From: an uncultured bacterium
GTDB lineage: Bacteria; Cyanobacteriota; Vampirovibrionia; Gastranaerophilales; Gastranaerophilaceae
Direction: 5' to 3'
DNA length: 51,316 bases
Assembly: GCA_902796925.1 (NCBI GenBank)
Contig: CADBQW010000005.1
Span: 1-51,316 of the forward strand
The notes under the pieces were generated by a model. The model saw only the letters and a list, made by a program, of their open reading frames with translations. It did no database searches and was not told the DNA's origin. This document shows, one piece after another, positions 1 to 51,316 of this stretch. Both the position numbers and the translations under genes were made by a program. The stretch's first letter is position 1. Each line of letters begins with the position of its first letter.

Positions 1-312
1 AACATAAAGAGGATAAACCGGACCATAACAACTATCATTAGCAAAAATGATTTCATCATAGCTATTAATATTTTCAATATTAAAAAACCCTCTTTTATAT
101 GAACCAAAATCGTATTCATTGTGGGATTCCGCGATAATTTTATCTGCAGTATCCGTTATTTTTTGTAACTCATGCCGGCTTAAATTGCAGGCCGAGACAA
201 AAATAATTTTGGAACATATAGATTTCAAGCTTTCAAGATAAAAGATAACGTAATCATCAATTACGTTATCTTTGTCAAAATGTGCAAATATTGCTACACG
301 TTTTTTATCCAT
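1..312 (-). CDS. Rhamnan synthesis F (RgpF)-like protein, N-terminal part only
   Basis: The frame from the ATG at 312 stays open to the window edge, giving 104 residues; the rest lies outside. It begins MDKKRVAIFAHFDKDNVIDD and later reads YDFGSYKRG and IIFANDSCYGPVYPL. This matches the start of the RgpF family, which acts in assembly of rhamnose-rich cell-surface polysaccharides: a hydrophobic strand, a YDFGSYK-type motif and an NDS.YGP motif. The start lies 1 bp after the speE stop, so the two genes are almost certainly co-transcribed although their roles differ. The spacing suggests translational coupling. A general glycan-processing or glycosyltransferase-associated role is the safest reading, because only the first domain is visible. 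Confidence 0.72.
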   Translation of the reverse strand, partial: MDKKRVAIFAHFDKDNVIDDYVIFYLESLKSICSKIIFVSACNLSRHELQKITDTADKIIAESHNEYDFGSYKRGFFNIENINSYDEIIFANDSCYGPVYPLYV

Positions 313-313
313 T

Positions 314-1168
314 TTAGCCAACCATTTTTTTTAAGTATTCAGGAAGTGCAAAACGGGCATCGTGATAATCTTTGTTATATATTTTACAAGTTTTATGGAT
401 ATCTTCATATCGGTCTTGAGCAAAGTAAGAAAGCGGCTGAACATCTTTTGAACAAAAAGCCCAAGCCCAATATCCGCCGGGATAGGTAGGGATATTTGAT
501 GTATAAGTTGAACATATAGGAAATACCTTATTCAAAAGTTTATACATCTTTTCAACGGAATCACTTTGGGCAAATGGTGATTCAGATTGTGCTGCCATTA
601 TACCACCGGGTTTAAGAGAGCGTTTTACATTATTGTAAAATTCTTCAGTAAACAAGCCTTCGCCGGGTCCCATTGGATCTGTAGAATCGACTAGGACTAT
701 ATCAAATTCATTTTCTCTGTCTTTCATATATTCAATAGCATCTTTAACGAGAATTTCTACTTTTGGATTATCAAGTTCACAAGCAATTGTAGGTAAGAAT
801 TCTTTGCAGGCATCGATAACCATACCGTCAATTTCACATAGAACAACCCGTTTTACTGATTTGTGTTTTAAAACTTCGCGTACCGTGCCTCCGTCACCCC
901 CGCCTATAACGAGAACTGTTTCTGGATTTCTGTGGTGCATCATAGGAATATGTGCAATCATTTCATGATAATGATATTCATCACCTTCTGTTGTCATCAT
1001 CAGATCATCAAGTGTTAATACTCTGCCCAGTTTAGATTCTGTTTCAAATACCTCAACCTTTTGAAATTCGGATTGTTTTGAGAATAATATTTTTCCGGCC
1101 TTTATTGCTATTCCGAATCCGCCGGGTGTAATTTCGTGATAATATCCATTTTCTATTCCGTTTTTCAT
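314..1168 (-). CDS. speE: Spermidine (polyamine) synthase
   Basis: Aminopropyltransferase that moves the aminopropyl group of decarboxylated S-adenosylmethionine onto putrescine in the cytoplasm. The N-terminal beta domain is followed by a Rossmann methyltransferase-like fold with GGGDGGTVREVLKH (nucleotide loop), DLMMTTEGDEYHYHEMI, and the catalytic region VDSTDPMGPGEGLF. All are diagnostic of SpeE. I chose the ATG at 1168 because AGAGGAGA lies just upstream; an in-frame start 39 bp earlier has no such site. The resulting 284 residues equal the family norm. A TATACT hexamer about 30 bp upstream could be the -10. It is followed 1 bp later by the RgpF-like gene. No speD or speA homologue is visible nearby. 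Confidence 0.95.
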   Translation of the reverse strand: MKNGIENGYYHEITPGGFGIAIKAGKILFSKQSEFQKVEVFETESKLGRVLTLDDLMMTTEGDEYHYHEMIAHIPMMHHRNPETVLVIGGGDGGTVREVLKHKSVKRVVLCEIDGMVIDACKEFLPTIACELDNPKVEILVKDAIEYMKDRENEFDIVLVDSTDPMGPGEGLFTEEFYNNVKRSLKPGGIMAAQSESPFAQSDSVEKMYKLLNKVFPICSTYTSNIPTYPGGYWAWAFCSKDVQPLSYFAQDRYEDIHKTCKIYNKDYHDARFALPEYLKKMVG

Positions 1169-1326
1169 TTCTTTCTCCTCTGTAAATGTGTATGAAAAGT
1201 ATAACATGAAAGCTTATATATATATGTAAATTTTTCTTAATAAATCCGTCAAGACCCCTAAAGTTATTGTAAAAAGTGCCGATATCGATTGTATAGACAT
1301 GTCAAAACAGGAAAGGTCGGACCATC

Positions 1327-4300
1327 TTGAAAATCTTAAGTTTGATGGAATTAGCAAAGGAATTTGTAGCCCAATACGGTGTGGATGAAGCCGTAAATAG
1401 AGGTTATGTGCGTCTGGCTGAAGACAGATACGGCAATCCTATGCAAGACAAAAATGGAGAGAATACTTACATATTAACTTCAAAACATCAATCTATGGAT
1501 GATTTACTTGAAGGTAAAGATCATGATGAGATAAGGAAACTATCCAAAAAGAATAGAGCATTCAACCTTCAACTTAAAAATTTCAATATAGAAGGAATAG
1601 AGGATTCAACTTGGGCTCAGTTTACTGCGGAAGAAATAATAAATATGCATGATAATGGTGCTATTGTACCGGATGATATCTTGCAAAATGCATATGACGA
1701 AATAAATAATTCAGAGATAAACAGCGAAATAGATTTAAGCGAAAAAGATGCAATAGACAATGGCAATTTCGATCTGAATTCGAACTTAACATCAATGTCG
1801 GTTACAGATATGAGAAAACTTGCTGCTACTGCAATGTTTGTTTGTGAGAACAAAGAAAAAGATTTGGAAGTTTCTATTGATGAAATGGATTTGCTTGAGG
1901 CAGAATTAACACGAATAGAAAAAGAAACTGAGGATAAACAGCTTGATACCATCGAAGAAATGCAAAAAATTGCTGATGAATGGCAAGTCTATAAGAATAA
2001 AATAGACAGTGGGTTTTACCTTAGTGAAAGCGAACAAAAAAGGTTTGAAGAACTTGGAGGAATTTTTAATGATATAAACGGAGATTACGAAAAAAACTTA
2101 AATAGAGATATTGACAAACTTCAATCGATTAATAAAAAATTAAGCGATAAAAATACTGTTATAAAAAAAGTTCAACTGGCAGGAGAAGAAGCAATCAAAA
2201 CTGCAGAATCTTTTGACATAAATGTTCCGGGAAAATTATCAAAGTTCAGTAGCAAATTTAATAAAACTAAAAAGTATAAATTTGATAAAAACTCAAATGG
2301 TGAAATTTCAGATATGAGTCTTAAAAGAAAACCGTTTGTTGGGTTTAACACTACAAATTTATTCACAGTTTTGTCAAAACCAATTTTAAATATTCTAATT
2401 GTTCAATCCTTGATTGATAACTTGGAAAAAACAGGATCTCAATCAATTGAGTTTTCTCAAGAAGAATTACAAAATTATGATAATATTGAGGAAATTACCA
2501 ATTCAGAGATTCTTTCTGATAGAGAAAATAATTTAAATATTTCTAAAACTGATACAAATCAAGAATTCGATACAATGGAAGTATCAGAACAGCAGGAAGA
2601 TGAAGTTAATATAGATAATGTGGAATTTACGGAACCGGATCAACTTGAAATAGATGGAAAATCAACAGAGGAGCTTTCTCTTGCAATACAAACTGAAGGT
2701 ATAGATTCTGAAAGTGAAGCTCGAACCGTATTAAATGAGATAAGCAATAATACGGATAATATCGGCAACATTTTATATAGTGAGAATCAGGAATCTAATG
2801 AGAAAATATCTTTAAATAATCCGGAAAAAATAAGTGAAATAACTGAATCAAACATTTCAGATTCTGATGTGTCAATAGAAGTTAGCAAAAATGGGAGAAC
2901 TTCTATTTCAGAAGAAGTTTCTCAAATTGAAACTCAGTACGAAACGGAAAATATAAAAGAAGTACAGGAAAAGAACGATAATTATGCTAAATCTATCAAC
3001 TCTGCAAAATCAGTTATGGATGAATTGAGAGATAAGGGCGGAAACGCTATAGAAACAGGGCTTGGTCAAGTCGCAGCAGGTAGTATAATGCTGGCGATGG
3101 GTTACCAGATATTAGCAGCTTGGTCTAATTCAAAATCTATAGAAAAGGCAATGCAGCTTATTGAACAAGGTAAAGAGGAAATAAATCTCGGCAGCAGGTA
3201 TTTTAGCCTTGGGACAACTCTTGTTCAAATCTCAAATAATGGTAAAAAGATTACAGAAGATTCTGAAAAGCAAATTAATACTACAGACGAAATCCTTAAT
3301 AATGCTATTGAAGAAACACAAAGTGAAGAAAAAGGTAAGAAAGATAATAACTCAACTAAAACAGGAAATAAAAAATCAAACAACAATGAATCTGAACCTG
3401 AAGAATCGCTATCAGTCAGGTCTAATGCACAAAATAAAACTGAGGATACTAAAAAAGAAAGTAATAGTATCTCAGATATTACAAGTAGTGCAAAATCAGA
3501 TGCCGATGAATCTAAGAAAATAAAGAATGATACAGAAAAAACCGATAAAGAACTTGAGAAAGAACAAAAACAGCTTGAAAAACAAATAAAAGCTGATCAA
3601 AAAGAAATCGAAAAGATGTCAAAAGAATCCGAAAAGGCTCAAAAAGAACAAGAAAAAACACTTGAAGAATTTGAAATTATAACTGATGAAAGCGAACAAA
3701 TAGCTGAAGATATCGAATCAAAACAACAAAATAATAACCAAGCACAAACATTAGCTCAGGGTCAAAGTTCGATAATGCAAAATATTGCTACTACGACATC
3801 AAACCAGATTGAAGATACCGATAACACTCAAGATTTGCAAATTCAACTATTAGAAAATTCTCAAAAATCTGAGCAATTAATAACAAAATTTGACAAGAAT
3901 GGAGCTATTATTACTCAAAATCAAAAACGGATGAATCAAATTGAAAGATCCACAAAAACTAATCATAAAAAGCTTCAAAATATTGTCAGAGAAGAAAGTA
4001 AACGAGCAAAAGAACAAGAAAAAGCAGAACAAGCAAAAATAAAGAAATTAGAAAAAAATCTTGCAGTAGTTGGTGTTGCGAATAATGTATTTAGCATAAC
4101 AATGTCAACCGGCGCTATTTTAATGACAATGCCTTGGTCGGCATCGGTTGGGGCTGCAATGTTTAAAACCGGACTTGCCGGGGTTATATCTTGCGGACTT
4201 GCTGAGACATCTATCCAAATTGCAAACGGGAATACAGAAGCCGGTTTGATGGCTTTAGGTAAAACTATTGTTACTGCGGCTGCGGCTCTTACCGGTACAA

Positions 4301-5265
4301 ATGCAGCTACTGACGGAGTATTGGCACAGGTTACACAAGGACTTAATATTGTCGAAAATTCAGCAACAATGGTCAACAATATCAGGACTGTTGAAGGTAA
4401 AGAACAAAGTGGAACATTCACTACAATATCATCTATTGCCAGTGTTGCCTCTGCGGTTACAGGTTCTGTCAACAGTGTGACTAAATTGGGGGGTATGACC
4501 ACATTTGAAAAAGTCACAACTATCAGTAATGTCGCCGGACAACTAACCTCTGCTACCGGTACAACTATAGGATTATTAAATTCTGATAATACTGCTGCAA
4601 TAAAACTTCAGTCCATAGGCGGTGCGATAAGTATGGCAGCATCTGCAGCTCAATTGGCAAATTCAGGAATGAACAAGCTAAAAGAAAGACAACAAGCAGT
4701 CGATCTAACAACAAATACCGACAATAATTCTGATCAAAATTCTAAGAATGAAAATAATCCGACGGCTATAGCTTCCAATGAAAACAAAATAGAAGAATTA
4801 AACATACAACAAGAAACAGTATATCAGGACTTTAAAAATGCAGAAAATAAAATCGAACAAATTAAATCAACATCAAACAGAATAACTTCAGAAAGTATGG
4901 ATGATATAGAAAAAATGAATGCAGTAGATAAAATTGCTGATGTCGACAAAATACCTGAACAATCCCTCAAAGATGTATCCTTTAAATATACTGCCGAAGG
5001 GATTAATACAAAAATTGATACTGGTGATACAAATAAAGATTCTTGGTCAAAAAGCCTTGATATTATTGGTAAAGGACTTCAAATAGGTACAACTGCTTAT
5101 AAGTATCTTCATAATGAAGATTACAATAATCAAGATCAATCGGTAAATATTGCAAAAACTCCTTTGAATTGGAATCTTTCACAGGAAGCCCGAGATGCAA
5201 TTGATAAGGCAGAAAAACGTCTGGCCGCAATTAAAAGACTATATTATAGAATTGACATGACCTAA
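1327..5265 (+). CDS. Very large coiled-coil protein with internal hydrophobic segments, function unknown
   Basis: A 1312-residue protein that I do not recognise. The N-terminal 110 residues look like a compact domain (MELAKEFVAQYGVDEAVNRG). Long acidic, Asn/Ser/Glu-rich stretches follow. Hydrophobic or Gly/Ala-rich segments lie near residues 345-367, 577-600, 913-1000 and 1035-1115. Highly charged heptad-like coiled coils lie near 734-800 and 868-912. There is no N-terminal signal peptide, so it is cytoplasmic, or secreted by a Sec-independent route. The alternation of coiled coil and Ala/Gly-rich amphipathic segments superficially resembles type III translocators or membrane-inserting effectors, but no motif proves it. 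The start is TTG at 1327 with AGGAAAGG about 10 nt upstream; ATG at 1345 is the alternative but lacks a ribosome site. It is divergent from speE. Confidence 0.75.
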   Translation: MKILSLMELAKEFVAQYGVDEAVNRGYVRLAEDRYGNPMQDKNGENTYILTSKHQSMDDLLEGKDHDEIRKLSKKNRAFNLQLKNFNIEGIEDSTWAQFTAEEIINMHDNGAIVPDDILQNAYDEINNSEINSEIDLSEKDAIDNGNFDLNSNLTSMSVTDMRKLAATAMFVCENKEKDLEVSIDEMDLLEAELTRIEKETEDKQLDTIEEMQKIADEWQVYKNKIDSGFYLSESEQKRFEELGGIFNDINGDYEKNLNRDIDKLQSINKKLSDKNTVIKKVQLAGEEAIKTAESFDINVPGKLSKFSSKFNKTKKYKFDKNSNGEISDMSLKRKPFVGFNTTNLFTVLSKPILNILIVQSLIDNLEKTGSQSIEFSQEELQNYDNIEEITNSEILSDRENNLNISKTDTNQEFDTMEVSEQQEDEVNIDNVEFTEPDQLEIDGKSTEELSLAIQTEGIDSESEARTVLNEISNNTDNIGNILYSENQESNEKISLNNPEKISEITESNISDSDVSIEVSKNGRTSISEEVSQIETQYETENIKEVQEKNDNYAKSINSAKSVMDELRDKGGNAIETGLGQVAAGSIMLAMGYQILAAWSNSKSIEKAMQLIEQGKEEINLGSRYFSLGTTLVQISNNGKKITEDSEKQINTTDEILNNAIEETQSEEKGKKDNNSTKTGNKKSNNNESEPEESLSVRSNAQNKTEDTKKESNSISDITSSAKSDADESKKIKNDTEKTDKELEKEQKQLEKQIKADQKEIEKMSKESEKAQKEQEKTLEEFEIITDESEQIAEDIESKQQNNNQAQTLAQGQSSIMQNIATTTSNQIEDTDNTQDLQIQLLENSQKSEQLITKFDKNGAIITQNQKRMNQIERSTKTNHKKLQNIVREESKRAKEQEKAEQAKIKKLEKNLAVVGVANNVFSITMSTGAILMTMPWSASVGAAMFKTGLAGVISCGLAETSIQIANGNTEAGLMALGKTIVTAAAALTGTNAATDGVLAQVTQGLNIVENSATMVNNIRTVEGKEQSGTFTTISSIASVASAVTGSVNSVTKLGGMTTFEKVTTISNVAGQLTSATGTTIGLLNSDNTAAIKLQSIGGAISMAASAAQLANSGMNKLKERQQAVDLTTNTDNNSDQNSKNENNPTAIASNENKIEELNIQQETVYQDFKNAENKIEQIKSTSNRITSESMDDIEKMNAVDKIADVDKIPEQSLKDVSFKYTAEGINTKIDTGDTNKDSWSKSLDIIGKGLQIGTTAYKYLHNEDYNNQDQSVNIAKTPLNWNLSQEARDAIDKAEKRLAAIKRLYYRIDMT

Positions 5266-5302
5266 CCTAACCTAACCTAACCTTTTCATTTGTCATAGGT
5301 TA
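5261..5302 (+). repeat. CCTAA pentamer tandem repeat (about 4.4 copies) running into a hairpin
   Basis: Positions 5261-5282 are CCTAA repeated four times plus CC. The stop codon of the 1312-residue gene (TAA, 5263-5265) is made by the first unit. The last unit (TAACCT, 5278-5283) can pair with AGGTTA at 5297-5302, followed by an AT-rich stretch, so the array may form the left arm of a weak terminator in several registers. A change in copy number would not alter the protein, because the stop is in the first unit. Confidence 0.7.
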
Positions 5303-5346
5303 ATATTCCATTTTTCCAGTTTTTGGGGTAGTATTTAGTCAGGAAT

Positions 5347-7746
5347 ATGCTGAGAGAAGAAGTTTCTAATTTTTTGCAAGATAAAAATTTCGTAATGCTC
5401 CTAATTACAATGCTTTACGTTGTAGGGATTCTGTCTTTTTTCTATGATAAAGGTATCTATTGCGCAGCAGTTATAACTCTGATTGCTGTTTTGGGGATAA
5501 TTAAAAAGGTATTTAATTTAAAGTATATTATTCTTGCTGTTTTAATGTTTTATTTTGGTTATACCAATGCTCTTATTCAGATAAAACCAACTGATGATAT
5601 TCTGCCGCTTGCGCCTGCAAAAACAAGTGTTGTTGCGCAAGTTATTTCTATTCAGGATATTAAGGGGAACGGAAAATCAAATTTTTTTGCCAAAGTATCA
5701 AGAATAGGAAATAAAGAAGTTAAAGGAAAAATTCTTATAAATACCCCAATACCGAACAACTATAAAATTGGAAATACTTATAAATTTGAAGGGAGGTTAA
5801 GCATTCCGCATCGTGCAACAAACCCTTCTCAATTTGACTATGCAAAATATCTGATGAACTTTAGGGTTTATACTGTATTATACGTACAAGATGAAGGCAA
5901 GTTTGTACCTTTGAATTTGAGTTTTAAATGGAAGTCCATGCAGAAACTTGACGATATCCGTCATAAGATTATGGCGCAACATTCAAAGTATATAATGAGT
6001 CCAAACAGTGAAATTTTAGGCGGGGTTGTTTTTGGTGATGATGCCGTTGCTCCGCCTGATGATATAAAATTCAGTTTTGTGCATTCGGGACTTTTGCATA
6101 TTCTTGCTGCATCCGGTATGAATGTAGCTTTTATTTTCGGATTTTGGTTCTTTTTAATGTTTACAGTTTTAAAGCTGCCATTTAAACCTTGTGTCATAAG
6201 TGGAATGCTTCTTGTGATTTTATATACACTTATGACAGGAATGGGTGCATCAGTAGTAAGGGCTGCGTTAATGCTTCTATTTATTTTGGCCGGAAAACTC
6301 GTTGATAGGGATGCAAGAAGTATTTCTTTATTATCTTTTGTTGCATTATTGATGTTGATATATAATCCTGCATATATTAATAACGTAAGTTTTCAACTTT
6401 CATTTTTAGCGACTTTGGGTTTATTGACGACCGGTAATATTATATTTGAAAAGGTCAAATCCGATTCAAAGATAATAGATTTTGCTCAAGGTTCAGTCAT
6501 TATACCGTTTGTTGCTCAAATTTGGGTTGCACCTATTCAGATGTTTTATTTCAACACATTTTCTCCTTATTCAATTTTTGCAAATATTGTCTCCGTTCCA
6601 TTTATTACGGTAATTAGTTGCGGAGGCTTCTTCTCCTCAATAATTGCAATATTTTCACCATTCACAAATTTTATAGTAAAATATACTGATATAATAGTTG
6701 ATTTTATGATAACTTGCCTGGTAAACGGTTCAAATTTCTTTGCAGGTCTTTCGCATTCTCTTATTGATACAACTCATCCCTCAATTTTTCAGTTGAGCTT
6801 ATACTATATTATAATTGTTTGTATTACTTCACTAATAAAATTCGGAATAAGTTCTAAATTGGGGAACAACTTAATAAAGATCATTTCAGTGACGTTTACA
6901 ATGTTTTTAATTAGCTTGGTAAACTTAAATTTTTCAACTGATAAACTTGAAATAATATCATTTGATGTTCAAAATGCTGATTGCTTTCTTTTAAAATCAC
7001 CTAAAAACAAGTATTTTATAATAGATACAGGTAAAGCCGGATATAATAAAGGATCTTCGCAAGCAAAAGTTATTTTACTTAAATACTTAAAGGATAGAGG
7101 AATTAAAGATATTGAATCCGTTATAGTCACCCATTTTGATAGTGATCACTCCGGAGGTGCTGTCGATTTAATTAAAAATTTAAATATAAAAACTTTATAC
7201 TTAAGTAATCTATCCGATGAATCGACTACTTCTAAAAATATTTATAAAGCAATAAAAGAATATAAAGTTAATTCTACAGTTGCCTTAAACAATACGCTTA
7301 TTTATAATGAACCGGAATTTTTTATTCGAAATTTTCGCGCCGATATCGAAGGAAAAGATAAAGATAATGAAAATTCAATAGTAACTCTTGTAACTTATAA
7401 AGATTTTGACATGTTGTTTATGGGTGACGGTACGGTTGAAACTTTTGAAAAAATAAAATCGCAACTTCCGCATAATGTTGAGGTTTTAAAAGTTGGTCAC
7501 CATGGTGCAAACGGTGTTGTAAGTTCATCTATGATTGACAGTCTTAACAATAAAGTTTCTATAATATCAACAGGTGTAAACAAATATGGCCATCCGACAA
7601 TGGGAACTCTTGATATTTTACGTAAAACAGATATCTACAGAACTGATAATTACAACGCAATAAAGATAACCTCAAAAGGTCTTAAGTATACTGTTGCAGG
7701 ATTTAATCCGACAACGAAGAAATTTGTAAACATAAAAGATTATTAA
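5347..7746 (+). CDS. comEC: ComEC/Rec2 DNA-uptake channel protein
   Basis: Inner-membrane channel that carries single-stranded DNA into the cytoplasm during natural transformation. The 799 residues show the full ComEC layout: N-terminal membrane helices, an extracellular DUF4131-like segment (about 70-190), and the polytopic competence domain with HSGLLHILAASGMNVAF (about 240-260). A C-terminal metallo-beta-lactamase-like domain carries THFDSDHSGG (about 594-603) and VGHHGANG (about 715), the HxDxDH and HH metal motifs. Length is normal for fused ComEC. The start ATG at 5347 has only AGGA close by, so the ribosome site is weak. The gene converges on proA, 2 bp away. The pilin and DprA partners are not in the window; comM and a pilC-like gene are. 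Confidence 0.93.
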   Translation: MLREEVSNFLQDKNFVMLLITMLYVVGILSFFYDKGIYCAAVITLIAVLGIIKKVFNLKYIILAVLMFYFGYTNALIQIKPTDDILPLAPAKTSVVAQVISIQDIKGNGKSNFFAKVSRIGNKEVKGKILINTPIPNNYKIGNTYKFEGRLSIPHRATNPSQFDYAKYLMNFRVYTVLYVQDEGKFVPLNLSFKWKSMQKLDDIRHKIMAQHSKYIMSPNSEILGGVVFGDDAVAPPDDIKFSFVHSGLLHILAASGMNVAFIFGFWFFLMFTVLKLPFKPCVISGMLLVILYTLMTGMGASVVRAALMLLFILAGKLVDRDARSISLLSFVALLMLIYNPAYINNVSFQLSFLATLGLLTTGNIIFEKVKSDSKIIDFAQGSVIIPFVAQIWVAPIQMFYFNTFSPYSIFANIVSVPFITVISCGGFFSSIIAIFSPFTNFIVKYTDIIVDFMITCLVNGSNFFAGLSHSLIDTTHPSIFQLSLYYIIIVCITSLIKFGISSKLGNNLIKIISVTFTMFLISLVNLNFSTDKLEIISFDVQNADCFLLKSPKNKYFIIDTGKAGYNKGSSQAKVILLKYLKDRGIKDIESVIVTHFDSDHSGGAVDLIKNLNIKTLYLSNLSDESTTSKNIYKAIKEYKVNSTVALNNTLIYNEPEFFIRNFRADIEGKDKDNENSIVTLVTYKDFDMLFMGDGTVETFEKIKSQLPHNVEVLKVGHHGANGVVSSSMIDSLNNKVSIISTGVNKYGHPTMGTLDILRKTDIYRTDNYNAIKITSKGLKYTVAGFNPTTKKFVNIKDY

Positions 7747-7748
7747 AT

Positions 7749-8996
7749 CTAAATATCTCTATGAGTGAAATGTTTTTTACCTTCTGCGTAATCTTTTACT
7801 ATATGGCCGTTACCCATGAGTTTGTATTTATATATAGTTAATCCGTCAAGCCCTACCGGACCGCGGGAATGTGTTTTATTTGTTGATATTCCAACCTCAG
7901 CTCCAAAGCCGTATCTAAAGCCGTCTGCGAATCTTGTTGAGGCGTTAAAATATACCCCTGCACTGTCTACGTTGTTCATAAATTTTTCAGCATTTTCTCT
8001 AGATTCTGTTATTATACAGTCGGTGTGTCCCGAGCCATATGTATTTATATGTTTTATGGCCTCATCAACATCTTTTACAGTTTTAAAAGCAAGTATTTTG
8101 TCTCCATATTCAAAATCCCATCTTTCCGGGTTGTTAATCAGTTTAATATCCGATAGCTCTAGGGATGCTAGTAATTCATCTTTTTGAGGAAATTTATCAT
8201 GTATTAAAAGAGTTTCTATTGAATTGCATGCGCTAGGATATTGAGTTTTAGCATCAATAATAATTCTTTGAGCCATTTCAAGATTGGCGCTTTCGTCAAC
8301 AAAGGCGTGACAAATCCCGGATGCGTGTCCTAATACTGGAATTTTTGTGTTTTCTTTTATATATTGAACAAGTTTGTTTCCTCCGCGAGGGATTATTAGG
8401 TTTATAAATTCATCACATTTTAGCATTTCAGCGATATCCTCGTGGGTGAAAACCTGACTCAAAACATTTTTAGGGAAATTTTTTACGTTATCTAATGCTG
8501 AATTTATAAGAGAAAGTATTGTTTTATTTGTATTAACACTTTCTTTGCCGCCCTTCAGTATTACGGCATTTCCTGATTTTATAGCAAGAGAGGAAATTTG
8601 AGATATTACATCAGGTCTGGCTTCAAATATTATTCCCAAAACTCCTATTGGACAGGTTATTTTTGTTAAAACCAAATCTTTGTCCAATTCTCTTTTAAAA
8701 AGAATTTTATTTATTGGATCAGGCAATTTAGCTACATCACGGATACCTTGTATCATATCCCTCATTTTGTTTTCATCTAATTTTAGACGATTAAATGTTT
8801 GTTGTGATAGTTTTCCTGATTCGACAAGAATTCTTGCGTTTTCCAAATCTAATTTATTAGCCTCAAAAATCTCATTTTTATGATCTTCTAAAATATTGGC
8901 AATACTAATTAATGCCTGATTTCTTATATCTTCGCTCAAACCTGCAATTTCGAGACTTGCAAGTTTAGCTGACTTTGCAATTTCTAAAAAATTCAT
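7749..8996 (-). CDS. proA: Gamma-glutamyl phosphate reductase (glutamate-5-semialdehyde dehydrogenase)
   Basis: Second enzyme of proline synthesis: NADPH-dependent reduction of gamma-glutamyl phosphate to glutamate semialdehyde. The 415-residue ALDH-fold protein contains IFEARPDV, SGNAVILKGGKES, the catalytic-cysteine motif YPSACNSIETLL, and the C-terminal FADGFRYGFGAEVGISTNK and RGPVGLDGLTIYKY. All are ProA signatures. The start ATG at 8996 follows AAGGAGAAGAT. No proB lies alongside, although proB-proA pairs are usual, so the kinase must be encoded elsewhere. It is convergent with comEC with a 2-bp gap. Confidence 0.96.
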   Translation of the reverse strand: MNFLEIAKSAKLASLEIAGLSEDIRNQALISIANILEDHKNEIFEANKLDLENARILVESGKLSQQTFNRLKLDENKMRDMIQGIRDVAKLPDPINKILFKRELDKDLVLTKITCPIGVLGIIFEARPDVISQISSLAIKSGNAVILKGGKESVNTNKTILSLINSALDNVKNFPKNVLSQVFTHEDIAEMLKCDEFINLIIPRGGNKLVQYIKENTKIPVLGHASGICHAFVDESANLEMAQRIIIDAKTQYPSACNSIETLLIHDKFPQKDELLASLELSDIKLINNPERWDFEYGDKILAFKTVKDVDEAIKHINTYGSGHTDCIITESRENAEKFMNNVDSAGVYFNASTRFADGFRYGFGAEVGISTNKTHSRGPVGLDGLTIYKYKLMGNGHIVKDYAEGKKHFTHRDI

Positions 8997-9034
8997 ATCT
9001 TCTCCTTATATGAAATTGATTATATCATAAAATT

Positions 9035-10234
9035 CTATATTGAAAGTCCGGCCCCCGTTATTACAGGTAAAAATGCCAGTAAAATTATTACTACAACTAT
9101 TCCCATAATAATTAACATAACGGGTTCAACTGCTTTAGACAAAATATCTATTGTGTTATTGATTAATCTGTCGAAATTTTCTGATATCTGATATAGCATG
9201 TGCCCCAATTCCCCAGACTTTTCTCCCGCTGCAATCAAATTTTCGCTGACCGGATCTAGAAGATGACTTGATTTAAATGAATCCGTCAGAGTGTGACCTT
9301 TATTAACCATTATAACAGAATTTGCAGCTTGCTTTTTTATAACAACATTTTTTACAGTCGATCCTGCCATCTCCAAACATTTTGAAATCGGAATACCTGC
9401 TTCATAGCTAACTTCTAAAACAGCAATAAAATTGGAAAGATTGGCAGCCCTTATAAAATCTGATAACATTGGTACTTTAAGTATATGGTAGTCAAACAAA
9501 GCTTTGAACTTAGGGGTCTTCAAAAGAAATATAAATGTAGTTAATAAAATAAAACATATTAAAAGTGTCTTAAGGCTAAAAAATCCAAGAAAAGCCTTTG
9601 TAAAAGGCGGAAGTTCTCCACCTATCGAAGAATACATTTCCATAAATTTCGGAATAACAATAAATGTAAATGCTAATATCACTATAAACATAATTATGCA
9701 CAATATACCGGGATAAGTTAAAGCATTAATAACTTTCCATTTTACATCTTGCTGTTTTTTTAGAATTCTAACAATTCTACCAAATGTTTTATCTATATTA
9801 CCGGATTTTTCTCCGGCTGCAACAAGCCCTATATAAACGTTATCAAATATATTTTTAAATTTTTCAAACGCTTGCGCCAAAGAATATCCATTCCCAATTG
9901 CCTTTTGAATAGAGTTTGCAATATATTTGATCTTTCGATTTGGTGCAGATTGCTTTATTGTCTCTAGAGCTTCCAAAATTGGTATTTGTGAAGTTAAAAG
10001 AGATTCTAATTCAGATGTAAATTGTATTTTTTCACTCAAACTCAGTTTTGCAACTATTGAATTTGTGTTGTTATCCGATTCTGTACTTGAGTTTTGAGAT
10101 ATTTCTTTAACCTTTATAGGTAAAAAACCTTGTTTTTTGATCTTATCTCGGACATCACGAGGTGATTCTCCCTCGATTGTTCCGGAGATTTTTTCATTAG
10201 ATACCTCTTTAATAGCTTCGTAATAAAATATCAT
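9035..10234 (-). CDS. Type IV pilus / type II secretion inner-membrane platform protein (PilC/GspF family)
   Basis: Inner-membrane platform protein that couples the assembly ATPase to pilin or pseudopilin extraction. It has an N-terminal cytoplasmic segment with EGESPRDVRDKIKKQGFLPI, then two T2SF repeats, each with the hallmark G..SG. motif (AAGEKSGNIDKTF and AAGEKSGELGHML), and three hydrophobic helices ending in VVVIILLAFLPVITGAGLSI. The 399 residues are family-typical. I prefer the ATG at 10234 (GGGCGGA 3 nt upstream); a TTG at 10246 is the alternative. It stands alone, without the usual ATPase (PilB/GspE) or PilT neighbours. A prepilin-like remnant lies at 46.7 kb, so pilin-like machinery exists in this genome. 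Confidence 0.92.
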   Translation of the reverse strand: MIFYYEAIKEVSNEKISGTIEGESPRDVRDKIKKQGFLPIKVKEISQNSSTESDNNTNSIVAKLSLSEKIQFTSELESLLTSQIPILEALETIKQSAPNRKIKYIANSIQKAIGNGYSLAQAFEKFKNIFDNVYIGLVAAGEKSGNIDKTFGRIVRILKKQQDVKWKVINALTYPGILCIIMFIVILAFTFIVIPKFMEMYSSIGGELPPFTKAFLGFFSLKTLLICFILLTTFIFLLKTPKFKALFDYHILKVPMLSDFIRAANLSNFIAVLEVSYEAGIPISKCLEMAGSTVKNVVIKKQAANSVIMVNKGHTLTDSFKSSHLLDPVSENLIAAGEKSGELGHMLYQISENFDRLINNTIDILSKAVEPVMLIIMGIVVVIILLAFLPVITGAGLSI

Positions 10235-10252
10235 GATTCCGCCCAAAATACA

Positions 10253-10284
10253 TTTAAACCCTCCTATAATGTGGAGGGTTTAAA
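10253..10284 (-). terminator. Perfect 12-bp hairpin between clpC and the pilC-like gene
   Basis: TTTAAACCCTCC (10253-10264) and GGAGGGTTTAAA (10273-10284) form a 12-bp stem with an 8-nt loop just after the clpC stop (10289). There is no long U run, so it may be a weak or partial terminator letting some transcripts reach the pilC-like gene. Its arm also supplies the only GGAGGG near an alternative TTG start of that gene. Confidence 0.7.
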
Positions 10285-10288
10285 TTAT

Positions 10289-12796
10289 TTATTCCTCAAC
10301 TGTATTTTCTGATGTTTTCGTTGTTTTAACCTTTGTTTTTTTACTTTCGGCTTTTTCGAAGGTTATCTTATCGTTGTCATCCAGAGTAATTCTTATCATA
10401 TCACCCTTTTCGTATTTTCCTGATAAGATTTCCTCAGCAAGCATATCTTCAATCCTTCTTTGAATAATTCTTCTCAAAGGTCTTGCACCGTATGCCTCAG
10501 AATATCCGTCTTTTGCGAGATGATCCTTTACTTCATCGGTAACTTCTACAGAAAGTTCTCTTTCCTCAAGGCGTTTGAATAAATCTTTCAACATTAAATC
10601 AACAATTTGTCTAATTTCATCTTGAGTTAAGTGAGCAAAAATGATGGTTTCATCAATACGGTTCAAAAATTCAGGTCTGAAAGCTTTTTTCATTTCTTCA
10701 GTGACCGTATCTTTGAGTTTTTCATATCTGCTTTTTGATTCATCTTCAGCAGTTGTAAAACCAACTTTTGAAACATTCTGAATCATGCTTGCACCAACAT
10801 TTGATGTCATTATAATTACGGTATTTTTGAAATTAACTCGACGCCCTTTGGAATCTGTTAATATACCGTCATCAAGAATCTGCAACATAATATTAAAGAC
10901 ATCAGGGTGAGCCTTTTCAATTTCATCAAAAAGAACGATAGAATAAGGTTTCTTTCTGATTTGTTCTGTAAGGTGTCCGCCATCATCAAACCCGACGTAT
11001 CCCGGAGGTGAACCAATAAGTTTTGCAGTTGAATGTTTTTCCATAAATTCAGACATATCAACTCTTATCATATTATCTTCGGAACCAAACATAGCCTCTG
11101 CCAAAGCCTTTGCCAATTCGGTTTTACCAACACCGGTCGGCCCGCAGAAGATGAAACTCCCGATTGGTCTGTTTGGAGCTTTCAAACCAACTCTTGCACG
11201 ACGAATTGCCTTAGATATTGCAACAACTGCATCATGCTGTCCGATTACACGAGCATGAAGGGTATCTTCCAACTTTAATAACCTTTCGTTTTCGCCTTCC
11301 GTTAGCTTTGTAACAGGAACCCCTGTCATAGTAGAAATAACTTCAGCTACATCCTCAGCAACAACAGTTGGTTTGTTAGCCTCGTGTTCTTCCTTATATT
11401 TTAAAGTTACTTCTCTGATTTTATCCTTCATATCAGCTTCTTCGTCTCGAAGTTGAGAAGCTTTTTCGAATTCTTGATTACGGATTGCATCTTCTTTTTC
11501 TTTTACAAGATTACGCAATTCTTTGTCAAGTTCTTTGCCTTCAGGACAAAGTGTTGAAACTTTTAATCTAACCTTTGAGCTAGCTTCGTCGATTACGTCG
11601 ATAGCCTTATCCGGGAGGAATCTATCAGTTATATATTTGCTTGATAGTTTTACCGATGCAACAATGGCATCATCTGAAATATTCAACTGATGATGGTCTT
11701 CATACTTTGGTCTTAAACCTTTTAATATTTCAATAGATTCATCAATCGAAGGCTCCTCGATAATTACAGATTGGAAACGTCTTTCGAGAGCCGAATCCTT
11801 TTCTACATATTTTCTGTATTCATCTAAAGTTGTAGCCCCTATAACCTGAATTTCTCCGCGAGATAATGCTGGTTTTAAAATGTTCGCTGCATCTATAGCA
11901 CCTTCTGCGGCACCTGCACCGATTAAGGTATGCATTTCATCAATTACAAGAATAATGTTTCCGGCTTGTCTGATTTCATCCATAATTTTCTTTAGACGTT
12001 CCTCAAATTCTCCACGATATTTTGTTCCGGCAACCAAAAGTCCCATGTCAAGCTGGATTACCTTTTTACCCTCTAAAATATCAGGAACTTCATTATTCAC
12101 AATACGAATTGCAAGTCCTTCTGCAACTGCGGTTTTACCTACACCCGGCTCTCCCAAAAGTACAGGATTGTTTTTTGTTCTTCTTGCAAGGATTTGTATA
12201 ACTCTGTCAATTTCTTTGTCACGGCCAACAACAGGATCAAGTCTCAATTCTTGAGCTGCCAGAGTTAAATCTCTGCCAAATTCATCCAAGCTTGGTGTTT
12301 TAGCTTTTCCGGTTGTAGAAGCTGTAGATGCACTACTTCCTGCTGAAACAGATTGCGGTTTTGATTCCCCCAACATTTTTACAACGTTGCTTCTTACTTT
12401 ATTTAAATCAACCCCAAGGTTTTCTAAAACCCTTGCGGCAACACCTTCTCCTTCTCTGATAAGCCCAAGCAAAAGATGTTCTGTACCTATATAATTGTGG
12501 CCAAGTTGTCTTGCCTCATCCCATGATAATTCCAAAACTCTCTTTGCTCTTGGTGTAAAAGGAATTTCCACTGCAACGAACCCTGAACCGCGGCCAATAA
12601 TTTTTTCAACTTCAACACGAGCTTCTTTTAGGTTTACCCCCATAGTTTTTAGGGTTTTTGCTGCAACCCCGGTGCCTTCACCAATAAGCCCTAAGAGAAT
12701 CTGTTCCGTTCCGACAAAATTGTGACCAAGCCTGCGAGCTTCTTCTTGCGCAAGCATTATAACTTTAATTGCTTTTTCAGTAAAACGTTCAAACAT
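10289..12796 (-). CDS. clpC: ATP-dependent Clp protease ATPase subunit ClpC
   Basis: Hsp100 unfoldase that feeds substrates into ClpP; ClpC types occur in Firmicutes and the cyanobacterial lineage. Two N-terminal Clp repeats ([14 protein letters not shown] and [14 protein letters not shown]), a first AAA domain with Walker [12 protein letters not shown] near residue 214, a UVR motif in the middle domain ([13 protein letters not shown], about 430-445), and a second AAA domain with [11 protein letters not shown] near 550. The UVR motif separates ClpC from ClpA and ClpB. I use the ATG at 12796 with GGAG 10 nt upstream; the in-frame TTG three codons earlier is too close to that site. The result is 835 residues with a Lys/Thr/Glu-rich C-terminal tail. 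It has its own promoter (12836-12864). Confidence 0.96.
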
Positions 12797-12835
12797 TTTA
12801 TTCAAGCTCCTATAATCATCTTCTTATCTTAATCT

Positions 12836-12864
12836 ATAATACATAAAAATTGCAAAAACATCAA
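12836..12864 (-). promoter_or_regulatory. Sigma-70-type promoter of clpC
   Basis: Reading the minus strand, TTGATG (12864-12859), a 17-bp spacer and TATTAT (12841-12836) lie about 40 bp upstream of the clpC start. Hexamers and spacing fit a housekeeping promoter. No CtsR or CIRCE-type operator was seen around it. Confidence 0.6.
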
Positions 12865-12892
12865 GTAATTTACATGAATGATTTATCAAAAT

Positions 12893-12926
12893 AAAAAAGC
12901 CCTCCAAAAGTAACTTCTGGAGGGCT
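12893..12926 (-). terminator. Intrinsic terminator of rplF-rplR
   Basis: On the minus strand, AGCCCTCCA (12926-12918) pairs with TGGAGGGCT (12906-12898). The loop contains a further small AAGT/ACTT pairing, and a run of six T follows. It sits 20 bp after the rplR stop and before the clpC promoter, so it closes the ribosomal unit. Confidence 0.88.
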
Positions 12927-12946
12927 CTGTATTATCTAATAAAAAA

Positions 12947-13315
12947 TTAGAACATCAAACCTGCTTCACGAGCTGCATCAGCAAGAGCTTGGATACGGCC
13001 GTGATATAGGAATCCGCCTCTATCAAATACAACGCATTCGATGCCTGCTTTTTTAGCTTTTTGAGCGATAGCTTCACCAACAACTTTTGCAGCTTCAATG
13101 TTACCACCGTGAGAAAGTTTTTCTTTCAAATCTTTATCTACAGATGATGCTGAAGCAAGTGTTACGTGATTCACATCGTCAATAAGCTGTGCGTAAATAT
13201 GTTTTGTACTTCTGTAAACCGCCAATCTCGGGAACTCTGCGGTCCCTGACAATTTTACTCTTAATGTTCTATGTCTTTTTTGAACTTTTGGTTTTCTGAT
13301 TTCTTGTTTAATCAT
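12947..13315 (-). CDS. rplR: 50S ribosomal protein L18
   Basis: Binds 5S rRNA in the large subunit central protuberance. The 122-residue sequence has the basic N-terminus [37 protein letters not shown] and [20 protein letters not shown]. The last of these is the L18 C-terminal signature. It follows rplF, as in the conserved spc operon, but S5, L30, L15 and secY, which normally come next, are absent; a strong terminator follows instead. Confidence 0.98.
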
Positions 13316-13386
13316 TTTTTATTTCCTTTCATACCCAAACTTGCTTGATACCACTCAAGAGTTTATGTGGGCTTTTTTACTATTTA

Positions 13387-13926
13387 CTATTTCTTACCAG
13401 CTTTACCGGCTTTACGTCTGATGTATTCACCTTCGTATCTGATACCTTTACCTTTGTATACTTCAGGTTCACGTTTTGATCTGATTTCTGCCGCAACGTC
13501 ACCAACAGTTTGTTTATTTGTTCCTTTTACGGAAATCAATGTGTTTTTGTCAACGGTGATAGTAATTCCTTCCGGCGGAACAACTACTACCGGATGAGAA
13601 TAACCCAACGCTAAATTGAGGTTTTTACCTTCCATATTAGCACGGTAACCTACACCTTGGATTTCCAAACGTTTTTCGAACCCTTTAGTTACACCTAAAA
13701 CAGCGTTTGAAATTAATGTTCTGGTCAAACCGTGAAGTGAACGAGCTTGGCGTGAATCATCTATTCTTGATACAACGATGTGACCGTCTTCAAGTTTTAA
13801 TGAGATTTCAGGTCTTACGTGTACTGATTCTGAACCCAATGGTCCTTTTACTGTAACATCATGTTCTGACACCTTTACTTCAACTCCTTGCGGAATTTCG
13901 ATAGGCAATTTTCCTATTCTTGACAT
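13387..13926 (-). CDS. rplF: 50S ribosomal protein L6
   Basis: Large-subunit protein near the factor-binding site, 179 residues. MSRIGKLPIEIPQGVEV at the N-terminus and KREPEVYKGKGIRYEGE near the C-terminus are L6 signatures. The ribosome site AAAGGAGA precedes the ATG at 13926. It is the first gene of a two-gene transcript with rplR. In most bacteria S8 precedes it; here the upstream region holds its own promoter and a 90-nt leader, so this is a detached piece of the spc operon. Confidence 0.98.
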   Translation of the reverse strand: MSRIGKLPIEIPQGVEVKVSEHDVTVKGPLGSESVHVRPEISLKLEDGHIVVSRIDDSRQARSLHGLTRTLISNAVLGVTKGFEKRLEIQGVGYRANMEGKNLNLALGYSHPVVVVPPEGITITVDKNTLISVKGTNKQTVGDVAAEIRSKREPEVYKGKGIRYEGEYIRRKAGKAGKK

Positions 13927-14016
13927 AATTTTCTCCTTTTTTGGTATTAACTAGTGATTGAGGGATATCAAATATGCTAGTGTACTCCCTCGGAGCTTTT
14001 CTACCAATTGTGCTCT
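13927..14016 (-). promoter_or_regulatory. Candidate structured 5' leader of rplF-rplR
   Basis: From the predicted start near 14016 the RNA is about 90 nt long. It contains GAGC..GCTC closing a loop that resembles a tRNA D-arm (CAATTGGTAG), then GAGGGA..TCCCTC (6 bp), then ACTAG/CTAGT pairings close to the ribosome site. Ribosomal-protein operons often carry autoregulatory leaders of this size. I cannot match it to a known leader family. Confidence 0.4.
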
Positions 14017-14022
14017 GTGGCT

Positions 14023-14051
14023 AATATAGCGTAAATAAGTTTTATTGTCAA
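14023..14051 (-). promoter_or_regulatory. Strong promoter of rplF-rplR
   Basis: Minus strand: consensus TTGACA (14051-14046), exactly 17 bp, then TATATT (14028-14023). This is the best sigma-70-type match in the window. It shows the L6-L18 pair is transcribed independently of any other ribosomal genes. Confidence 0.75.
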
Positions 14052-14149
14052 ATTTCGAACACTTAAATTGTAACAAGATATTAATTAACACAATGTATTT
14101 ATATTTTTATTATAAAATAGCGTTGTGTAAAGGAGTTGAATTATAAGTA

Positions 14150-15094
14150 ATGAAAAGTGTATTAGTAACCGGTGCAGGCGGATTTATAGGCTTAAATATC
14201 GTTAAGGTTTTTGCAAGCAACGGATGGCAGGTATATGCTTTGGTACATAGAAATATACCGGAGGAACTTTCATCATTTAAAAATGTGTCTATTGTAAAAG
14301 GGGATGTTACAAATGAAGAATCAATAATGAGATTAAACTTAGATGTGGATGTGTGTGTGCATGTTGCCGGATTAGCAAGAGATATTGGTAAAGATGAAGA
14401 TTTTAGGAAAGTTAATTTTGAACCCATAAAATATTTATCAAAAATTCCGAGAGAAAAAATTGTGTATATTTCATCAAGTGATGTTTATGGGATAAAAGAT
14501 TTCATAAATGCAGATGAGAATACCCCTCTTGCAGAATTTCCTAAAAACCCCTATCCCAGATATAAAATTATGAGCGAAAACTGGCTAAGAGAAAATTGTT
14601 CTCGGTATGTTATAATAAGGCCGGCAGCGGTTTGGGGGGAAGGTGATAAAACTTTGGAAAACCGCTTTAGAGAGTTTTTGGAAGTTTCCCCATTTATAAT
14701 TCATTTTGGCAAGTGGAAGGGACAAAATCGATGGCCGCTTGCAAATGTTAAAAATGTCGCCAAGACTGTTTTGAGTGTAAGTACATTCAATGATTTTGAT
14801 AATCAATCAATTACAGTTATTGACCCGGAAAAAACAACCATAGATGAATATTACAGGCAAATAGGTAAAAAATATTTTCCCGATAAAAATTTCAGAACAA
14901 TTACTTTGCCATTCTGGATTGGTAAAGTGTTAGGTTTTATCTCAACTGCAATATCAAATATTCTGGGTCTAACTCATCCCATATTTGATCCTACATTCTA
15001 TGCTGTGCATCATGTAAGTTCAAATCTTGATTTTTCATCCAAGAAAATGGAAAAAGCCATAGAACTTTTAGAAACCCAAACTACTAAATATTGA
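14150..15094 (+). CDS. NAD-dependent epimerase/dehydratase (extended SDR family)
   Basis: A 314-residue Rossmann-fold oxidoreductase probably acting on a nucleotide-linked sugar or isoprenoid/sterol-like substrate. The N-terminal GAGGFIG is the NAD(P)-binding glycine motif, VAGLARDIG follows, the catalytic Ser lies in YISSSDVYG, and YPRYK (YxxxK) supplies Tyr and Lys. The C-terminal part has a hydrophobic stretch (LPFWIGKVLGFISTAISNIL), a feature of membrane-associated 3-beta-HSD-like or lipid-sugar SDRs, so the substrate is uncertain. AAGGAG lies about 15 nt upstream of the ATG, and TATAAA at about 14110 is a possible -10. It faces the minus-strand ribosomal unit and overlaps the convergent neighbour by 11 bp. 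Confidence 0.82.
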   Translation: MKSVLVTGAGGFIGLNIVKVFASNGWQVYALVHRNIPEELSSFKNVSIVKGDVTNEESIMRLNLDVDVCVHVAGLARDIGKDEDFRKVNFEPIKYLSKIPREKIVYISSSDVYGIKDFINADENTPLAEFPKNPYPRYKIMSENWLRENCSRYVIIRPAAVWGEGDKTLENRFREFLEVSPFIIHFGKWKGQNRWPLANVKNVAKTVLSVSTFNDFDNQSITVIDPEKTTIDEYYRQIGKKYFPDKNFRTITLPFWIGKVLGFISTAISNILGLTHPIFDPTFYAVHHVSSNLDFSSKKMEKAIELLETQTTKY

Positions 15095-15731
15095 TTAATT
15101 CTTGTTCAACGAGCTCTGAATGCTGAGGACATGTTTTGTAATCAATAACATTGAAATTTTTGAACTTTCCAACAATTCTCGTATTAGCAGAATTTTCAAC
15201 ACTTTCCCTTGCTAATAATGCACCTACAATGGCTTCCATTTCTGACATAGGAAGCATATTATTCGGAAGATCTATATTCCACTCATTTCTTAAAACCTCT
15301 TGCAAAAATTTGCAATCCGCAGGGGTTCTTTCAAGATAACATGAATTCAGGTGCATGGTTTGGCGTGTAAGATAAAGTTCAAATCTATCCACAGAAATTC
15401 CGCGTTCAATTAGGTTAGAAAAGTATTCTCCCCCTCTTGAGGAATATCTTTGTGTCCAGTTTGCGCGGTTTGGCATTAGTTTATTTGTTGCAACAAGTTG
15501 ATATGGTTTTGAAAGAACCCTCCATTTACCTTCCAACATCGTTCTGTCCCAAGGGAGAGACACGCAAATTTTTGAATACTGTAATGACGAAAAATTATCA
15601 AAAAAGAAAGCAATATCATTCATTTTATATAATTTATCAAGCATGATGAGATTGTTGTTACTATCAAGAATGGCAACCCCTGAATCCATTGAAGAATTTG
15701 CCATTAAAGATAAACCTATATAATATTTCAT
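15084..15731 (-). CDS. Hypothetical protein with RNase-H-fold-like pattern (DUF429-like)
   Basis: A 215-residue protein of uncertain function. The N-terminus MKYYIGLSLMANSSMDSGVA resembles the first beta-hairpin of RNase-H-fold predicted nucleases, and MSEMEAIVGALLARES near residue 170 resembles the acidic helix of DUF429-type proteins. The expected first Asp is replaced by Ser in GLSLM, so catalysis is doubtful. AGAGG precedes the ATG. It sits 11 bp after map and is co-oriented with adk-map, so it probably rides on that transcript. Its 3' end overlaps the convergent SDR gene. Confidence 0.6.
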   Translation of the reverse strand: MKYYIGLSLMANSSMDSGVAILDSNNNLIMLDKLYKMNDIAFFFDNFSSLQYSKICVSLPWDRTMLEGKWRVLSKPYQLVATNKLMPNRANWTQRYSSRGGEYFSNLIERGISVDRFELYLTRQTMHLNSCYLERTPADCKFLQEVLRNEWNIDLPNNMLPMSEMEAIVGALLARESVENSANTRIVGKFKNFNVIDYKTCPQHSELVEQELINI

Positions 15732-15742
15732 CTTAACCTCTT

Positions 15743-16495
15743 TTACTCCATTAACTGAGTCATAATCATCGGTTCATCTTCCGTACAAAGAACCGTGTGT
15801 TCAAAGTGGGCAGATGGTTTTCCGTCTTTTGTACTCACTGTCCACTCATCAGAAGCAACAACAACTTCATCACCGCCAAGATTGAGCATTGGTTCAATTG
15901 CAATTACCATATTCTTTTTTAGCGGTAATTTATCGCCAACCCTATAATTGAAAAGGAATGGATCTTCATGCATTTGATGACCAACACCGTGGCCGCCATA
16001 TTGACGTACTATGCCATATTTTTCACGGTTTGCAACATCTTCTATTGCTCCGGAAATATCATCAAGAATATTTCCGGCACGCATCTTTGAAATTCCTGCA
16101 AATAGAGCTTCCTCTGTTACCTTCATCAATTTAGCAACATCACCTGAAATTTTTCCTACCGGATGAGTCCAGGCGCTATCACCAACCATACCCCCATATG
16201 TAGCACCCACGTCAACACTAATTATATCACCTTCTTTTAAAATTATGTTTTCTGAAGGAATTCCATGGACTACTTGTTCATTAATTGATGTGCAAATACA
16301 ACCCGGAAAACCATTATAACCAAGAAATGTTGGCACTGCACGGTTTTCTCTTATGATTTTTTCTGCTATAGAATCGAGTTCCCTCGTAGAAATACCGGGT
16401 TCAATAACTTCCTTCATCTTTTTATGAACAAGAGCTACAATATGGCCGGCATGTCTCATTCTTTTAATTTCGTCTCTTGATTTGTAATTAATCAT
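15743..16495 (-). CDS. map: Type I methionine aminopeptidase
   Basis: Cytoplasmic metalloprotease that removes the initiator methionine from nascent proteins. The 250 residues carry the five metal ligands in standard context: ISVDVGATYGGMVGDSAW (two Asp), GHGVGHQMHEDP (His), IEPMLN (Glu) and FEHTVL (Glu). The length and the lack of an N-terminal zinc domain indicate type Ia. The start ATG overlaps the last 8 bp of adk, giving translational coupling, an arrangement kept from the adk-map end of the spc operon. Confidence 0.97.
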   Translation of the reverse strand: MINYKSRDEIKRMRHAGHIVALVHKKMKEVIEPGISTRELDSIAEKIIRENRAVPTFLGYNGFPGCICTSINEQVVHGIPSENIILKEGDIISVDVGATYGGMVGDSAWTHPVGKISGDVAKLMKVTEEALFAGISKMRAGNILDDISGAIEDVANREKYGIVRQYGGHGVGHQMHEDPFLFNYRVGDKLPLKKNMVIAIEPMLNLGGDEVVVASDEWTVSTKDGKPSAHFEHTVLCTEDEPMIMTQLME

Positions 16496-17147
16496 TTACT
16501 GCCCTTAATAACCTTTCCCAAACTTCATCAATTGTTCCGTTTGCATCAATAGTTCTGAGAACTCCTTTGTTTTTGTAATATTCAATTAAAGGTGCAGTTT
16601 CCTTGTTATAAGTATCAAATCGGGATTGAGCAACCTCTCTTGTATCGTCTTTTCGCTGTGTGAGTTCTGCCTGACACTTATCACAAATTCCCTCTTGTTT
16701 GGGAGCCTTAAATATAAGATTATAAATTTCGCCGCATTTTGGACAAGAACGACGGTTGACAATCCTTTCAACAAGAATATACGTATCAATATCAAAATAA
16801 ATCGCTCTAAATTCAACAGATTCGTTACCGTCAATCTCAGAATTCATTTGTGTCAGTTTATCAGCCTGTTCAACGCTCCTCGGGTATCCATCCAGAATAT
16901 AACCGTTTTTGCAATCGTCCTGAGATAACCTATCTTTGATTATTTTTGCGACTAATTCAACCGGGACAAGTTGACCTTTATCTATAAATGATTTTGCAAT
17001 TCTTCCGTTTTCTGTATCATTTTTAATTTCCGCCCTAAGCAGTGACCCTGTATCAACGTGAGGAAACCCAAAATATTCGGACAATTTTGACGTTTGAGTA
17101 CCCTTGCCGCAAGCCGGCGGGCCTAAAAATATAAGTTCTTTCTTCAT
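16488..17147 (-). CDS. adk: Adenylate kinase, zinc-type long form
   Basis: Catalyses ATP + AMP = 2 ADP. The P-loop GPPACGKGTQ is at the N-terminus, with the AMP-binding GSLLR and DGYPRSVEQ. The LID domain has CPKCGEIYN and, 20 residues on, CDKCQ: a four-cysteine zinc site typical of Gram-positive and many other long-form kinases. 219 residues, normal length. Ribosome site AAAGGGAG precedes the ATG. First gene of an adk-map-hypothetical unit; secY, which normally precedes adk, is not here. Confidence 0.97.
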   Translation of the reverse strand: MKKELIFLGPPACGKGTQTSKLSEYFGFPHVDTGSLLRAEIKNDTENGRIAKSFIDKGQLVPVELVAKIIKDRLSQDDCKNGYILDGYPRSVEQADKLTQMNSEIDGNESVEFRAIYFDIDTYILVERIVNRRSCPKCGEIYNLIFKAPKQEGICDKCQAELTQRKDDTREVAQSRFDTYNKETAPLIEYYKNKGVLRTIDANGTIDEVWERLLRAVND

Positions 17148-17319
17148 ATTATATTCTCCCTTTTCTTTTTATAAGTTTATGATACACCAAGAATCAACTT
17201 TCATCAACAAGGTTTATAAAATTATCGTATATCAAATAAATTCTGTTACAAAACGCAACACTTTTAATATTTGAAAGTTCAATAAGTAAGTGGAACACCA
17301 AAAGAGAATAAATGAATAA

Positions 17320-17357
17320 AATGAATAAAAAGAAAGGATAACACTATGTGATATCCT
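17320..17357 (-). terminator. Intrinsic terminator of the 178-residue protein gene
   Basis: Minus strand: AGGATA..CAC (17357-17348 region) pairs with GTG..TATCCT (to 17335), a near-perfect stem around an ATA loop. TTTCTTTTTATT follows. It lies 34 bp after the stop of the gene at 17391. Confidence 0.78.
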
Positions 17358-17390
17358 GTTTATTTGGTGAAAATTATATAAATAAAATTT

Positions 17391-17927
17391 TTATGTATCT
17401 ATAGTTTGATTAGATCTTATGATATTTTTTGATATTCCGACAAGTAATCCGGAAATAACTCCCGTCGTTACGAAAGGTATTGTAGGTCTTATATGTTTCG
17501 TATATTGTTCGTAAGCACCAATCATAGAGACTGCTTCATGCCTTGCGTAACTATTAACTCTTTCAATAAGTTGTTTAAATTCTTTAGCTGTTTCTGAATT
17601 TATACCCAGCTCTTTTAATTTCTCTCTTACACTTATTATATTGATTTTTTTAGAATTACTGTCATCTATCATTTTTATAAATTCATCTTGGGCGACAGTT
17701 CTTGATTTTAAAGCCTTTAGTTCATCAATGTATTCTGTCTTGAGTCTTTTCGATTGATTATTTATGACCTTGATACTTTCTTGGAATACTTTATCATTCA
17801 TTTCTTGAGGAGTTAACGGGACAACATATTTTGATGCATAGCCAATGCCGGCACCTATTGCTGTAGTCTTTAAAACTGTAGCAAAGTTGCTGTGGTCATT
17901 ATTAGATTGTACAGGTCTAACTGTCAT
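17391..17927 (-). CDS. Hypothetical protein with N- and C-terminal hydrophobic segments
   Basis: 178 residues, no recognised family. A Gly/Ala-rich hydrophobic stretch near residues 18-35 (VLKTTAIGAGIGYASKYVV) and a second near 148-168 (FVTTGVISGLLVGISKN) flank a charged, mostly helical middle. It could be a small membrane-anchored protein with both ends in the membrane. Ribosome site AAAGGAT lies 6 nt before the ATG. A 163-nt leader with several inverted repeats precedes it and a good terminator follows, so it is probably a single-gene transcript. Confidence 0.65.
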   Translation of the reverse strand: MTVRPVQSNNDHSNFATVLKTTAIGAGIGYASKYVVPLTPQEMNDKVFQESIKVINNQSKRLKTEYIDELKALKSRTVAQDEFIKMIDDSNSKKINIISVREKLKELGINSETAKEFKQLIERVNSYARHEAVSMIGAYEQYTKHIRPTIPFVTTGVISGLLVGISKNIIRSNQTIDT

Positions 17928-18090
17928 AGTTATATCCTTTAACTAATCTTATTAATACACAAGATTGCATAAACTTCACTCAGGAAAAGCCCTGACTCGA
18001 GAAATCATACCATTGGATTTACACTTAAATATTTCGCACTTCGCGTACAAAACTGAGTAATTAATATCCGAATGATAGGCTATCACAGAC
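17928..18090 (-). promoter_or_regulatory. Candidate structured leader upstream of the 178-residue gene
   Basis: This 163-nt gap read on the minus strand holds several possible hairpins: ACTCAG (near 18052) with CTGAGT (near 17982), AAATC/GATTT, TCAGG/CCTGA, and AATCTT/AAGATT just before the ribosome site. The CCTGA arm can pair with either of two partners, so two mutually exclusive folds are possible. It matches no riboswitch consensus I know. Confidence 0.35.
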
Positions 18091-19188
18091 TTATTTTTTT
18101 GTCAAGCCTTTTATAATATTTAATGCCAACATTACCAATACGATTACAAAAATTGCGACAAAATAAGTTCTGAAAGTTTCCGCGTCGACCAACAATGACG
18201 CCAACCCGCCGGCAATAATAGCAACTGTTGATAATATGAAAACAGTTTTTTTCTGCGAAAATCCTGCATGCAAAAGTTTATGATGAATATGCTCCGCATC
18301 AGCAACGAATGGTGAGGTGCCATTTGCAATGCGACGAAGGCTTGAATATGTGATATCCATAATAGGAACAGCAAGCACAACAAAAGGTAACAGAATTGCC
18401 AGAGTAGCAGTTTTCATCACCCCCGTTATAGATATTGTTGCGAGCAAAAAACCCGAAAATAGTGCTCCGCTATCCCCCATAAATATTCTCGCAGGATTAA
18501 AATTGTATGTTAAAAAAGCAAGCATTGAACCTGCTAATATGAAACCGATTAATGCACTAATCGGGTTTGGAGGAGTCATTGCCACAGCTATTATAGCAAT
18601 TGTAATAGCGTTGATTGTTATGACCGAACCCGCCAGTCCGTCTACCCCATCTATAAAATTTATTGCATTACTTATTCCAACTATCCATAACAATGTTATC
18701 GGATAGGACCATAAACCAAGATCCAATCCGCCAAAGAAAGGTACTGAATCTATTCTAACTCCTAACAAATACACCAATGTTGCAATCGCAATCTGTATGA
18801 ATAACTTGAATTTTGCAGGTAAATTATATATGTCATCAATTAACCCAAGAAGAAACATTAAAGAACTTCCTAAAAGAATCCCTGATAACAAACTTCCATA
18901 TGGATAATAACTCATTACAACAAGAGATAAAAAAGCAAGCATTGCGCTTGTCCATATTGCAACGCCCCCGATTCTTGAAATTGGTTTCGTATGGATTTTC
19001 CTTGCATTAGGCTTGTCGACCAAACCCTCTTTTTTAGAAAAAGCAATTACAAAAGGAACAAGGCATACTCCTATTAAATATGCAATAATCGCGCCAATTA
19101 TGTGTGCATGTTGTAATGATAGTGATTTAATAAAAATTTTTCTTACCTCTATTACTTGTATTATCTTACAATCGGATATTTTTTGCAA
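18091..19188 (-). CDS. Undecaprenyl-phosphate N-acetylglucosaminyl-1-phosphate transferase (WecA/TagO/MraY family)
   Basis: Polytopic membrane enzyme that starts surface glycan synthesis by moving a sugar-1-phosphate from a UDP-sugar to undecaprenyl phosphate. Family motifs are clear: [27 protein letters not shown] (Asp-Asp), [24 protein letters not shown] and [10 protein letters not shown]. The HIHH motif points to the WecA/TagO branch, not MraY. About ten hydrophobic helices. The upstream limit is uncertain: the only ordinary start codon is TTG at 19188, overlapping glyA by 28 bp and lacking a ribosome site. AGAGG sits 8 nt before an in-frame ATT at 19137. Last gene of the rpmF-plsX-fabH-glyA block. 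Confidence 0.92.
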
Positions 19189-20399
19189 AGCTTCATAGAA
19201 CGTTCTTTTAAATTTTGTAAACCTAACTCATTATCTGATGAGTATATTGCAGATGCTATTATTTTTGCAACTTCGACCATATCATCTTCTTTGAATCCTC
19301 TTGTTGTAACTGCCGGTGTGCCAAGCCTAATTCCTGAAGTTATAAACGGACTTTGCGGATCATTTGGTACAGTATTTTTATTTGCTGTGATACCTACACG
19401 CTCTAAAACATTTGCCATATCTTTACCGGTTTTACCGGTTTTTCTTAAATCAAGTGTCATAAGATGATTTTCTGTCATTCCACCGACAATGTCCATTCCC
19501 TCATCCATAAGCCCTTGGGCTAATGCCTTGGCATTTTTGATAATTTGAGATGCATATTCTTTGAATTCCGGTTTTGAAGCTTCTAGTAAAGCTACAGCTT
19601 TGCCTGCAATTATGTGTTCTAACGGACCGCCTTGCATACCCGGAAATACTGCTTTGTCAATATTATTCGCCCATTCTTCTTTGCACATAATTATCCCTCC
19701 GCGAGGGCCTCTTAAAGACTTGTGGGTAGTAGTTGTCACAAAATCACAGTATGGTGCAGGCGATGGGTGAAGCCCAGCCGCAACAAGTCCGGCAATATGT
19801 GCAATATCCGCAAGAAGTAGTGCGCCAACTTCATCAGCAATATCTCTAAATTTTTTGAAATCTATAATCTTTGAATAATTGCTTGCACCGCATATTATAA
19901 GTTTTGGTTTATGCTCAATTGCCATTTTACGAACATTTTCGTAATCAATATTTCCGAATTCATCTATTCCGTAACTTTTTACATTAAAATATAATCCGGA
20001 AAAATTTACCGGAGAGCCGTGTGACAGGTGACCTCCATTTGACAGGTCCATACCTAAAACCTTATCACCCGGTTTCAGACAAGCCATAAATACCGCCATA
20101 TTTGCCTGTGCGCCGCTATGTGGTTGGACATTGGCATGGTCCATCTTGAAAAGTTCGCATGCCCTTTTTTGGGCCAATTCTTCTATAACATCAATATGCT
20201 CACATCCGTTATAAAATCTCTTATGAGGTTTTCCTTCCGCATATTTATTGGTTAATACACTGCCGCATGCTTCCATTACGGCAGAAGATGTTATATTTTC
20301 ACTCGCAATTAATTCTATTGTATTTTGTTGCCTTTCGTATTCAAGCTCTATTTGTTGGGCAACTTCTCTGTCAACTTTTTTTAAATTTTCTATATTCAT
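19161..20399 (-). CDS. glyA: Serine hydroxymethyltransferase
   Basis: PLP enzyme that interconverts serine + tetrahydrofolate and glycine + 5,10-methylene-tetrahydrofolate. Strong signatures: [41 protein letters not shown], and the PLP-lysine motif [14 protein letters not shown]. 412 residues, normal length. GGGG lies before the ATG. It sits 21 bp after fabH in the same direction. It supplies the one-carbon units that the metF product at the right end of the window reduces. Confidence 0.98.
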
Positions 20400-20420
20400 C
20401 CATATCCCCTTTTAAAATTT

Positions 20421-21425
20421 TTAACAAATACCTTCCCTTAGCCTGATAACCGCACATCCCCATGTCATTCCGGCCCCAAATCCACATATAACAGCAGTTG
20501 AATTTAACTTTATTTTACCCTGTTCAACGCCTTCCACAAGTGCAATTGGAATGGATGCGGCAGAAGTATTTCCGTAAAATTGTATATTAGAAATTACTTT
20601 CTCGTCAGGATACTGCAATCGTTTTTGTAACGCCTCTATAATTCTTTGATTTGCTTGGTGTGGAATCAGATAATCTATTTCATCACTCGTAAGCCCGGAC
20701 ATTTCTATTGCCCTATCAATGTATTTTGGAACTGTAGTAACTGCAAATTTATAAACTTCCTTGCCTGACATTCTGATTTTGCATTCTCCAACGTACTCAT
20801 TTTGTTTTACCAACGGACAATTTTGACCGGGTAATTCTGTTGAAATATAATTTCCGATTGATCCGTCAGCATTAATTTCTATTGATAAAATATCATCAAT
20901 TCCATCATCACTTGCGGTAACAACCATTGCTCCGGCACCATCACCAAACAAGATGGAAGTTCCTCTGTCTGTCCAATCCGAAATTTTTGAATTGTTATCT
21001 GAAGCTACAATCAATATATTTTTATAAGTCCCTGTCCCTATAAAACCTCTTGCAACCTGTAATGCATAGATTAAACCTGTGCATGCCGCGGTTAAATCAA
21101 ATGCCGGTGTGCCTTTTGGAATGCCCAGCAATGTTTGCATATTACATGCCAAACCGGGATACAGCTTTGGTGGAGCAGAAGATGCGCCTATAATACAATC
21201 TATGTCGTTAACGTCAATTTTAGAGTGTTTAATAGCATCTAATGCGGCCTTGTAACCTATATCAATAGCAGTTTCATTGCCGGATACGACCCTACGCTCT
21301 TTTATTCCAGTTCTTGTATAAATCCACTCATCTGAAGTTTCATATAACTTTGTTAAATCTTCATTTGTTATTATACTTTCCGGTACACAGTATCCAACTC
21401 CGGCTATTTTTAAAGGTATTGTCAT
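20421..21425 (-). CDS. fabH: Beta-ketoacyl-ACP synthase III
   Basis: Starts type II fatty acid synthesis by condensing acetyl-CoA with malonyl-ACP. The catalytic triad is intact: Cys in DLTAACTGLIYAL, His in PHQANQRI, Asn in YGNTSAASIPIAL. 334 residues. I use the ATG at 21425, 6 nt after GAGGAA; a TTG lies directly before it. The plsX stop codon is 3 bp upstream, so the two are tightly coupled, as in the widespread rpmF-plsX-fabH cluster. Confidence 0.98.
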   Translation of the reverse strand: MTIPLKIAGVGYCVPESIITNEDLTKLYETSDEWIYTRTGIKERRVVSGNETAIDIGYKAALDAIKHSKIDVNDIDCIIGASSAPPKLYPGLACNMQTLLGIPKGTPAFDLTAACTGLIYALQVARGFIGTGTYKNILIVASDNNSKISDWTDRGTSILFGDGAGAMVVTASDDGIDDILSIEINADGSIGNYISTELPGQNCPLVKQNEYVGECKIRMSGKEVYKFAVTTVPKYIDRAIEMSGLTSDEIDYLIPHQANQRIIEALQKRLQYPDEKVISNIQFYGNTSAASIPIALVEGVEQGKIKLNSTAVICGFGAGMTWGCAVIRLREGIC

Positions 21426-21428
21426 CAA

Positions 21429-22484
21429 TTATTCCTCATAGTATTGTGCAATTTTTTCGTTTACACCTGTTTCTACCGCATTTTTTGCAACCCTAACTGC
21501 ATTTTTTATTGCATAAGCTCGACTTCTTCCATGAGAAATTACTGTAATCCCTTTAACACCTAAAAGTAAAGCTCCGCCAAATTCTTCATAATTAATCTTT
21601 TTATTTATTCTTTTCATAAAAGGCTTTGCTATCATGCCAATTACTTTGCCTATCAAATCGCTTTTAAACTCACGTTTTAATAGTTCAAATAACATCCTTG
21701 AAGTTCCTTCGGTAATTTTTAATGCAACATTACCAACAAAACCATCGCATACAACAACATCGCAAAGATTTAAAAATATTTCCTTACCTTCAATATTTCC
21801 TACAAAATTCAATTTATCCTGATTTTCAAGCATTTTATATGTTGTTTGCGCCAATTCATTACCTTTACCGGCTTCTTCACCAATATTTAGGACACCAACC
21901 CTTGGATTTTCGATGCCCAAAACATTTTTAGAAAACGTAGAACCCATAATTGCAAACTGGTGTAACATTTCAGGTGAACAGTTACTATTGGCGCCTGCAT
22001 CTATCAATACAATAGGATCCTTCATCGTAGGTAATGTAACAGCAATTGCAGGTCTGTCAATTCCGGGAATTCTTCCAAGGCCAAACAAACTTGAAGCCAT
22101 AGCAGCTCCGGTTGAACCGGCAGCAACAACAGCATCTGAACTTCCTTGGGCTACAGCATCAACTGCCAATACGATAGAAGATTTCTTTTTTCTTCTGATA
22201 GCTTGCCCGGGAGCTTCACCCATTTCAATAACTTCTGCCGCATGAGTAATTTTTATATCCAATTTACTTGTGTCAATTTTAATTCTGCGTAACCTTTTAC
22301 TACCTGTTCCGCAGTCACTCAAAAAGCCCTCTGTAGAGATTCTTTCAAGTTCTTGCTCTATTTTGTCCTGCTTCCCTACGAGTTCTATAGCGACACCATA
22401 CTCCTGTGCAGCCCAAACTGCACCTGCTACTATTTCTTGCGGAGCGTGATCTCCGCCCATTGCATCTACTGCTATCCTTGTCAT
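21429..22484 (-). CDS. plsX: Phosphate acyltransferase PlsX
   Basis: Converts acyl-ACP to acyl-phosphate, the first step of phospholipid synthesis by the PlsX/PlsY route. MTRIAVDAMGGDHAPQEIV at the N-terminus, GSTGAAMASSLFGLGRI, and VCDGFVGNVALKITEG are PlsX signatures. The ATG at 22484 has AGAGGG 6 nt upstream and gives 351 residues; the upstream in-frame TTG is rejected. A 13-bp hairpin separates it from rpmF, so its level may be set partly by attenuation. Confidence 0.97.
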   Translation of the reverse strand: MTRIAVDAMGGDHAPQEIVAGAVWAAQEYGVAIELVGKQDKIEQELERISTEGFLSDCGTGSKRLRRIKIDTSKLDIKITHAAEVIEMGEAPGQAIRRKKKSSIVLAVDAVAQGSSDAVVAAGSTGAAMASSLFGLGRIPGIDRPAIAVTLPTMKDPIVLIDAGANSNCSPEMLHQFAIMGSTFSKNVLGIENPRVGVLNIGEEAGKGNELAQTTYKMLENQDKLNFVGNIEGKEIFLNLCDVVVCDGFVGNVALKITEGTSRMLFELLKREFKSDLIGKVIGMIAKPFMKRINKKINYEEFGGALLLGVKGITVISHGRSRAYAIKNAVRVAKNAVETGVNEKIAQYYEE

Positions 22485-22507
22485 CACATGCCCTCTCAAT
22501 AATACAT

Positions 22508-22536
22508 GTTAAAAGGCTTTTATAAAGCCTTTTAAC
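22508..22536 (-). terminator. Long hairpin between rpmF and plsX (attenuator or partial terminator)
   Basis: GTTAAAAGGCTTT and AAAGCCTTTTAAC form a perfect 13-bp stem with a 3-nt loop, 16 bp after the rpmF stop. The T-rich segment is inside the stem and no U tract follows, so it may reduce read-through or protect the 3' end of rpmF mRNA while letting plsX-fabH be transcribed. Confidence 0.65.
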
Positions 22537-22552
22537 AAAGTATTAAATAGTT

Positions 22553-22903
22553 CTATTCTTCTGTTTTTTCTTCTTCTTTTACTTCATCTGCAGGTTCTTC
22601 GGCATTCTTAGAAGCTTTTTTTGAAGATTTTGTATTTTCTTCGGTTTCAGCCTTCTTTGAAGAAGTTTTTTTAGCCGGTTTTTCTTCTTTTACTTCATCA
22701 GCTTTTTTTTCGACTTTTACTTCAGCCGCATCTTTCAAACTTACCGGTTTTCCTTTATAATAACCACATTCAGTACAAACTGTGTGTGCCAAAGTTGTTG
22801 CACCACAATTTGAGCATTTTGTTAATGTAGGTTTTGTAGCTTTCCAATTAGCACGTCTTTTTCCTTGTGCCGAATGTCCTGTTCTTTTCTTAGGTACTGC
22901 CAT
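22553..22903 (-). CDS. rpmF: 50S ribosomal protein L32 with long low-complexity C-terminal tail
   Basis: The first 58 residues are a standard L32: MAVPKKRTGHSAQGKRRANW, then a zinc-ribbon CSNCGATTLAHTVCTECGYY with two CxxC pairs. It then continues for about 55 residues of Lys, Glu and Ala (PAKKTSSKKAETEENTKSS region), almost doubling the usual 55-60 residues. The tail is not broken by stops and keeps the same codon style, so it looks genuine. Ribosome site AAAGGAAAG precedes the ATG. First gene of the rpmF-plsX-fabH-glyA-wecA-like block, with a structured leader upstream. Confidence 0.96.
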   Translation of the reverse strand: MAVPKKRTGHSAQGKRRANWKATKPTLTKCSNCGATTLAHTVCTECGYYKGKPVSLKDAAEVKVEKKADEVKEEKPAKKTSSKKAETEENTKSSKKASKNAEEPADEVKEEEKTEE

Positions 22904-22949
22904 TTTTCTTTCCTTTATCTTATTGTTACTACGGTCTATATATCTAAAA

Positions 22950-22997
22950 TCACAAGTTCCACTTGGCGTTTAGAGAACATTTACGCCGCTCTTGTGA
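22950..22997 (-). promoter_or_regulatory. Nested hairpin in the rpmF leader
   Basis: On the minus strand TCACAAG (22997-22991) pairs with CTTGTGA (22956-22950). Inside this, GGCGT (22987-22983) pairs with ACGCC (22969-22965) around a 13-nt loop, leaving asymmetric internal loops AGC and AAGTGGAA. This helix-internal loop-helix form looks like a protein-binding or ligand-binding RNA element about 45 nt before the L32 start. It is not a terminator: there is no U tract. Confidence 0.5.
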
Positions 22998-23119
22998 CTT
23001 TGCAAAGCTTAAATTTTTCTGTAAAAATTTATCTTGCATGTTAATTTATAACACAAACTATAATAAATAGTAAATAATTCATTAAAGATTGCAACAATTT
23101 TTATTATTTTACAATATTT

Positions 23120-23368
23120 CTACATATACTGTTCTTCTTGGATCGCAACCGCAGCAATTTGGTTGGATACAAAAGAAACTTTTTTAAGCGGTCCTGCAGT
23201 TTCTTTTTCGATAATTACAGGAGTTGTATTTTTCATAGCCTGAGTCAATTCTTCATACAGGCTTTGATAATCCTCAACGTACATAACCAAGGGTGCTGTA
23301 GATCCTTTTATGAAAATTAAAGTTGAGTATCTTGTTTTAACGTTTTGCGGATTAAATTGTTGTGCCAT
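23120..23368 (-). CDS. Small hypothetical protein (82 aa)
   Basis: No family recognised. MAQQFNPQNVKTRYSTLIFI is followed by alternating hydrophobic strands and a helix (EDYQSLYEELTQAMKN) and ends VSFVSNQIAAVAIQEEQYM, consistent with a small alpha/beta fold. The last part loosely resembles short beta-strand proteins in which a VSFVxNQIxxV strand binds a partner. The start at 23368 is chosen because GGAGGG lies immediately upstream; the ATG 15 bp earlier has no ribosome site. It lies alone between rfbG and rpmF. An inverted repeat (AACAGTTTG 23412-23420, CAAACTGTT 23481-23489) is upstream. Confidence 0.65.
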   Translation of the reverse strand: MAQQFNPQNVKTRYSTLIFIKGSTAPLVMYVEDYQSLYEELTQAMKNTTPVIIEKETAGPLKKVSFVSNQIAAVAIQEEQYM

Positions 23369-23540
23369 TTTCCCTCCATTCATAGTTATTTTGAAATATT
23401 ACTACAAACAAAACAGTTTGTAAAATACTAATTATTGCTAAATAAAATTTGAAAAAATTTGACTTTTATAATAAATACTGCAAACTGTTGGTGATGTCTC
23501 TTTTACTGATAACCGCTTTGTTTACTCCTACAAGGCGGCT

Positions 23541-24620
23541 TTACTTTTTATCGGAAATTATTTTCTTGAATAATTCAAATTTTTCAATTTGTTTGATTGT
23601 CAAATCAAACATATCTGTATCTTTGTCGTAAAAATGTTTGTACCATTCAACAGTTTCTGCAATTGCTTCATTTGCGGAGTATGTAGGGGTCCATCCAAGA
23701 GTTGATCTGGTTTTATCTATATTTAACATTAGTAAGCCTGCTTCGTGTAATGAACTTTTTTCTCCGACAATAACGTTACCTTTGCCGTAATATTCGCAAA
23801 CCATGCCTGCAACCTTTTCGACCGTGAGGGCGCTATCTTCATTTGGTCCAAAATTAAATCCTTGCGCAAATTTTTTACCTTCATTATATAATTTTTCACC
23901 TAACAGAAGATATCCCGAAAGTGGTTCTAAAACATGCTGCCAAGGTCTTATTGCAATAGGATTCCTTATCTCTATGTCTATTCCTTTGTTAATTGCGCGG
24001 ATGCAATCAGGGATTAATCTGTCTTGAGCCCAATCACCGCCACCTATAACATTGCCTGCACGAGCGCAACCTAAAGCAAAGTCGTTATTGCTTGTCAAAA
24101 ACGATCTTCTGTAAGATGACGAGAGAATTTCAACGCAACCTTTTGATGAAGAATACATATCATACCCGCCCATTGGGTCGTCTTCTTTGTATCCGTGTTC
24201 AACTTCTTTGTTCTCATAGCATTTATCTGAAGTTATATTTACAAAAGCTTTAGCTGAAGTGTACTTTCTTGCAGCTTCCAGTACATTCAAAGTTCCTATA
24301 ACATTTGTTTTGTAGGTTAACACCGGTTCACGATATGATAGCCTTACAAGGGGCTGCGCGGCAAGATGAAAAATTATATCGGGTTGAAATTCTTTCATCG
24401 TTTCTTCAAGTTTTTGAACATCGAGAATATTCCCAAATACATTTTTACAGTGGCCGTATATTCTTAATTCTTCGAACATTGAAGGTAAAGTATTCGGCTC
24501 CAGAGAATAACCTAAAACATCAGCTCCTAATTTTTTTAGCCATAAGGTAAGCCAACTGCCTTTAAAACCTGTATGCCCTGTTAAAAAAACTTTTTTCCCT
24601 TTATAAAAATCTTTAAACAT
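23541..24620 (-). CDS. rfbG: CDP-glucose 4,6-dehydratase
   Basis: Converts CDP-glucose to CDP-4-dehydro-6-deoxyglucose, the branch point for 3,6-dideoxy and 6-deoxy CDP-sugars of surface polysaccharides. It has the SDR glycine motif TGHTGFKGSW, FHLAAQPLVRLSY, NITSDKCYENKE (a CDP-glucose dehydratase hallmark) and the YxxxK motif MYSSSKGCVE. 359 residues, normal. Ribosome site CGGAG before the ATG. Third gene of rfbF-glycosyltransferase-rfbG. The usual next enzyme, RfbH (3-dehydrase), is not in the window. Confidence 0.96.
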   Translation of the reverse strand: MFKDFYKGKKVFLTGHTGFKGSWLTLWLKKLGADVLGYSLEPNTLPSMFEELRIYGHCKNVFGNILDVQKLEETMKEFQPDIIFHLAAQPLVRLSYREPVLTYKTNVIGTLNVLEAARKYTSAKAFVNITSDKCYENKEVEHGYKEDDPMGGYDMYSSSKGCVEILSSSYRRSFLTSNNDFALGCARAGNVIGGGDWAQDRLIPDCIRAINKGIDIEIRNPIAIRPWQHVLEPLSGYLLLGEKLYNEGKKFAQGFNFGPNEDSALTVEKVAGMVCEYYGKGNVIVGEKSSLHEAGLLMLNIDKTRSTLGWTPTYSANEAIAETVEWYKHFYDKDTDMFDLTIKQIEKFELFKKIISDKK

Positions 24621-24639
24621 CGTAGTCTCCGTTAATATA

Positions 24640-25524
24640 CTAAATTGTCGGCCTATTTAATTTTAATACAGCTCTGAACCATGCTCTTTGCATTTTTGTC
24701 TGATTTTTTATCATGTATCTTCTATAAATGTATAATAGTATCTCTTTTGTAAGTTGTAATATTTGCCTGCAAGTGACTCCTTCAAAGTTATACTTTTTTA
24801 TTTTTCCATTGTAATTTAAACATTGAGTTTTTTTGATAAACTTATCGAAATCTTTTTCGAAAGATTCTATCATATTAGAATAATTCGAATGCCAATCATA
24901 TATTCCGTCAGGTTGAATAATTTTTACTTTGCACCCGCATGCATAAGCTTCATCAAGTATGAGTGAATTATCATCATATGAATATAGGGTCTTTGTTTTC
25001 CTTAATAAATCTCCAAGCTCCTTCCTGCTTGATGGATAATCCATATTTATTTCTATCATATTCTCAGAGTTTTCTAATTCGCGGAACTTGCCCCTTTTGT
25101 GAACAAAATAGCAATCAACAGACTTTGTAACATTATCATCCTTATAAAATATAGATGAATCCAAACTCGGTATTGTTAATTTATCCGCCCCCGGATAATA
25201 TTCGTCTAAATATGTAACTTTATATTCGTAATCATCATATTCTTCATCGCCGCCATTTACTCCGGGATAATACAAAATGTACCTTACAACATTCTGAAAT
25301 CCAAGCGGATTTTTTTTTATAATTTCAGGATAAATTACAATGTCATTTTTTCGCATAGACCGAGAAATATCATATATGCAATTAAACTCATTGTTCAAAT
25401 TGTCATTCTCTGTGAACAAATAAACAGGGTAGCCGGCATTTTTTATTAATCCGGCTAATTTTAACAACACCCTTATTCCGTTTGATTTTGAATATTTTTG
25501 TATGACAATAATGTAACTTTTCAA
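24640..25524 (-). CDS. Putative glycosyltransferase-like protein in CDP-sugar cluster
   Basis: A 294-residue protein with a GT-B-like feel: an N-terminal strand SYIIVIQKYSKSNGIRVLLK followed by a helix (LAGLIKNAGYPVYLFTEND), and a C-terminal half with LYSYDDNSLILDEAYACGCKV. That last stretch resembles the nucleotide-sugar-binding E..A.ACG turn of GT4-type enzymes. I cannot assign a sugar. Start: the frame is open into rfbF, but TTG at 25524 sits 5 nt after GAGG and just after the rfbF stop, so it is preferred over the start at 25569. Being wedged between rfbF and rfbG suggests it transfers the CDP-linked sugar they make. Confidence 0.65.
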   Translation of the reverse strand: MKSYIIVIQKYSKSNGIRVLLKLAGLIKNAGYPVYLFTENDNLNNEFNCIYDISRSMRKNDIVIYPEIIKKNPLGFQNVVRYILYYPGVNGGDEEYDDYEYKVTYLDEYYPGADKLTIPSLDSSIFYKDDNVTKSVDCYFVHKRGKFRELENSENMIEINMDYPSSRKELGDLLRKTKTLYSYDDNSLILDEAYACGCKVKIIQPDGIYDWHSNYSNMIESFEKDFDKFIKKTQCLNYNGKIKKYNFEGVTCRQILQLTKEILLYIYRRYMIKNQTKMQRAWFRAVLKLNRPTI

Positions 25525-25540
25525 ATCATCCTCAATAATT

Positions 25541-26320
25541 TCACTTGAGCCAAATTGCCCAAGGTGCAATGTCTTGCTGCCACATGGCAGTTAAATCGTT
25601 TTTGTCTTTTAATGTATCCATAGGCCGCCAAAAACCTGAATGCTTGTATGCATTTAACTGATTGTCTTTAGCCAGATTTTCTAATGGTGCACATTCAAAA
25701 ATTGTAGAATCACCGTCTTCAATGTAGTCAAAAACCTTTGGTTCACAAACGAAGAACCCTCCATTTATCCAGCTTTCTTCACCTTTAGGCTTTTCCATAA
25801 ACGACGTTATCATATTGTTGTCTTTTATTACCAAAGCGCCAAACCTGCCCTGCAATTGTACTGCCGTCATAGTAACCAATTTGCCAGAATTTTTGTGACA
25901 ATTTATAAGTTCATCAATGTTAACATCAGATACCCCGTCTCCGTATGTGAGTAAAAATGGTTCATTACCGATATAATTTTGCGCCCTTTTTATACGACCT
26001 CCGGTCATAGTATCCTGTCCTGTGTATAGTATCGTAACTTTCCAAGGTTCGGTTTGCATTCTGTGAATTTCTACAGAATTGTTCACCATATCTACGGTTA
26101 TATCAGAATATTGTTGGTAATAGTGAACAAAATAGTCCTTTATCACATGAGATTTGTATCCGGTAAGAATAACAAAATCGTTGAACCCATAATGAGAATA
26201 TATTTTCATTATATGCCATAAAATAGGCTTGCCACCAATTTCCACCATAGGTTTTGGCACCAGCTTTGTTTCTTCTGATAGTCGCGTTCCCAGACCGCCT
26301 GCTAAAATTACAACCTTCAT
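25541..26320 (-). CDS. rfbF: Glucose-1-phosphate cytidylyltransferase
   Basis: Makes CDP-glucose from CTP and glucose-1-phosphate. It has the nucleotidyltransferase signature MKVVILAGGLGTRLSEET, PKPMVEIGGKPILWHIM, LLTYGDGVSDVNID (metal-binding Asp), and SGFWRPMDTLKDKN, typical of the CTP-specific RfbF group. 259 residues, normal. First gene of the CDP-sugar cluster. Its start has only a weak AAGGAT site and opens onto a 214-bp divergent intergenic region shared with the CsoR-fold gene. Confidence 0.96.
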   Translation of the reverse strand: MKVVILAGGLGTRLSEETKLVPKPMVEIGGKPILWHIMKIYSHYGFNDFVILTGYKSHVIKDYFVHYYQQYSDITVDMVNNSVEIHRMQTEPWKVTILYTGQDTMTGGRIKRAQNYIGNEPFLLTYGDGVSDVNIDELINCHKNSGKLVTMTAVQLQGRFGALVIKDNNMITSFMEKPKGEESWINGGFFVCEPKVFDYIEDGDSTIFECAPLENLAKDNQLNAYKHSGFWRPMDTLKDKNDLTAMWQQDIAPWAIWLK

Positions 26321-26428
26321 GTTTATGTATCCTTAAATAACCTTTTCTGCTATATTATCACAAAATAAAGATATAGGTAAGCCGTGAAATGATGGATATT
26401 TAGTTTGTAATGTTTCTTAACATTAAGT

Positions 26429-26456
26429 TTGCATTTTTTAAAATTTAGGTTATAAT
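26429..26456 (+). promoter_or_regulatory. Promoter of the CsoR-fold gene
   Basis: TTGCAT (26429-26434), 16 bp, TATAAT (26451-26456), about 78 bp before the ATG at 26535. A stem TAATGTT/AACATTA with a TCTT loop (26408-26425) lies just upstream of the -35 and could be an operator or the end of something else. The 214-bp gap from rfbF otherwise holds no gene. Confidence 0.65.
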
Positions 26457-26534
26457 AAACACGATCCGCACTCAAAATTAGGGGCGGGGGTTGTTTAAAG
26501 AGTTTATAACAGTAAAGTGAGAAAGGGTAGGAAC

Positions 26535-26816
26535 ATGACATCAAGAAGAACTCCAAGATATCTTGATATCAATAGCGTAAGAGCCAGGTTATCAAAAGCT
26601 GCAGGGTCTATGATGGCTATTAAGAGAATGATTGAAGACGGCAGAGATACAGAGGATATCTTGATTCAAATGTCTTCTGCAAGAGTTGCTGTTGAAAAAA
26701 TCATGGAAGTTTATATAAAAATGAAGCTCTTGGAGGGGTTAGACAGGGTTGTTGACAAAGATTCAGCAAAGAACAGAGCTGATTTTAGAGCTATGGTTGA
26801 TAGAGTAAAAGTGTAG
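26535..26816 (+). CDS. CsoR/RcnR-fold (DUF156) protein lacking the metal-binding Cys/His
   Basis: A 93-residue all-helical protein resembling the CsoR/RcnR/FrmR repressor family. RLSKAAGSMMAIKRMIEDGR matches helix 1 (RLxxxxGQxxxIxRMIE) and DTEDILIQMSSARVAVEKI matches the C.DIL.Q..A....L.K. helix. Family members bind metal or aldehyde through Cys and His in these helices. Here the conserved Cys is Thr, and the whole protein has no Cys and no His. It may sense something else, or act as a constitutive DNA-binding or structural protein. The ATG at 26535 has AGGGTAGGAAC upstream; the GTG at 26517 is rejected. Confidence 0.7.
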   Translation: MTSRRTPRYLDINSVRARLSKAAGSMMAIKRMIEDGRDTEDILIQMSSARVAVEKIMEVYIKMKLLEGLDRVVDKDSAKNRADFRAMVDRVKV

Positions 26817-26840
26817 TTTTGTATCCTTATTTTTTTAATG

Positions 26841-26868
26841 TTGACTTCTTTTTTGTAATGACTAAAAT
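26841..26868 (+). promoter_or_regulatory. Promoter of the 83-residue protein gene
   Basis: TTGACT (26841-26846), 16 bp, TAAAAT (26863-26868). The start codon at 26895 is preceded by GGGAGCAG, so this gene has a leader and a ribosome site, unlike comM next door. Confidence 0.55.
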
Positions 26869-26894
26869 ATAGTTAGAGGATATAGGGAGCAGTC

Positions 26895-27146
26895 ATGAAT
26901 TTAGTCGAAAAATTAAAAGGATATGAAAATCAATATATGTTTATAAAATGGGCTACCGGAGGAGAATACGGTAAGCTCATTTATGTTGGAAGTGATTTTA
27001 TAGAATTTAATATAATAAACGTAGACACAATGGAGTATTCGGAAACGGTATTTATACAGGCATCTTTAATTCTTGAGGTTGCCATTGGCGGTGCGGATGT
27101 ACAGAGAATTCTGGCTGAAGTTTCTTCAAAAATGTCTCTTGATTAG
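26895..27146 (+). CDS. Small hypothetical protein (83 aa), Sm/SH3-like barrel pattern
   Basis: No family recognised with certainty. After MNLVEKLKGYENQYMFIKWA come short alternating strands (GKLIYVGSDFIEFNIIN, ETVFIQASLILEVAIGG). This arrangement of glycine-turn-separated strands is common in small beta-barrel (Sm-like or SH3-like) proteins, and a short helical end follows. Clear ribosome site GGGAG. It lies between the CsoR-fold gene and comM, each with its own promoter, so co-regulation is not implied. Confidence 0.7.
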   Translation: MNLVEKLKGYENQYMFIKWATGGEYGKLIYVGSDFIEFNIINVDTMEYSETVFIQASLILEVAIGGADVQRILAEVSSKMSLD

Positions 27147-27151
27147 TTATG

Positions 27152-27180
27152 TTGCAAGAATACTTTAATCGATATATAAT
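27152..27180 (+). promoter_or_regulatory. Promoter giving a leaderless comM transcript
   Basis: TTGCAA (27152-27157), exactly 17 bp, TATAAT (27175-27180), then 6 nt (AGACAC) and the ATG at 27187. Transcription should start at or next to the A of the start codon. No ribosome site is present. Confidence 0.75.
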
Positions 27181-27186
27181 AGACAC

Positions 27187-28728
27187 ATGGTTAATAAAGT
27201 AAATACAGCAACAGTCATAGGCTTAAATCCTTACATCGTTGAGGTTGAGGTTGATACCGTAAGGTCTATACCTAATATATCTATTGTGGGACTTCCTGAT
27301 ACGGCCATTAACGAAGCAAGAGACAGGGTTCGATCTGCAATCAGGAATTCAGGCTTCACTTTTCCTGACGGAAAGGTTGTTGTAAACCTCGCACCGGCAG
27401 ATTTGAAAAAAGAAGGTTCACACTTTGATTTACCAATTTCTATTGGTATTCTGGTTGAAGAAGATGTAATATCAAGTGAAGCCATTAAAGATTACGCATT
27501 TATAGGTGAACTGTCTCTTGATGGATCTTTAAGACCTGTAGCCGGAGTTTTACCGTTAGTTTTGGGTTTAAAAGATTTTGGAATAAATAATGTTATCGTT
27601 CCACAAGAGAATGTACAAGAGGCAGCACTTGCTCAAGGGATAACCGTTTTTGGTGCAAAAAGTCTTTGTGATGTTGTTTCACATTTTGTTGAAAGCCCTC
27701 TGGAACCTACGGCTATAGATGTTGAGAAATATTTAAAAAACAGCATAGAACAAGAATATACGTATGACTTTAAGGATGTGAAGGGACAGCAAAAAGCAAA
27801 AAAAGCCTTAGAGATAGCTGCGGCTGGTAATCACAATTTATTAATGACAGGATCACCGGGGTCCGGGAAAACTCTTATGGCAAAATGTTTTCCCTCAATA
27901 CTTCCTCCATTAACTATTCAGGAGGCCTTAGAACTTACTAAGATATATAGTATATCCGGACTTTTATCTTCTAAAGAACCGTTGATGACCAGGCGCCCAT
28001 TTCGTGCAGTTCACCATACAGCCTCTCCAAATGGTATAATAGGCGGCGGGACTGTTCCTAAACCGGGAGAAATAACTTTGGCACATCGCGGGGTTCTTTT
28101 TCTTGATGAAATGGCGGAATTTCCACGTGCAGTTCTTGAAGTTTTAAGGCAACCCCTTGAAGATTCAGAGATTGTTATTTCGCGCGCCAAACATTCAATC
28201 AAATATCCGGCAAAGTTTTTGCTGCTTGGTGCAATGAATCCTTGTCCTTGCGGGTTTCTTGGAGATAAGGAAAAACAATGTACTTGTTCAGAATTTCAAG
28301 TGAATAGATATCTTTCTAGATTGTCAGGACCTCTTTTAGACAGAATTGATTTACAGATAGAAGTTCCGAGGTTGAGCTCGGATGAACTTTTAAATTATAA
28401 AGTGACAGAAGAATCTTCTGAACAAATTAGATCTCGAGTTGTAAAAGCAAGGAATATTCAATATAATCGTTATAAAAATGAAGGCATTTTGACCAATTCC
28501 GAGTTAACACCGAAATTAATCAAAAAGTATTGTAAAATTGATGATGAGACAAATAAAATATTTAAAGTTGCGATTGTAAAATATCAATTATCCGGTCGGA
28601 GATACGACAGGGTTTTAAAACTTGCAAGGACAATTGCTGATTTAGATAACAGTCAAAATATTGAACAAAAACATCTCATGCAGGCACTTCAATACAAGAT
28701 GATAGATTTTGACAAGCTTAAACAATAG
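27187..28728 (+). CDS. comM: YifB/ComM family Mg-chelatase-like AAA+ ATPase
   Basis: Hexameric helicase-like AAA+ protein; ComM promotes branch migration during natural transformation, and many genomes annotate it as YifB. An N-terminal Lon-protease-like S5 fold begins ATVIGLNPYIVEVEVD with IVGLPDTAINEARDRVRSA. The AAA domain has Walker A GSPGSGKT near residue 223, Walker B VLFLDEMAEF, and the C-terminal DRIDLQIEVPRL and SGRRYDRVLKLARTIADL motifs. 513 residues, full length. Monocistronic with a likely leaderless mRNA. ComEC at 5.3 kb is a functional partner. Confidence 0.95.
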   Translation: MVNKVNTATVIGLNPYIVEVEVDTVRSIPNISIVGLPDTAINEARDRVRSAIRNSGFTFPDGKVVVNLAPADLKKEGSHFDLPISIGILVEEDVISSEAIKDYAFIGELSLDGSLRPVAGVLPLVLGLKDFGINNVIVPQENVQEAALAQGITVFGAKSLCDVVSHFVESPLEPTAIDVEKYLKNSIEQEYTYDFKDVKGQQKAKKALEIAAAGNHNLLMTGSPGSGKTLMAKCFPSILPPLTIQEALELTKIYSISGLLSSKEPLMTRRPFRAVHHTASPNGIIGGGTVPKPGEITLAHRGVLFLDEMAEFPRAVLEVLRQPLEDSEIVISRAKHSIKYPAKFLLLGAMNPCPCGFLGDKEKQCTCSEFQVNRYLSRLSGPLLDRIDLQIEVPRLSSDELLNYKVTEESSEQIRSRVVKARNIQYNRYKNEGILTNSELTPKLIKKYCKIDDETNKIFKVAIVKYQLSGRRYDRVLKLARTIADLDNSQNIEQKHLMQALQYKMIDFDKLKQ

Positions 28729-28768
28729 CATAATTTATGTTTAAATTCTCATTTAATAAACAAACCTA

Positions 28769-28796
28769 TTGTTTTTTGCATTTTAGCAGGTATAAT
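28769..28796 (+). promoter_or_regulatory. Promoter of tpiA
   Basis: TTGTTT (28769-28774), 16 bp, TATAAT (28791-28796). A short leader with AAGGAG precedes the ATG at 28832. Confidence 0.6.
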
Positions 28797-28831
28797 ATTG
28801 GCGTTAACGTACATATTATAAGGAGAAAATT

Positions 28832-29632
28832 ATGTCAAGAAAACCTATTATTGCGGGAAACTGGAAAATGAACCTTTTAAAAAATGAGGCTAAGTCTGTT
28901 TTTGAGGGAGTGAAAAGTTTTTGTGAAAATTACACAGCACAAGAACTGCCTACCGTTATCATTGCCCCAGTATTTACTTCACTTTCAGAAGTTTCAACAG
29001 TAGCATGCGATTGCGGATGCGGCGGAAATAAAATTTCAATATCCGGACAAAATTGTCACTGGGAATCTTCAGGTGCTTATACAGGTGAAATTTCCGTTGA
29101 AATGTTAAAAGATGCAGGTTGTTCATATTGTATTATTGGCCACAGCGAAAGAAGACAATATTTTTCAGAAACTGATGAGATGATTAATAAAAAAGCAAAA
29201 GCTATTCTTGCAGGCGGGTTGATACCTATCATATGTTGTGGTGAAACACTTGAGCAAAGAGAATCCGGTGTCACAGATTCTCACATTTCATCTCAGATTA
29301 AGGCTGCGCTTTCAGGTATTTCCTCTGAAGATATTTCAAAATCTGTTATTGCATACGAACCTATCTGGGCCATAGGTACCGGTAAAACTTGTGATTCTGC
29401 AGAGGCTAATAGGGTTATTAAAATGATCAGAAGTGTAGTAAGTGAAGTTGCAGGAGCTGATGCTGCTGATTCTATCAGAATCCTTTACGGCGGTTCAGTA
29501 AAACCTTCAACTATTGCAGAACAAATGTCTCAATCTGATATTGACGGGGCACTTGTTGGCGGAGCATCTCTTAAGGCCGATAGTTTCAATGAAATTATTG
29601 CAAACACAATGAAAGTTGCTGTAAGCGCTTAA
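28832..29632 (+). CDS. tpiA: Triosephosphate isomerase
   Basis: Glycolytic enzyme interconverting dihydroxyacetone phosphate and glyceraldehyde-3-phosphate. Catalytic Lys in GNWKMN, His in IIGHSERRQYF, Glu in AYEPIWAIGTG, and the phosphate loop YGGSVKPS with GGASLKADSF are all present. 266 residues, about ten more than usual; the extra residues form a Cys-rich insertion (ACDCGCGGNK, near residues 63-72) between strand 2 and the SGQNCHWE motif. Strong promoter and ribosome site, strong terminator, so monocistronic. Confidence 0.97.
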   Translation: MSRKPIIAGNWKMNLLKNEAKSVFEGVKSFCENYTAQELPTVIIAPVFTSLSEVSTVACDCGCGGNKISISGQNCHWESSGAYTGEISVEMLKDAGCSYCIIGHSERRQYFSETDEMINKKAKAILAGGLIPIICCGETLEQRESGVTDSHISSQIKAALSGISSEDISKSVIAYEPIWAIGTGKTCDSAEANRVIKMIRSVVSEVAGADAADSIRILYGGSVKPSTIAEQMSQSDIDGALVGGASLKADSFNEIIANTMKVAVSA

Positions 29633-29653
29633 AAGCAGATATAAGCCAGTTTA

Positions 29654-29692
29654 AAAAGGTCCTCGAAATTAAAACTTCGAGGACCTTTTCTT
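29654..29692 (+). terminator. Strong intrinsic terminator of tpiA
   Basis: AAAAGGTCCTCGAA (29654-29667) and TTCGAGGACCTTTT (29676-29689) form a 14-bp perfect stem with an 8-nt loop, then CTTTC. The A run on the left arm makes it bidirectional, also closing the convergent permease gene at 29703. Confidence 0.92.
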
Positions 29693-29702
29693 TCAATAAT
29701 AT

Positions 29703-30653
29703 CTATATGAATTGTTCGACAATTTGAACTAAAAAACCTGAAACAATACTTACGACAAGCAATATTTTTACAATTAAGATTGTATCTTCTTTGTTTTCTG
29801 TGTGTTTACAAAGTATTATTATTCCCAAACCTCCGTTTGACAATAAACCCGCAAGTGCAGCTCCGAAAGATATTGAACCTTTTATTAATAGCATTGTTAG
29901 AGCTATGGATACTGCACAATTTGGTATTAAGCCAAAAAATGCGGTAAAAAGAGGCATTATGACTTGAAAACTTTTTACAATATTTTCCAGTTCAATATTT
30001 GAACTGATTAATTCAATTAACCCATTTAAAGCTAGTGTTATCAGTAAGATAAAACTAAAAATATTAACAGTATGCTTCAAAGGGTGCAGTAACAAGTCTC
30101 GTTTTCTTCTGCCGATTACCTCATGATGACAACATCCGTCAATGTCTTCAACATCTTCTTTTTTTAGAATATACTTTTTATCTTTCAAAATAAAATCAAC
30201 TAAATATCCTACCGTAATAGCAATTATTAATTTTAATATTATTAGAGGAATAAGGTACCCTATACTTTTTGGTGTGGCCAGAAGTATTGGGATAGCTTCA
30301 TCTGATGTCGCGAGATAAATTGCAATCAATGAGCCTTTAGTAATATATTTTTCTACATATAAAGTACTTGCAATAACTGAAAATCCGCATTGAGGAAAAA
30401 TTGCCGCAACACTACCAAATAAAGGGGCGTTTTTTTCAGAACGCTTCATAATTAAATTTATTTTATCTGCAAAGAAATATTCAATAACTTCAATTATTAT
30501 GAAAATGAGAAATATCAACGGTAATATGTGTAAGCTGTCAATAATTGCATCAGATATCCAATCACTAAGATTCAAATTTTCAATGAAAACATCCGCAAAT
30601 GAAAATATGTTATTATTTAATTCAACTATAGATTTTAAAAAATTAACTATCAT
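29703..30653 (-). CDS. Putative heavy-metal/manganese permease (ArsP_2, DUF2899-like)
   Basis: A 316-residue polytopic membrane protein with two symmetrical halves, each containing a Pro-x-Cys motif inside a helix: FPQCGFSVIASTLYVEKYI and IPNCAVSIALTMLLIKG. These motifs, with the following ATSDEAIPILLA and GALAGLLSNGGLGIIIL segments, match putative metal-exporter permeases (PF11449-like). A His/Cys-containing cytoplasmic loop (DGCCHHEV, near residue 172) may bind metal. The substrate is not proven; arsenic, manganese and other metals have been proposed for relatives. Start ATG at 30653 is 6 nt after TAAAAT and has no ribosome site. It diverges from the 176-residue gene. Confidence 0.75.
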   Translation of the reverse strand: MIVNFLKSIVELNNNIFSFADVFIENLNLSDWISDAIIDSLHILPLIFLIFIIIEVIEYFFADKINLIMKRSEKNAPLFGSVAAIFPQCGFSVIASTLYVEKYITKGSLIAIYLATSDEAIPILLATPKSIGYLIPLIILKLIIAITVGYLVDFILKDKKYILKKEDVEDIDGCCHHEVIGRRKRDLLLHPLKHTVNIFSFILLITLALNGLIELISSNIELENIVKSFQVIMPLFTAFFGLIPNCAVSIALTMLLIKGSISFGAALAGLLSNGGLGIIILCKHTENKEDTILIVKILLVVSIVSGFLVQIVEQFI

Positions 30654-30659
30654 ACGATT

Positions 30660-30688
30660 ATTTTAACCAAAAGTTGTATTTGTTGCAA
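30660..30688 (-). promoter_or_regulatory. Promoter giving a leaderless permease transcript
   Basis: Minus strand: TTGCAA (30688-30683), 17 bp, TAAAAT (30665-30660), 6 nt, ATG at 30653. It overlaps the divergent promoter at 30674-30702, so the two polymerases would compete for the site. Confidence 0.7.
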
Positions 30689-30702
30689 AAAAGTATTATA
30701 AT
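30674..30702 (+). promoter_or_regulatory. Promoter giving a leaderless transcript for the 176-residue protein
   Basis: TTGTAT (30674-30679), 17 bp, TATAAT (30697-30702), 6 nt, ATG at 30709. It overlaps the oppositely directed permease promoter (30660-30688). Confidence 0.7.
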
Positions 30703-30708
30703 TTAATA

Positions 30709-31239
30709 ATGATACTTCAAGGTTCATTTTCAGAATCGATATTGATGAATAATGAAATTCGACCCTATCCTGTTTCACCCCGTGAAACAGCGGGTATTAC
30801 GGACATGTCAAAGGCTCATTTCAGATATGCTTTGCAAGAATCTGATTATCCAAATCTTATAATAGATGAACCCATATACGACGGACTCGGAGATGTTATT
30901 CAACCCGGATACTATCAACTTGCACTGTCAGATGAAAGAAATTTTTTAATCCTAATTCAATCCCAAAAAGCTGTTGCCATTATCCCCGTATTTAAACTGG
31001 AAGATGACGGAGGTGCAGATGCTCGTGAGAAGTTGAATCAACAAAAAAACAAAAGATATCTGAAAAGACAAAAAAAAGAAATTCAAAAAACAAACGAAGC
31101 CAGATCCAAAAAAGGCATGCCTCCTATCTCTGATAATATACATATGGAAGCAAAAATCGAATACATTAACGATGGTCAATATTATCTTATTATGTACGAA
31201 CGTGAAAATATAAGAGCTTGGGGAGCAATTAAAGGTTAA
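30709..31239 (+). CDS. Hypothetical protein (176 aa) with basic central segment
   Basis: No family recognised. The N-terminal third (EIRPYPVSPRETAGITDMSK) looks extended. A beta-rich part follows (GYYQLALSDERNFLILIQSQ), then a strongly basic Lys/Gln stretch (KNKRYLKRQKKEIQKTNEA) that is likely helical, then strands near the C-terminus (QYYLIMYERENIRAWGAIKG). The basic helix could bind nucleic acid or a membrane surface; this is inference. Start ATG at 30709 has no ribosome site and is 6 nt after TATAAT; M13 is an unlikely alternative. It diverges from the metal permease. Confidence 0.65.
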   Translation: MILQGSFSESILMNNEIRPYPVSPRETAGITDMSKAHFRYALQESDYPNLIIDEPIYDGLGDVIQPGYYQLALSDERNFLILIQSQKAVAIIPVFKLEDDGGADAREKLNQQKNKRYLKRQKKEIQKTNEARSKKGMPPISDNIHMEAKIEYINDGQYYLIMYERENIRAWGAIKG

Positions 31240-31300
31240 TAAATCTTGTAGATGAACTTATTTGGTTAAATGGGTAATATATTAAAATTTGTAGAAATTA

Positions 31301-31328
31301 TTACACAAAAATTTTTTTGGCATATAAT
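31301..31328 (+). promoter_or_regulatory. Promoter giving a leaderless spoIID-like transcript
   Basis: TTACAC (31301-31306), 16 bp, TATAAT (31323-31328), 6 nt, ATG at 31335. The in-frame TTG at 31317 would lie inside the promoter and is rejected. Confidence 0.7.
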
Positions 31329-31334
31329 ATTTTT

Positions 31335-33089
31335 ATGAAAAATTGGGTGAGAGCGGGAATATTACTTTGTTTGTTTTTATCTGTAGAAACCATATGTTTT
31401 GCGGATAATCCTTATTTAAAATTTCACATCCCTAAAAAAACACTTGAAATTGCAAACGATACACCAAATGTTAAACCCACTGCTGTAGAACCGACTTCCC
31501 CAGTAGTAAGAGTAGGAATTGGTACGGAAGGTTTTAAGTCATATACAAGAACATCAGTAAGCATATATGGAACATCTGAAATTATACTTTGTGATAACGA
31601 CACTGCTGTAAAAACCTTTCCGGCCGGTGTTAATGTGAATATAAAACTCAATTCTCAAGGAAGTTTTGACATTACAACGGATAATGGTGAAAAAATTGCA
31701 TCTGTTAATGGGGTAGTAAGATTCGTATGCCCTCAAGGTTTGTTAGGGGTTAGATGGCTAAAAAGAGCCGGAGTTAACGCATTATACCATGGAGCTTTAG
31801 AGATAGTAAAGGCTAATAAAACTTCATTTAATCTTGTAAATATAATCGAAGTGGAGCAATATCTGAGAGGAGTTGTTCCTAATGAAATGCCTGTGAGTTT
31901 TGGCTTGGAAGCACTGAAGGCGCAAAGCGTTGCTGCCAGAAATTATGTTTTATCACCGAGAACAAAAGCTTCGCCAAACTATGATGTTGTCGATTCTGTC
32001 GCAAGTCAGGTTTACTATGGGGCGGGTACGGAAAAAAAACTTTCTGATACCGCAGTAAAAGAAACTGAAGGAATAGTAGCTATTTACGATTGGGACTTGA
32101 TACTTGCACAATACAGTTCAACAGCAGGCGGGTATACAGAAAGCTACTCCAACAGTTTTTCCGATCCATATTCAAAAGCTTTTCCTTCAAAAGAAAAACC
32201 CTATCTTATAGCGAGACCTGATATAATAGGGCAAGAGCCTTTGAATACAGACGAAGCCGCCTTAACTTACTATAAATCAAAACCGGATTCTTATGATATA
32301 CGTTCACCGTATTTTCGATGGGAAAGGGAATGGTCATCAGATGAATTAAAAAATATTCTCGAATCTAATCTACCTGCACAGTCTGCAACAGGTTTTGTGA
32401 AACCTGCTTTCAATAAAGGTGATAAATTGGGTACATTGCAAGATATAAGAGTTCACCGTCGCGGAAACTCCGGCAAGATTGTTGAATTGGAGATTTATAC
32501 AGATAAAGGTAACTATAAAGTTTACAAAGAACTTGTTATAAGGAGACTTTTTACAAAATCCGGTAAAGCTATGCCAAGTGCGAATATGGCATTTGAATTA
32601 ACAAAGGATGCTGACGGAAACCTTTCTGATATAAAAGTCTATGGAGGAGGTTATGGTCATGGTGTTGGAATGAGCCAGTTCGGTGCGGGTTTTATGGGAA
32701 AAGAATTAAATATTCCGTATTATAAAATTCTACAACACTACTATTCAGGAATAACCCTGGGAACGAAACCTTTTACAATAGTTTCGGAAACGGGAAAAAA
32801 CTCTTACACTCAGAGATTTTTTAACACAAACAATTATGCAAAAATTAAATTGGATAATAAGAATGGAATTTCAGAACTGTTTGTATACATAAACGGTTAT
32901 GGTAAAACTGTTACTTTGCCATTGAGTATTCTTGGAGATAAGAGATTTGTAGAAATTGATATTTCAAAAGATTTAAAAGATGGAGAAAATGAAATAACAT
33001 TTGTGTTACAAGAAAATGATTTTAATAAAAAAAGCTTGAAGGGATATGTTGAATTGGTAGAAAAAGATGACAACGATGGATTGTGGTAA
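31335..33089 (+). CDS. SpoIID/LytB-domain protein, predicted exported peptidoglycan-acting enzyme
   Basis: 584 residues. N-terminal signal peptide (KNWVRAGILLCLFLSVETIC..FA), then a beta-rich region with VRVGIGTEGF, and the SpoIID domain with YLRGVVPNEMP (catalytic Glu), EALKAQSVAARNYVL, YSSTAGGYTES and, far downstream, GGGYGHGVGMSQFGAG. SpoIID family members are lytic transglycosylases of denuded glycan, or amidase activators. Non-sporulating cyanobacterial relatives also carry them for cell-wall remodelling. A C-terminal beta domain (about 490-584) follows. It overlaps the murJ start by 23 bp, linking wall cleavage with lipid II flipping. Confidence 0.9.
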   Translation: MKNWVRAGILLCLFLSVETICFADNPYLKFHIPKKTLEIANDTPNVKPTAVEPTSPVVRVGIGTEGFKSYTRTSVSIYGTSEIILCDNDTAVKTFPAGVNVNIKLNSQGSFDITTDNGEKIASVNGVVRFVCPQGLLGVRWLKRAGVNALYHGALEIVKANKTSFNLVNIIEVEQYLRGVVPNEMPVSFGLEALKAQSVAARNYVLSPRTKASPNYDVVDSVASQVYYGAGTEKKLSDTAVKETEGIVAIYDWDLILAQYSSTAGGYTESYSNSFSDPYSKAFPSKEKPYLIARPDIIGQEPLNTDEAALTYYKSKPDSYDIRSPYFRWEREWSSDELKNILESNLPAQSATGFVKPAFNKGDKLGTLQDIRVHRRGNSGKIVELEIYTDKGNYKVYKELVIRRLFTKSGKAMPSANMAFELTKDADGNLSDIKVYGGGYGHGVGMSQFGAGFMGKELNIPYYKILQHYYSGITLGTKPFTIVSETGKNSYTQRFFNTNNYAKIKLDNKNGISELFVYINGYGKTVTLPLSILGDKRFVEIDISKDLKDGENEITFVLQENDFNKKSLKGYVELVEKDDNDGLW

Positions 33090-34674
33090 TGACGAAAAGA
33101 CAACGAGTCTGTTAAAAGCAGCATGGCTGATTGCTGTAATTACAATATTCAGTAAATTTATTGGTTTTATAAGAGATATTGTAATTGCAGCAGTATACGG
33201 TGCCTCTACAGTTTCGGATTCATATTTTTACGCATATCAGATACCTTCTCTGGCACTATTACTTTTAGGTGGTGTTGGAGGACCTTTTCATAGTGCAACG
33301 GTTGCAGTATTTTCAAAGCTTATTCCAAATCTAAAGGATAAGCCTACAGAAGAAATCAATAAATTATATTCAACATTTATGACTGCAACTGTTATATTTT
33401 TCGTAATTCTTGGGGTAATATTTTTTGTATTTTCGCATCCGATTATGAATCTTATAATTTCTGAAGGTTCAACACAGATGGTAAACCTTGCATCAATGCA
33501 TTTAAAAATAATGACTCCAATATTTGTGATTGGCGGAATTTGCGGAATATATTACGGTATTCTTGTAACTTACAAAGAATTCATGTTGCCGAATCTTTCA
33601 CCGATTGTCATGAGCCTTGTAATCATAACAATGATTAGTCTTGTACATGATGATAAGACGGGAATTATACTTGCCATTGCAACAACCGTTGGTGCTATAT
33701 GTCAGCTCGCGCTACAGTATCCAAGAATAAAAAATTTGGGTTTTAAAGTTGTACCGAATTTAGATATCAATAATCCTAATTTTAGAAATATATGTGAATT
33801 GCTATTTCCTGCGGTATTATCGTCAACAGTAGGGCAAATTCATATTTATGTTGACATGTTTTTCACCTCCTCGCTAAGAGAAGGGGCTTGGACTGCGATA
33901 GGGTATGCAAACAGAATTTTTCAATTTCCTGTAGGAATTCTTGTTGTGGCATTTCTTGTGCCGCTATTTCCTATATTTTCCAGATTAGTTGCAGATAAAG
34001 ATATGGATGGTATCAGAAACTATTTTAATAAGGGTGTTTCTATACTTTTCTTCGGCGCTATCCCAATAATTATTGGGATTTTGTTACTGGGGTATGACGG
34101 AGTGTCTTTGATATTTGAACACGGTGCTTTCGATTCTAAAGCAACCATGATGGTAACTGAAGCTTTGTGGTGTCTCTCTGTATCAATAATTCCTTATGTG
34201 TTTCGGGATAGTATAACCAGAGTTTATTATTCATTTAACGATTCCAAAACTCCGTTTATTGTAGCTTTCTCATCAGTCGTTTTGAAAGTTTTGTTAAATT
34301 TCTTATTTATTACAAAATTTGGTATGGGAATTGGTGGAATTACTCTTTCTACATCTTTTGTAACACTGTTTAACGCTATTGTTTTGGGATATTTTATAAA
34401 ATCAAAGATAAAGCTTGATTACAGGGAATTATTTAAAAATTTAGGAAAAATGCTTTTGGCAGGTGGAATAACATTTACAATATGTCTCGTTTTATGTTGG
34501 GGATTTAGTTTTATATATTTACCAAAAGATATTTTTGCATTGCTTAAAATATTTTTTGTAGGCATTATTTGCGTGACAGTTTATGTATGGCTAAACCTCA
34601 AATTCAAGATGAAATATGCGGAAGAATTGTTATTAAGGCTTGTAAATAAAATCAAAATAAAATTAGGAAGATAA
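33067..34674 (+). CDS. murJ: Lipid II flippase MurJ (MviN family)
   Basis: Moves lipid II across the membrane for peptidoglycan assembly. 535 residues with about 14 hydrophobic helices. SKFIGFIRDIVIAAVYGAST is the first-helix MviN signature (arginine in the central cavity), and PSLALLLLGGVGGPFHSATV and LREGAWTAIGYANRIFQFP are typical of MurJ. The start overlaps the end of the SpoIID-like gene; ATG at 33067 or 33076 are both possible and neither has a strong ribosome site, so expression is probably by coupling. The stop shares one base with the lipA start. Confidence 0.95.
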   Translation: MTTMDCGNDEKTTSLLKAAWLIAVITIFSKFIGFIRDIVIAAVYGASTVSDSYFYAYQIPSLALLLLGGVGGPFHSATVAVFSKLIPNLKDKPTEEINKLYSTFMTATVIFFVILGVIFFVFSHPIMNLIISEGSTQMVNLASMHLKIMTPIFVIGGICGIYYGILVTYKEFMLPNLSPIVMSLVIITMISLVHDDKTGIILAIATTVGAICQLALQYPRIKNLGFKVVPNLDINNPNFRNICELLFPAVLSSTVGQIHIYVDMFFTSSLREGAWTAIGYANRIFQFPVGILVVAFLVPLFPIFSRLVADKDMDGIRNYFNKGVSILFFGAIPIIIGILLLGYDGVSLIFEHGAFDSKATMMVTEALWCLSVSIIPYVFRDSITRVYYSFNDSKTPFIVAFSSVVLKVLLNFLFITKFGMGIGGITLSTSFVTLFNAIVLGYFIKSKIKLDYRELFKNLGKMLLAGGITFTICLVLCWGFSFIYLPKDIFALLKIFFVGIICVTVYVWLNLKFKMKYAEELLLRLVNKIKIKLGR

Positions 34675-35519
34675 TGTCAATGCAGAGACTACCCGAGTAC
34701 CTAAGGCGACCCATTATAGATACAGATAAAACAAAAAAGGTCAGAAAAATTTTAAAAACGAGATGTCTGAATACAGTTTGTGAAAATGCTCGTTGCCCTA
34801 ATAAAAACGAATGTTATCAAGATAACACAGCTACATTCCTTATTATGGGTGATGTTTGCACCAGAAATTGCCGATATTGCAATATATCTTGTGAAAAACC
34901 TAAACCCTTGGATAATTCTGAACCGCTCCGTATTGCTCAAGCAATAAGAGATTTGGGGTTAAAATATGCTGTTATAACTTCTGTTACACGTGATGATTTG
35001 CCCAATGGAGGAGCAGATCATTTTGCTCAATGTATATATGAAATCAGGAAATTAACACCTGATGTAAAAATTGAGATTTTAACTCCTGATTTTAAAGGTT
35101 CCCCAAAATCGCTTGATAAAATTATTAAAGCAAAGCCTGATGTATTTAATCACAACATTGAAACTGTGCGGAGAATTTTTAAAATTGCTCGCCCGCAAGG
35201 CAGCTACGACAAATCTTTAAATGTACTTAAGTATATTAAAGATAACAGTGATATAACAACAAAATCCGGACTTATGATAGGACTTGGAGAAACATTTGAG
35301 GATTTAAAAGAAACCTTCGAGGATTTGAAATCAGCAGGATGTGATATTTTAACTGTTGGGCAATATATACAACCATCTAAATCTCATCTTGAAGTTAGAA
35401 AATTTTATGAACCGAAAGAATATGATTTGATAAAGGACTTGGCAAATAAAGTTGGGATTAGACATTATCAAATAGGTCCGCTGGTCAGAAGCTCTTATCG
35501 TGCCGGTAAAATTTTATAA
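34674..35519 (+). CDS. lipA: Lipoyl synthase
   Basis: Radical-SAM enzyme that inserts two sulfurs into octanoyl groups on lipoyl domains. The auxiliary cluster CENARCPNKNEC (CX4CX5C) and the radical-SAM cluster CTRNCRYC (CX3CX2C) are present, as is the C-terminal RSSYRAG. 281 residues, normal. The start overlaps murJ as TAATG. It is third in the spoIID-like-murJ-lipA unit, an unusual partnership since lipA normally sits with lipB or dehydrogenase genes. Confidence 0.97.
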   Translation: MSMQRLPEYLRRPIIDTDKTKKVRKILKTRCLNTVCENARCPNKNECYQDNTATFLIMGDVCTRNCRYCNISCEKPKPLDNSEPLRIAQAIRDLGLKYAVITSVTRDDLPNGGADHFAQCIYEIRKLTPDVKIEILTPDFKGSPKSLDKIIKAKPDVFNHNIETVRRIFKIARPQGSYDKSLNVLKYIKDNSDITTKSGLMIGLGETFEDLKETFEDLKSAGCDILTVGQYIQPSKSHLEVRKFYEPKEYDLIKDLANKVGIRHYQIGPLVRSSYRAGKIL

Positions 35520-35529
35520 ATTTAGTAAA

Positions 35530-36849
35530 TTAAAGATTCAATGCATAGATAAAAAGTTCCGCAACTTTTCTATTGTATTCTCGGCCATCGTCATGTGCAA
35601 ATAAGTTGAACCAGTGACTTTCGGGAGTCTTGTCTGTGGAATAAGACGGATTAGACATCATAAGATGGTGGGTGTTTGTATCATATCTCAATGGAAATAT
35701 ATCCTCCATCTGCATAAAACTAGGAAGTTTATCACTTGGGTATTCGTAACCAAAAAGAGAATTATTAATTCTGTTCAATCTTGATTCATATGTTCTGCCG
35801 CCTTCATCATTGTCATTTGAAACTTCAATTCCAGGGGTGTAGTTATGATGGTATTTAAAATCAATAGAGCGGGCTTTAACTTCATCAAAATTATCCGGTT
35901 CAATAAATGCTGTTCCTGACGACAAGCCCAAATTCTCATATCGCTGAAAATCGCCTGTGCTTTTTTCGCCGACAAAACTTAATGTGGTTTTACCTGAGCG
36001 ACTCCTTATCTCATGGATTATGTGCTGCATTTGTTCGTAAGTAGGTAATGCTCCGACTCCGGTGTAGTTTTCCATATCATAGCCGCCTATATGTTTGGCA
36101 GAGTCAATAAATATAGATTCAAATCCCATATTCACCAGATCTACATGTGACTGAATAAATAATTCTACATGTTCGCTATTATCCCATTTAAAGGTCACAT
36201 CACTATGATTGTTATCTGCAACTTTTATCTGGTCAGCAGAAATAACCGTTCTAAAACCAGTTTTGAGTCCGTGAAAATGAGCAACATCATTGAATGCAAT
36301 AAACTGATCCTCCGGAGAAATCTTATCGGAAATATCATAGTCAATGATATTTCCGCTATAGCCTGTATTGAGTTTTATTCCATAAATAGAATTTTCTTCC
36401 TCTGCCGGCTTATTGAATCCGTCACCATATATATTTGGAAAAATTTGTGACAGAATAATGCAGTTTGCCCAACTTTTTGCGGAAGGCGGGATTGCAGGTA
36501 GAAGTTTTATTGATGATAGAATACCATTTTTTGTAGCATAATCGTGCATTTCAGCAATTGCGCGATTGTTAATTTCAATATAATTTGCTCTGACACCCCA
36601 TTTATCACCATAATCAGGAGTTGTTACGTTATTCGGAAATTCTTTGTAAACAACTTCGTCTTGGCTTAGTGTAATTATTGATTCAATAGCCTGCTTAACT
36701 GAGCGAGTCAACAATTCCGACGGAATAATATTTGCAACCCATTTTTTCTTACCGGAAACGTATATATGTTCTTCTGTCCATTTATCCGGCTTAAGATTTG
36801 TATCTTCACCAAGAGCACTTAGTAATTTATTTACATTATTAATAATCAT
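35530..36849 (-). CDS. Hypothetical protein, possible TIM-barrel glycosidase (alpha-amylase-like)
   Basis: 439 residues with no signal peptide. Several segments look like the conserved strands of a GH13-type (beta/alpha)8 barrel: FNDVAHFHGLKTGFRTVIS (strand 3 region), GFESIFIDSAKHIGGYD (strand 4, with the Asp and the H three residues on), TTLSFVGEKSTGD (strand 5 with Glu) and ESHWFNLFAHDD near the C-terminus. If correct, Asp in IFIDSAKH and Glu in FVGEKS would be nucleophile and acid. The match is partial and the expected strand-7 HD pair is uncertain, so treat it as a hypothesis. It starts at 36849 with no clear ribosome site and converges on lipA, 10 bp apart. Confidence 0.6.
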   Translation of the reverse strand: MIINNVNKLLSALGEDTNLKPDKWTEEHIYVSGKKKWVANIIPSELLTRSVKQAIESIITLSQDEVVYKEFPNNVTTPDYGDKWGVRANYIEINNRAIAEMHDYATKNGILSSIKLLPAIPPSAKSWANCIILSQIFPNIYGDGFNKPAEEENSIYGIKLNTGYSGNIIDYDISDKISPEDQFIAFNDVAHFHGLKTGFRTVISADQIKVADNNHSDVTFKWDNSEHVELFIQSHVDLVNMGFESIFIDSAKHIGGYDMENYTGVGALPTYEQMQHIIHEIRSRSGKTTLSFVGEKSTGDFQRYENLGLSSGTAFIEPDNFDEVKARSIDFKYHHNYTPGIEVSNDNDEGGRTYESRLNRINNSLFGYEYPSDKLPSFMQMEDIFPLRYDTNTHHLMMSNPSYSTDKTPESHWFNLFAHDDGREYNRKVAELFIYALNL

Positions 36850-36920
36850 AACGATATTAATTAATACTCTTTCAAATAATTTATTAAATTGTACATACTG
36901 GCTATAATAAGGATACTATC

Positions 36921-36948
36921 TAGACATATTTCTAAAATTTATTATAAT
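36921..36948 (+). promoter_or_regulatory. Promoter with near-leaderless start of the 361-residue protein
   Basis: TAGACA (36921-36926), 16 bp, TATAAT (36943-36948), 9 nt, ATG at 36958. No ribosome site. Confidence 0.65.
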
Positions 36949-36957
36949 TAAAATAAT

Positions 36958-38043
36958 ATGACGGATTTCAATTTAGGTAAACTTATATCGAAATATGTCA
37001 ACTATAATGTAATGGCATCTGCAAAATCCACTGTGATACAGAGGGGTGATTTTCAAGCGCAACAAGTTCCTCAACCTGTGACACAAAGTGTGAGTCCTTC
37101 TGCACAATCAGCAACGCCTCCTGTGGAAGTTAAAATGGGACAACTAACAGGTGCTGATAATTCTATCTTTATAAAAGACGTGATGAAGTTACCTAAAAAT
37201 ATGAACGAGCTTGTTTATATGCTTCAGCGTAATATCTCACTTGCTCAATTAAATCAAAAGTTTGCGGGCACCATGAATGGAAGATTATCTTCCTCCCAGG
37301 CGCAAATCCTTGCTCAATTAGAAGGATTAAATACCGGAGAAATTCAAATGGCCATAAATAAAGTATCGGCAGGGAGCTTATCTCAATTGCAATCAACACT
37401 AAAAAATCTTGAAATTAACGGGAGTATACTTATTGATCTGAATGAAATTTCATCGATGATAAAAGCCAATGGCAAAGATGCTATTGCAAAATTAATCTCT
37501 GCAATGGCAAATGCCTCAAAAGGCGGCATTACGGATTTATCACAAATGAAAGATGCAGCGAGATTAATTAATGCAAGTGTTGCGGCAGCGGCGCAAAATG
37601 ATAATGCTCAAACAATGAAACTTTTAATGTTGTTATACCTTCCTTGGCTGCCCTTACAAGAAGGTGTAGGTTTTGATTTGTCTATTGAAACTGCAAAAAA
37701 TGCAAAAGATTCAGACAGTATATTAACAATCACAATTACTACAATAAACTATGGCATTGTCACTGCAACTCTCATTTTAGAAAGCTCTAATTCTGTTTTG
37801 GTGAATATTAATTGCTCAGAGAATTTTCCAAAAGACGAACTTATTTTGAGAATCGAATCCGACGAGAAACACTATTCAATGCAATCTTCGCTCACTTTTG
37901 AAACCTCCCAAAAACAGATTGCTTCGCAGGAACAGCAAAAAGCAAAAATTAACATGTCAGATACAAACAAAATTAATCCTTATCTTCTTTTAATGGCTCA
38001 TACTATTATCAGACACACTCTTGAACTTGATAAATCAGCTTAA
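36958..38043 (+). CDS. Hypothetical protein with FliK-like C-terminal domain
   Basis: 361 residues. A Gln/Pro/Ser-rich linker (about 30-60) is followed by helices rich in Ala and Gln (about 80-225). A beta-strand domain follows (SILTITITTINYGIVTATLI, then SNSVLVNINCSENFPKDEL), resembling the C-terminal Flg_hook domain of flagellar hook-length control proteins in both strand pattern and position. No other flagellar gene is visible here and the similarity is weak, so it could equally be a secretion-ruler or an unrelated protein. Leaderless-type start. The 3' end overlaps the trmB-like stop by 4 bp, convergent. Confidence 0.55.
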   Translation: MTDFNLGKLISKYVNYNVMASAKSTVIQRGDFQAQQVPQPVTQSVSPSAQSATPPVEVKMGQLTGADNSIFIKDVMKLPKNMNELVYMLQRNISLAQLNQKFAGTMNGRLSSSQAQILAQLEGLNTGEIQMAINKVSAGSLSQLQSTLKNLEINGSILIDLNEISSMIKANGKDAIAKLISAMANASKGGITDLSQMKDAARLINASVAAAAQNDNAQTMKLLMLLYLPWLPLQEGVGFDLSIETAKNAKDSDSILTITITTINYGIVTATLILESSNSVLVNINCSENFPKDELILRIESDEKHYSMQSSLTFETSQKQIASQEQQKAKINMSDTNKINPYLLLMAHTIIRHTLELDKSA

Positions 38044-38837
38044 TTCAAAATTTTATCTCTAAGTTTTTTTAATCCTGCGCCATAAAAATATTTCAACTGC
38101 TCAGGAAAATTGTCTTCAATATCTGATAAGCACATTCCATTCATTATGAAACCTTTTGTGAGTTTTATGATTTCAGGATTCTTTGTCCATAGAAAATCAG
38201 TATTGCCATTCTTTGCGTTAAAAACTTCACCCAGATAGCATTCTTCATCATCTATTGTAATAAATAATAATCTCTGAGTTGGCAGCGTAGGAATTACAAG
38301 GGAATTAATTTCTGTAAAAACTTTTCCGAAGTTGGCTCTGAAACCTTCTCCTAATCCTGTAATTTTCACATCTAATCCGCGATTATAGGCATCAAGCAAA
38401 TGAGACTCAATATATTTGAAATCTTGGACCCAAATTTCTACGAAAATGTTTTTTCTGGCATTTACTATAGAATCAATTATTCTATCTAATATGGACATAT
38501 AACCCGTTATTGAATGAACAGGCTCATTATGATTTTCTTTTACATCAGGAAGTTTCTTGTCAAGAAAATCCAACGTTGAATTTATCTGTTTCTTATACTG
38601 TTTAATAAGCTCTTTAGGTTTTATAGGAACATACCTTGCAGGTTTATTGTTATCACAAGTTACAATTTGTTCGGCTTCTAACGCTTTCAAAGTGTCATAA
38701 GCTCTTGCTTGAGGAACATTTGAAAGTTTACTGACCTCATAGCCTGTGAGCGGGTATTTTTTCAACAAGGCTAAATAAACCTTTGCCTCATAACTATTCA
38801 TACCAATTTGTTTAAGTTTTTCAACGAGTTCTTCCAT
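38040..38837 (-). CDS. TrmB-family transcriptional regulator
   Basis: 265 residues. An N-terminal winged helix (EAKVYLALLKKYPLTGYEVS, then LSNVPQARAYDTLKALEAEQ) is typical of TrmB. It is followed by a linker helix and a C-terminal phospholipase-D-like ligand domain (VHSITGYMSILDRIIDSI, ARKNIFVEIWVQ). In archaea TrmB senses sugars, and the family is also found in bacteria. It sits directly upstream of the ATP synthase operon, transcribed away from it, so the operon or energy status may be its target; this is inference. Start at 38837 lies 7 nt after an extended -10 (TGATAAAAT). Confidence 0.88.
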   Translation of the reverse strand: MEELVEKLKQIGMNSYEAKVYLALLKKYPLTGYEVSKLSNVPQARAYDTLKALEAEQIVTCDNNKPARYVPIKPKELIKQYKKQINSTLDFLDKKLPDVKENHNEPVHSITGYMSILDRIIDSIVNARKNIFVEIWVQDFKYIESHLLDAYNRGLDVKITGLGEGFRANFGKVFTEINSLVIPTLPTQRLLFITIDDEECYLGEVFNAKNGNTDFLWTKNPEIIKLTKGFIMNGMCLSDIEDNFPEQLKYFYGAGLKKLRDKILN

Positions 38838-38844
38838 TTGTTAA

Positions 38845-38853
38845 ATTTTATCA
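38845..38853 (-). promoter_or_regulatory. Extended -10 element of the trmB-like gene
   Basis: Minus strand TGA-TAAAAT (38853-38845), then 7 nt to the ATG at 38837. There is no convincing -35; the TGn may compensate. No ribosome site, so the transcript is likely leaderless. Confidence 0.5.
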
Positions 38854-38900
38854 AATTATTTTAAATAAAGCCTTACCTTAATAAAACTTCATAAAAATAA

Positions 38901-38929
38901 TTGCTAAAAAATAATCTTTGATTTATTAT
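38901..38929 (+). promoter_or_regulatory. Promoter of the ATP synthase operon
   Basis: TTGCTA (38901-38906), 17 bp, TATTAT (38924-38929), then a short leader with GAGGGAG before the atpB start at 38952. The 114-bp gap between trmB and atpB therefore holds two divergent promoters. Confidence 0.6.
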
Positions 38930-38951
38930 ATTTTTAAATCAGAGGGAGACA

Positions 38952-39638
38952 ATGGAACATTGGGTTCATACATTTAATATCTTAGGGCATATTATAAATG
39001 TAAATTTAGACACAGTGATTACAATGTGGTCTGCTATGGGATTCATATTACTCCTTTCTTATTTCGCAACGAAAAATATTTCTATTGTCCCTTCAAGATT
39101 GCAAGTTATTTTTGAAAATATACTTGGGTTTTTCTGGGGAATGTCAGATTCTCTAATGGGAAAAGAAGGGCGTAAACATATCCCAATAATTGCATCGCTA
39201 TTTCTTTTTATAATCGTGGGTAACCTTATGGGACAAATCCCTTTTGCTATTTTAAATTTAAAGGAAGGAGAATTAGCTTCTCCCACAAATGATATAAATC
39301 TTACTGCAGCAATGGCTGTTATTGTGTTGATATATTATATTGCTGCCGGTTTTAAGAAAAAACATTTCAAATTTTTATTAAAAGATTTTTCGGCGATAAG
39401 TATTTTTATTTGTTTGATAGATATCTTAGAAATGTTTACAAGACCGTTAACATTGGCACTGCGACTTTTTGGAAACATATTGGCGGGAGAAATTTTAATC
39501 TCAGCGATGCTGGGGTTACTTGCATATCTGTTGCCATTACCGTTTATGTTTTTTGAAGTTTTGGTAGCTTGCGTTCAGGCATTGGTTTTTGCTATGTTAA
39601 CGATGGTATATATATCAACAGCGATACAGGATGAGTAG
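38952..39638 (+). CDS. atpB: ATP synthase F0 subunit a
   Basis: Membrane subunit forming the proton half-channels. 228 residues with five or six helices. The essential Arg lies in LEMFTRPLTLALRLFGNILAGE, followed by ALVFAMLTMVYIS. First gene of the operon; no atpI is found upstream. GAGGGAG precedes the start. Confidence 0.97.
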   Translation: MEHWVHTFNILGHIINVNLDTVITMWSAMGFILLLSYFATKNISIVPSRLQVIFENILGFFWGMSDSLMGKEGRKHIPIIASLFLFIIVGNLMGQIPFAILNLKEGELASPTNDINLTAAMAVIVLIYYIAAGFKKKHFKFLLKDFSAISIFICLIDILEMFTRPLTLALRLFGNILAGEILISAMLGLLAYLLPLPFMFFEVLVACVQALVFAMLTMVYISTAIQDE

Positions 39639-39670
39639 TAGTTTATAGGTAATAAAAGAAAGGAAAAATT

Positions 39671-39904
39671 ATGGCAGTATCAGAATTAGCACAGTTAGGA
39701 GCAGGCATTGCAATAGGTTTTGGGGCTGTTGGCGCCGGATTAGGTATAGGTATTGCAACGAAAGGATTAATGGAAGCAATGTCTAGGCAACCGGAAATTG
39801 CAACCAAGGCGCTGGTTTTCTTCTTGATTGGTGCAGCAATGGCTGAAGCTTGTGCGATTTATGCATTAATTATTGCATTAAAACTCTCAGGTATGATGGG
39901 TTAA
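39671..39904 (+). CDS. atpE: ATP synthase F0 subunit c
   Basis: Rotor ring subunit, 77 residues: two hairpin helices joined by the RQPE loop. The ion-binding Glu is in AAMAEACAIYALIIAL. Sodium-type rings have Gln in helix 1 and Ser-Thr after the Glu; here helix 1 has GLGIGIA and Glu is followed by Ala-Cys, so a proton-driven ring is predicted. AAAGGAAA precedes the ATG. Confidence 0.98.
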   Translation: MAVSELAQLGAGIAIGFGAVGAGLGIGIATKGLMEAMSRQPEIATKALVFFLIGAAMAEACAIYALIIALKLSGMMG

Positions 39905-39917
39905 TTCGGAGGATTTT

Positions 39918-40364
39918 GTGGAATTCAATGCAACATTCATAGTTTCTGTTATAAGTTTTTTGATGTTCACATTTTTAATGAACACCATACTTTATCGCCC
40001 TATTGAAAATATTGTTGAAGAACGGGAAAAACTTATAAGAGAAAATTATGAACTTGCAAGTTCTAATAAACTAAAATCCAAAAGTTTGTTGGATGATAGA
40101 ATAAAGGCCCTTGCAAAATCAAGATTAGAGGCAAAAAATATTGTTAACGAAAACATAAAGCTTGCAAATCTTGATTCTGACAGGCAGATAAAAGAGGCAA
40201 AATTAACTAACTCTAAATACGTCGAAAGCGAAAAAAATATTTTGAATCAGCAAGAAAAAGAATTAGAAAGTCTCTTGGAAGAAAATGTCTTAGAGCTTGC
40301 CCAAGCAATATCTGATAAAATTTTAGATGAACACATTGCAATAGGAGGGAATTACAATGGATAG
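39918..40364 (+). CDS. ATP synthase F0 subunit b' (first b-type subunit)
   Basis: 148 residues. An N-terminal helix (ATFIVSVISFLMFTFLMNTI) carries YRPIENIVEEREK, the start of the peripheral-stalk coiled coil. It is the first of two different b-type genes, the arrangement found in cyanobacteria, chloroplasts and some other photosynthetic lineages. It overlaps the next b gene by 8 bp. Confidence 0.92.
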   Translation: MEFNATFIVSVISFLMFTFLMNTILYRPIENIVEEREKLIRENYELASSNKLKSKSLLDDRIKALAKSRLEAKNIVNENIKLANLDSDRQIKEAKLTNSKYVESEKNILNQQEKELESLLEENVLELAQAISDKILDEHIAIGGNYNG

Positions 40365-40863
40365 TATTTTCCTGCTCATTGTGAAATCTAATTTTTTTAA
40401 TTTTACTATTTTTCTGCTTATACTAATCTTTATCGCGAAGAAATTTGATTTACCGAATATCCTTGAAGATATGAAAATGAATATTGTAAAGAAAATTGAA
40501 GATTCAAAAGTTTCCAGAACTTTATCTGATGAAGAATTATCAAAAGCGGAAAATTCTGTTGCCAAGTTAGGTGATGAAGTAGAAGAAATTATTAGTGATG
40601 CTAATAAAAGTGCTAAGAATTTTGTTTCAAATATAGAGATTAGTACAAAGTTAAAAATTAAAAATATTGAAAAAAATACCAAGAGACTTATTGAAGCACA
40701 GGAATCAAATATAAATTCAAAATTAACCTCAAAACAAGGACAAGCTTCCGTCAAACTCGCTAAAGATCACATCCGAAGTGTAATTAACAGCAATCCCAAT
40801 TTACATAACAAATTCATTGAGGAAAGTATCAAAGATATTGAGGAGTCTAAATTATGGGATTAA
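40357..40863 (+). CDS. atpF: ATP synthase F0 subunit b
   Basis: 168 residues: one N-terminal helix (FFNFTIFLLILIFIAKKF) and a long charged coiled coil (KNIEKNTKRLIEAQESNINS) forming the stator stalk with b' and delta. It overlaps b' by 8 bp and delta by 10 bp. The second b copy supports a heterodimeric stalk. Confidence 0.93.
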   Translation: MDSIFLLIVKSNFFNFTIFLLILIFIAKKFDLPNILEDMKMNIVKKIEDSKVSRTLSDEELSKAENSVAKLGDEVEEIISDANKSAKNFVSNIEISTKLKIKNIEKNTKRLIEAQESNINSKLTSKQGQASVKLAKDHIRSVINSNPNLHNKFIEESIKDIEESKLWD

Positions 40864-41384
40864 GAATTTCTCAAAGCGCAAAAATTTATGCTGATGCACT
40901 TTTAAATCTGAATATTGATGACAAAAAATTAATAGATGATATATCAAATATTCTCGATGCAATCACAAATTCAAACGATTTAGATTCTGTTTTAAATAAC
41001 CCAGTTATAGAAAATAATTCAAAATTTGAGATTATAAACGAAATTTTTAGGTCAAAAATAGATGACAAAATATTAGAATTTATAAAAATCTTAATTGAAA
41101 AAAAGAGAATCTCTCAATTACCGGAAATAAAAGCAAGTTTAATTGAAAAGCTTAATAGCAAAAATAATATCAAGTTAGTTCAGATAACATCTGCAATAGA
41201 ACTAAATGATTATTATAAGACAAAGGTAATTAGTGTATTAGAGAAAAAACTTAAACAAAAAGTTAAACCTGAATGGATTTTGAATCCGGACATTATAGCG
41301 GGTTTAAAAATAAAAATTGATGATACAATAATTGATACGAGCATTAACGCAAAATTGGAAAATTTAGATAAAATAATGAAATAA
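40854..41384 (+). CDS. atpH: ATP synthase F1 subunit delta
   Basis: 176 residues connecting the stalk to alpha. [14 protein letters not shown] at the N-terminus and a C-terminal [21 protein letters not shown]-like stretch (here [17 protein letters not shown]) are delta signatures. It overlaps the atpF end by 10 bp. Confidence 0.94.
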
Positions 41385-41401
41385 AAACAGAAGGAGCAAC
41401 T

Positions 41402-42913
41402 ATGGCACTTATTCAACCTGATGAAATAAGTTCAATAATAAAAAATAGAATAGAGAATTTTGATTTTCAATCTAATATATCAAATACAGGAACTGTAATT
41501 GAAGTAGGTGATGGTATTGCAAGGATATACGGATTAAGGAGTGTTATGGCAAATGAACTTGTCAAATTTGACGATGATGCCGAAACCCTTGCTATTGCAA
41601 TGAATTTAGAGGAAGATAACGTCGGAGTTGTAATTCTTGGAAATTACACCCACATCAAAGAGGGTATGACAGTTAAAACAACAGGACAAATTGCCTCTGT
41701 ACCTGTAGGGGAAGGTCTAATTGGAAGAATAGTTGATCCTACGGGAAAAGCAATTGATGGTAAAGGTGAATATAAATACACAAATACTCGACCTATTGAA
41801 CGTGTTGCTCCCGGAATTGTCACAAGAAAATCTGTATGTCAACCGTTACAAACAGGTTTAACTGCGATTGATGCTCTTACTCCTATTGGGCGCGGGCAAA
41901 GAGAGCTTATTATCGGTGATCGTCAAACCGGTAAAACTGCAATTGCTGTTGATACTATAATTAACCAAAAAGGTCAGAATGTAATTTGTATATACGTTGC
42001 TATCGGCCAAAAGGCTTCAACTGTTGCACAACTTGCAAAAACATTGGAAGAACGCGGAGCTATGGAGTATTCGATAATAGTTTCTGCAACAGCAAATGAA
42101 CCTGCTCCGCTGCAATATATTGCCCCATTTGCAGGTGTCGCAATAGCGGAAGAATTTCTTCATCAAGGGCGTGATGTTCTTATTGTGTACGATGACTTAT
42201 CCAAACATGCTCAAGCATATAGGGCTATGAGTTTGTTACTGAAAAGACCTCCTGGGCGTGAAGCATACCCGGGCGACGTATTTTATCTGCATTCAAGATT
42301 ACTTGAGCGTGCAGTAAAATTAAATGATGAGCTAGGTGGAGGCAGTATTACTGCTCTCCCGATAATTGAAACACAAGCGGGAGATGTATCTGCTTACATT
42401 CCAACAAATGTTATATCAATCACTGACGGCCAAATATTTTTGGAAAGTGGATTATTCAATAGTGGCATGAGGCCGGCAATAAACGCCGGAATATCAGTTT
42501 CGCGTGTCGGTGGCGCAGCACAAACGAAGGCTACAAAACAGGTCGCAGGACAGCTTAGACTCGATTTGGCACAATTTAGAGAATTGGAGGCTTTCGCACA
42601 ATTTGCTTCTGATCTTGATGCTGCAACCAAAAAGCAATTGCTTCGCGGTGAAAAATTAACAGAAGTCTTAAAACAACCGCAGTATTCACCTCTTTCAGTT
42701 GCACAACAGGTGTCTATACTCTTTGCTGCAAATGAGGGATTACTTGATGATATTGCTAACTCTGATATCAAGCGTTTCAAAATTGAATGGTTCTCATACT
42801 TGACTTCGAATATGAAAGTGTTAGAAGATAAACTAAATACAGGTTCGGCGATGTCAGATGATGAAAAATCTGCTCTTAAAACTGCAATTGAAAATTTCAA
42901 AAAAACATTCTAA
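41402..42913 (+). CDS. atpA: ATP synthase F1 subunit alpha
   Basis: 503 residues. The non-catalytic nucleotide-binding P-loop GDRQTGKT lies near residues 172-179, then [26 protein letters not shown] and [17 protein letters not shown] precedes the ATG. Confidence 0.99.
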
Positions 42914-42921
42914 GATAAATT

Positions 42922-43854
42922 ATGGCAAATTTAAAAGATATAAAAAACAGAATATCCAGCGTTCAGAGTACGAAAAAGATAACTCGTGCTATGAAAATGG
43001 TTGCAGCGGCAAAAGTTAAAAAGGCTGAAAATACAGTAAAGGCTTCCCGACCATTTACAAATGAACTTACAATTGTATTTAAAAAACTGCTTTCATCTGT
43101 AGGTACTTACACTTCTGAAACTTTAAAGATAAAGGCAGCAGTCGACAATTATCCAAAATTGTTACAAGTTCGACCGATAAGCTCTGCCGGATTACTTGTA
43201 ATAACCTCTAATAAGGGGCTTGCCGGGGCTTATAATGCTAATGTCATAAGGGAAACTATAGCAAAAGTAAAAGAATATAATGACCAAGGAATAAAATGTA
43301 TTCTATTTATTATTGGACAAAAGGGGATTGGTCCGCTAACAAAACGAACAAAAAATTTAAATTGTGAAATTGTTAAAACCTATCTGACAGCAGCATCAGA
43401 GCCTTCGCCTGAGATAGCACGCACAATTATTGAAGATATTGCAGAATATTATGTTTCCGAAAAAATAGACAAGATTGAAATTATTACTACAAGGTTTAAA
43501 AACATGATGACCTATAGGGTTGAGAACTGGGAAGTTTTACCTTTGCAGGGCATAAATGATTCATATGACAGATTGCATGACAATGTATTTGAATCAATGA
43601 TGATATTTGAACCTGATATGCATCATATCTTACAGAAAGTTGTTCCTATGTTTATAATAAATATTGTATACCAAGCATTATTGGAGGCTCAAGCAAGTGA
43701 GCTTGCTTCCCGAATGACAGCTATGTCTGCAGCAACTAACAATGCGGAAAAAATGCTTAAAACACTTTCTGTTGAATATAACAAAACCCGTCAATTTGCA
43801 ATTACACAAGAAATTATAGAAGTTGTATCAGGTGCCAACGCACAACAAGCATAA
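42922..43854 (+). CDS. atpG: ATP synthase F1 subunit gamma
   Basis: 310 residues. The N-terminal helix IKNRISSVQSTKKITRAMKM and C-terminal LEAQASELASRMTAMSAATN form the central rotor coiled coil. The length is a little over the roughly 287 of E. coli, but I do not see the cyanobacterial regulatory insertion. The beta and epsilon genes do not follow; in the cyanobacterial lineage they form a separate operon. Confidence 0.97.
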   Translation: MANLKDIKNRISSVQSTKKITRAMKMVAAAKVKKAENTVKASRPFTNELTIVFKKLLSSVGTYTSETLKIKAAVDNYPKLLQVRPISSAGLLVITSNKGLAGAYNANVIRETIAKVKEYNDQGIKCILFIIGQKGIGPLTKRTKNLNCEIVKTYLTAASEPSPEIARTIIEDIAEYYVSEKIDKIEIITTRFKNMMTYRVENWEVLPLQGINDSYDRLHDNVFESMMIFEPDMHHILQKVVPMFIINIVYQALLEAQASELASRMTAMSAATNNAEKMLKTLSVEYNKTRQFAITQEIIEVVSGANAQQA

Positions 43855-43894
43855 TATCCCATAAATTTGCTTAATCAATTCTTATTATTTTTAA

Positions 43895-44614
43895 TTAGGG
43901 TAATATTTTTGCTTCAACTCTTTTTTCTTTACTTAGTGATTGGTTAAAACTCCTTATAAGTTCGGCTGAAGTCGTCGGATTATAAAATTTGCCGCTTGTA
44001 ACGAGGGCAGTGCACTTTAATTGCTCCAGATCCTCCCTATCTTTGATGTTAAAAGCTATTACATCAATATGAATATCTTTTCTTAATTTTATTAAATTCA
44101 TAACATATTCGCAAGGACTCTCATCGCAATTTTCACCGCCATCAGTCAATAAAACTATTCTTTTGTCCCCCTTAAATCCAATAAAATCTCTTAGTACAGC
44201 TTGTTTTAGGGAATATGTAATCGGTGTCATTCCGCTTGGTCGATACTTTTCTACTCCGGATAGTATATTACCTGCATTATTGCTCTGTAATGGTACTGCC
44301 AAGGTTGATGCTTTGCAGGCATCAATCGGAGTAAATCCCATTTTATGACCATAAACCCTTAAGCCGACCATAACAGAAGGGTTTATCGACGGGATGATTT
44401 TTCTTATCGTGTCAACCATAAGTTCATATTTTGTTTTGTTTTCAAGAAGTTCAGTCATACTATTAGAATAGTCAAGTATAAATAATATTTTTTCGCTATT
44501 ATTTCCACTTAAACTATTTCTATCAAAATTATCATAACTTTTTAAGCTGTATGTTCCTGCAAACACAGGTAATATTGAAAATACTATTATTAAAAAGCTT
44601 ATAATTTTGTTCAT
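43895..44614 (-). CDS. Exported von Willebrand factor A-domain protein
   Basis: 239 residues with a signal peptide (NKIISFLIIVFSILPVFAG) followed by a vWA domain. MIDAS motifs are complete: DYSNSM (DxSxS), PSGMTPI (Thr) and LLTDGGENC (Asp). Such domains bind divalent metal and a protein partner and often serve in surface adhesion or complex assembly. Two Cys pairs suggest disulfides (CKAST, CDESPC). Start ATG at 44614 is 6 nt after GATAAT, with no ribosome site; an upstream in-frame start would run through the promoter. It faces atpG and ends 41 bp from it. Confidence 0.85.
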   Translation of the reverse strand: MNKIISFLIIVFSILPVFAGTYSLKSYDNFDRNSLSGNNSEKILFILDYSNSMTELLENKTKYELMVDTIRKIIPSINPSVMVGLRVYGHKMGFTPIDACKASTLAVPLQSNNAGNILSGVEKYRPSGMTPITYSLKQAVLRDFIGFKGDKRIVLLTDGGENCDESPCEYVMNLIKLRKDIHIDVIAFNIKDREDLEQLKCTALVTSGKFYNPTTSAELIRSFNQSLSKEKRVEAKILP

Positions 44615-44620
44615 ATTACA

Positions 44621-44648
44621 ATTATCTATTTCTGAAAGTCTATGTCTA
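44621..44648 (-). promoter_or_regulatory. Promoter giving a leaderless vWA transcript
   Basis: Minus strand TAGACA (44648-44643), 16 bp, GATAAT (44626-44621), 6 nt, ATG at 44614. Confidence 0.6.
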
Positions 44649-44692
44649 TTGCCCATATAAGCAAAATAAAATAGACGAAAAAATTTTTCATT

Positions 44693-45616
44693 CTATATGT
44701 TTAGAAAGCTTGTTGAATAAACTATTTTACCCAATAACATTTTGGCGGTCTCTATTATTTTTTTGTCATTTGAATCATGAATGTTAAATTTGACTTCCTC
44801 AATATCTTCAAAATTTTCAATCATAGAAACCAATTTATCGTAAATGTTATCATTGTTTTTTATTAGAGAATTTGATTCCAAGTTTTTTAAAGTCATTATA
44901 AGTTCTGAGTCTTCAGCATCTGCAATTATTGCATCTAAACCCGCACCGTAACACAAAACAGACATAACTTTATTAATTAAAGGTCTCAACTCGCCGGGGC
45001 AACCATTTGAAATATTTGAAATACCAACAATTGTTTTTATAGGGGAATCAAAACTCTCTTTTAGCATTTTTATAGTGTTTATAGCTTGAGTAGCCTGAGC
45101 TTGATCTGCAGCTATAGGTAAAATCAGCGGATCAAAAAATAAATTTGCAGTATCCATACCTAATGAAACAGCTCTTTCGTATATTTCAAATGCTATTTCC
45201 AACCTTTCATCCGCGGTTTTCGGAACTCCACTTTCTTTGCTCATTGTGAGTGCTATCAATTTGCAATTGTTATCACGTGCAAGTTCTATCATATTCGAAA
45301 GTTTTGGTTCATCATTTGATGTACTATTTAAAAAAATGTCAGATTTTGAGGCTATAACATTTAGTGCCATTTTTATTTCATCAATATTTGTTGTATCAAT
45401 AGAGATTTTCTCATTATTACGAACTTTTTTTACAAGCCCGCAGAGCCATTTTAATGTACCTGCAAGCTCACCTTTTGAAGGTCCAACATTTAAATCTAAA
45501 TATTCTGTATTATCCAATTGATTGATTAAATTTATAATAAAATTTTCATCACGGTTAATTAGAGCTTCCTTTATACGTTTAGAAAGTATATGAATATTTT
45601 CACCTATAAAAATCAT
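44693..45616 (-). CDS. Pterin-binding methyltransferase (AcsE/MetH-type dihydropteroate-like)
   Basis: 307-residue TIM-barrel of the pterin-binding family. MIFIGENIHILSKRIKEALI, YLDLNVGPSKGE, ISIDTTNIDEI, FLNSTSNDEPK and FFDPLILPIAADQ match methyltetrahydrofolate:corrinoid/iron-sulfur-protein methyltransferases (AcsE) more than dihydropteroate synthase. The later GISNISNGCPGELRPLIN also fits. It would move a methyl group from methyl-tetrahydrofolate to a cobalamin protein; no corrinoid partner is seen nearby. Start at 45616 is 6 nt after TATATT. It diverges from tyrA. Confidence 0.82.
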   Translation of the reverse strand: MIFIGENIHILSKRIKEALINRDENFIINLINQLDNTEYLDLNVGPSKGELAGTLKWLCGLVKKVRNNEKISIDTTNIDEIKMALNVIASKSDIFLNSTSNDEPKLSNMIELARDNNCKLIALTMSKESGVPKTADERLEIAFEIYERAVSLGMDTANLFFDPLILPIAADQAQATQAINTIKMLKESFDSPIKTIVGISNISNGCPGELRPLINKVMSVLCYGAGLDAIIADAEDSELIMTLKNLESNSLIKNNDNIYDKLVSMIENFEDIEEVKFNIHDSNDKKIIETAKMLLGKIVYSTSFLNI

Positions 45617-45622
45617 AAAATA

Positions 45623-45631
45623 AATATATCA
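45623..45631 (-). promoter_or_regulatory. Extended -10 of the methyltransferase gene
   Basis: Minus strand TGA-TATATT (45631-45623), 6 nt, ATG at 45616. It shares the 44-bp gap with the divergent tyrA promoter; no ribosome site. Confidence 0.6.
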
Positions 45632-45645
45632 TAAATTTTGTTTTA

Positions 45646-45654
45646 TGGTATTAT
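45646..45654 (+). promoter_or_regulatory. Extended -10 of tyrA
   Basis: TGG-TATTAT (45646-45654), 6 nt, ATG at 45661. No clear -35 and no ribosome site; likely leaderless. Confidence 0.6.
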
Positions 45655-45660
45655 CATATT

Positions 45661-46431
45661 ATGAAAATTGGTGTAATTGGTTTAGGTTTGATAGGTGGTT
45701 CGATTTTCAAGTCCCTTAAAAATATGGATTTTGAAGTTGTCGGGGTTTCTCAATCTCAACAGGGTGAAGATATATATAAAGATTATAGTATCTTGTCTAG
45801 TTGTGAAATTATTTTTGTGTGCTCACCTATGAATAAAACCCTTTATATTCTTGATGAAATTGAAAACTATCTGTCAGAAGATACTATTGTAACCGATGTT
45901 TGTTCCTTAAAAGAATTCGTAACTAAGAAAAAATACAAATTTAATTTCGTTCCGTCACATCCAATGGCAGGAACAGAAAAAAGAGGGTTTGAAAATTCCT
46001 TTCCAGAACTATTTAAAGGGGCAAAATGGGCAATAATCATAAATCCAACTAATGATAATGATTTTAAAGGAGTGGATAAGCTAACCGCAATTATCGAAAA
46101 AATGGGCGCAAAGGTTGTTTTTACAACTGCAAAAGAGCACGATGAAGCTGTAGCTTTAATTTCGCATATGCCTCTTATTATTTCTCAAGCGCTTTTCTTG
46201 ACCGCTTCTGATAATCCGCTGGCTATGGAGCTTGCATCAAGCGGATTTCGGGACATGACAAGACTAGCCATGTCAAACACAGAAATGGCAAATGACATGG
46301 TTTTAATGAATAGTAAAAATATTGAAAATTCCATTCTTAAACTTTATAAATCGGTAGGAGATTTGACTTCTAAAAATTATCTTTCTGCCATAAATCAAAT
46401 AAAATTAAAACGTGAAAAAATGTTCAAATAA
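45661..46431 (+). CDS. tyrA: Prephenate (arogenate) dehydrogenase
   Basis: 256 residues. It oxidatively decarboxylates prephenate or arogenate in tyrosine synthesis. The NAD-binding MKIGVIGLGLIGGSIFKSL, the catalytic-region SHPMAGTEKRGFENS, and HMPLIISQALFL with SSGFRDMTRLAMSN are TyrA signatures. The protein is short and lacks an ACT or chorismate-mutase domain, so feedback control is not evident. The preferred substrate cannot be told from sequence; cyanobacterial relatives often use arogenate. Confidence 0.95.
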   Translation: MKIGVIGLGLIGGSIFKSLKNMDFEVVGVSQSQQGEDIYKDYSILSSCEIIFVCSPMNKTLYILDEIENYLSEDTIVTDVCSLKEFVTKKKYKFNFVPSHPMAGTEKRGFENSFPELFKGAKWAIIINPTNDNDFKGVDKLTAIIEKMGAKVVFTTAKEHDEAVALISHMPLIISQALFLTASDNPLAMELASSGFRDMTRLAMSNTEMANDMVLMNSKNIENSILKLYKSVGDLTSKNYLSAINQIKLKREKMFK

Positions 46432-46481
46432 GTAAAATCAAAATTGTCACGTTTTAATTGTAACAATTTGTTAATAAAGAC

Positions 46482-46513
46482 TTGACCCGCGGGGGGGGGG
46501 GGTGACATATAAT
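46482..46513 (+). promoter_or_regulatory. Promoter with poly-G spacer (predicted phase-variable)
   Basis: TTGACC (46482-46487) and a perfect TATAAT (46508-46513) are separated by 20 bp, of which 46491-46502 are twelve consecutive G. Loss of three G would restore 17 bp, so slippage could switch expression. GGAGG follows the -10. The nearest downstream reading frames are the truncated prepilin (46681) and the Wzx-like gene (47060). The stretch 46514-46634 holds no convincing gene, only small inverted repeats such as CCGCC/GGCGG. Confidence 0.6.
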
Positions 46514-46634
46514 GGAGGTAGGTCCGCCACGCAGGGCGGGGAATTCGAGGATTTCAAATAGTTGAAAGGCATTAGGGCAATAAGAGGGGGGATGTCCCTT
46601 ATCCTTGCCACTGGGGTTTTATTGAGGGCTATAG

Positions 46635-46670
46635 GGCAATAAGATAATAAGATAATAAGGCAATAAGGCA
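46635..46670 (+). repeat. 8-bp tandem repeat, about 4.5 copies
   Basis: GGCAATAA, GATAATAA, GATAATAA, GGCAATAA and a partial fifth unit lie end to end. The consensus is G(G/A)(C/T)AATAA. A related GGGCAATAAGAG occurs once about 60 bp earlier. Eight is not a multiple of three, so copy changes would shift any frame that crosses them. Confidence 0.75.
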
Positions 46671-46680
46671 TATTCTTCTT

Positions 46681-46986
46681 GTGGTTACAAAGCTCCATAT
46701 CCTTGGAAATACACCAATAATTTATTCTGGTAATATAAATCAAACTAGAGAGTTAATGTTTTTTATCGATTTAAACGGAGCACTTGGACCTAACAGGTTT
46801 GGTCGAGATGTATTTATCTTTGCGATAAATGATAAGGGTTATCTTACCTCATATCCTGCTCATAGATCACTGAACGATTTAAATTCTATAAAAGTATACT
46901 GTGCACCTAATAGTAATGTTGGAGAATGGTGTGCACGAAAAATAGAGTATGACGGCTGGAAGATCAAAGATGACTATCCATGGTAG
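46681..46986 (+). pseudogene. C-terminal fragment of a prepilin-like protein
   Basis: The frame encodes about 101 residues with FFIDLNGALGPNRFGRDVFI, then YCAPNSNVGEWCARKIEYDG and the ending WKIKDDYPW. The pattern DxNGxxGPNxxGxDxFxF, two Cys, and a DGWxIxxDYPW end is that of the C-terminal domain of large families of type II/IV pilin-like proteins with N-terminal methylation signals. That N-terminal helix is missing: all three upstream frames are closed by stops and no GFTLxE motif exists between the poly-G promoter and here. Its proposed GTG start has no ribosome site. I read it as a decayed or donor (silent cassette) copy. Confidence 0.55.
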
Positions 46987-47059
46987 GTTAAATATTAACA
47001 CTAATAAAGAATTAATATACAAAGTTGTATAATAATATTTTTGCTATAGAATAGTGGGG

Positions 47060-48514
47060 ATGGAATATATTGAGAATAAAGAGGAAGAAAATAAGCAAAT
47101 GCGAGCCATATTCGATGATATGGCAAAGTATGCACCCTCAAAAATTGTGGGAACTATCGGTAATGCAATAATTGTGCCGGTATACACAAGTATGCTTTCA
47201 CCTCAAGAGTATGGATTATATACTTTGTCGATTGCTGTTCTTTCTTTTTTATGTATTATTTTTTCTGATTGGGTTGGGTTATCAGGATTGAGATTTTTTC
47301 GCCAGCATCAGATAATACAAGATATGCCTCGATACCTGACAACTCTATTTATGATTTTAATGTCTAACATTTTATTAATGTTTGTATTATGTTTCTTCTT
47401 CAGGCAAAATTTTTATTCATTTTTCCACATTCCCGTTAAGTATTTTTTAGCTATTCTGATTTTAATAATTCCTGTCGCAATAAGGGCTATATTATCTCAA
47501 TTGCTGCGTGCGCAATTGAAGTCTATAGCTTTCACAATGTCAACTATTATAAATCAGTTTTTAACTATAATTATCTCAATAGTATTAATAAAATATTTTC
47601 ATCTCGGTGCAATGTCTTTACTTTTGGGTATGGGTATTGGTATTACTTTAGTTGATATATTACTAATTTATCAATCGGGTATTCTGAAGTGGTTCAGACT
47701 TCAAAAAATACGATGGGAAACTTTAGCACCGGTTTATCTATATGGTATCCCTATTGCTGCGACTTCACTTACAACGTGGATAATTAACCAAAGTAATAAA
47801 CTTATTATGAACAGTATTCATGGGTTTTCACAAGTGGGTATAGTTGGGGTTGCATACGGTTTAACTTTGCCAATATTAATGACAATGTTTGCTATAATTA
47901 CTGTTGCTGCAATTCCGCGAATTATCAATATGTATGAGGCTAAAATTGATGTAAGACCGATTATTTCAAAATTTATGGGATATTATATACTTGTTGCATT
48001 ACCTGCTGTTATGGTAATGAGTATATGCAGTTTAGATTTTGTTCATATTTTTGCCAGCAGTGAAAAGTTTTATGTAGCATATAAGATTATACCTTTTTTT
48101 GCTTTCGGAACGTTTTTCTTGTCGTTTACGGACTATACGACATTACAGTATCATTTGGCAAATAAAACATATATAGATTTTATTATAAAATTGGTCTCCG
48201 GTATTGCAGGGATAATTTTGAATTTGTTATTAATACCTAAAATGGGCCTTGTTGGAGTTGGTGTTGCAACATTATCGGCAAATTTGTTGTACTTGTTGCT
48301 AAGTCTCATAATAGTATTGCCGGGGCTAAATGTGATTTACCCAAAAGACATTTTATTAAAGCTATTGATATCAATGTTCCCGTTTGGCTTAACGCTCTTT
48401 CTTGTAAAGGAATGCAGTTTTGTATACACTCCGTTTAGATTGCTCCTACCGCTTTGTGTTTTCTATGGTGTGTATTTTCTTATAGATAAAAAATTTAAAT
48501 TTAATAATATTTGA
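47060..48514 (+). CDS. Polysaccharide flippase (Wzx/MATE-like, polysaccharide_synt family)
   Basis: About 484 residues with some 12-14 hydrophobic helices. YAPSKIVGTIGNAIIVPVYT, LSPQEYGLYTLSIAVLSF and the later VPVAIRAILSQLLRAQLKS-like segment (here IIPVAIRAILSQLLRAQLKS) are typical of O-antigen/teichoic-acid type flippases that move lipid-linked oligosaccharides. ATG at 47060 is preceded by GGGG; GTG at 47054 is the alternative. It is near no glycosyltransferase, but the CDP-sugar cluster and WecA-like gene could supply its substrate. TATAGA about 9 nt upstream suggests its own promoter. Confidence 0.9.
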   Translation: MEYIENKEEENKQMRAIFDDMAKYAPSKIVGTIGNAIIVPVYTSMLSPQEYGLYTLSIAVLSFLCIIFSDWVGLSGLRFFRQHQIIQDMPRYLTTLFMILMSNILLMFVLCFFFRQNFYSFFHIPVKYFLAILILIIPVAIRAILSQLLRAQLKSIAFTMSTIINQFLTIIISIVLIKYFHLGAMSLLLGMGIGITLVDILLIYQSGILKWFRLQKIRWETLAPVYLYGIPIAATSLTTWIINQSNKLIMNSIHGFSQVGIVGVAYGLTLPILMTMFAIITVAAIPRIINMYEAKIDVRPIISKFMGYYILVALPAVMVMSICSLDFVHIFASSEKFYVAYKIIPFFAFGTFFLSFTDYTTLQYHLANKTYIDFIIKLVSGIAGIILNLLLIPKMGLVGVGVATLSANLLYLLLSLIIVLPGLNVIYPKDILLKLLISMFPFGLTLFLVKECSFVYTPFRLLLPLCVFYGVYFLIDKKFKFNNI

Positions 48515-48607
48515 TTTTTATTGTTAACTAATGTAAATATTTTTATGATTTGTGCAATTATTTTTTAAAAATAGCATTATATAATATATAAGAATTGAGG
48601 TGTAATG

Positions 48608-49348
48608 ATGAGAGATATGAAACTTGATGCGCAAATTAATGTAAGTAAAATGTTTTTAACAAGTAATGCTAATTCTGATAAAGAATTAAAATCATCAGAA
48701 ATAAATATTCCAATTGCCAAGCAGAATGCAAAATTTGATGGCGAATTAAAAGAACCCGTTAAACCAGTAAGACCAAAACCAACAAAAGTAAAGGTTATAA
48801 TACTTAAACATGGGGACATTGTATCATCTTTTTTAAATAAGTATCATGTAACGTTAAAAGATGTAGAAAAAGCGAATCCGGGTGTCAACCTTGGTGATGT
48901 AAGAGAAGGACAAAAAATAAAAATGCCATATGTTGACCAAAAAACATGGAATACATATACTAGTAAATTGAAAGAATATGATAAGCAACTCTCTAAATAT
49001 TTTGAAGCTGAAGAAGCAGCTGAGTTAAAAAAGAAAACAAATCATTCAAAGGAAATTATTAAGCGTGCAAAGAAAAAGAAATTGGATAAAAAGTATATTT
49101 TTTCGGTTTCAAAGGAGGGTAATATTCTTGCTAAATTGAAAGAGGAAAGAAGGCTCGGATCCGTGAGAAGTGATTTTAAAATAACAGGTGAGGGTACTCT
49201 TAGAGATATGAATCCTTGGATTGGAAGTAGATATAAAATGTCTAAATATAATTACTTTTTAATTTTCCAATCAATACCTAATTGGAATGCTACAAAAGTA
49301 AAAAAAGGTGAAGTATTTACGCTTTATCCTGACCGCGTCGGTATATAA
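48608..49348 (+). CDS. LysM-domain protein
   Basis: About 246 residues. A LysM repeat spans roughly residues 65-105 (KHGDIVSSFLNKYHVTLKDV, then EKANPGVNLGDVREGQKIKM), which binds N-acetylglucosamine in peptidoglycan or chitin. It is followed by a Lys/Glu-rich helix (AEEAAELKKKTNHSKEIIKR) and a second, more degenerate repeat-like C-terminus ending VKKGEVFTLYP. No signal peptide is visible, so export, if any, is non-classical. Two ATGs are adjacent; the one at 48608 has GAGGTG at the better spacing (5 nt), the other at 48605 is possible. Confidence 0.85.
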   Translation: MRDMKLDAQINVSKMFLTSNANSDKELKSSEINIPIAKQNAKFDGELKEPVKPVRPKPTKVKVIILKHGDIVSSFLNKYHVTLKDVEKANPGVNLGDVREGQKIKMPYVDQKTWNTYTSKLKEYDKQLSKYFEAEEAAELKKKTNHSKEIIKRAKKKKLDKKYIFSVSKEGNILAKLKEERRLGSVRSDFKITGEGTLRDMNPWIGSRYKMSKYNYFLIFQSIPNWNATKVKKGEVFTLYPDRVGI

Positions 49349-49379
49349 AATCTATTTGTTGTAAATATTTGTTAATAAT

Positions 49380-49402
49380 AAACTTTGTCAGCTAAAGTTT
49401 TT
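49380..49402 (+). terminator. Intrinsic terminator of the LysM gene
   Basis: AAACTTT (49380-49386) and AAAGTTT (49394-49400) form a 7-bp stem with loop GTCAGCT, followed by TT to make five T. Weak but well placed, 32 bp after the stop. Confidence 0.55.
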
Positions 49403-49412
49403 AAAAAAGTTT

Positions 49413-49447
49413 CCGATATGAATTATGTAAAGTAATTCTATTATCGG
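49413..49447 (+). promoter_or_regulatory. Hairpin before the 51-residue ORF, overlapping its ribosome site
   Basis: CCGATA (49413-49418) pairs with TATCGG (49442-49447) and inside it GAATT with AATTC. The right arm ends in the CGG of the CGGAGA ribosome site, so melting or a bound factor could change translation of the small ORF. Confidence 0.4.
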
Positions 49448-49457
49448 AGAAAAGTTT

Positions 49458-49613
49458 ATGCTAAAAAAAATTTTAATACCTACGTGCAATGTCGCAGATA
49501 GTGTAGAATACATATTAAGAGGAGCAAAAAGACGCCGTTCTATGGCGATGGCAAATGCAAAAATGATTAATGCAGATGCCGGTATTCAGGCAAGGCTGCA
49601 AGCTGTAAAGTAA
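49458..49613 (+). CDS. Small basic protein (51 aa), function unknown
   Basis: Reads MLKKILIPTCNVADSVEYIL, then RGAKRRRSMAMANAKMINAD and ends AGIQARLQAVK. It is strongly basic in the middle with one Cys and no recognised family. CGGAGA lies 7 nt before the ATG, and a good terminator follows (49654). A full ribosome-site-ORF-terminator layout and no overlap with another gene support a real gene, though its size makes this uncertain. It could act as a small membrane-surface or nucleic-acid-binding peptide. Confidence 0.6.
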   Translation: MLKKILIPTCNVADSVEYILRGAKRRRSMAMANAKMINADAGIQARLQAVK

Positions 49614-49653
49614 GCGGTTATATCCGTGAAAAGAGAGTTATATTTCCCCTTTT

Positions 49654-49680
49654 ATCGTCGATAATTTCGACGATTTTTAT
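49654..49680 (+). terminator. Intrinsic terminator of the 51-residue ORF
   Basis: ATCGTCGA (49654-49661) and TCGACGAT (49667-49674) form an 8-bp stem with a 5-nt loop, followed by TTTTATT. About 40 bp after the stop codon. Confidence 0.8.
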
Positions 49681-49684
49681 TGAA

Positions 49685-49721
49685 AAAAATAGGTATATAA
49701 ATTATTTATATACCTATTTTT
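49685..49721. terminator. Bidirectional AT-rich terminator between the small ORF and deoC
   Basis: Two 18-nt arms (AAAAATAGGTATATAAAT and its complement) meet with one central base. Each end carries an A/T run that serves as a U tail for transcripts from either side: the plus-strand small ORF and the minus-strand deoC. Confidence 0.85.
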
Positions 49722-49737
49722 AATTGTGATGTTAAAT

Positions 49738-50466
49738 TTATTTTTTCTTACTTGTTTTAGAAACTACTTTTGTAATTTTACTTTTTTTAGGCGTTTTTTT
49801 CATACTCTTTTTATATTCAGCCCATATTGCCATTGCATTGCTTGTTCCGATTCTTGAAGCTCCTGCTTTTATCATTTTTTCTGCATCACTTAATGTACGA
49901 ATTCCTCCTGATGCCTTAACTCTTAATTTACCGGAACCGGTTTGTATTATTAGTTTGATATCATTTACCTTAGCTCCAATCCCGTCTTTTGCATAACCAG
50001 TTGATGTTTTTACAAAGTCTGCACCGCATTTTGCTGCCAGATCTGTTGCTTTTATTATTTCATCTCGAGTAAGATAATCTGTCTCGATTATATATTTCAT
50101 GATTTTTACTCTCTTAGTTGACCTTTTTAGAGTTTTAATCTCTCTTGTAATGTAATCATAATCTTTTTCTTTTAACTTACCGATATTCATTACTACATCA
50201 ATTTCGTCTGCTCCGCGTTGGAATGCAGTGGCGGCCTCATACGCTTTAATTTCAATTTCATTCTGTCCGAGTGGAAAACCTATAACAGCAACCAAGTTAA
50301 CCCTTGAATTTTCCAATAATTTAGCGGCTTGCGTTACATGGCAGGGGTTCACGCAAACGGCATGAAATTTATTTGCTATGGCCTCTTTACATAACTTTTT
50401 GATATCTGCAGATGTAGCTGTAGGGCTAAGCAGTGTATGCTCAATGTACTCATTTAAATTTTCCAT
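49738..50466 (-). CDS. deoC: Deoxyribose-phosphate aldolase
   Basis: 242 residues. It cleaves deoxyribose-5-phosphate to acetaldehyde and glyceraldehyde-3-phosphate. The Schiff-base lysine is in DFVKTSTGYAKDG, with the second in RVKASGGIRT; GADEIDVVMNIGKL is also typical. The C-terminus runs about 25 residues past the usual end in a Lys-rich tail (KKTPKKSKITKVVSKTSKKK), similar in style to the L32 tail. AAAGGA precedes the ATG. It may be co-transcribed with metF, 23 bp upstream. Confidence 0.97.
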   Translation of the reverse strand: MENLNEYIEHTLLSPTATSADIKKLCKEAIANKFHAVCVNPCHVTQAAKLLENSRVNLVAVIGFPLGQNEIEIKAYEAATAFQRGADEIDVVMNIGKLKEKDYDYITREIKTLKRSTKRVKIMKYIIETDYLTRDEIIKATDLAAKCGADFVKTSTGYAKDGIGAKVNDIKLIIQTGSGKLRVKASGGIRTLSDAEKMIKAGASRIGTSNAMAIWAEYKKSMKKTPKKSKITKVVSKTSKKK

Positions 50467-50489
50467 AATTTTCCTTTCATATTCTATGT

Positions 50490-51316
50490 TTATATTATAC
50501 CTTCTAAAATTTTCAATGTTGAGTATGCATGATTTAATGTAAAGAAATGTAAATGCCTAACCCCATGTAAAATCAAATCCTGACATTGTTTCGTCGTGTA
50601 TTCGATTCCAATTTCCTTAATCGAGGAGGGGGTATTCTTATATTTTTCAAGTTTTTCTTTAAATTTGTTGGGTATGGTAATGTTAGCCAATTGTGTCATT
50701 TTGCTAAGTTGATTATAACTAATGACCGGCATTATCCCCGCAATAACCGGGGTTTTAATTTTTAATTTATCAAGAGAATCGACAAATTTATAAAATTTAT
50801 TATTGTCAAAAAACATTTGAGTGTAAATTTCTGTTGCCCCGAAATTGACTTTTTGCTGCAGATACTTTAGATCACTTTCAATACTTGGGCTTGAAAAGTG
50901 TCCTTCCGGATAGCCGGCAACAGCAATATCAAAATTTGTTTTTGACTTTATATATTTAACAAGTTCATCAGCATGTCTAAAATCTCCAAAGCACTCTCTG
51001 CCATCAGTTGGTTCATCTCCACGAAGTGCCAATATTTTTTTGCATTTTAAATTTTTATACGTTTCTAACCTTCTGTCTATGTCATCTTTCGTATTGCAAA
51101 TACAGGTAAGATGAGGCATAATCTGAGTATCAAAATTTTCAGTAAGTGTGCAAAGGGTAATATCAGTGTTTTCTGAATTCTTTCCACATGCAGAACACGT
51201 TAATGAAATCAGTGATGGGTTGCATTTTGACAATTTGGAAACTTCAAGTAAAAAACTTTCTTTTTCTGATTTAAAATCCTTTGGAGGAAAGAATTCGTAT
51301 GAAATAGCAATATTCT
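50490..51316 (-). CDS. metF: Methylenetetrahydrofolate reductase, start outside the window
   Basis: Reduces 5,10-methylene- to 5-methyl-tetrahydrofolate with FAD. The frame continues past the window edge: the last 27 codons before 51234 read NIAISYEFFPPKDFKSEKES, where YEFFPPK is the MetF N-terminal signature, so the frame is open at the 5' end. Later motifs: LTCICNTKDDIDRRL, ALRGDEPT (FAD region), VAGYPEGH and EIYTQMFFDNN. SLTCSACGKN replaces the more usual SVTYGAGGS. Its product is the substrate expected for the methyltransferase at 44.7 kb. The true start lies a few codons outside. Confidence 0.93.
   Translation of the reverse strand, partial: NIAISYEFFPPKDFKSEKESFLLEVSKLSKCNPSLISLTCSACGKNSENTDITLCTLTENFDTQIMPHLTCICNTKDDIDRRLETYKNLKCKKILALRGDEPTDGRECFGDFRHADELVKYIKSKTNFDIAVAGYPEGHFSSPSIESDLKYLQQKVNFGATEIYTQMFFDNNKFYKFVDSLDKLKIKTPVIAGIMPVISYNQLSKMTQLANITIPNKFKEKLEKYKNTPSSIKEIGIEYTTKQCQDLILHGVRHLHFFTLNHAYSTLKILEGII

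Follow-up and report, generated by a model that had tools for sequence, protein, structure and literature searches.

Dispersed promoters with poly-G spacers as candidate phase-variable switches of type IV prepilins in an uncultured Gastranaerophilaceae bacterium

A run of twelve consecutive G between promoter-like hexamers, found in a 51,316-nucleotide stretch of DNA from an uncultured member of the Gastranaerophilaceae (the whole of this stretch is hereafter called the window), belongs to a family of similar sites scattered over the same genome. We consider it likely that slippage in this poly-G tract acts on a whole family of dispersed promoters, which would switch pilins at random, copy by copy. 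The best-supported reading of the sequences compared is that the lineage varies its prepilin repertoire by promoter spacing in the window's species and by frameshift in its relatives. With somewhat less assurance, we lean towards a prepilin contingency repertoire that extends over the family, is mostly off, and carries its poly-G switch at two levels, namely the leader-peptide coding sequence in most sampled genera and the -35/-10 spacer in the window's species.

In the proposed mechanism, replication slippage would alter the number of G and with it the separation of TTGACC from TATAAT, which is 20 bp with G12, 18 bp with G10 and 17 bp with G9; the original prediction that losing three G would bring the window copy to the optimal 17-bp spacing is arithmetically correct. 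Spacing would then set the strength of each sigma-70-type promoter independently. The transcript would begin near +46520 with a hairpin leader; in an intact cassette, AATAAGGC repeats would come next and then the gene for a type IV prepilin. The outcome would be a random, reversible, copy-by-copy switching of pilins. The window copy would represent a family promoter left before a prepilin pseudogene. We infer promoter activity, slippage in populations and the dependence of expression on spacing from the sequence.

The features of the locus are collected in Table 1. As had been noted, TTGACC and a perfect TATAAT are 20 bp apart with twelve G between them, the remainder of the spacer being CGC (46488-46490) and TGACA (46503-46507). 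A simple promoter scan, which allows spacers of 16-18 bp only, called no site at this promoter. The window has a GC content of 34%, and G12 is its only G or C run of at least 8; by composition, 5e-5 runs of at least 12 would be expected in it (about 1 in 20,000). Matches to GGGGGGGG numbered five in the window versus 0.27 in shuffles, and 0 of 100 shuffles reached five. At 46458-46475, the TTGTNACAA palindrome is followed by TTAATAAA, and the reverse strand of this segment may loosely resemble the cyanobacterial HLR1/RpaB box.

Table 1. Features of the poly-G promoter locus and its neighbours in the window.
Feature	Coordinates	Strand	Evidence
Upstream gene, prephenate dehydrogenase (tyrA-like)	45661..46431	+	Pfam PF02153/PF20463
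TTGTNACAA palindrome at upstream box	46458-46466	+	Sequence
Upstream box TGTAACAATTTGTTAATAAAG, element 5' edge, possible regulator site	46459..46479	+	Near-invariant in 19 copies
Putative -35, TTGACC	46482..46487	+	Identical in 18/19 copies; TTGCCC in C49
G12 homopolymer, proposed slippage site	46491..46502	+	Length 9-18 in 17 copies, 4-5 in 3
Putative -10, TATAAT	46508..46513	+	Identical in 17/17 aligned copies reaching the -10; C23 (CATAAT) left out
Predicted transcript leader, start predicted near 46520	46519..46567	+	Copy alignment, predicted fold
Hairpin UCCGCC/GGCGGG	46523-46528 + 46535-46540	+	Predicted fold, copy alignment
AATAAGGC-type leader repeats, joined directly to the element here	46566..46671	+	Similarity to other copies
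Prepilin pseudogene, 3' part only	46668..46986	+	Similarity to C11, C115 and C44 prepilins; frame change
Downstream polysaccharide flippase-like gene	47054..48514	+	Pfam PF13440/PF01943

Copies were sought in the window's own assembly (1.57 Mb in 123 contigs) with positions 46440-46720 as the query. This search returned 59 matches, about 20 of which span the promoter region, with identities of up to 96%. The assembly contains 25 G or C runs of at least 9, versus about 0.3 expected, and 17 of the 25 sit within one dispersed element of about 110 bp. The view that a 12-G run is anomalous in this genome thus holds with respect to composition, but not with respect to its being a peculiarity of one locus, since long runs recur both genome-wide and family-wide. 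Twenty copies of the element were found in the assembly, 17 with G9-G18 and three with a short tract. The element starts at its 5' edge with TGTAACAATTT(C/G)TTAATAAAGG, has the core TTGACC-CGC-Gn-TGAC(A/G)-TATAAT and continues into a leader with GTCCGCCACGCAGGGCGGGGAATTCGAGGATTTCA, while the DNA upstream of it is mostly unique to each copy. A 20-mer from the upstream box is essentially restricted to the element in its own genome and is rare in relatives, and a control search with the reversed pattern gave 0 matches in the own genome. Four GTDB contigs matched the strict pattern (from Akkermansia, Croceivirga, a planctomycete and an acidobacterium); they show no resemblance outside the pattern and were set aside as chance matches.

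Several other poly-G tracts of this genome were also noted. A second small group with similar flanks is formed by C79:18139, C24:4811 and C43:89 (tracts of 11, 10 and 9, respectively), and in the first two the tract is followed, after some 100 bp, by the ATG of a gene that encodes a related protein; a search for a -10 gave no clear site in this group. On C65 (L062:1566), a G11 tract interrupts the coding sequence for a large EF-hand-like protein, whose ORF now stops after 160 codons and with one G fewer would be open for 658 codons, making it a candidate frameshift switch within the same genome. C51 and C9 each have a G tract towards the 3' end of an ORF, synthase-like with 426 codons in C51 and acyltransferase-like with 251 codons in C9; slippage at these positions would alter the C-terminus only.

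Within the element, the tract varies and the hexamers do not. The longest G run of the 17 long-tract copies is 9 in one, 10 in two, 11 in four, 12 in five, 13 in two, 14 in two and 18 in one, and is 4-5 in the three short-tract copies. When pairs of copies with flanks at least 95% identical were compared (paralogues, not strains), G number differed in 12 of 15 pairs, indicating that the tract changes faster than its surroundings, in line with slippage. Substitutions were found at 1 of 216 hexamer sites versus 42 of 535 adjoining bases (p = 7e-6, which is indicative only, as the copies share ancestry). The copies have two features of a homopolymer-spacer phase-variable promoter, a tract placed between the -35 and the -10 and a tract length that differs between near-identical copies. 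Spacers in the 16 full copies that could be measured were 15, 18 (two copies), 19 (five), 20 (five), 21 and 24 bp (two), so that none has the ideal 17 bp. Sigma-70 promoters with 19-20 bp spacers, corresponding here to G11-G12, are expected to be weak. We predict that most copies in the assembly (spacers of 18-21 bp) are weak or off, in keeping with the predominance of OFF coding tracts in relatives.

The strongest rival explanation retains phase variation and places a different site at the far side of the tract: the homopolymer would be a phase-variable spacer between an activator site, TGTAACAATTTNTTAATAAA, and the -10, with the number of G setting the rotational and linear phasing of the activator. 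The upstream box is indeed almost as conserved across the copies as TTGACC, spacers are typically 19-20 bp and not 17 bp, and the Bordetella fim promoters pair a conserved fim box with a C-stretch. However, TTGACC makes a good -35 (five of six positions) and hardly varies, the analysis identified no regulator, and recent shared ancestry could also have conserved the box. We regard this version as unlikely and retain the -35/-10 distance as the probable variable.

Promoter-like copies were followed downstream to the genes that they would control. At C1, C20 and C79:1338, the element is succeeded by a leader of about 200-400 bp with AATAAGGC repeats and then by a type IV prepilin gene, whose mature start, where readable, is FTLAET. 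The prepilin is intact at C79:1338, and those of C1 and C20 are cut by contig ends. The PF07963 cut-off was passed by C20:16359, C79:846 and C115:7261; contig C115 starts inside leader sequence in which the promoter contig C84 ends. About ten copies run off contig ends, as would be expected if near-identical cassettes had collapsed in the assembly. Where the sequence upstream of further prepilin genes in this genome was read, it contained no poly-G. No prepilin faces the long-tract copies C52, C60:15702 and C79:13447, or the short-tract copies C23, C59 and C97, and some copies are antisense to the next gene. The gene next to C60:15702 appeared ECF-sigma-like from a reading of its translation.

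With regard to the leader, all pairable cells of the UCCGCC/GGCGGG hairpin pair in an alignment of 13 copies, and C97 carries one compensatory change (G-C to A-U). This covariation amounts to a single event, and 102 of 500 shuffles reached the observed value. When folded alone, the window leader did not outperform its shuffles (z -0.35); conservation is confined to the short 5' hairpin, and an Rfam search gave no match. Retention of the hairpin lends mild support to a transcribed leader.

These observations also bear on whether the element could be an inert dispersed repeat, with a tract diversity due to neutral slippage or assembly noise. Such a repeat would account for the copies that lack a prepilin or are antisense to the next gene, for the pseudogene that the window copy faces, and for contigs C14 and C62, which terminate at the tract or just past it. 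It would not explain why the hexamers are conserved while the flanks vary and the leader hairpin is kept, nor why 17 of the 25 long G runs lie in promoter-like spacers with none found by the reversed-pattern control in the same genome. We therefore find an inert repeat quite unlikely.

The window copy appears to be a degenerate member of the promoter family. The prepilin remnant that had been suspected downstream of it was confirmed: residues 28-105 of the query are 68% identical to the prepilin ORF of C11, and identity to the prepilins of C115 and C44 is 37-43%; a Pfam search of the remnant gave no match. It is truncated at its 5' end, so that the N-terminal cleavage motif is gone, and it is frameshifted, with SSCGYKAPYPWKYTNN and INQTRELMFFIDLNG in different frames. 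No intact surface-structure gene lies under the window promoter. As its prepilin is a truncated and frameshifted remnant, the window copy is probably derelict, and it might switch nothing useful. The second gene that had been proposed downstream, a flippase, is backed by its Pfam matches (Table 1). No terminator-like site was found between the window promoter and this gene, and readthrough into it, 500 bp downstream, is speculation. The original prediction of a phase-variable promoter is partly supported by comparison, given the conserved hexamers, the varying number of G, the prepilins downstream and the ON and OFF tracts of relatives, but it finds only a remnant as its target in the window.

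Elsewhere, the leader repeats separate the promoter element from the prepilin start codon. In C36 (L070:1083-1298) they are joined to a prepilin 3' end, as they are at 46566-46986 of the window (contig C5), and these junctions suggest recombination or deletion among prepilin cassettes. A related possibility is that the G tract initiates recombination or forms a G-quadruplex for prepilin gene conversion, the promoter being incidental. In Neisseria, a G4 structure of G3 runs at pilE drives gene conversion with pilS, and the present loci resemble that system in having dispersed near-identical 5' regions, a G-rich tract beside the promoter upstream of a type IV pilin gene, and partial pilin copies. 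Silent pilin cassettes lack a promoter and an N-terminus; the truncated 3' prepilin copies of C5 and C36 are joined to leader repeats, and in C5 also to the promoter. Unlike at pilE, the tract is here a pure homopolymer of variable length, uninterrupted in almost all copies, and does not show the four G3 runs with short loops of a G4 motif; moreover, the coding tracts of relatives set the reading frame, which is a better fit to slippage. A gene-conversion site thus seems very unlikely to us. That the element is a MITE- or REPIN-like mobile element carrying a promoter by chance is hardly credible since, despite its dispersed copies and mostly unique upstream flanks, no terminal inverted repeats bound it, its 3' end grades into the prepilin cassettes, and no copy was found in the viral, phage and plasmid collections searched.

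The relatives lend independent support to switching. From eleven genomes of the family we sampled 71 G or C tracts of at least 9, drawn mostly from around tracts or from tract-rich genomes, and the resulting counts are thus not family-wide rates. Forty-five of these 71 tracts have a prepilin cleavage motif downstream, and the tract is usually placed about 10 codons past an ATG with a ribosome-binding site. A start could be assigned for 44 tracts, 9 of them in frame (ON) and 35 out of frame (OFF), and for OFF tracts a change to another length would reopen the frame through the whole prepilin. The relatives thus display a 5' tract, a single length modulo 3 that is in frame and a shifted ORF that is open, and across the family their coding tracts look like contingency loci that act by frameshift. 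In blocks chosen regardless of tracts, a prepilin motif follows 9 of the 18 tracts, as opposed to about 1% of positions drawn at random on each strand. Tract proteins from the four relatives tested match N_methyl, two of them above the cut-off and two below. The genus mate G001 has three coding-tract prepilin loci, one ON and two OFF. Poly-G or poly-C prepilin tracts were observed in relatives G001, G004, G008, G011, G024, G028, G042, G048 and G059, and G10 tracts are abundant within the family.

The exact promoter-spacer pattern was not found in two genus mates, and tyrA gene order in genus mates differs from that of the window. DNA similarity searches over 99 relatives and 383 family genomes gave, outside the own genome, nothing beyond short, weak matches. 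Among relatives, the pattern was seen in G012 only, as one weak case; this site, TTGACAAGCGGGGGGGGTATTATAAT at C28:4484 in a different genus, has G8 between promoter-like hexamers 14 bp apart.

Homopolymers in promoter spacers (Bordetella, Neisseria, Mycoplasma) and G tracts in coding sequence (Bifidobacterium) are already known. The nearest parallel is with Bordetella fim2, fim3 and fimX, whose promoters contain C-stretches in which tract length changes transcription and the distance from activator to -10 has been proposed as the variable (PMC1891110). In both cases a homopolymer lies in the promoters of several paralogous fimbrial or pilin genes; whereas in Bordetella it is a poly-C that separates the -10 from an activator box in few paralogues (PMC1891110), here it is a poly-G flanked by a recognisable -35 and -10 in about 17 copies, before type IV prepilins, in an unrelated bacterium and in predicted promoters. 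In Mycoplasma hyorhinis, each vlp surface-protein gene has its own homopolymer-spacer promoter that slips independently, with poly-A and lipoproteins in place of the poly-G, dispersed loci and prepilins described here (PMC10502178, PMC2268961). The homopolymer between the -10 and -35 of Neisseria porA and fetA changes promoter strength, but these are single genes as opposed to a dispersed promoter family, and the flanking sequences are unrelated (PMC5320596). In gut-commensal Bifidobacterium, sortase pili are switched by G-tract slippage, resembling the coding-tract prepilins of the relatives; the switch there is an intragenic frameshift acting on sortase pili, unlike the promoter and type IV prepilins of the window's species (PMC9187656). 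The homopolymer beside the -10 of Mycoplasma agalactiae vpma has no role in switching, which calls for caution in reading the poly-G as a switch. A literature search yielded no paper joining phase variation with Gastranaerophilales, the one match for Melainabacteria concerning flagellin diversity. The lineage, the scale and the two tract locations appear to be undescribed.

If the proposed switching is true, each cell could show its own combination of pilins, and this would be among the larger randomly switched pilin systems, with a bearing on the attachment, movement, phage escape and host immunity of uncultured, probably gut-dwelling bacteria. Out-of-frame tracts imply that automatic annotation will miscall many prepilins as pseudogenes. 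Metagenome reads that already exist would allow tract lengths to be counted without culture, and the lineage offers a natural comparison of analogue promoter tuning with digital frameshift for one gene class.
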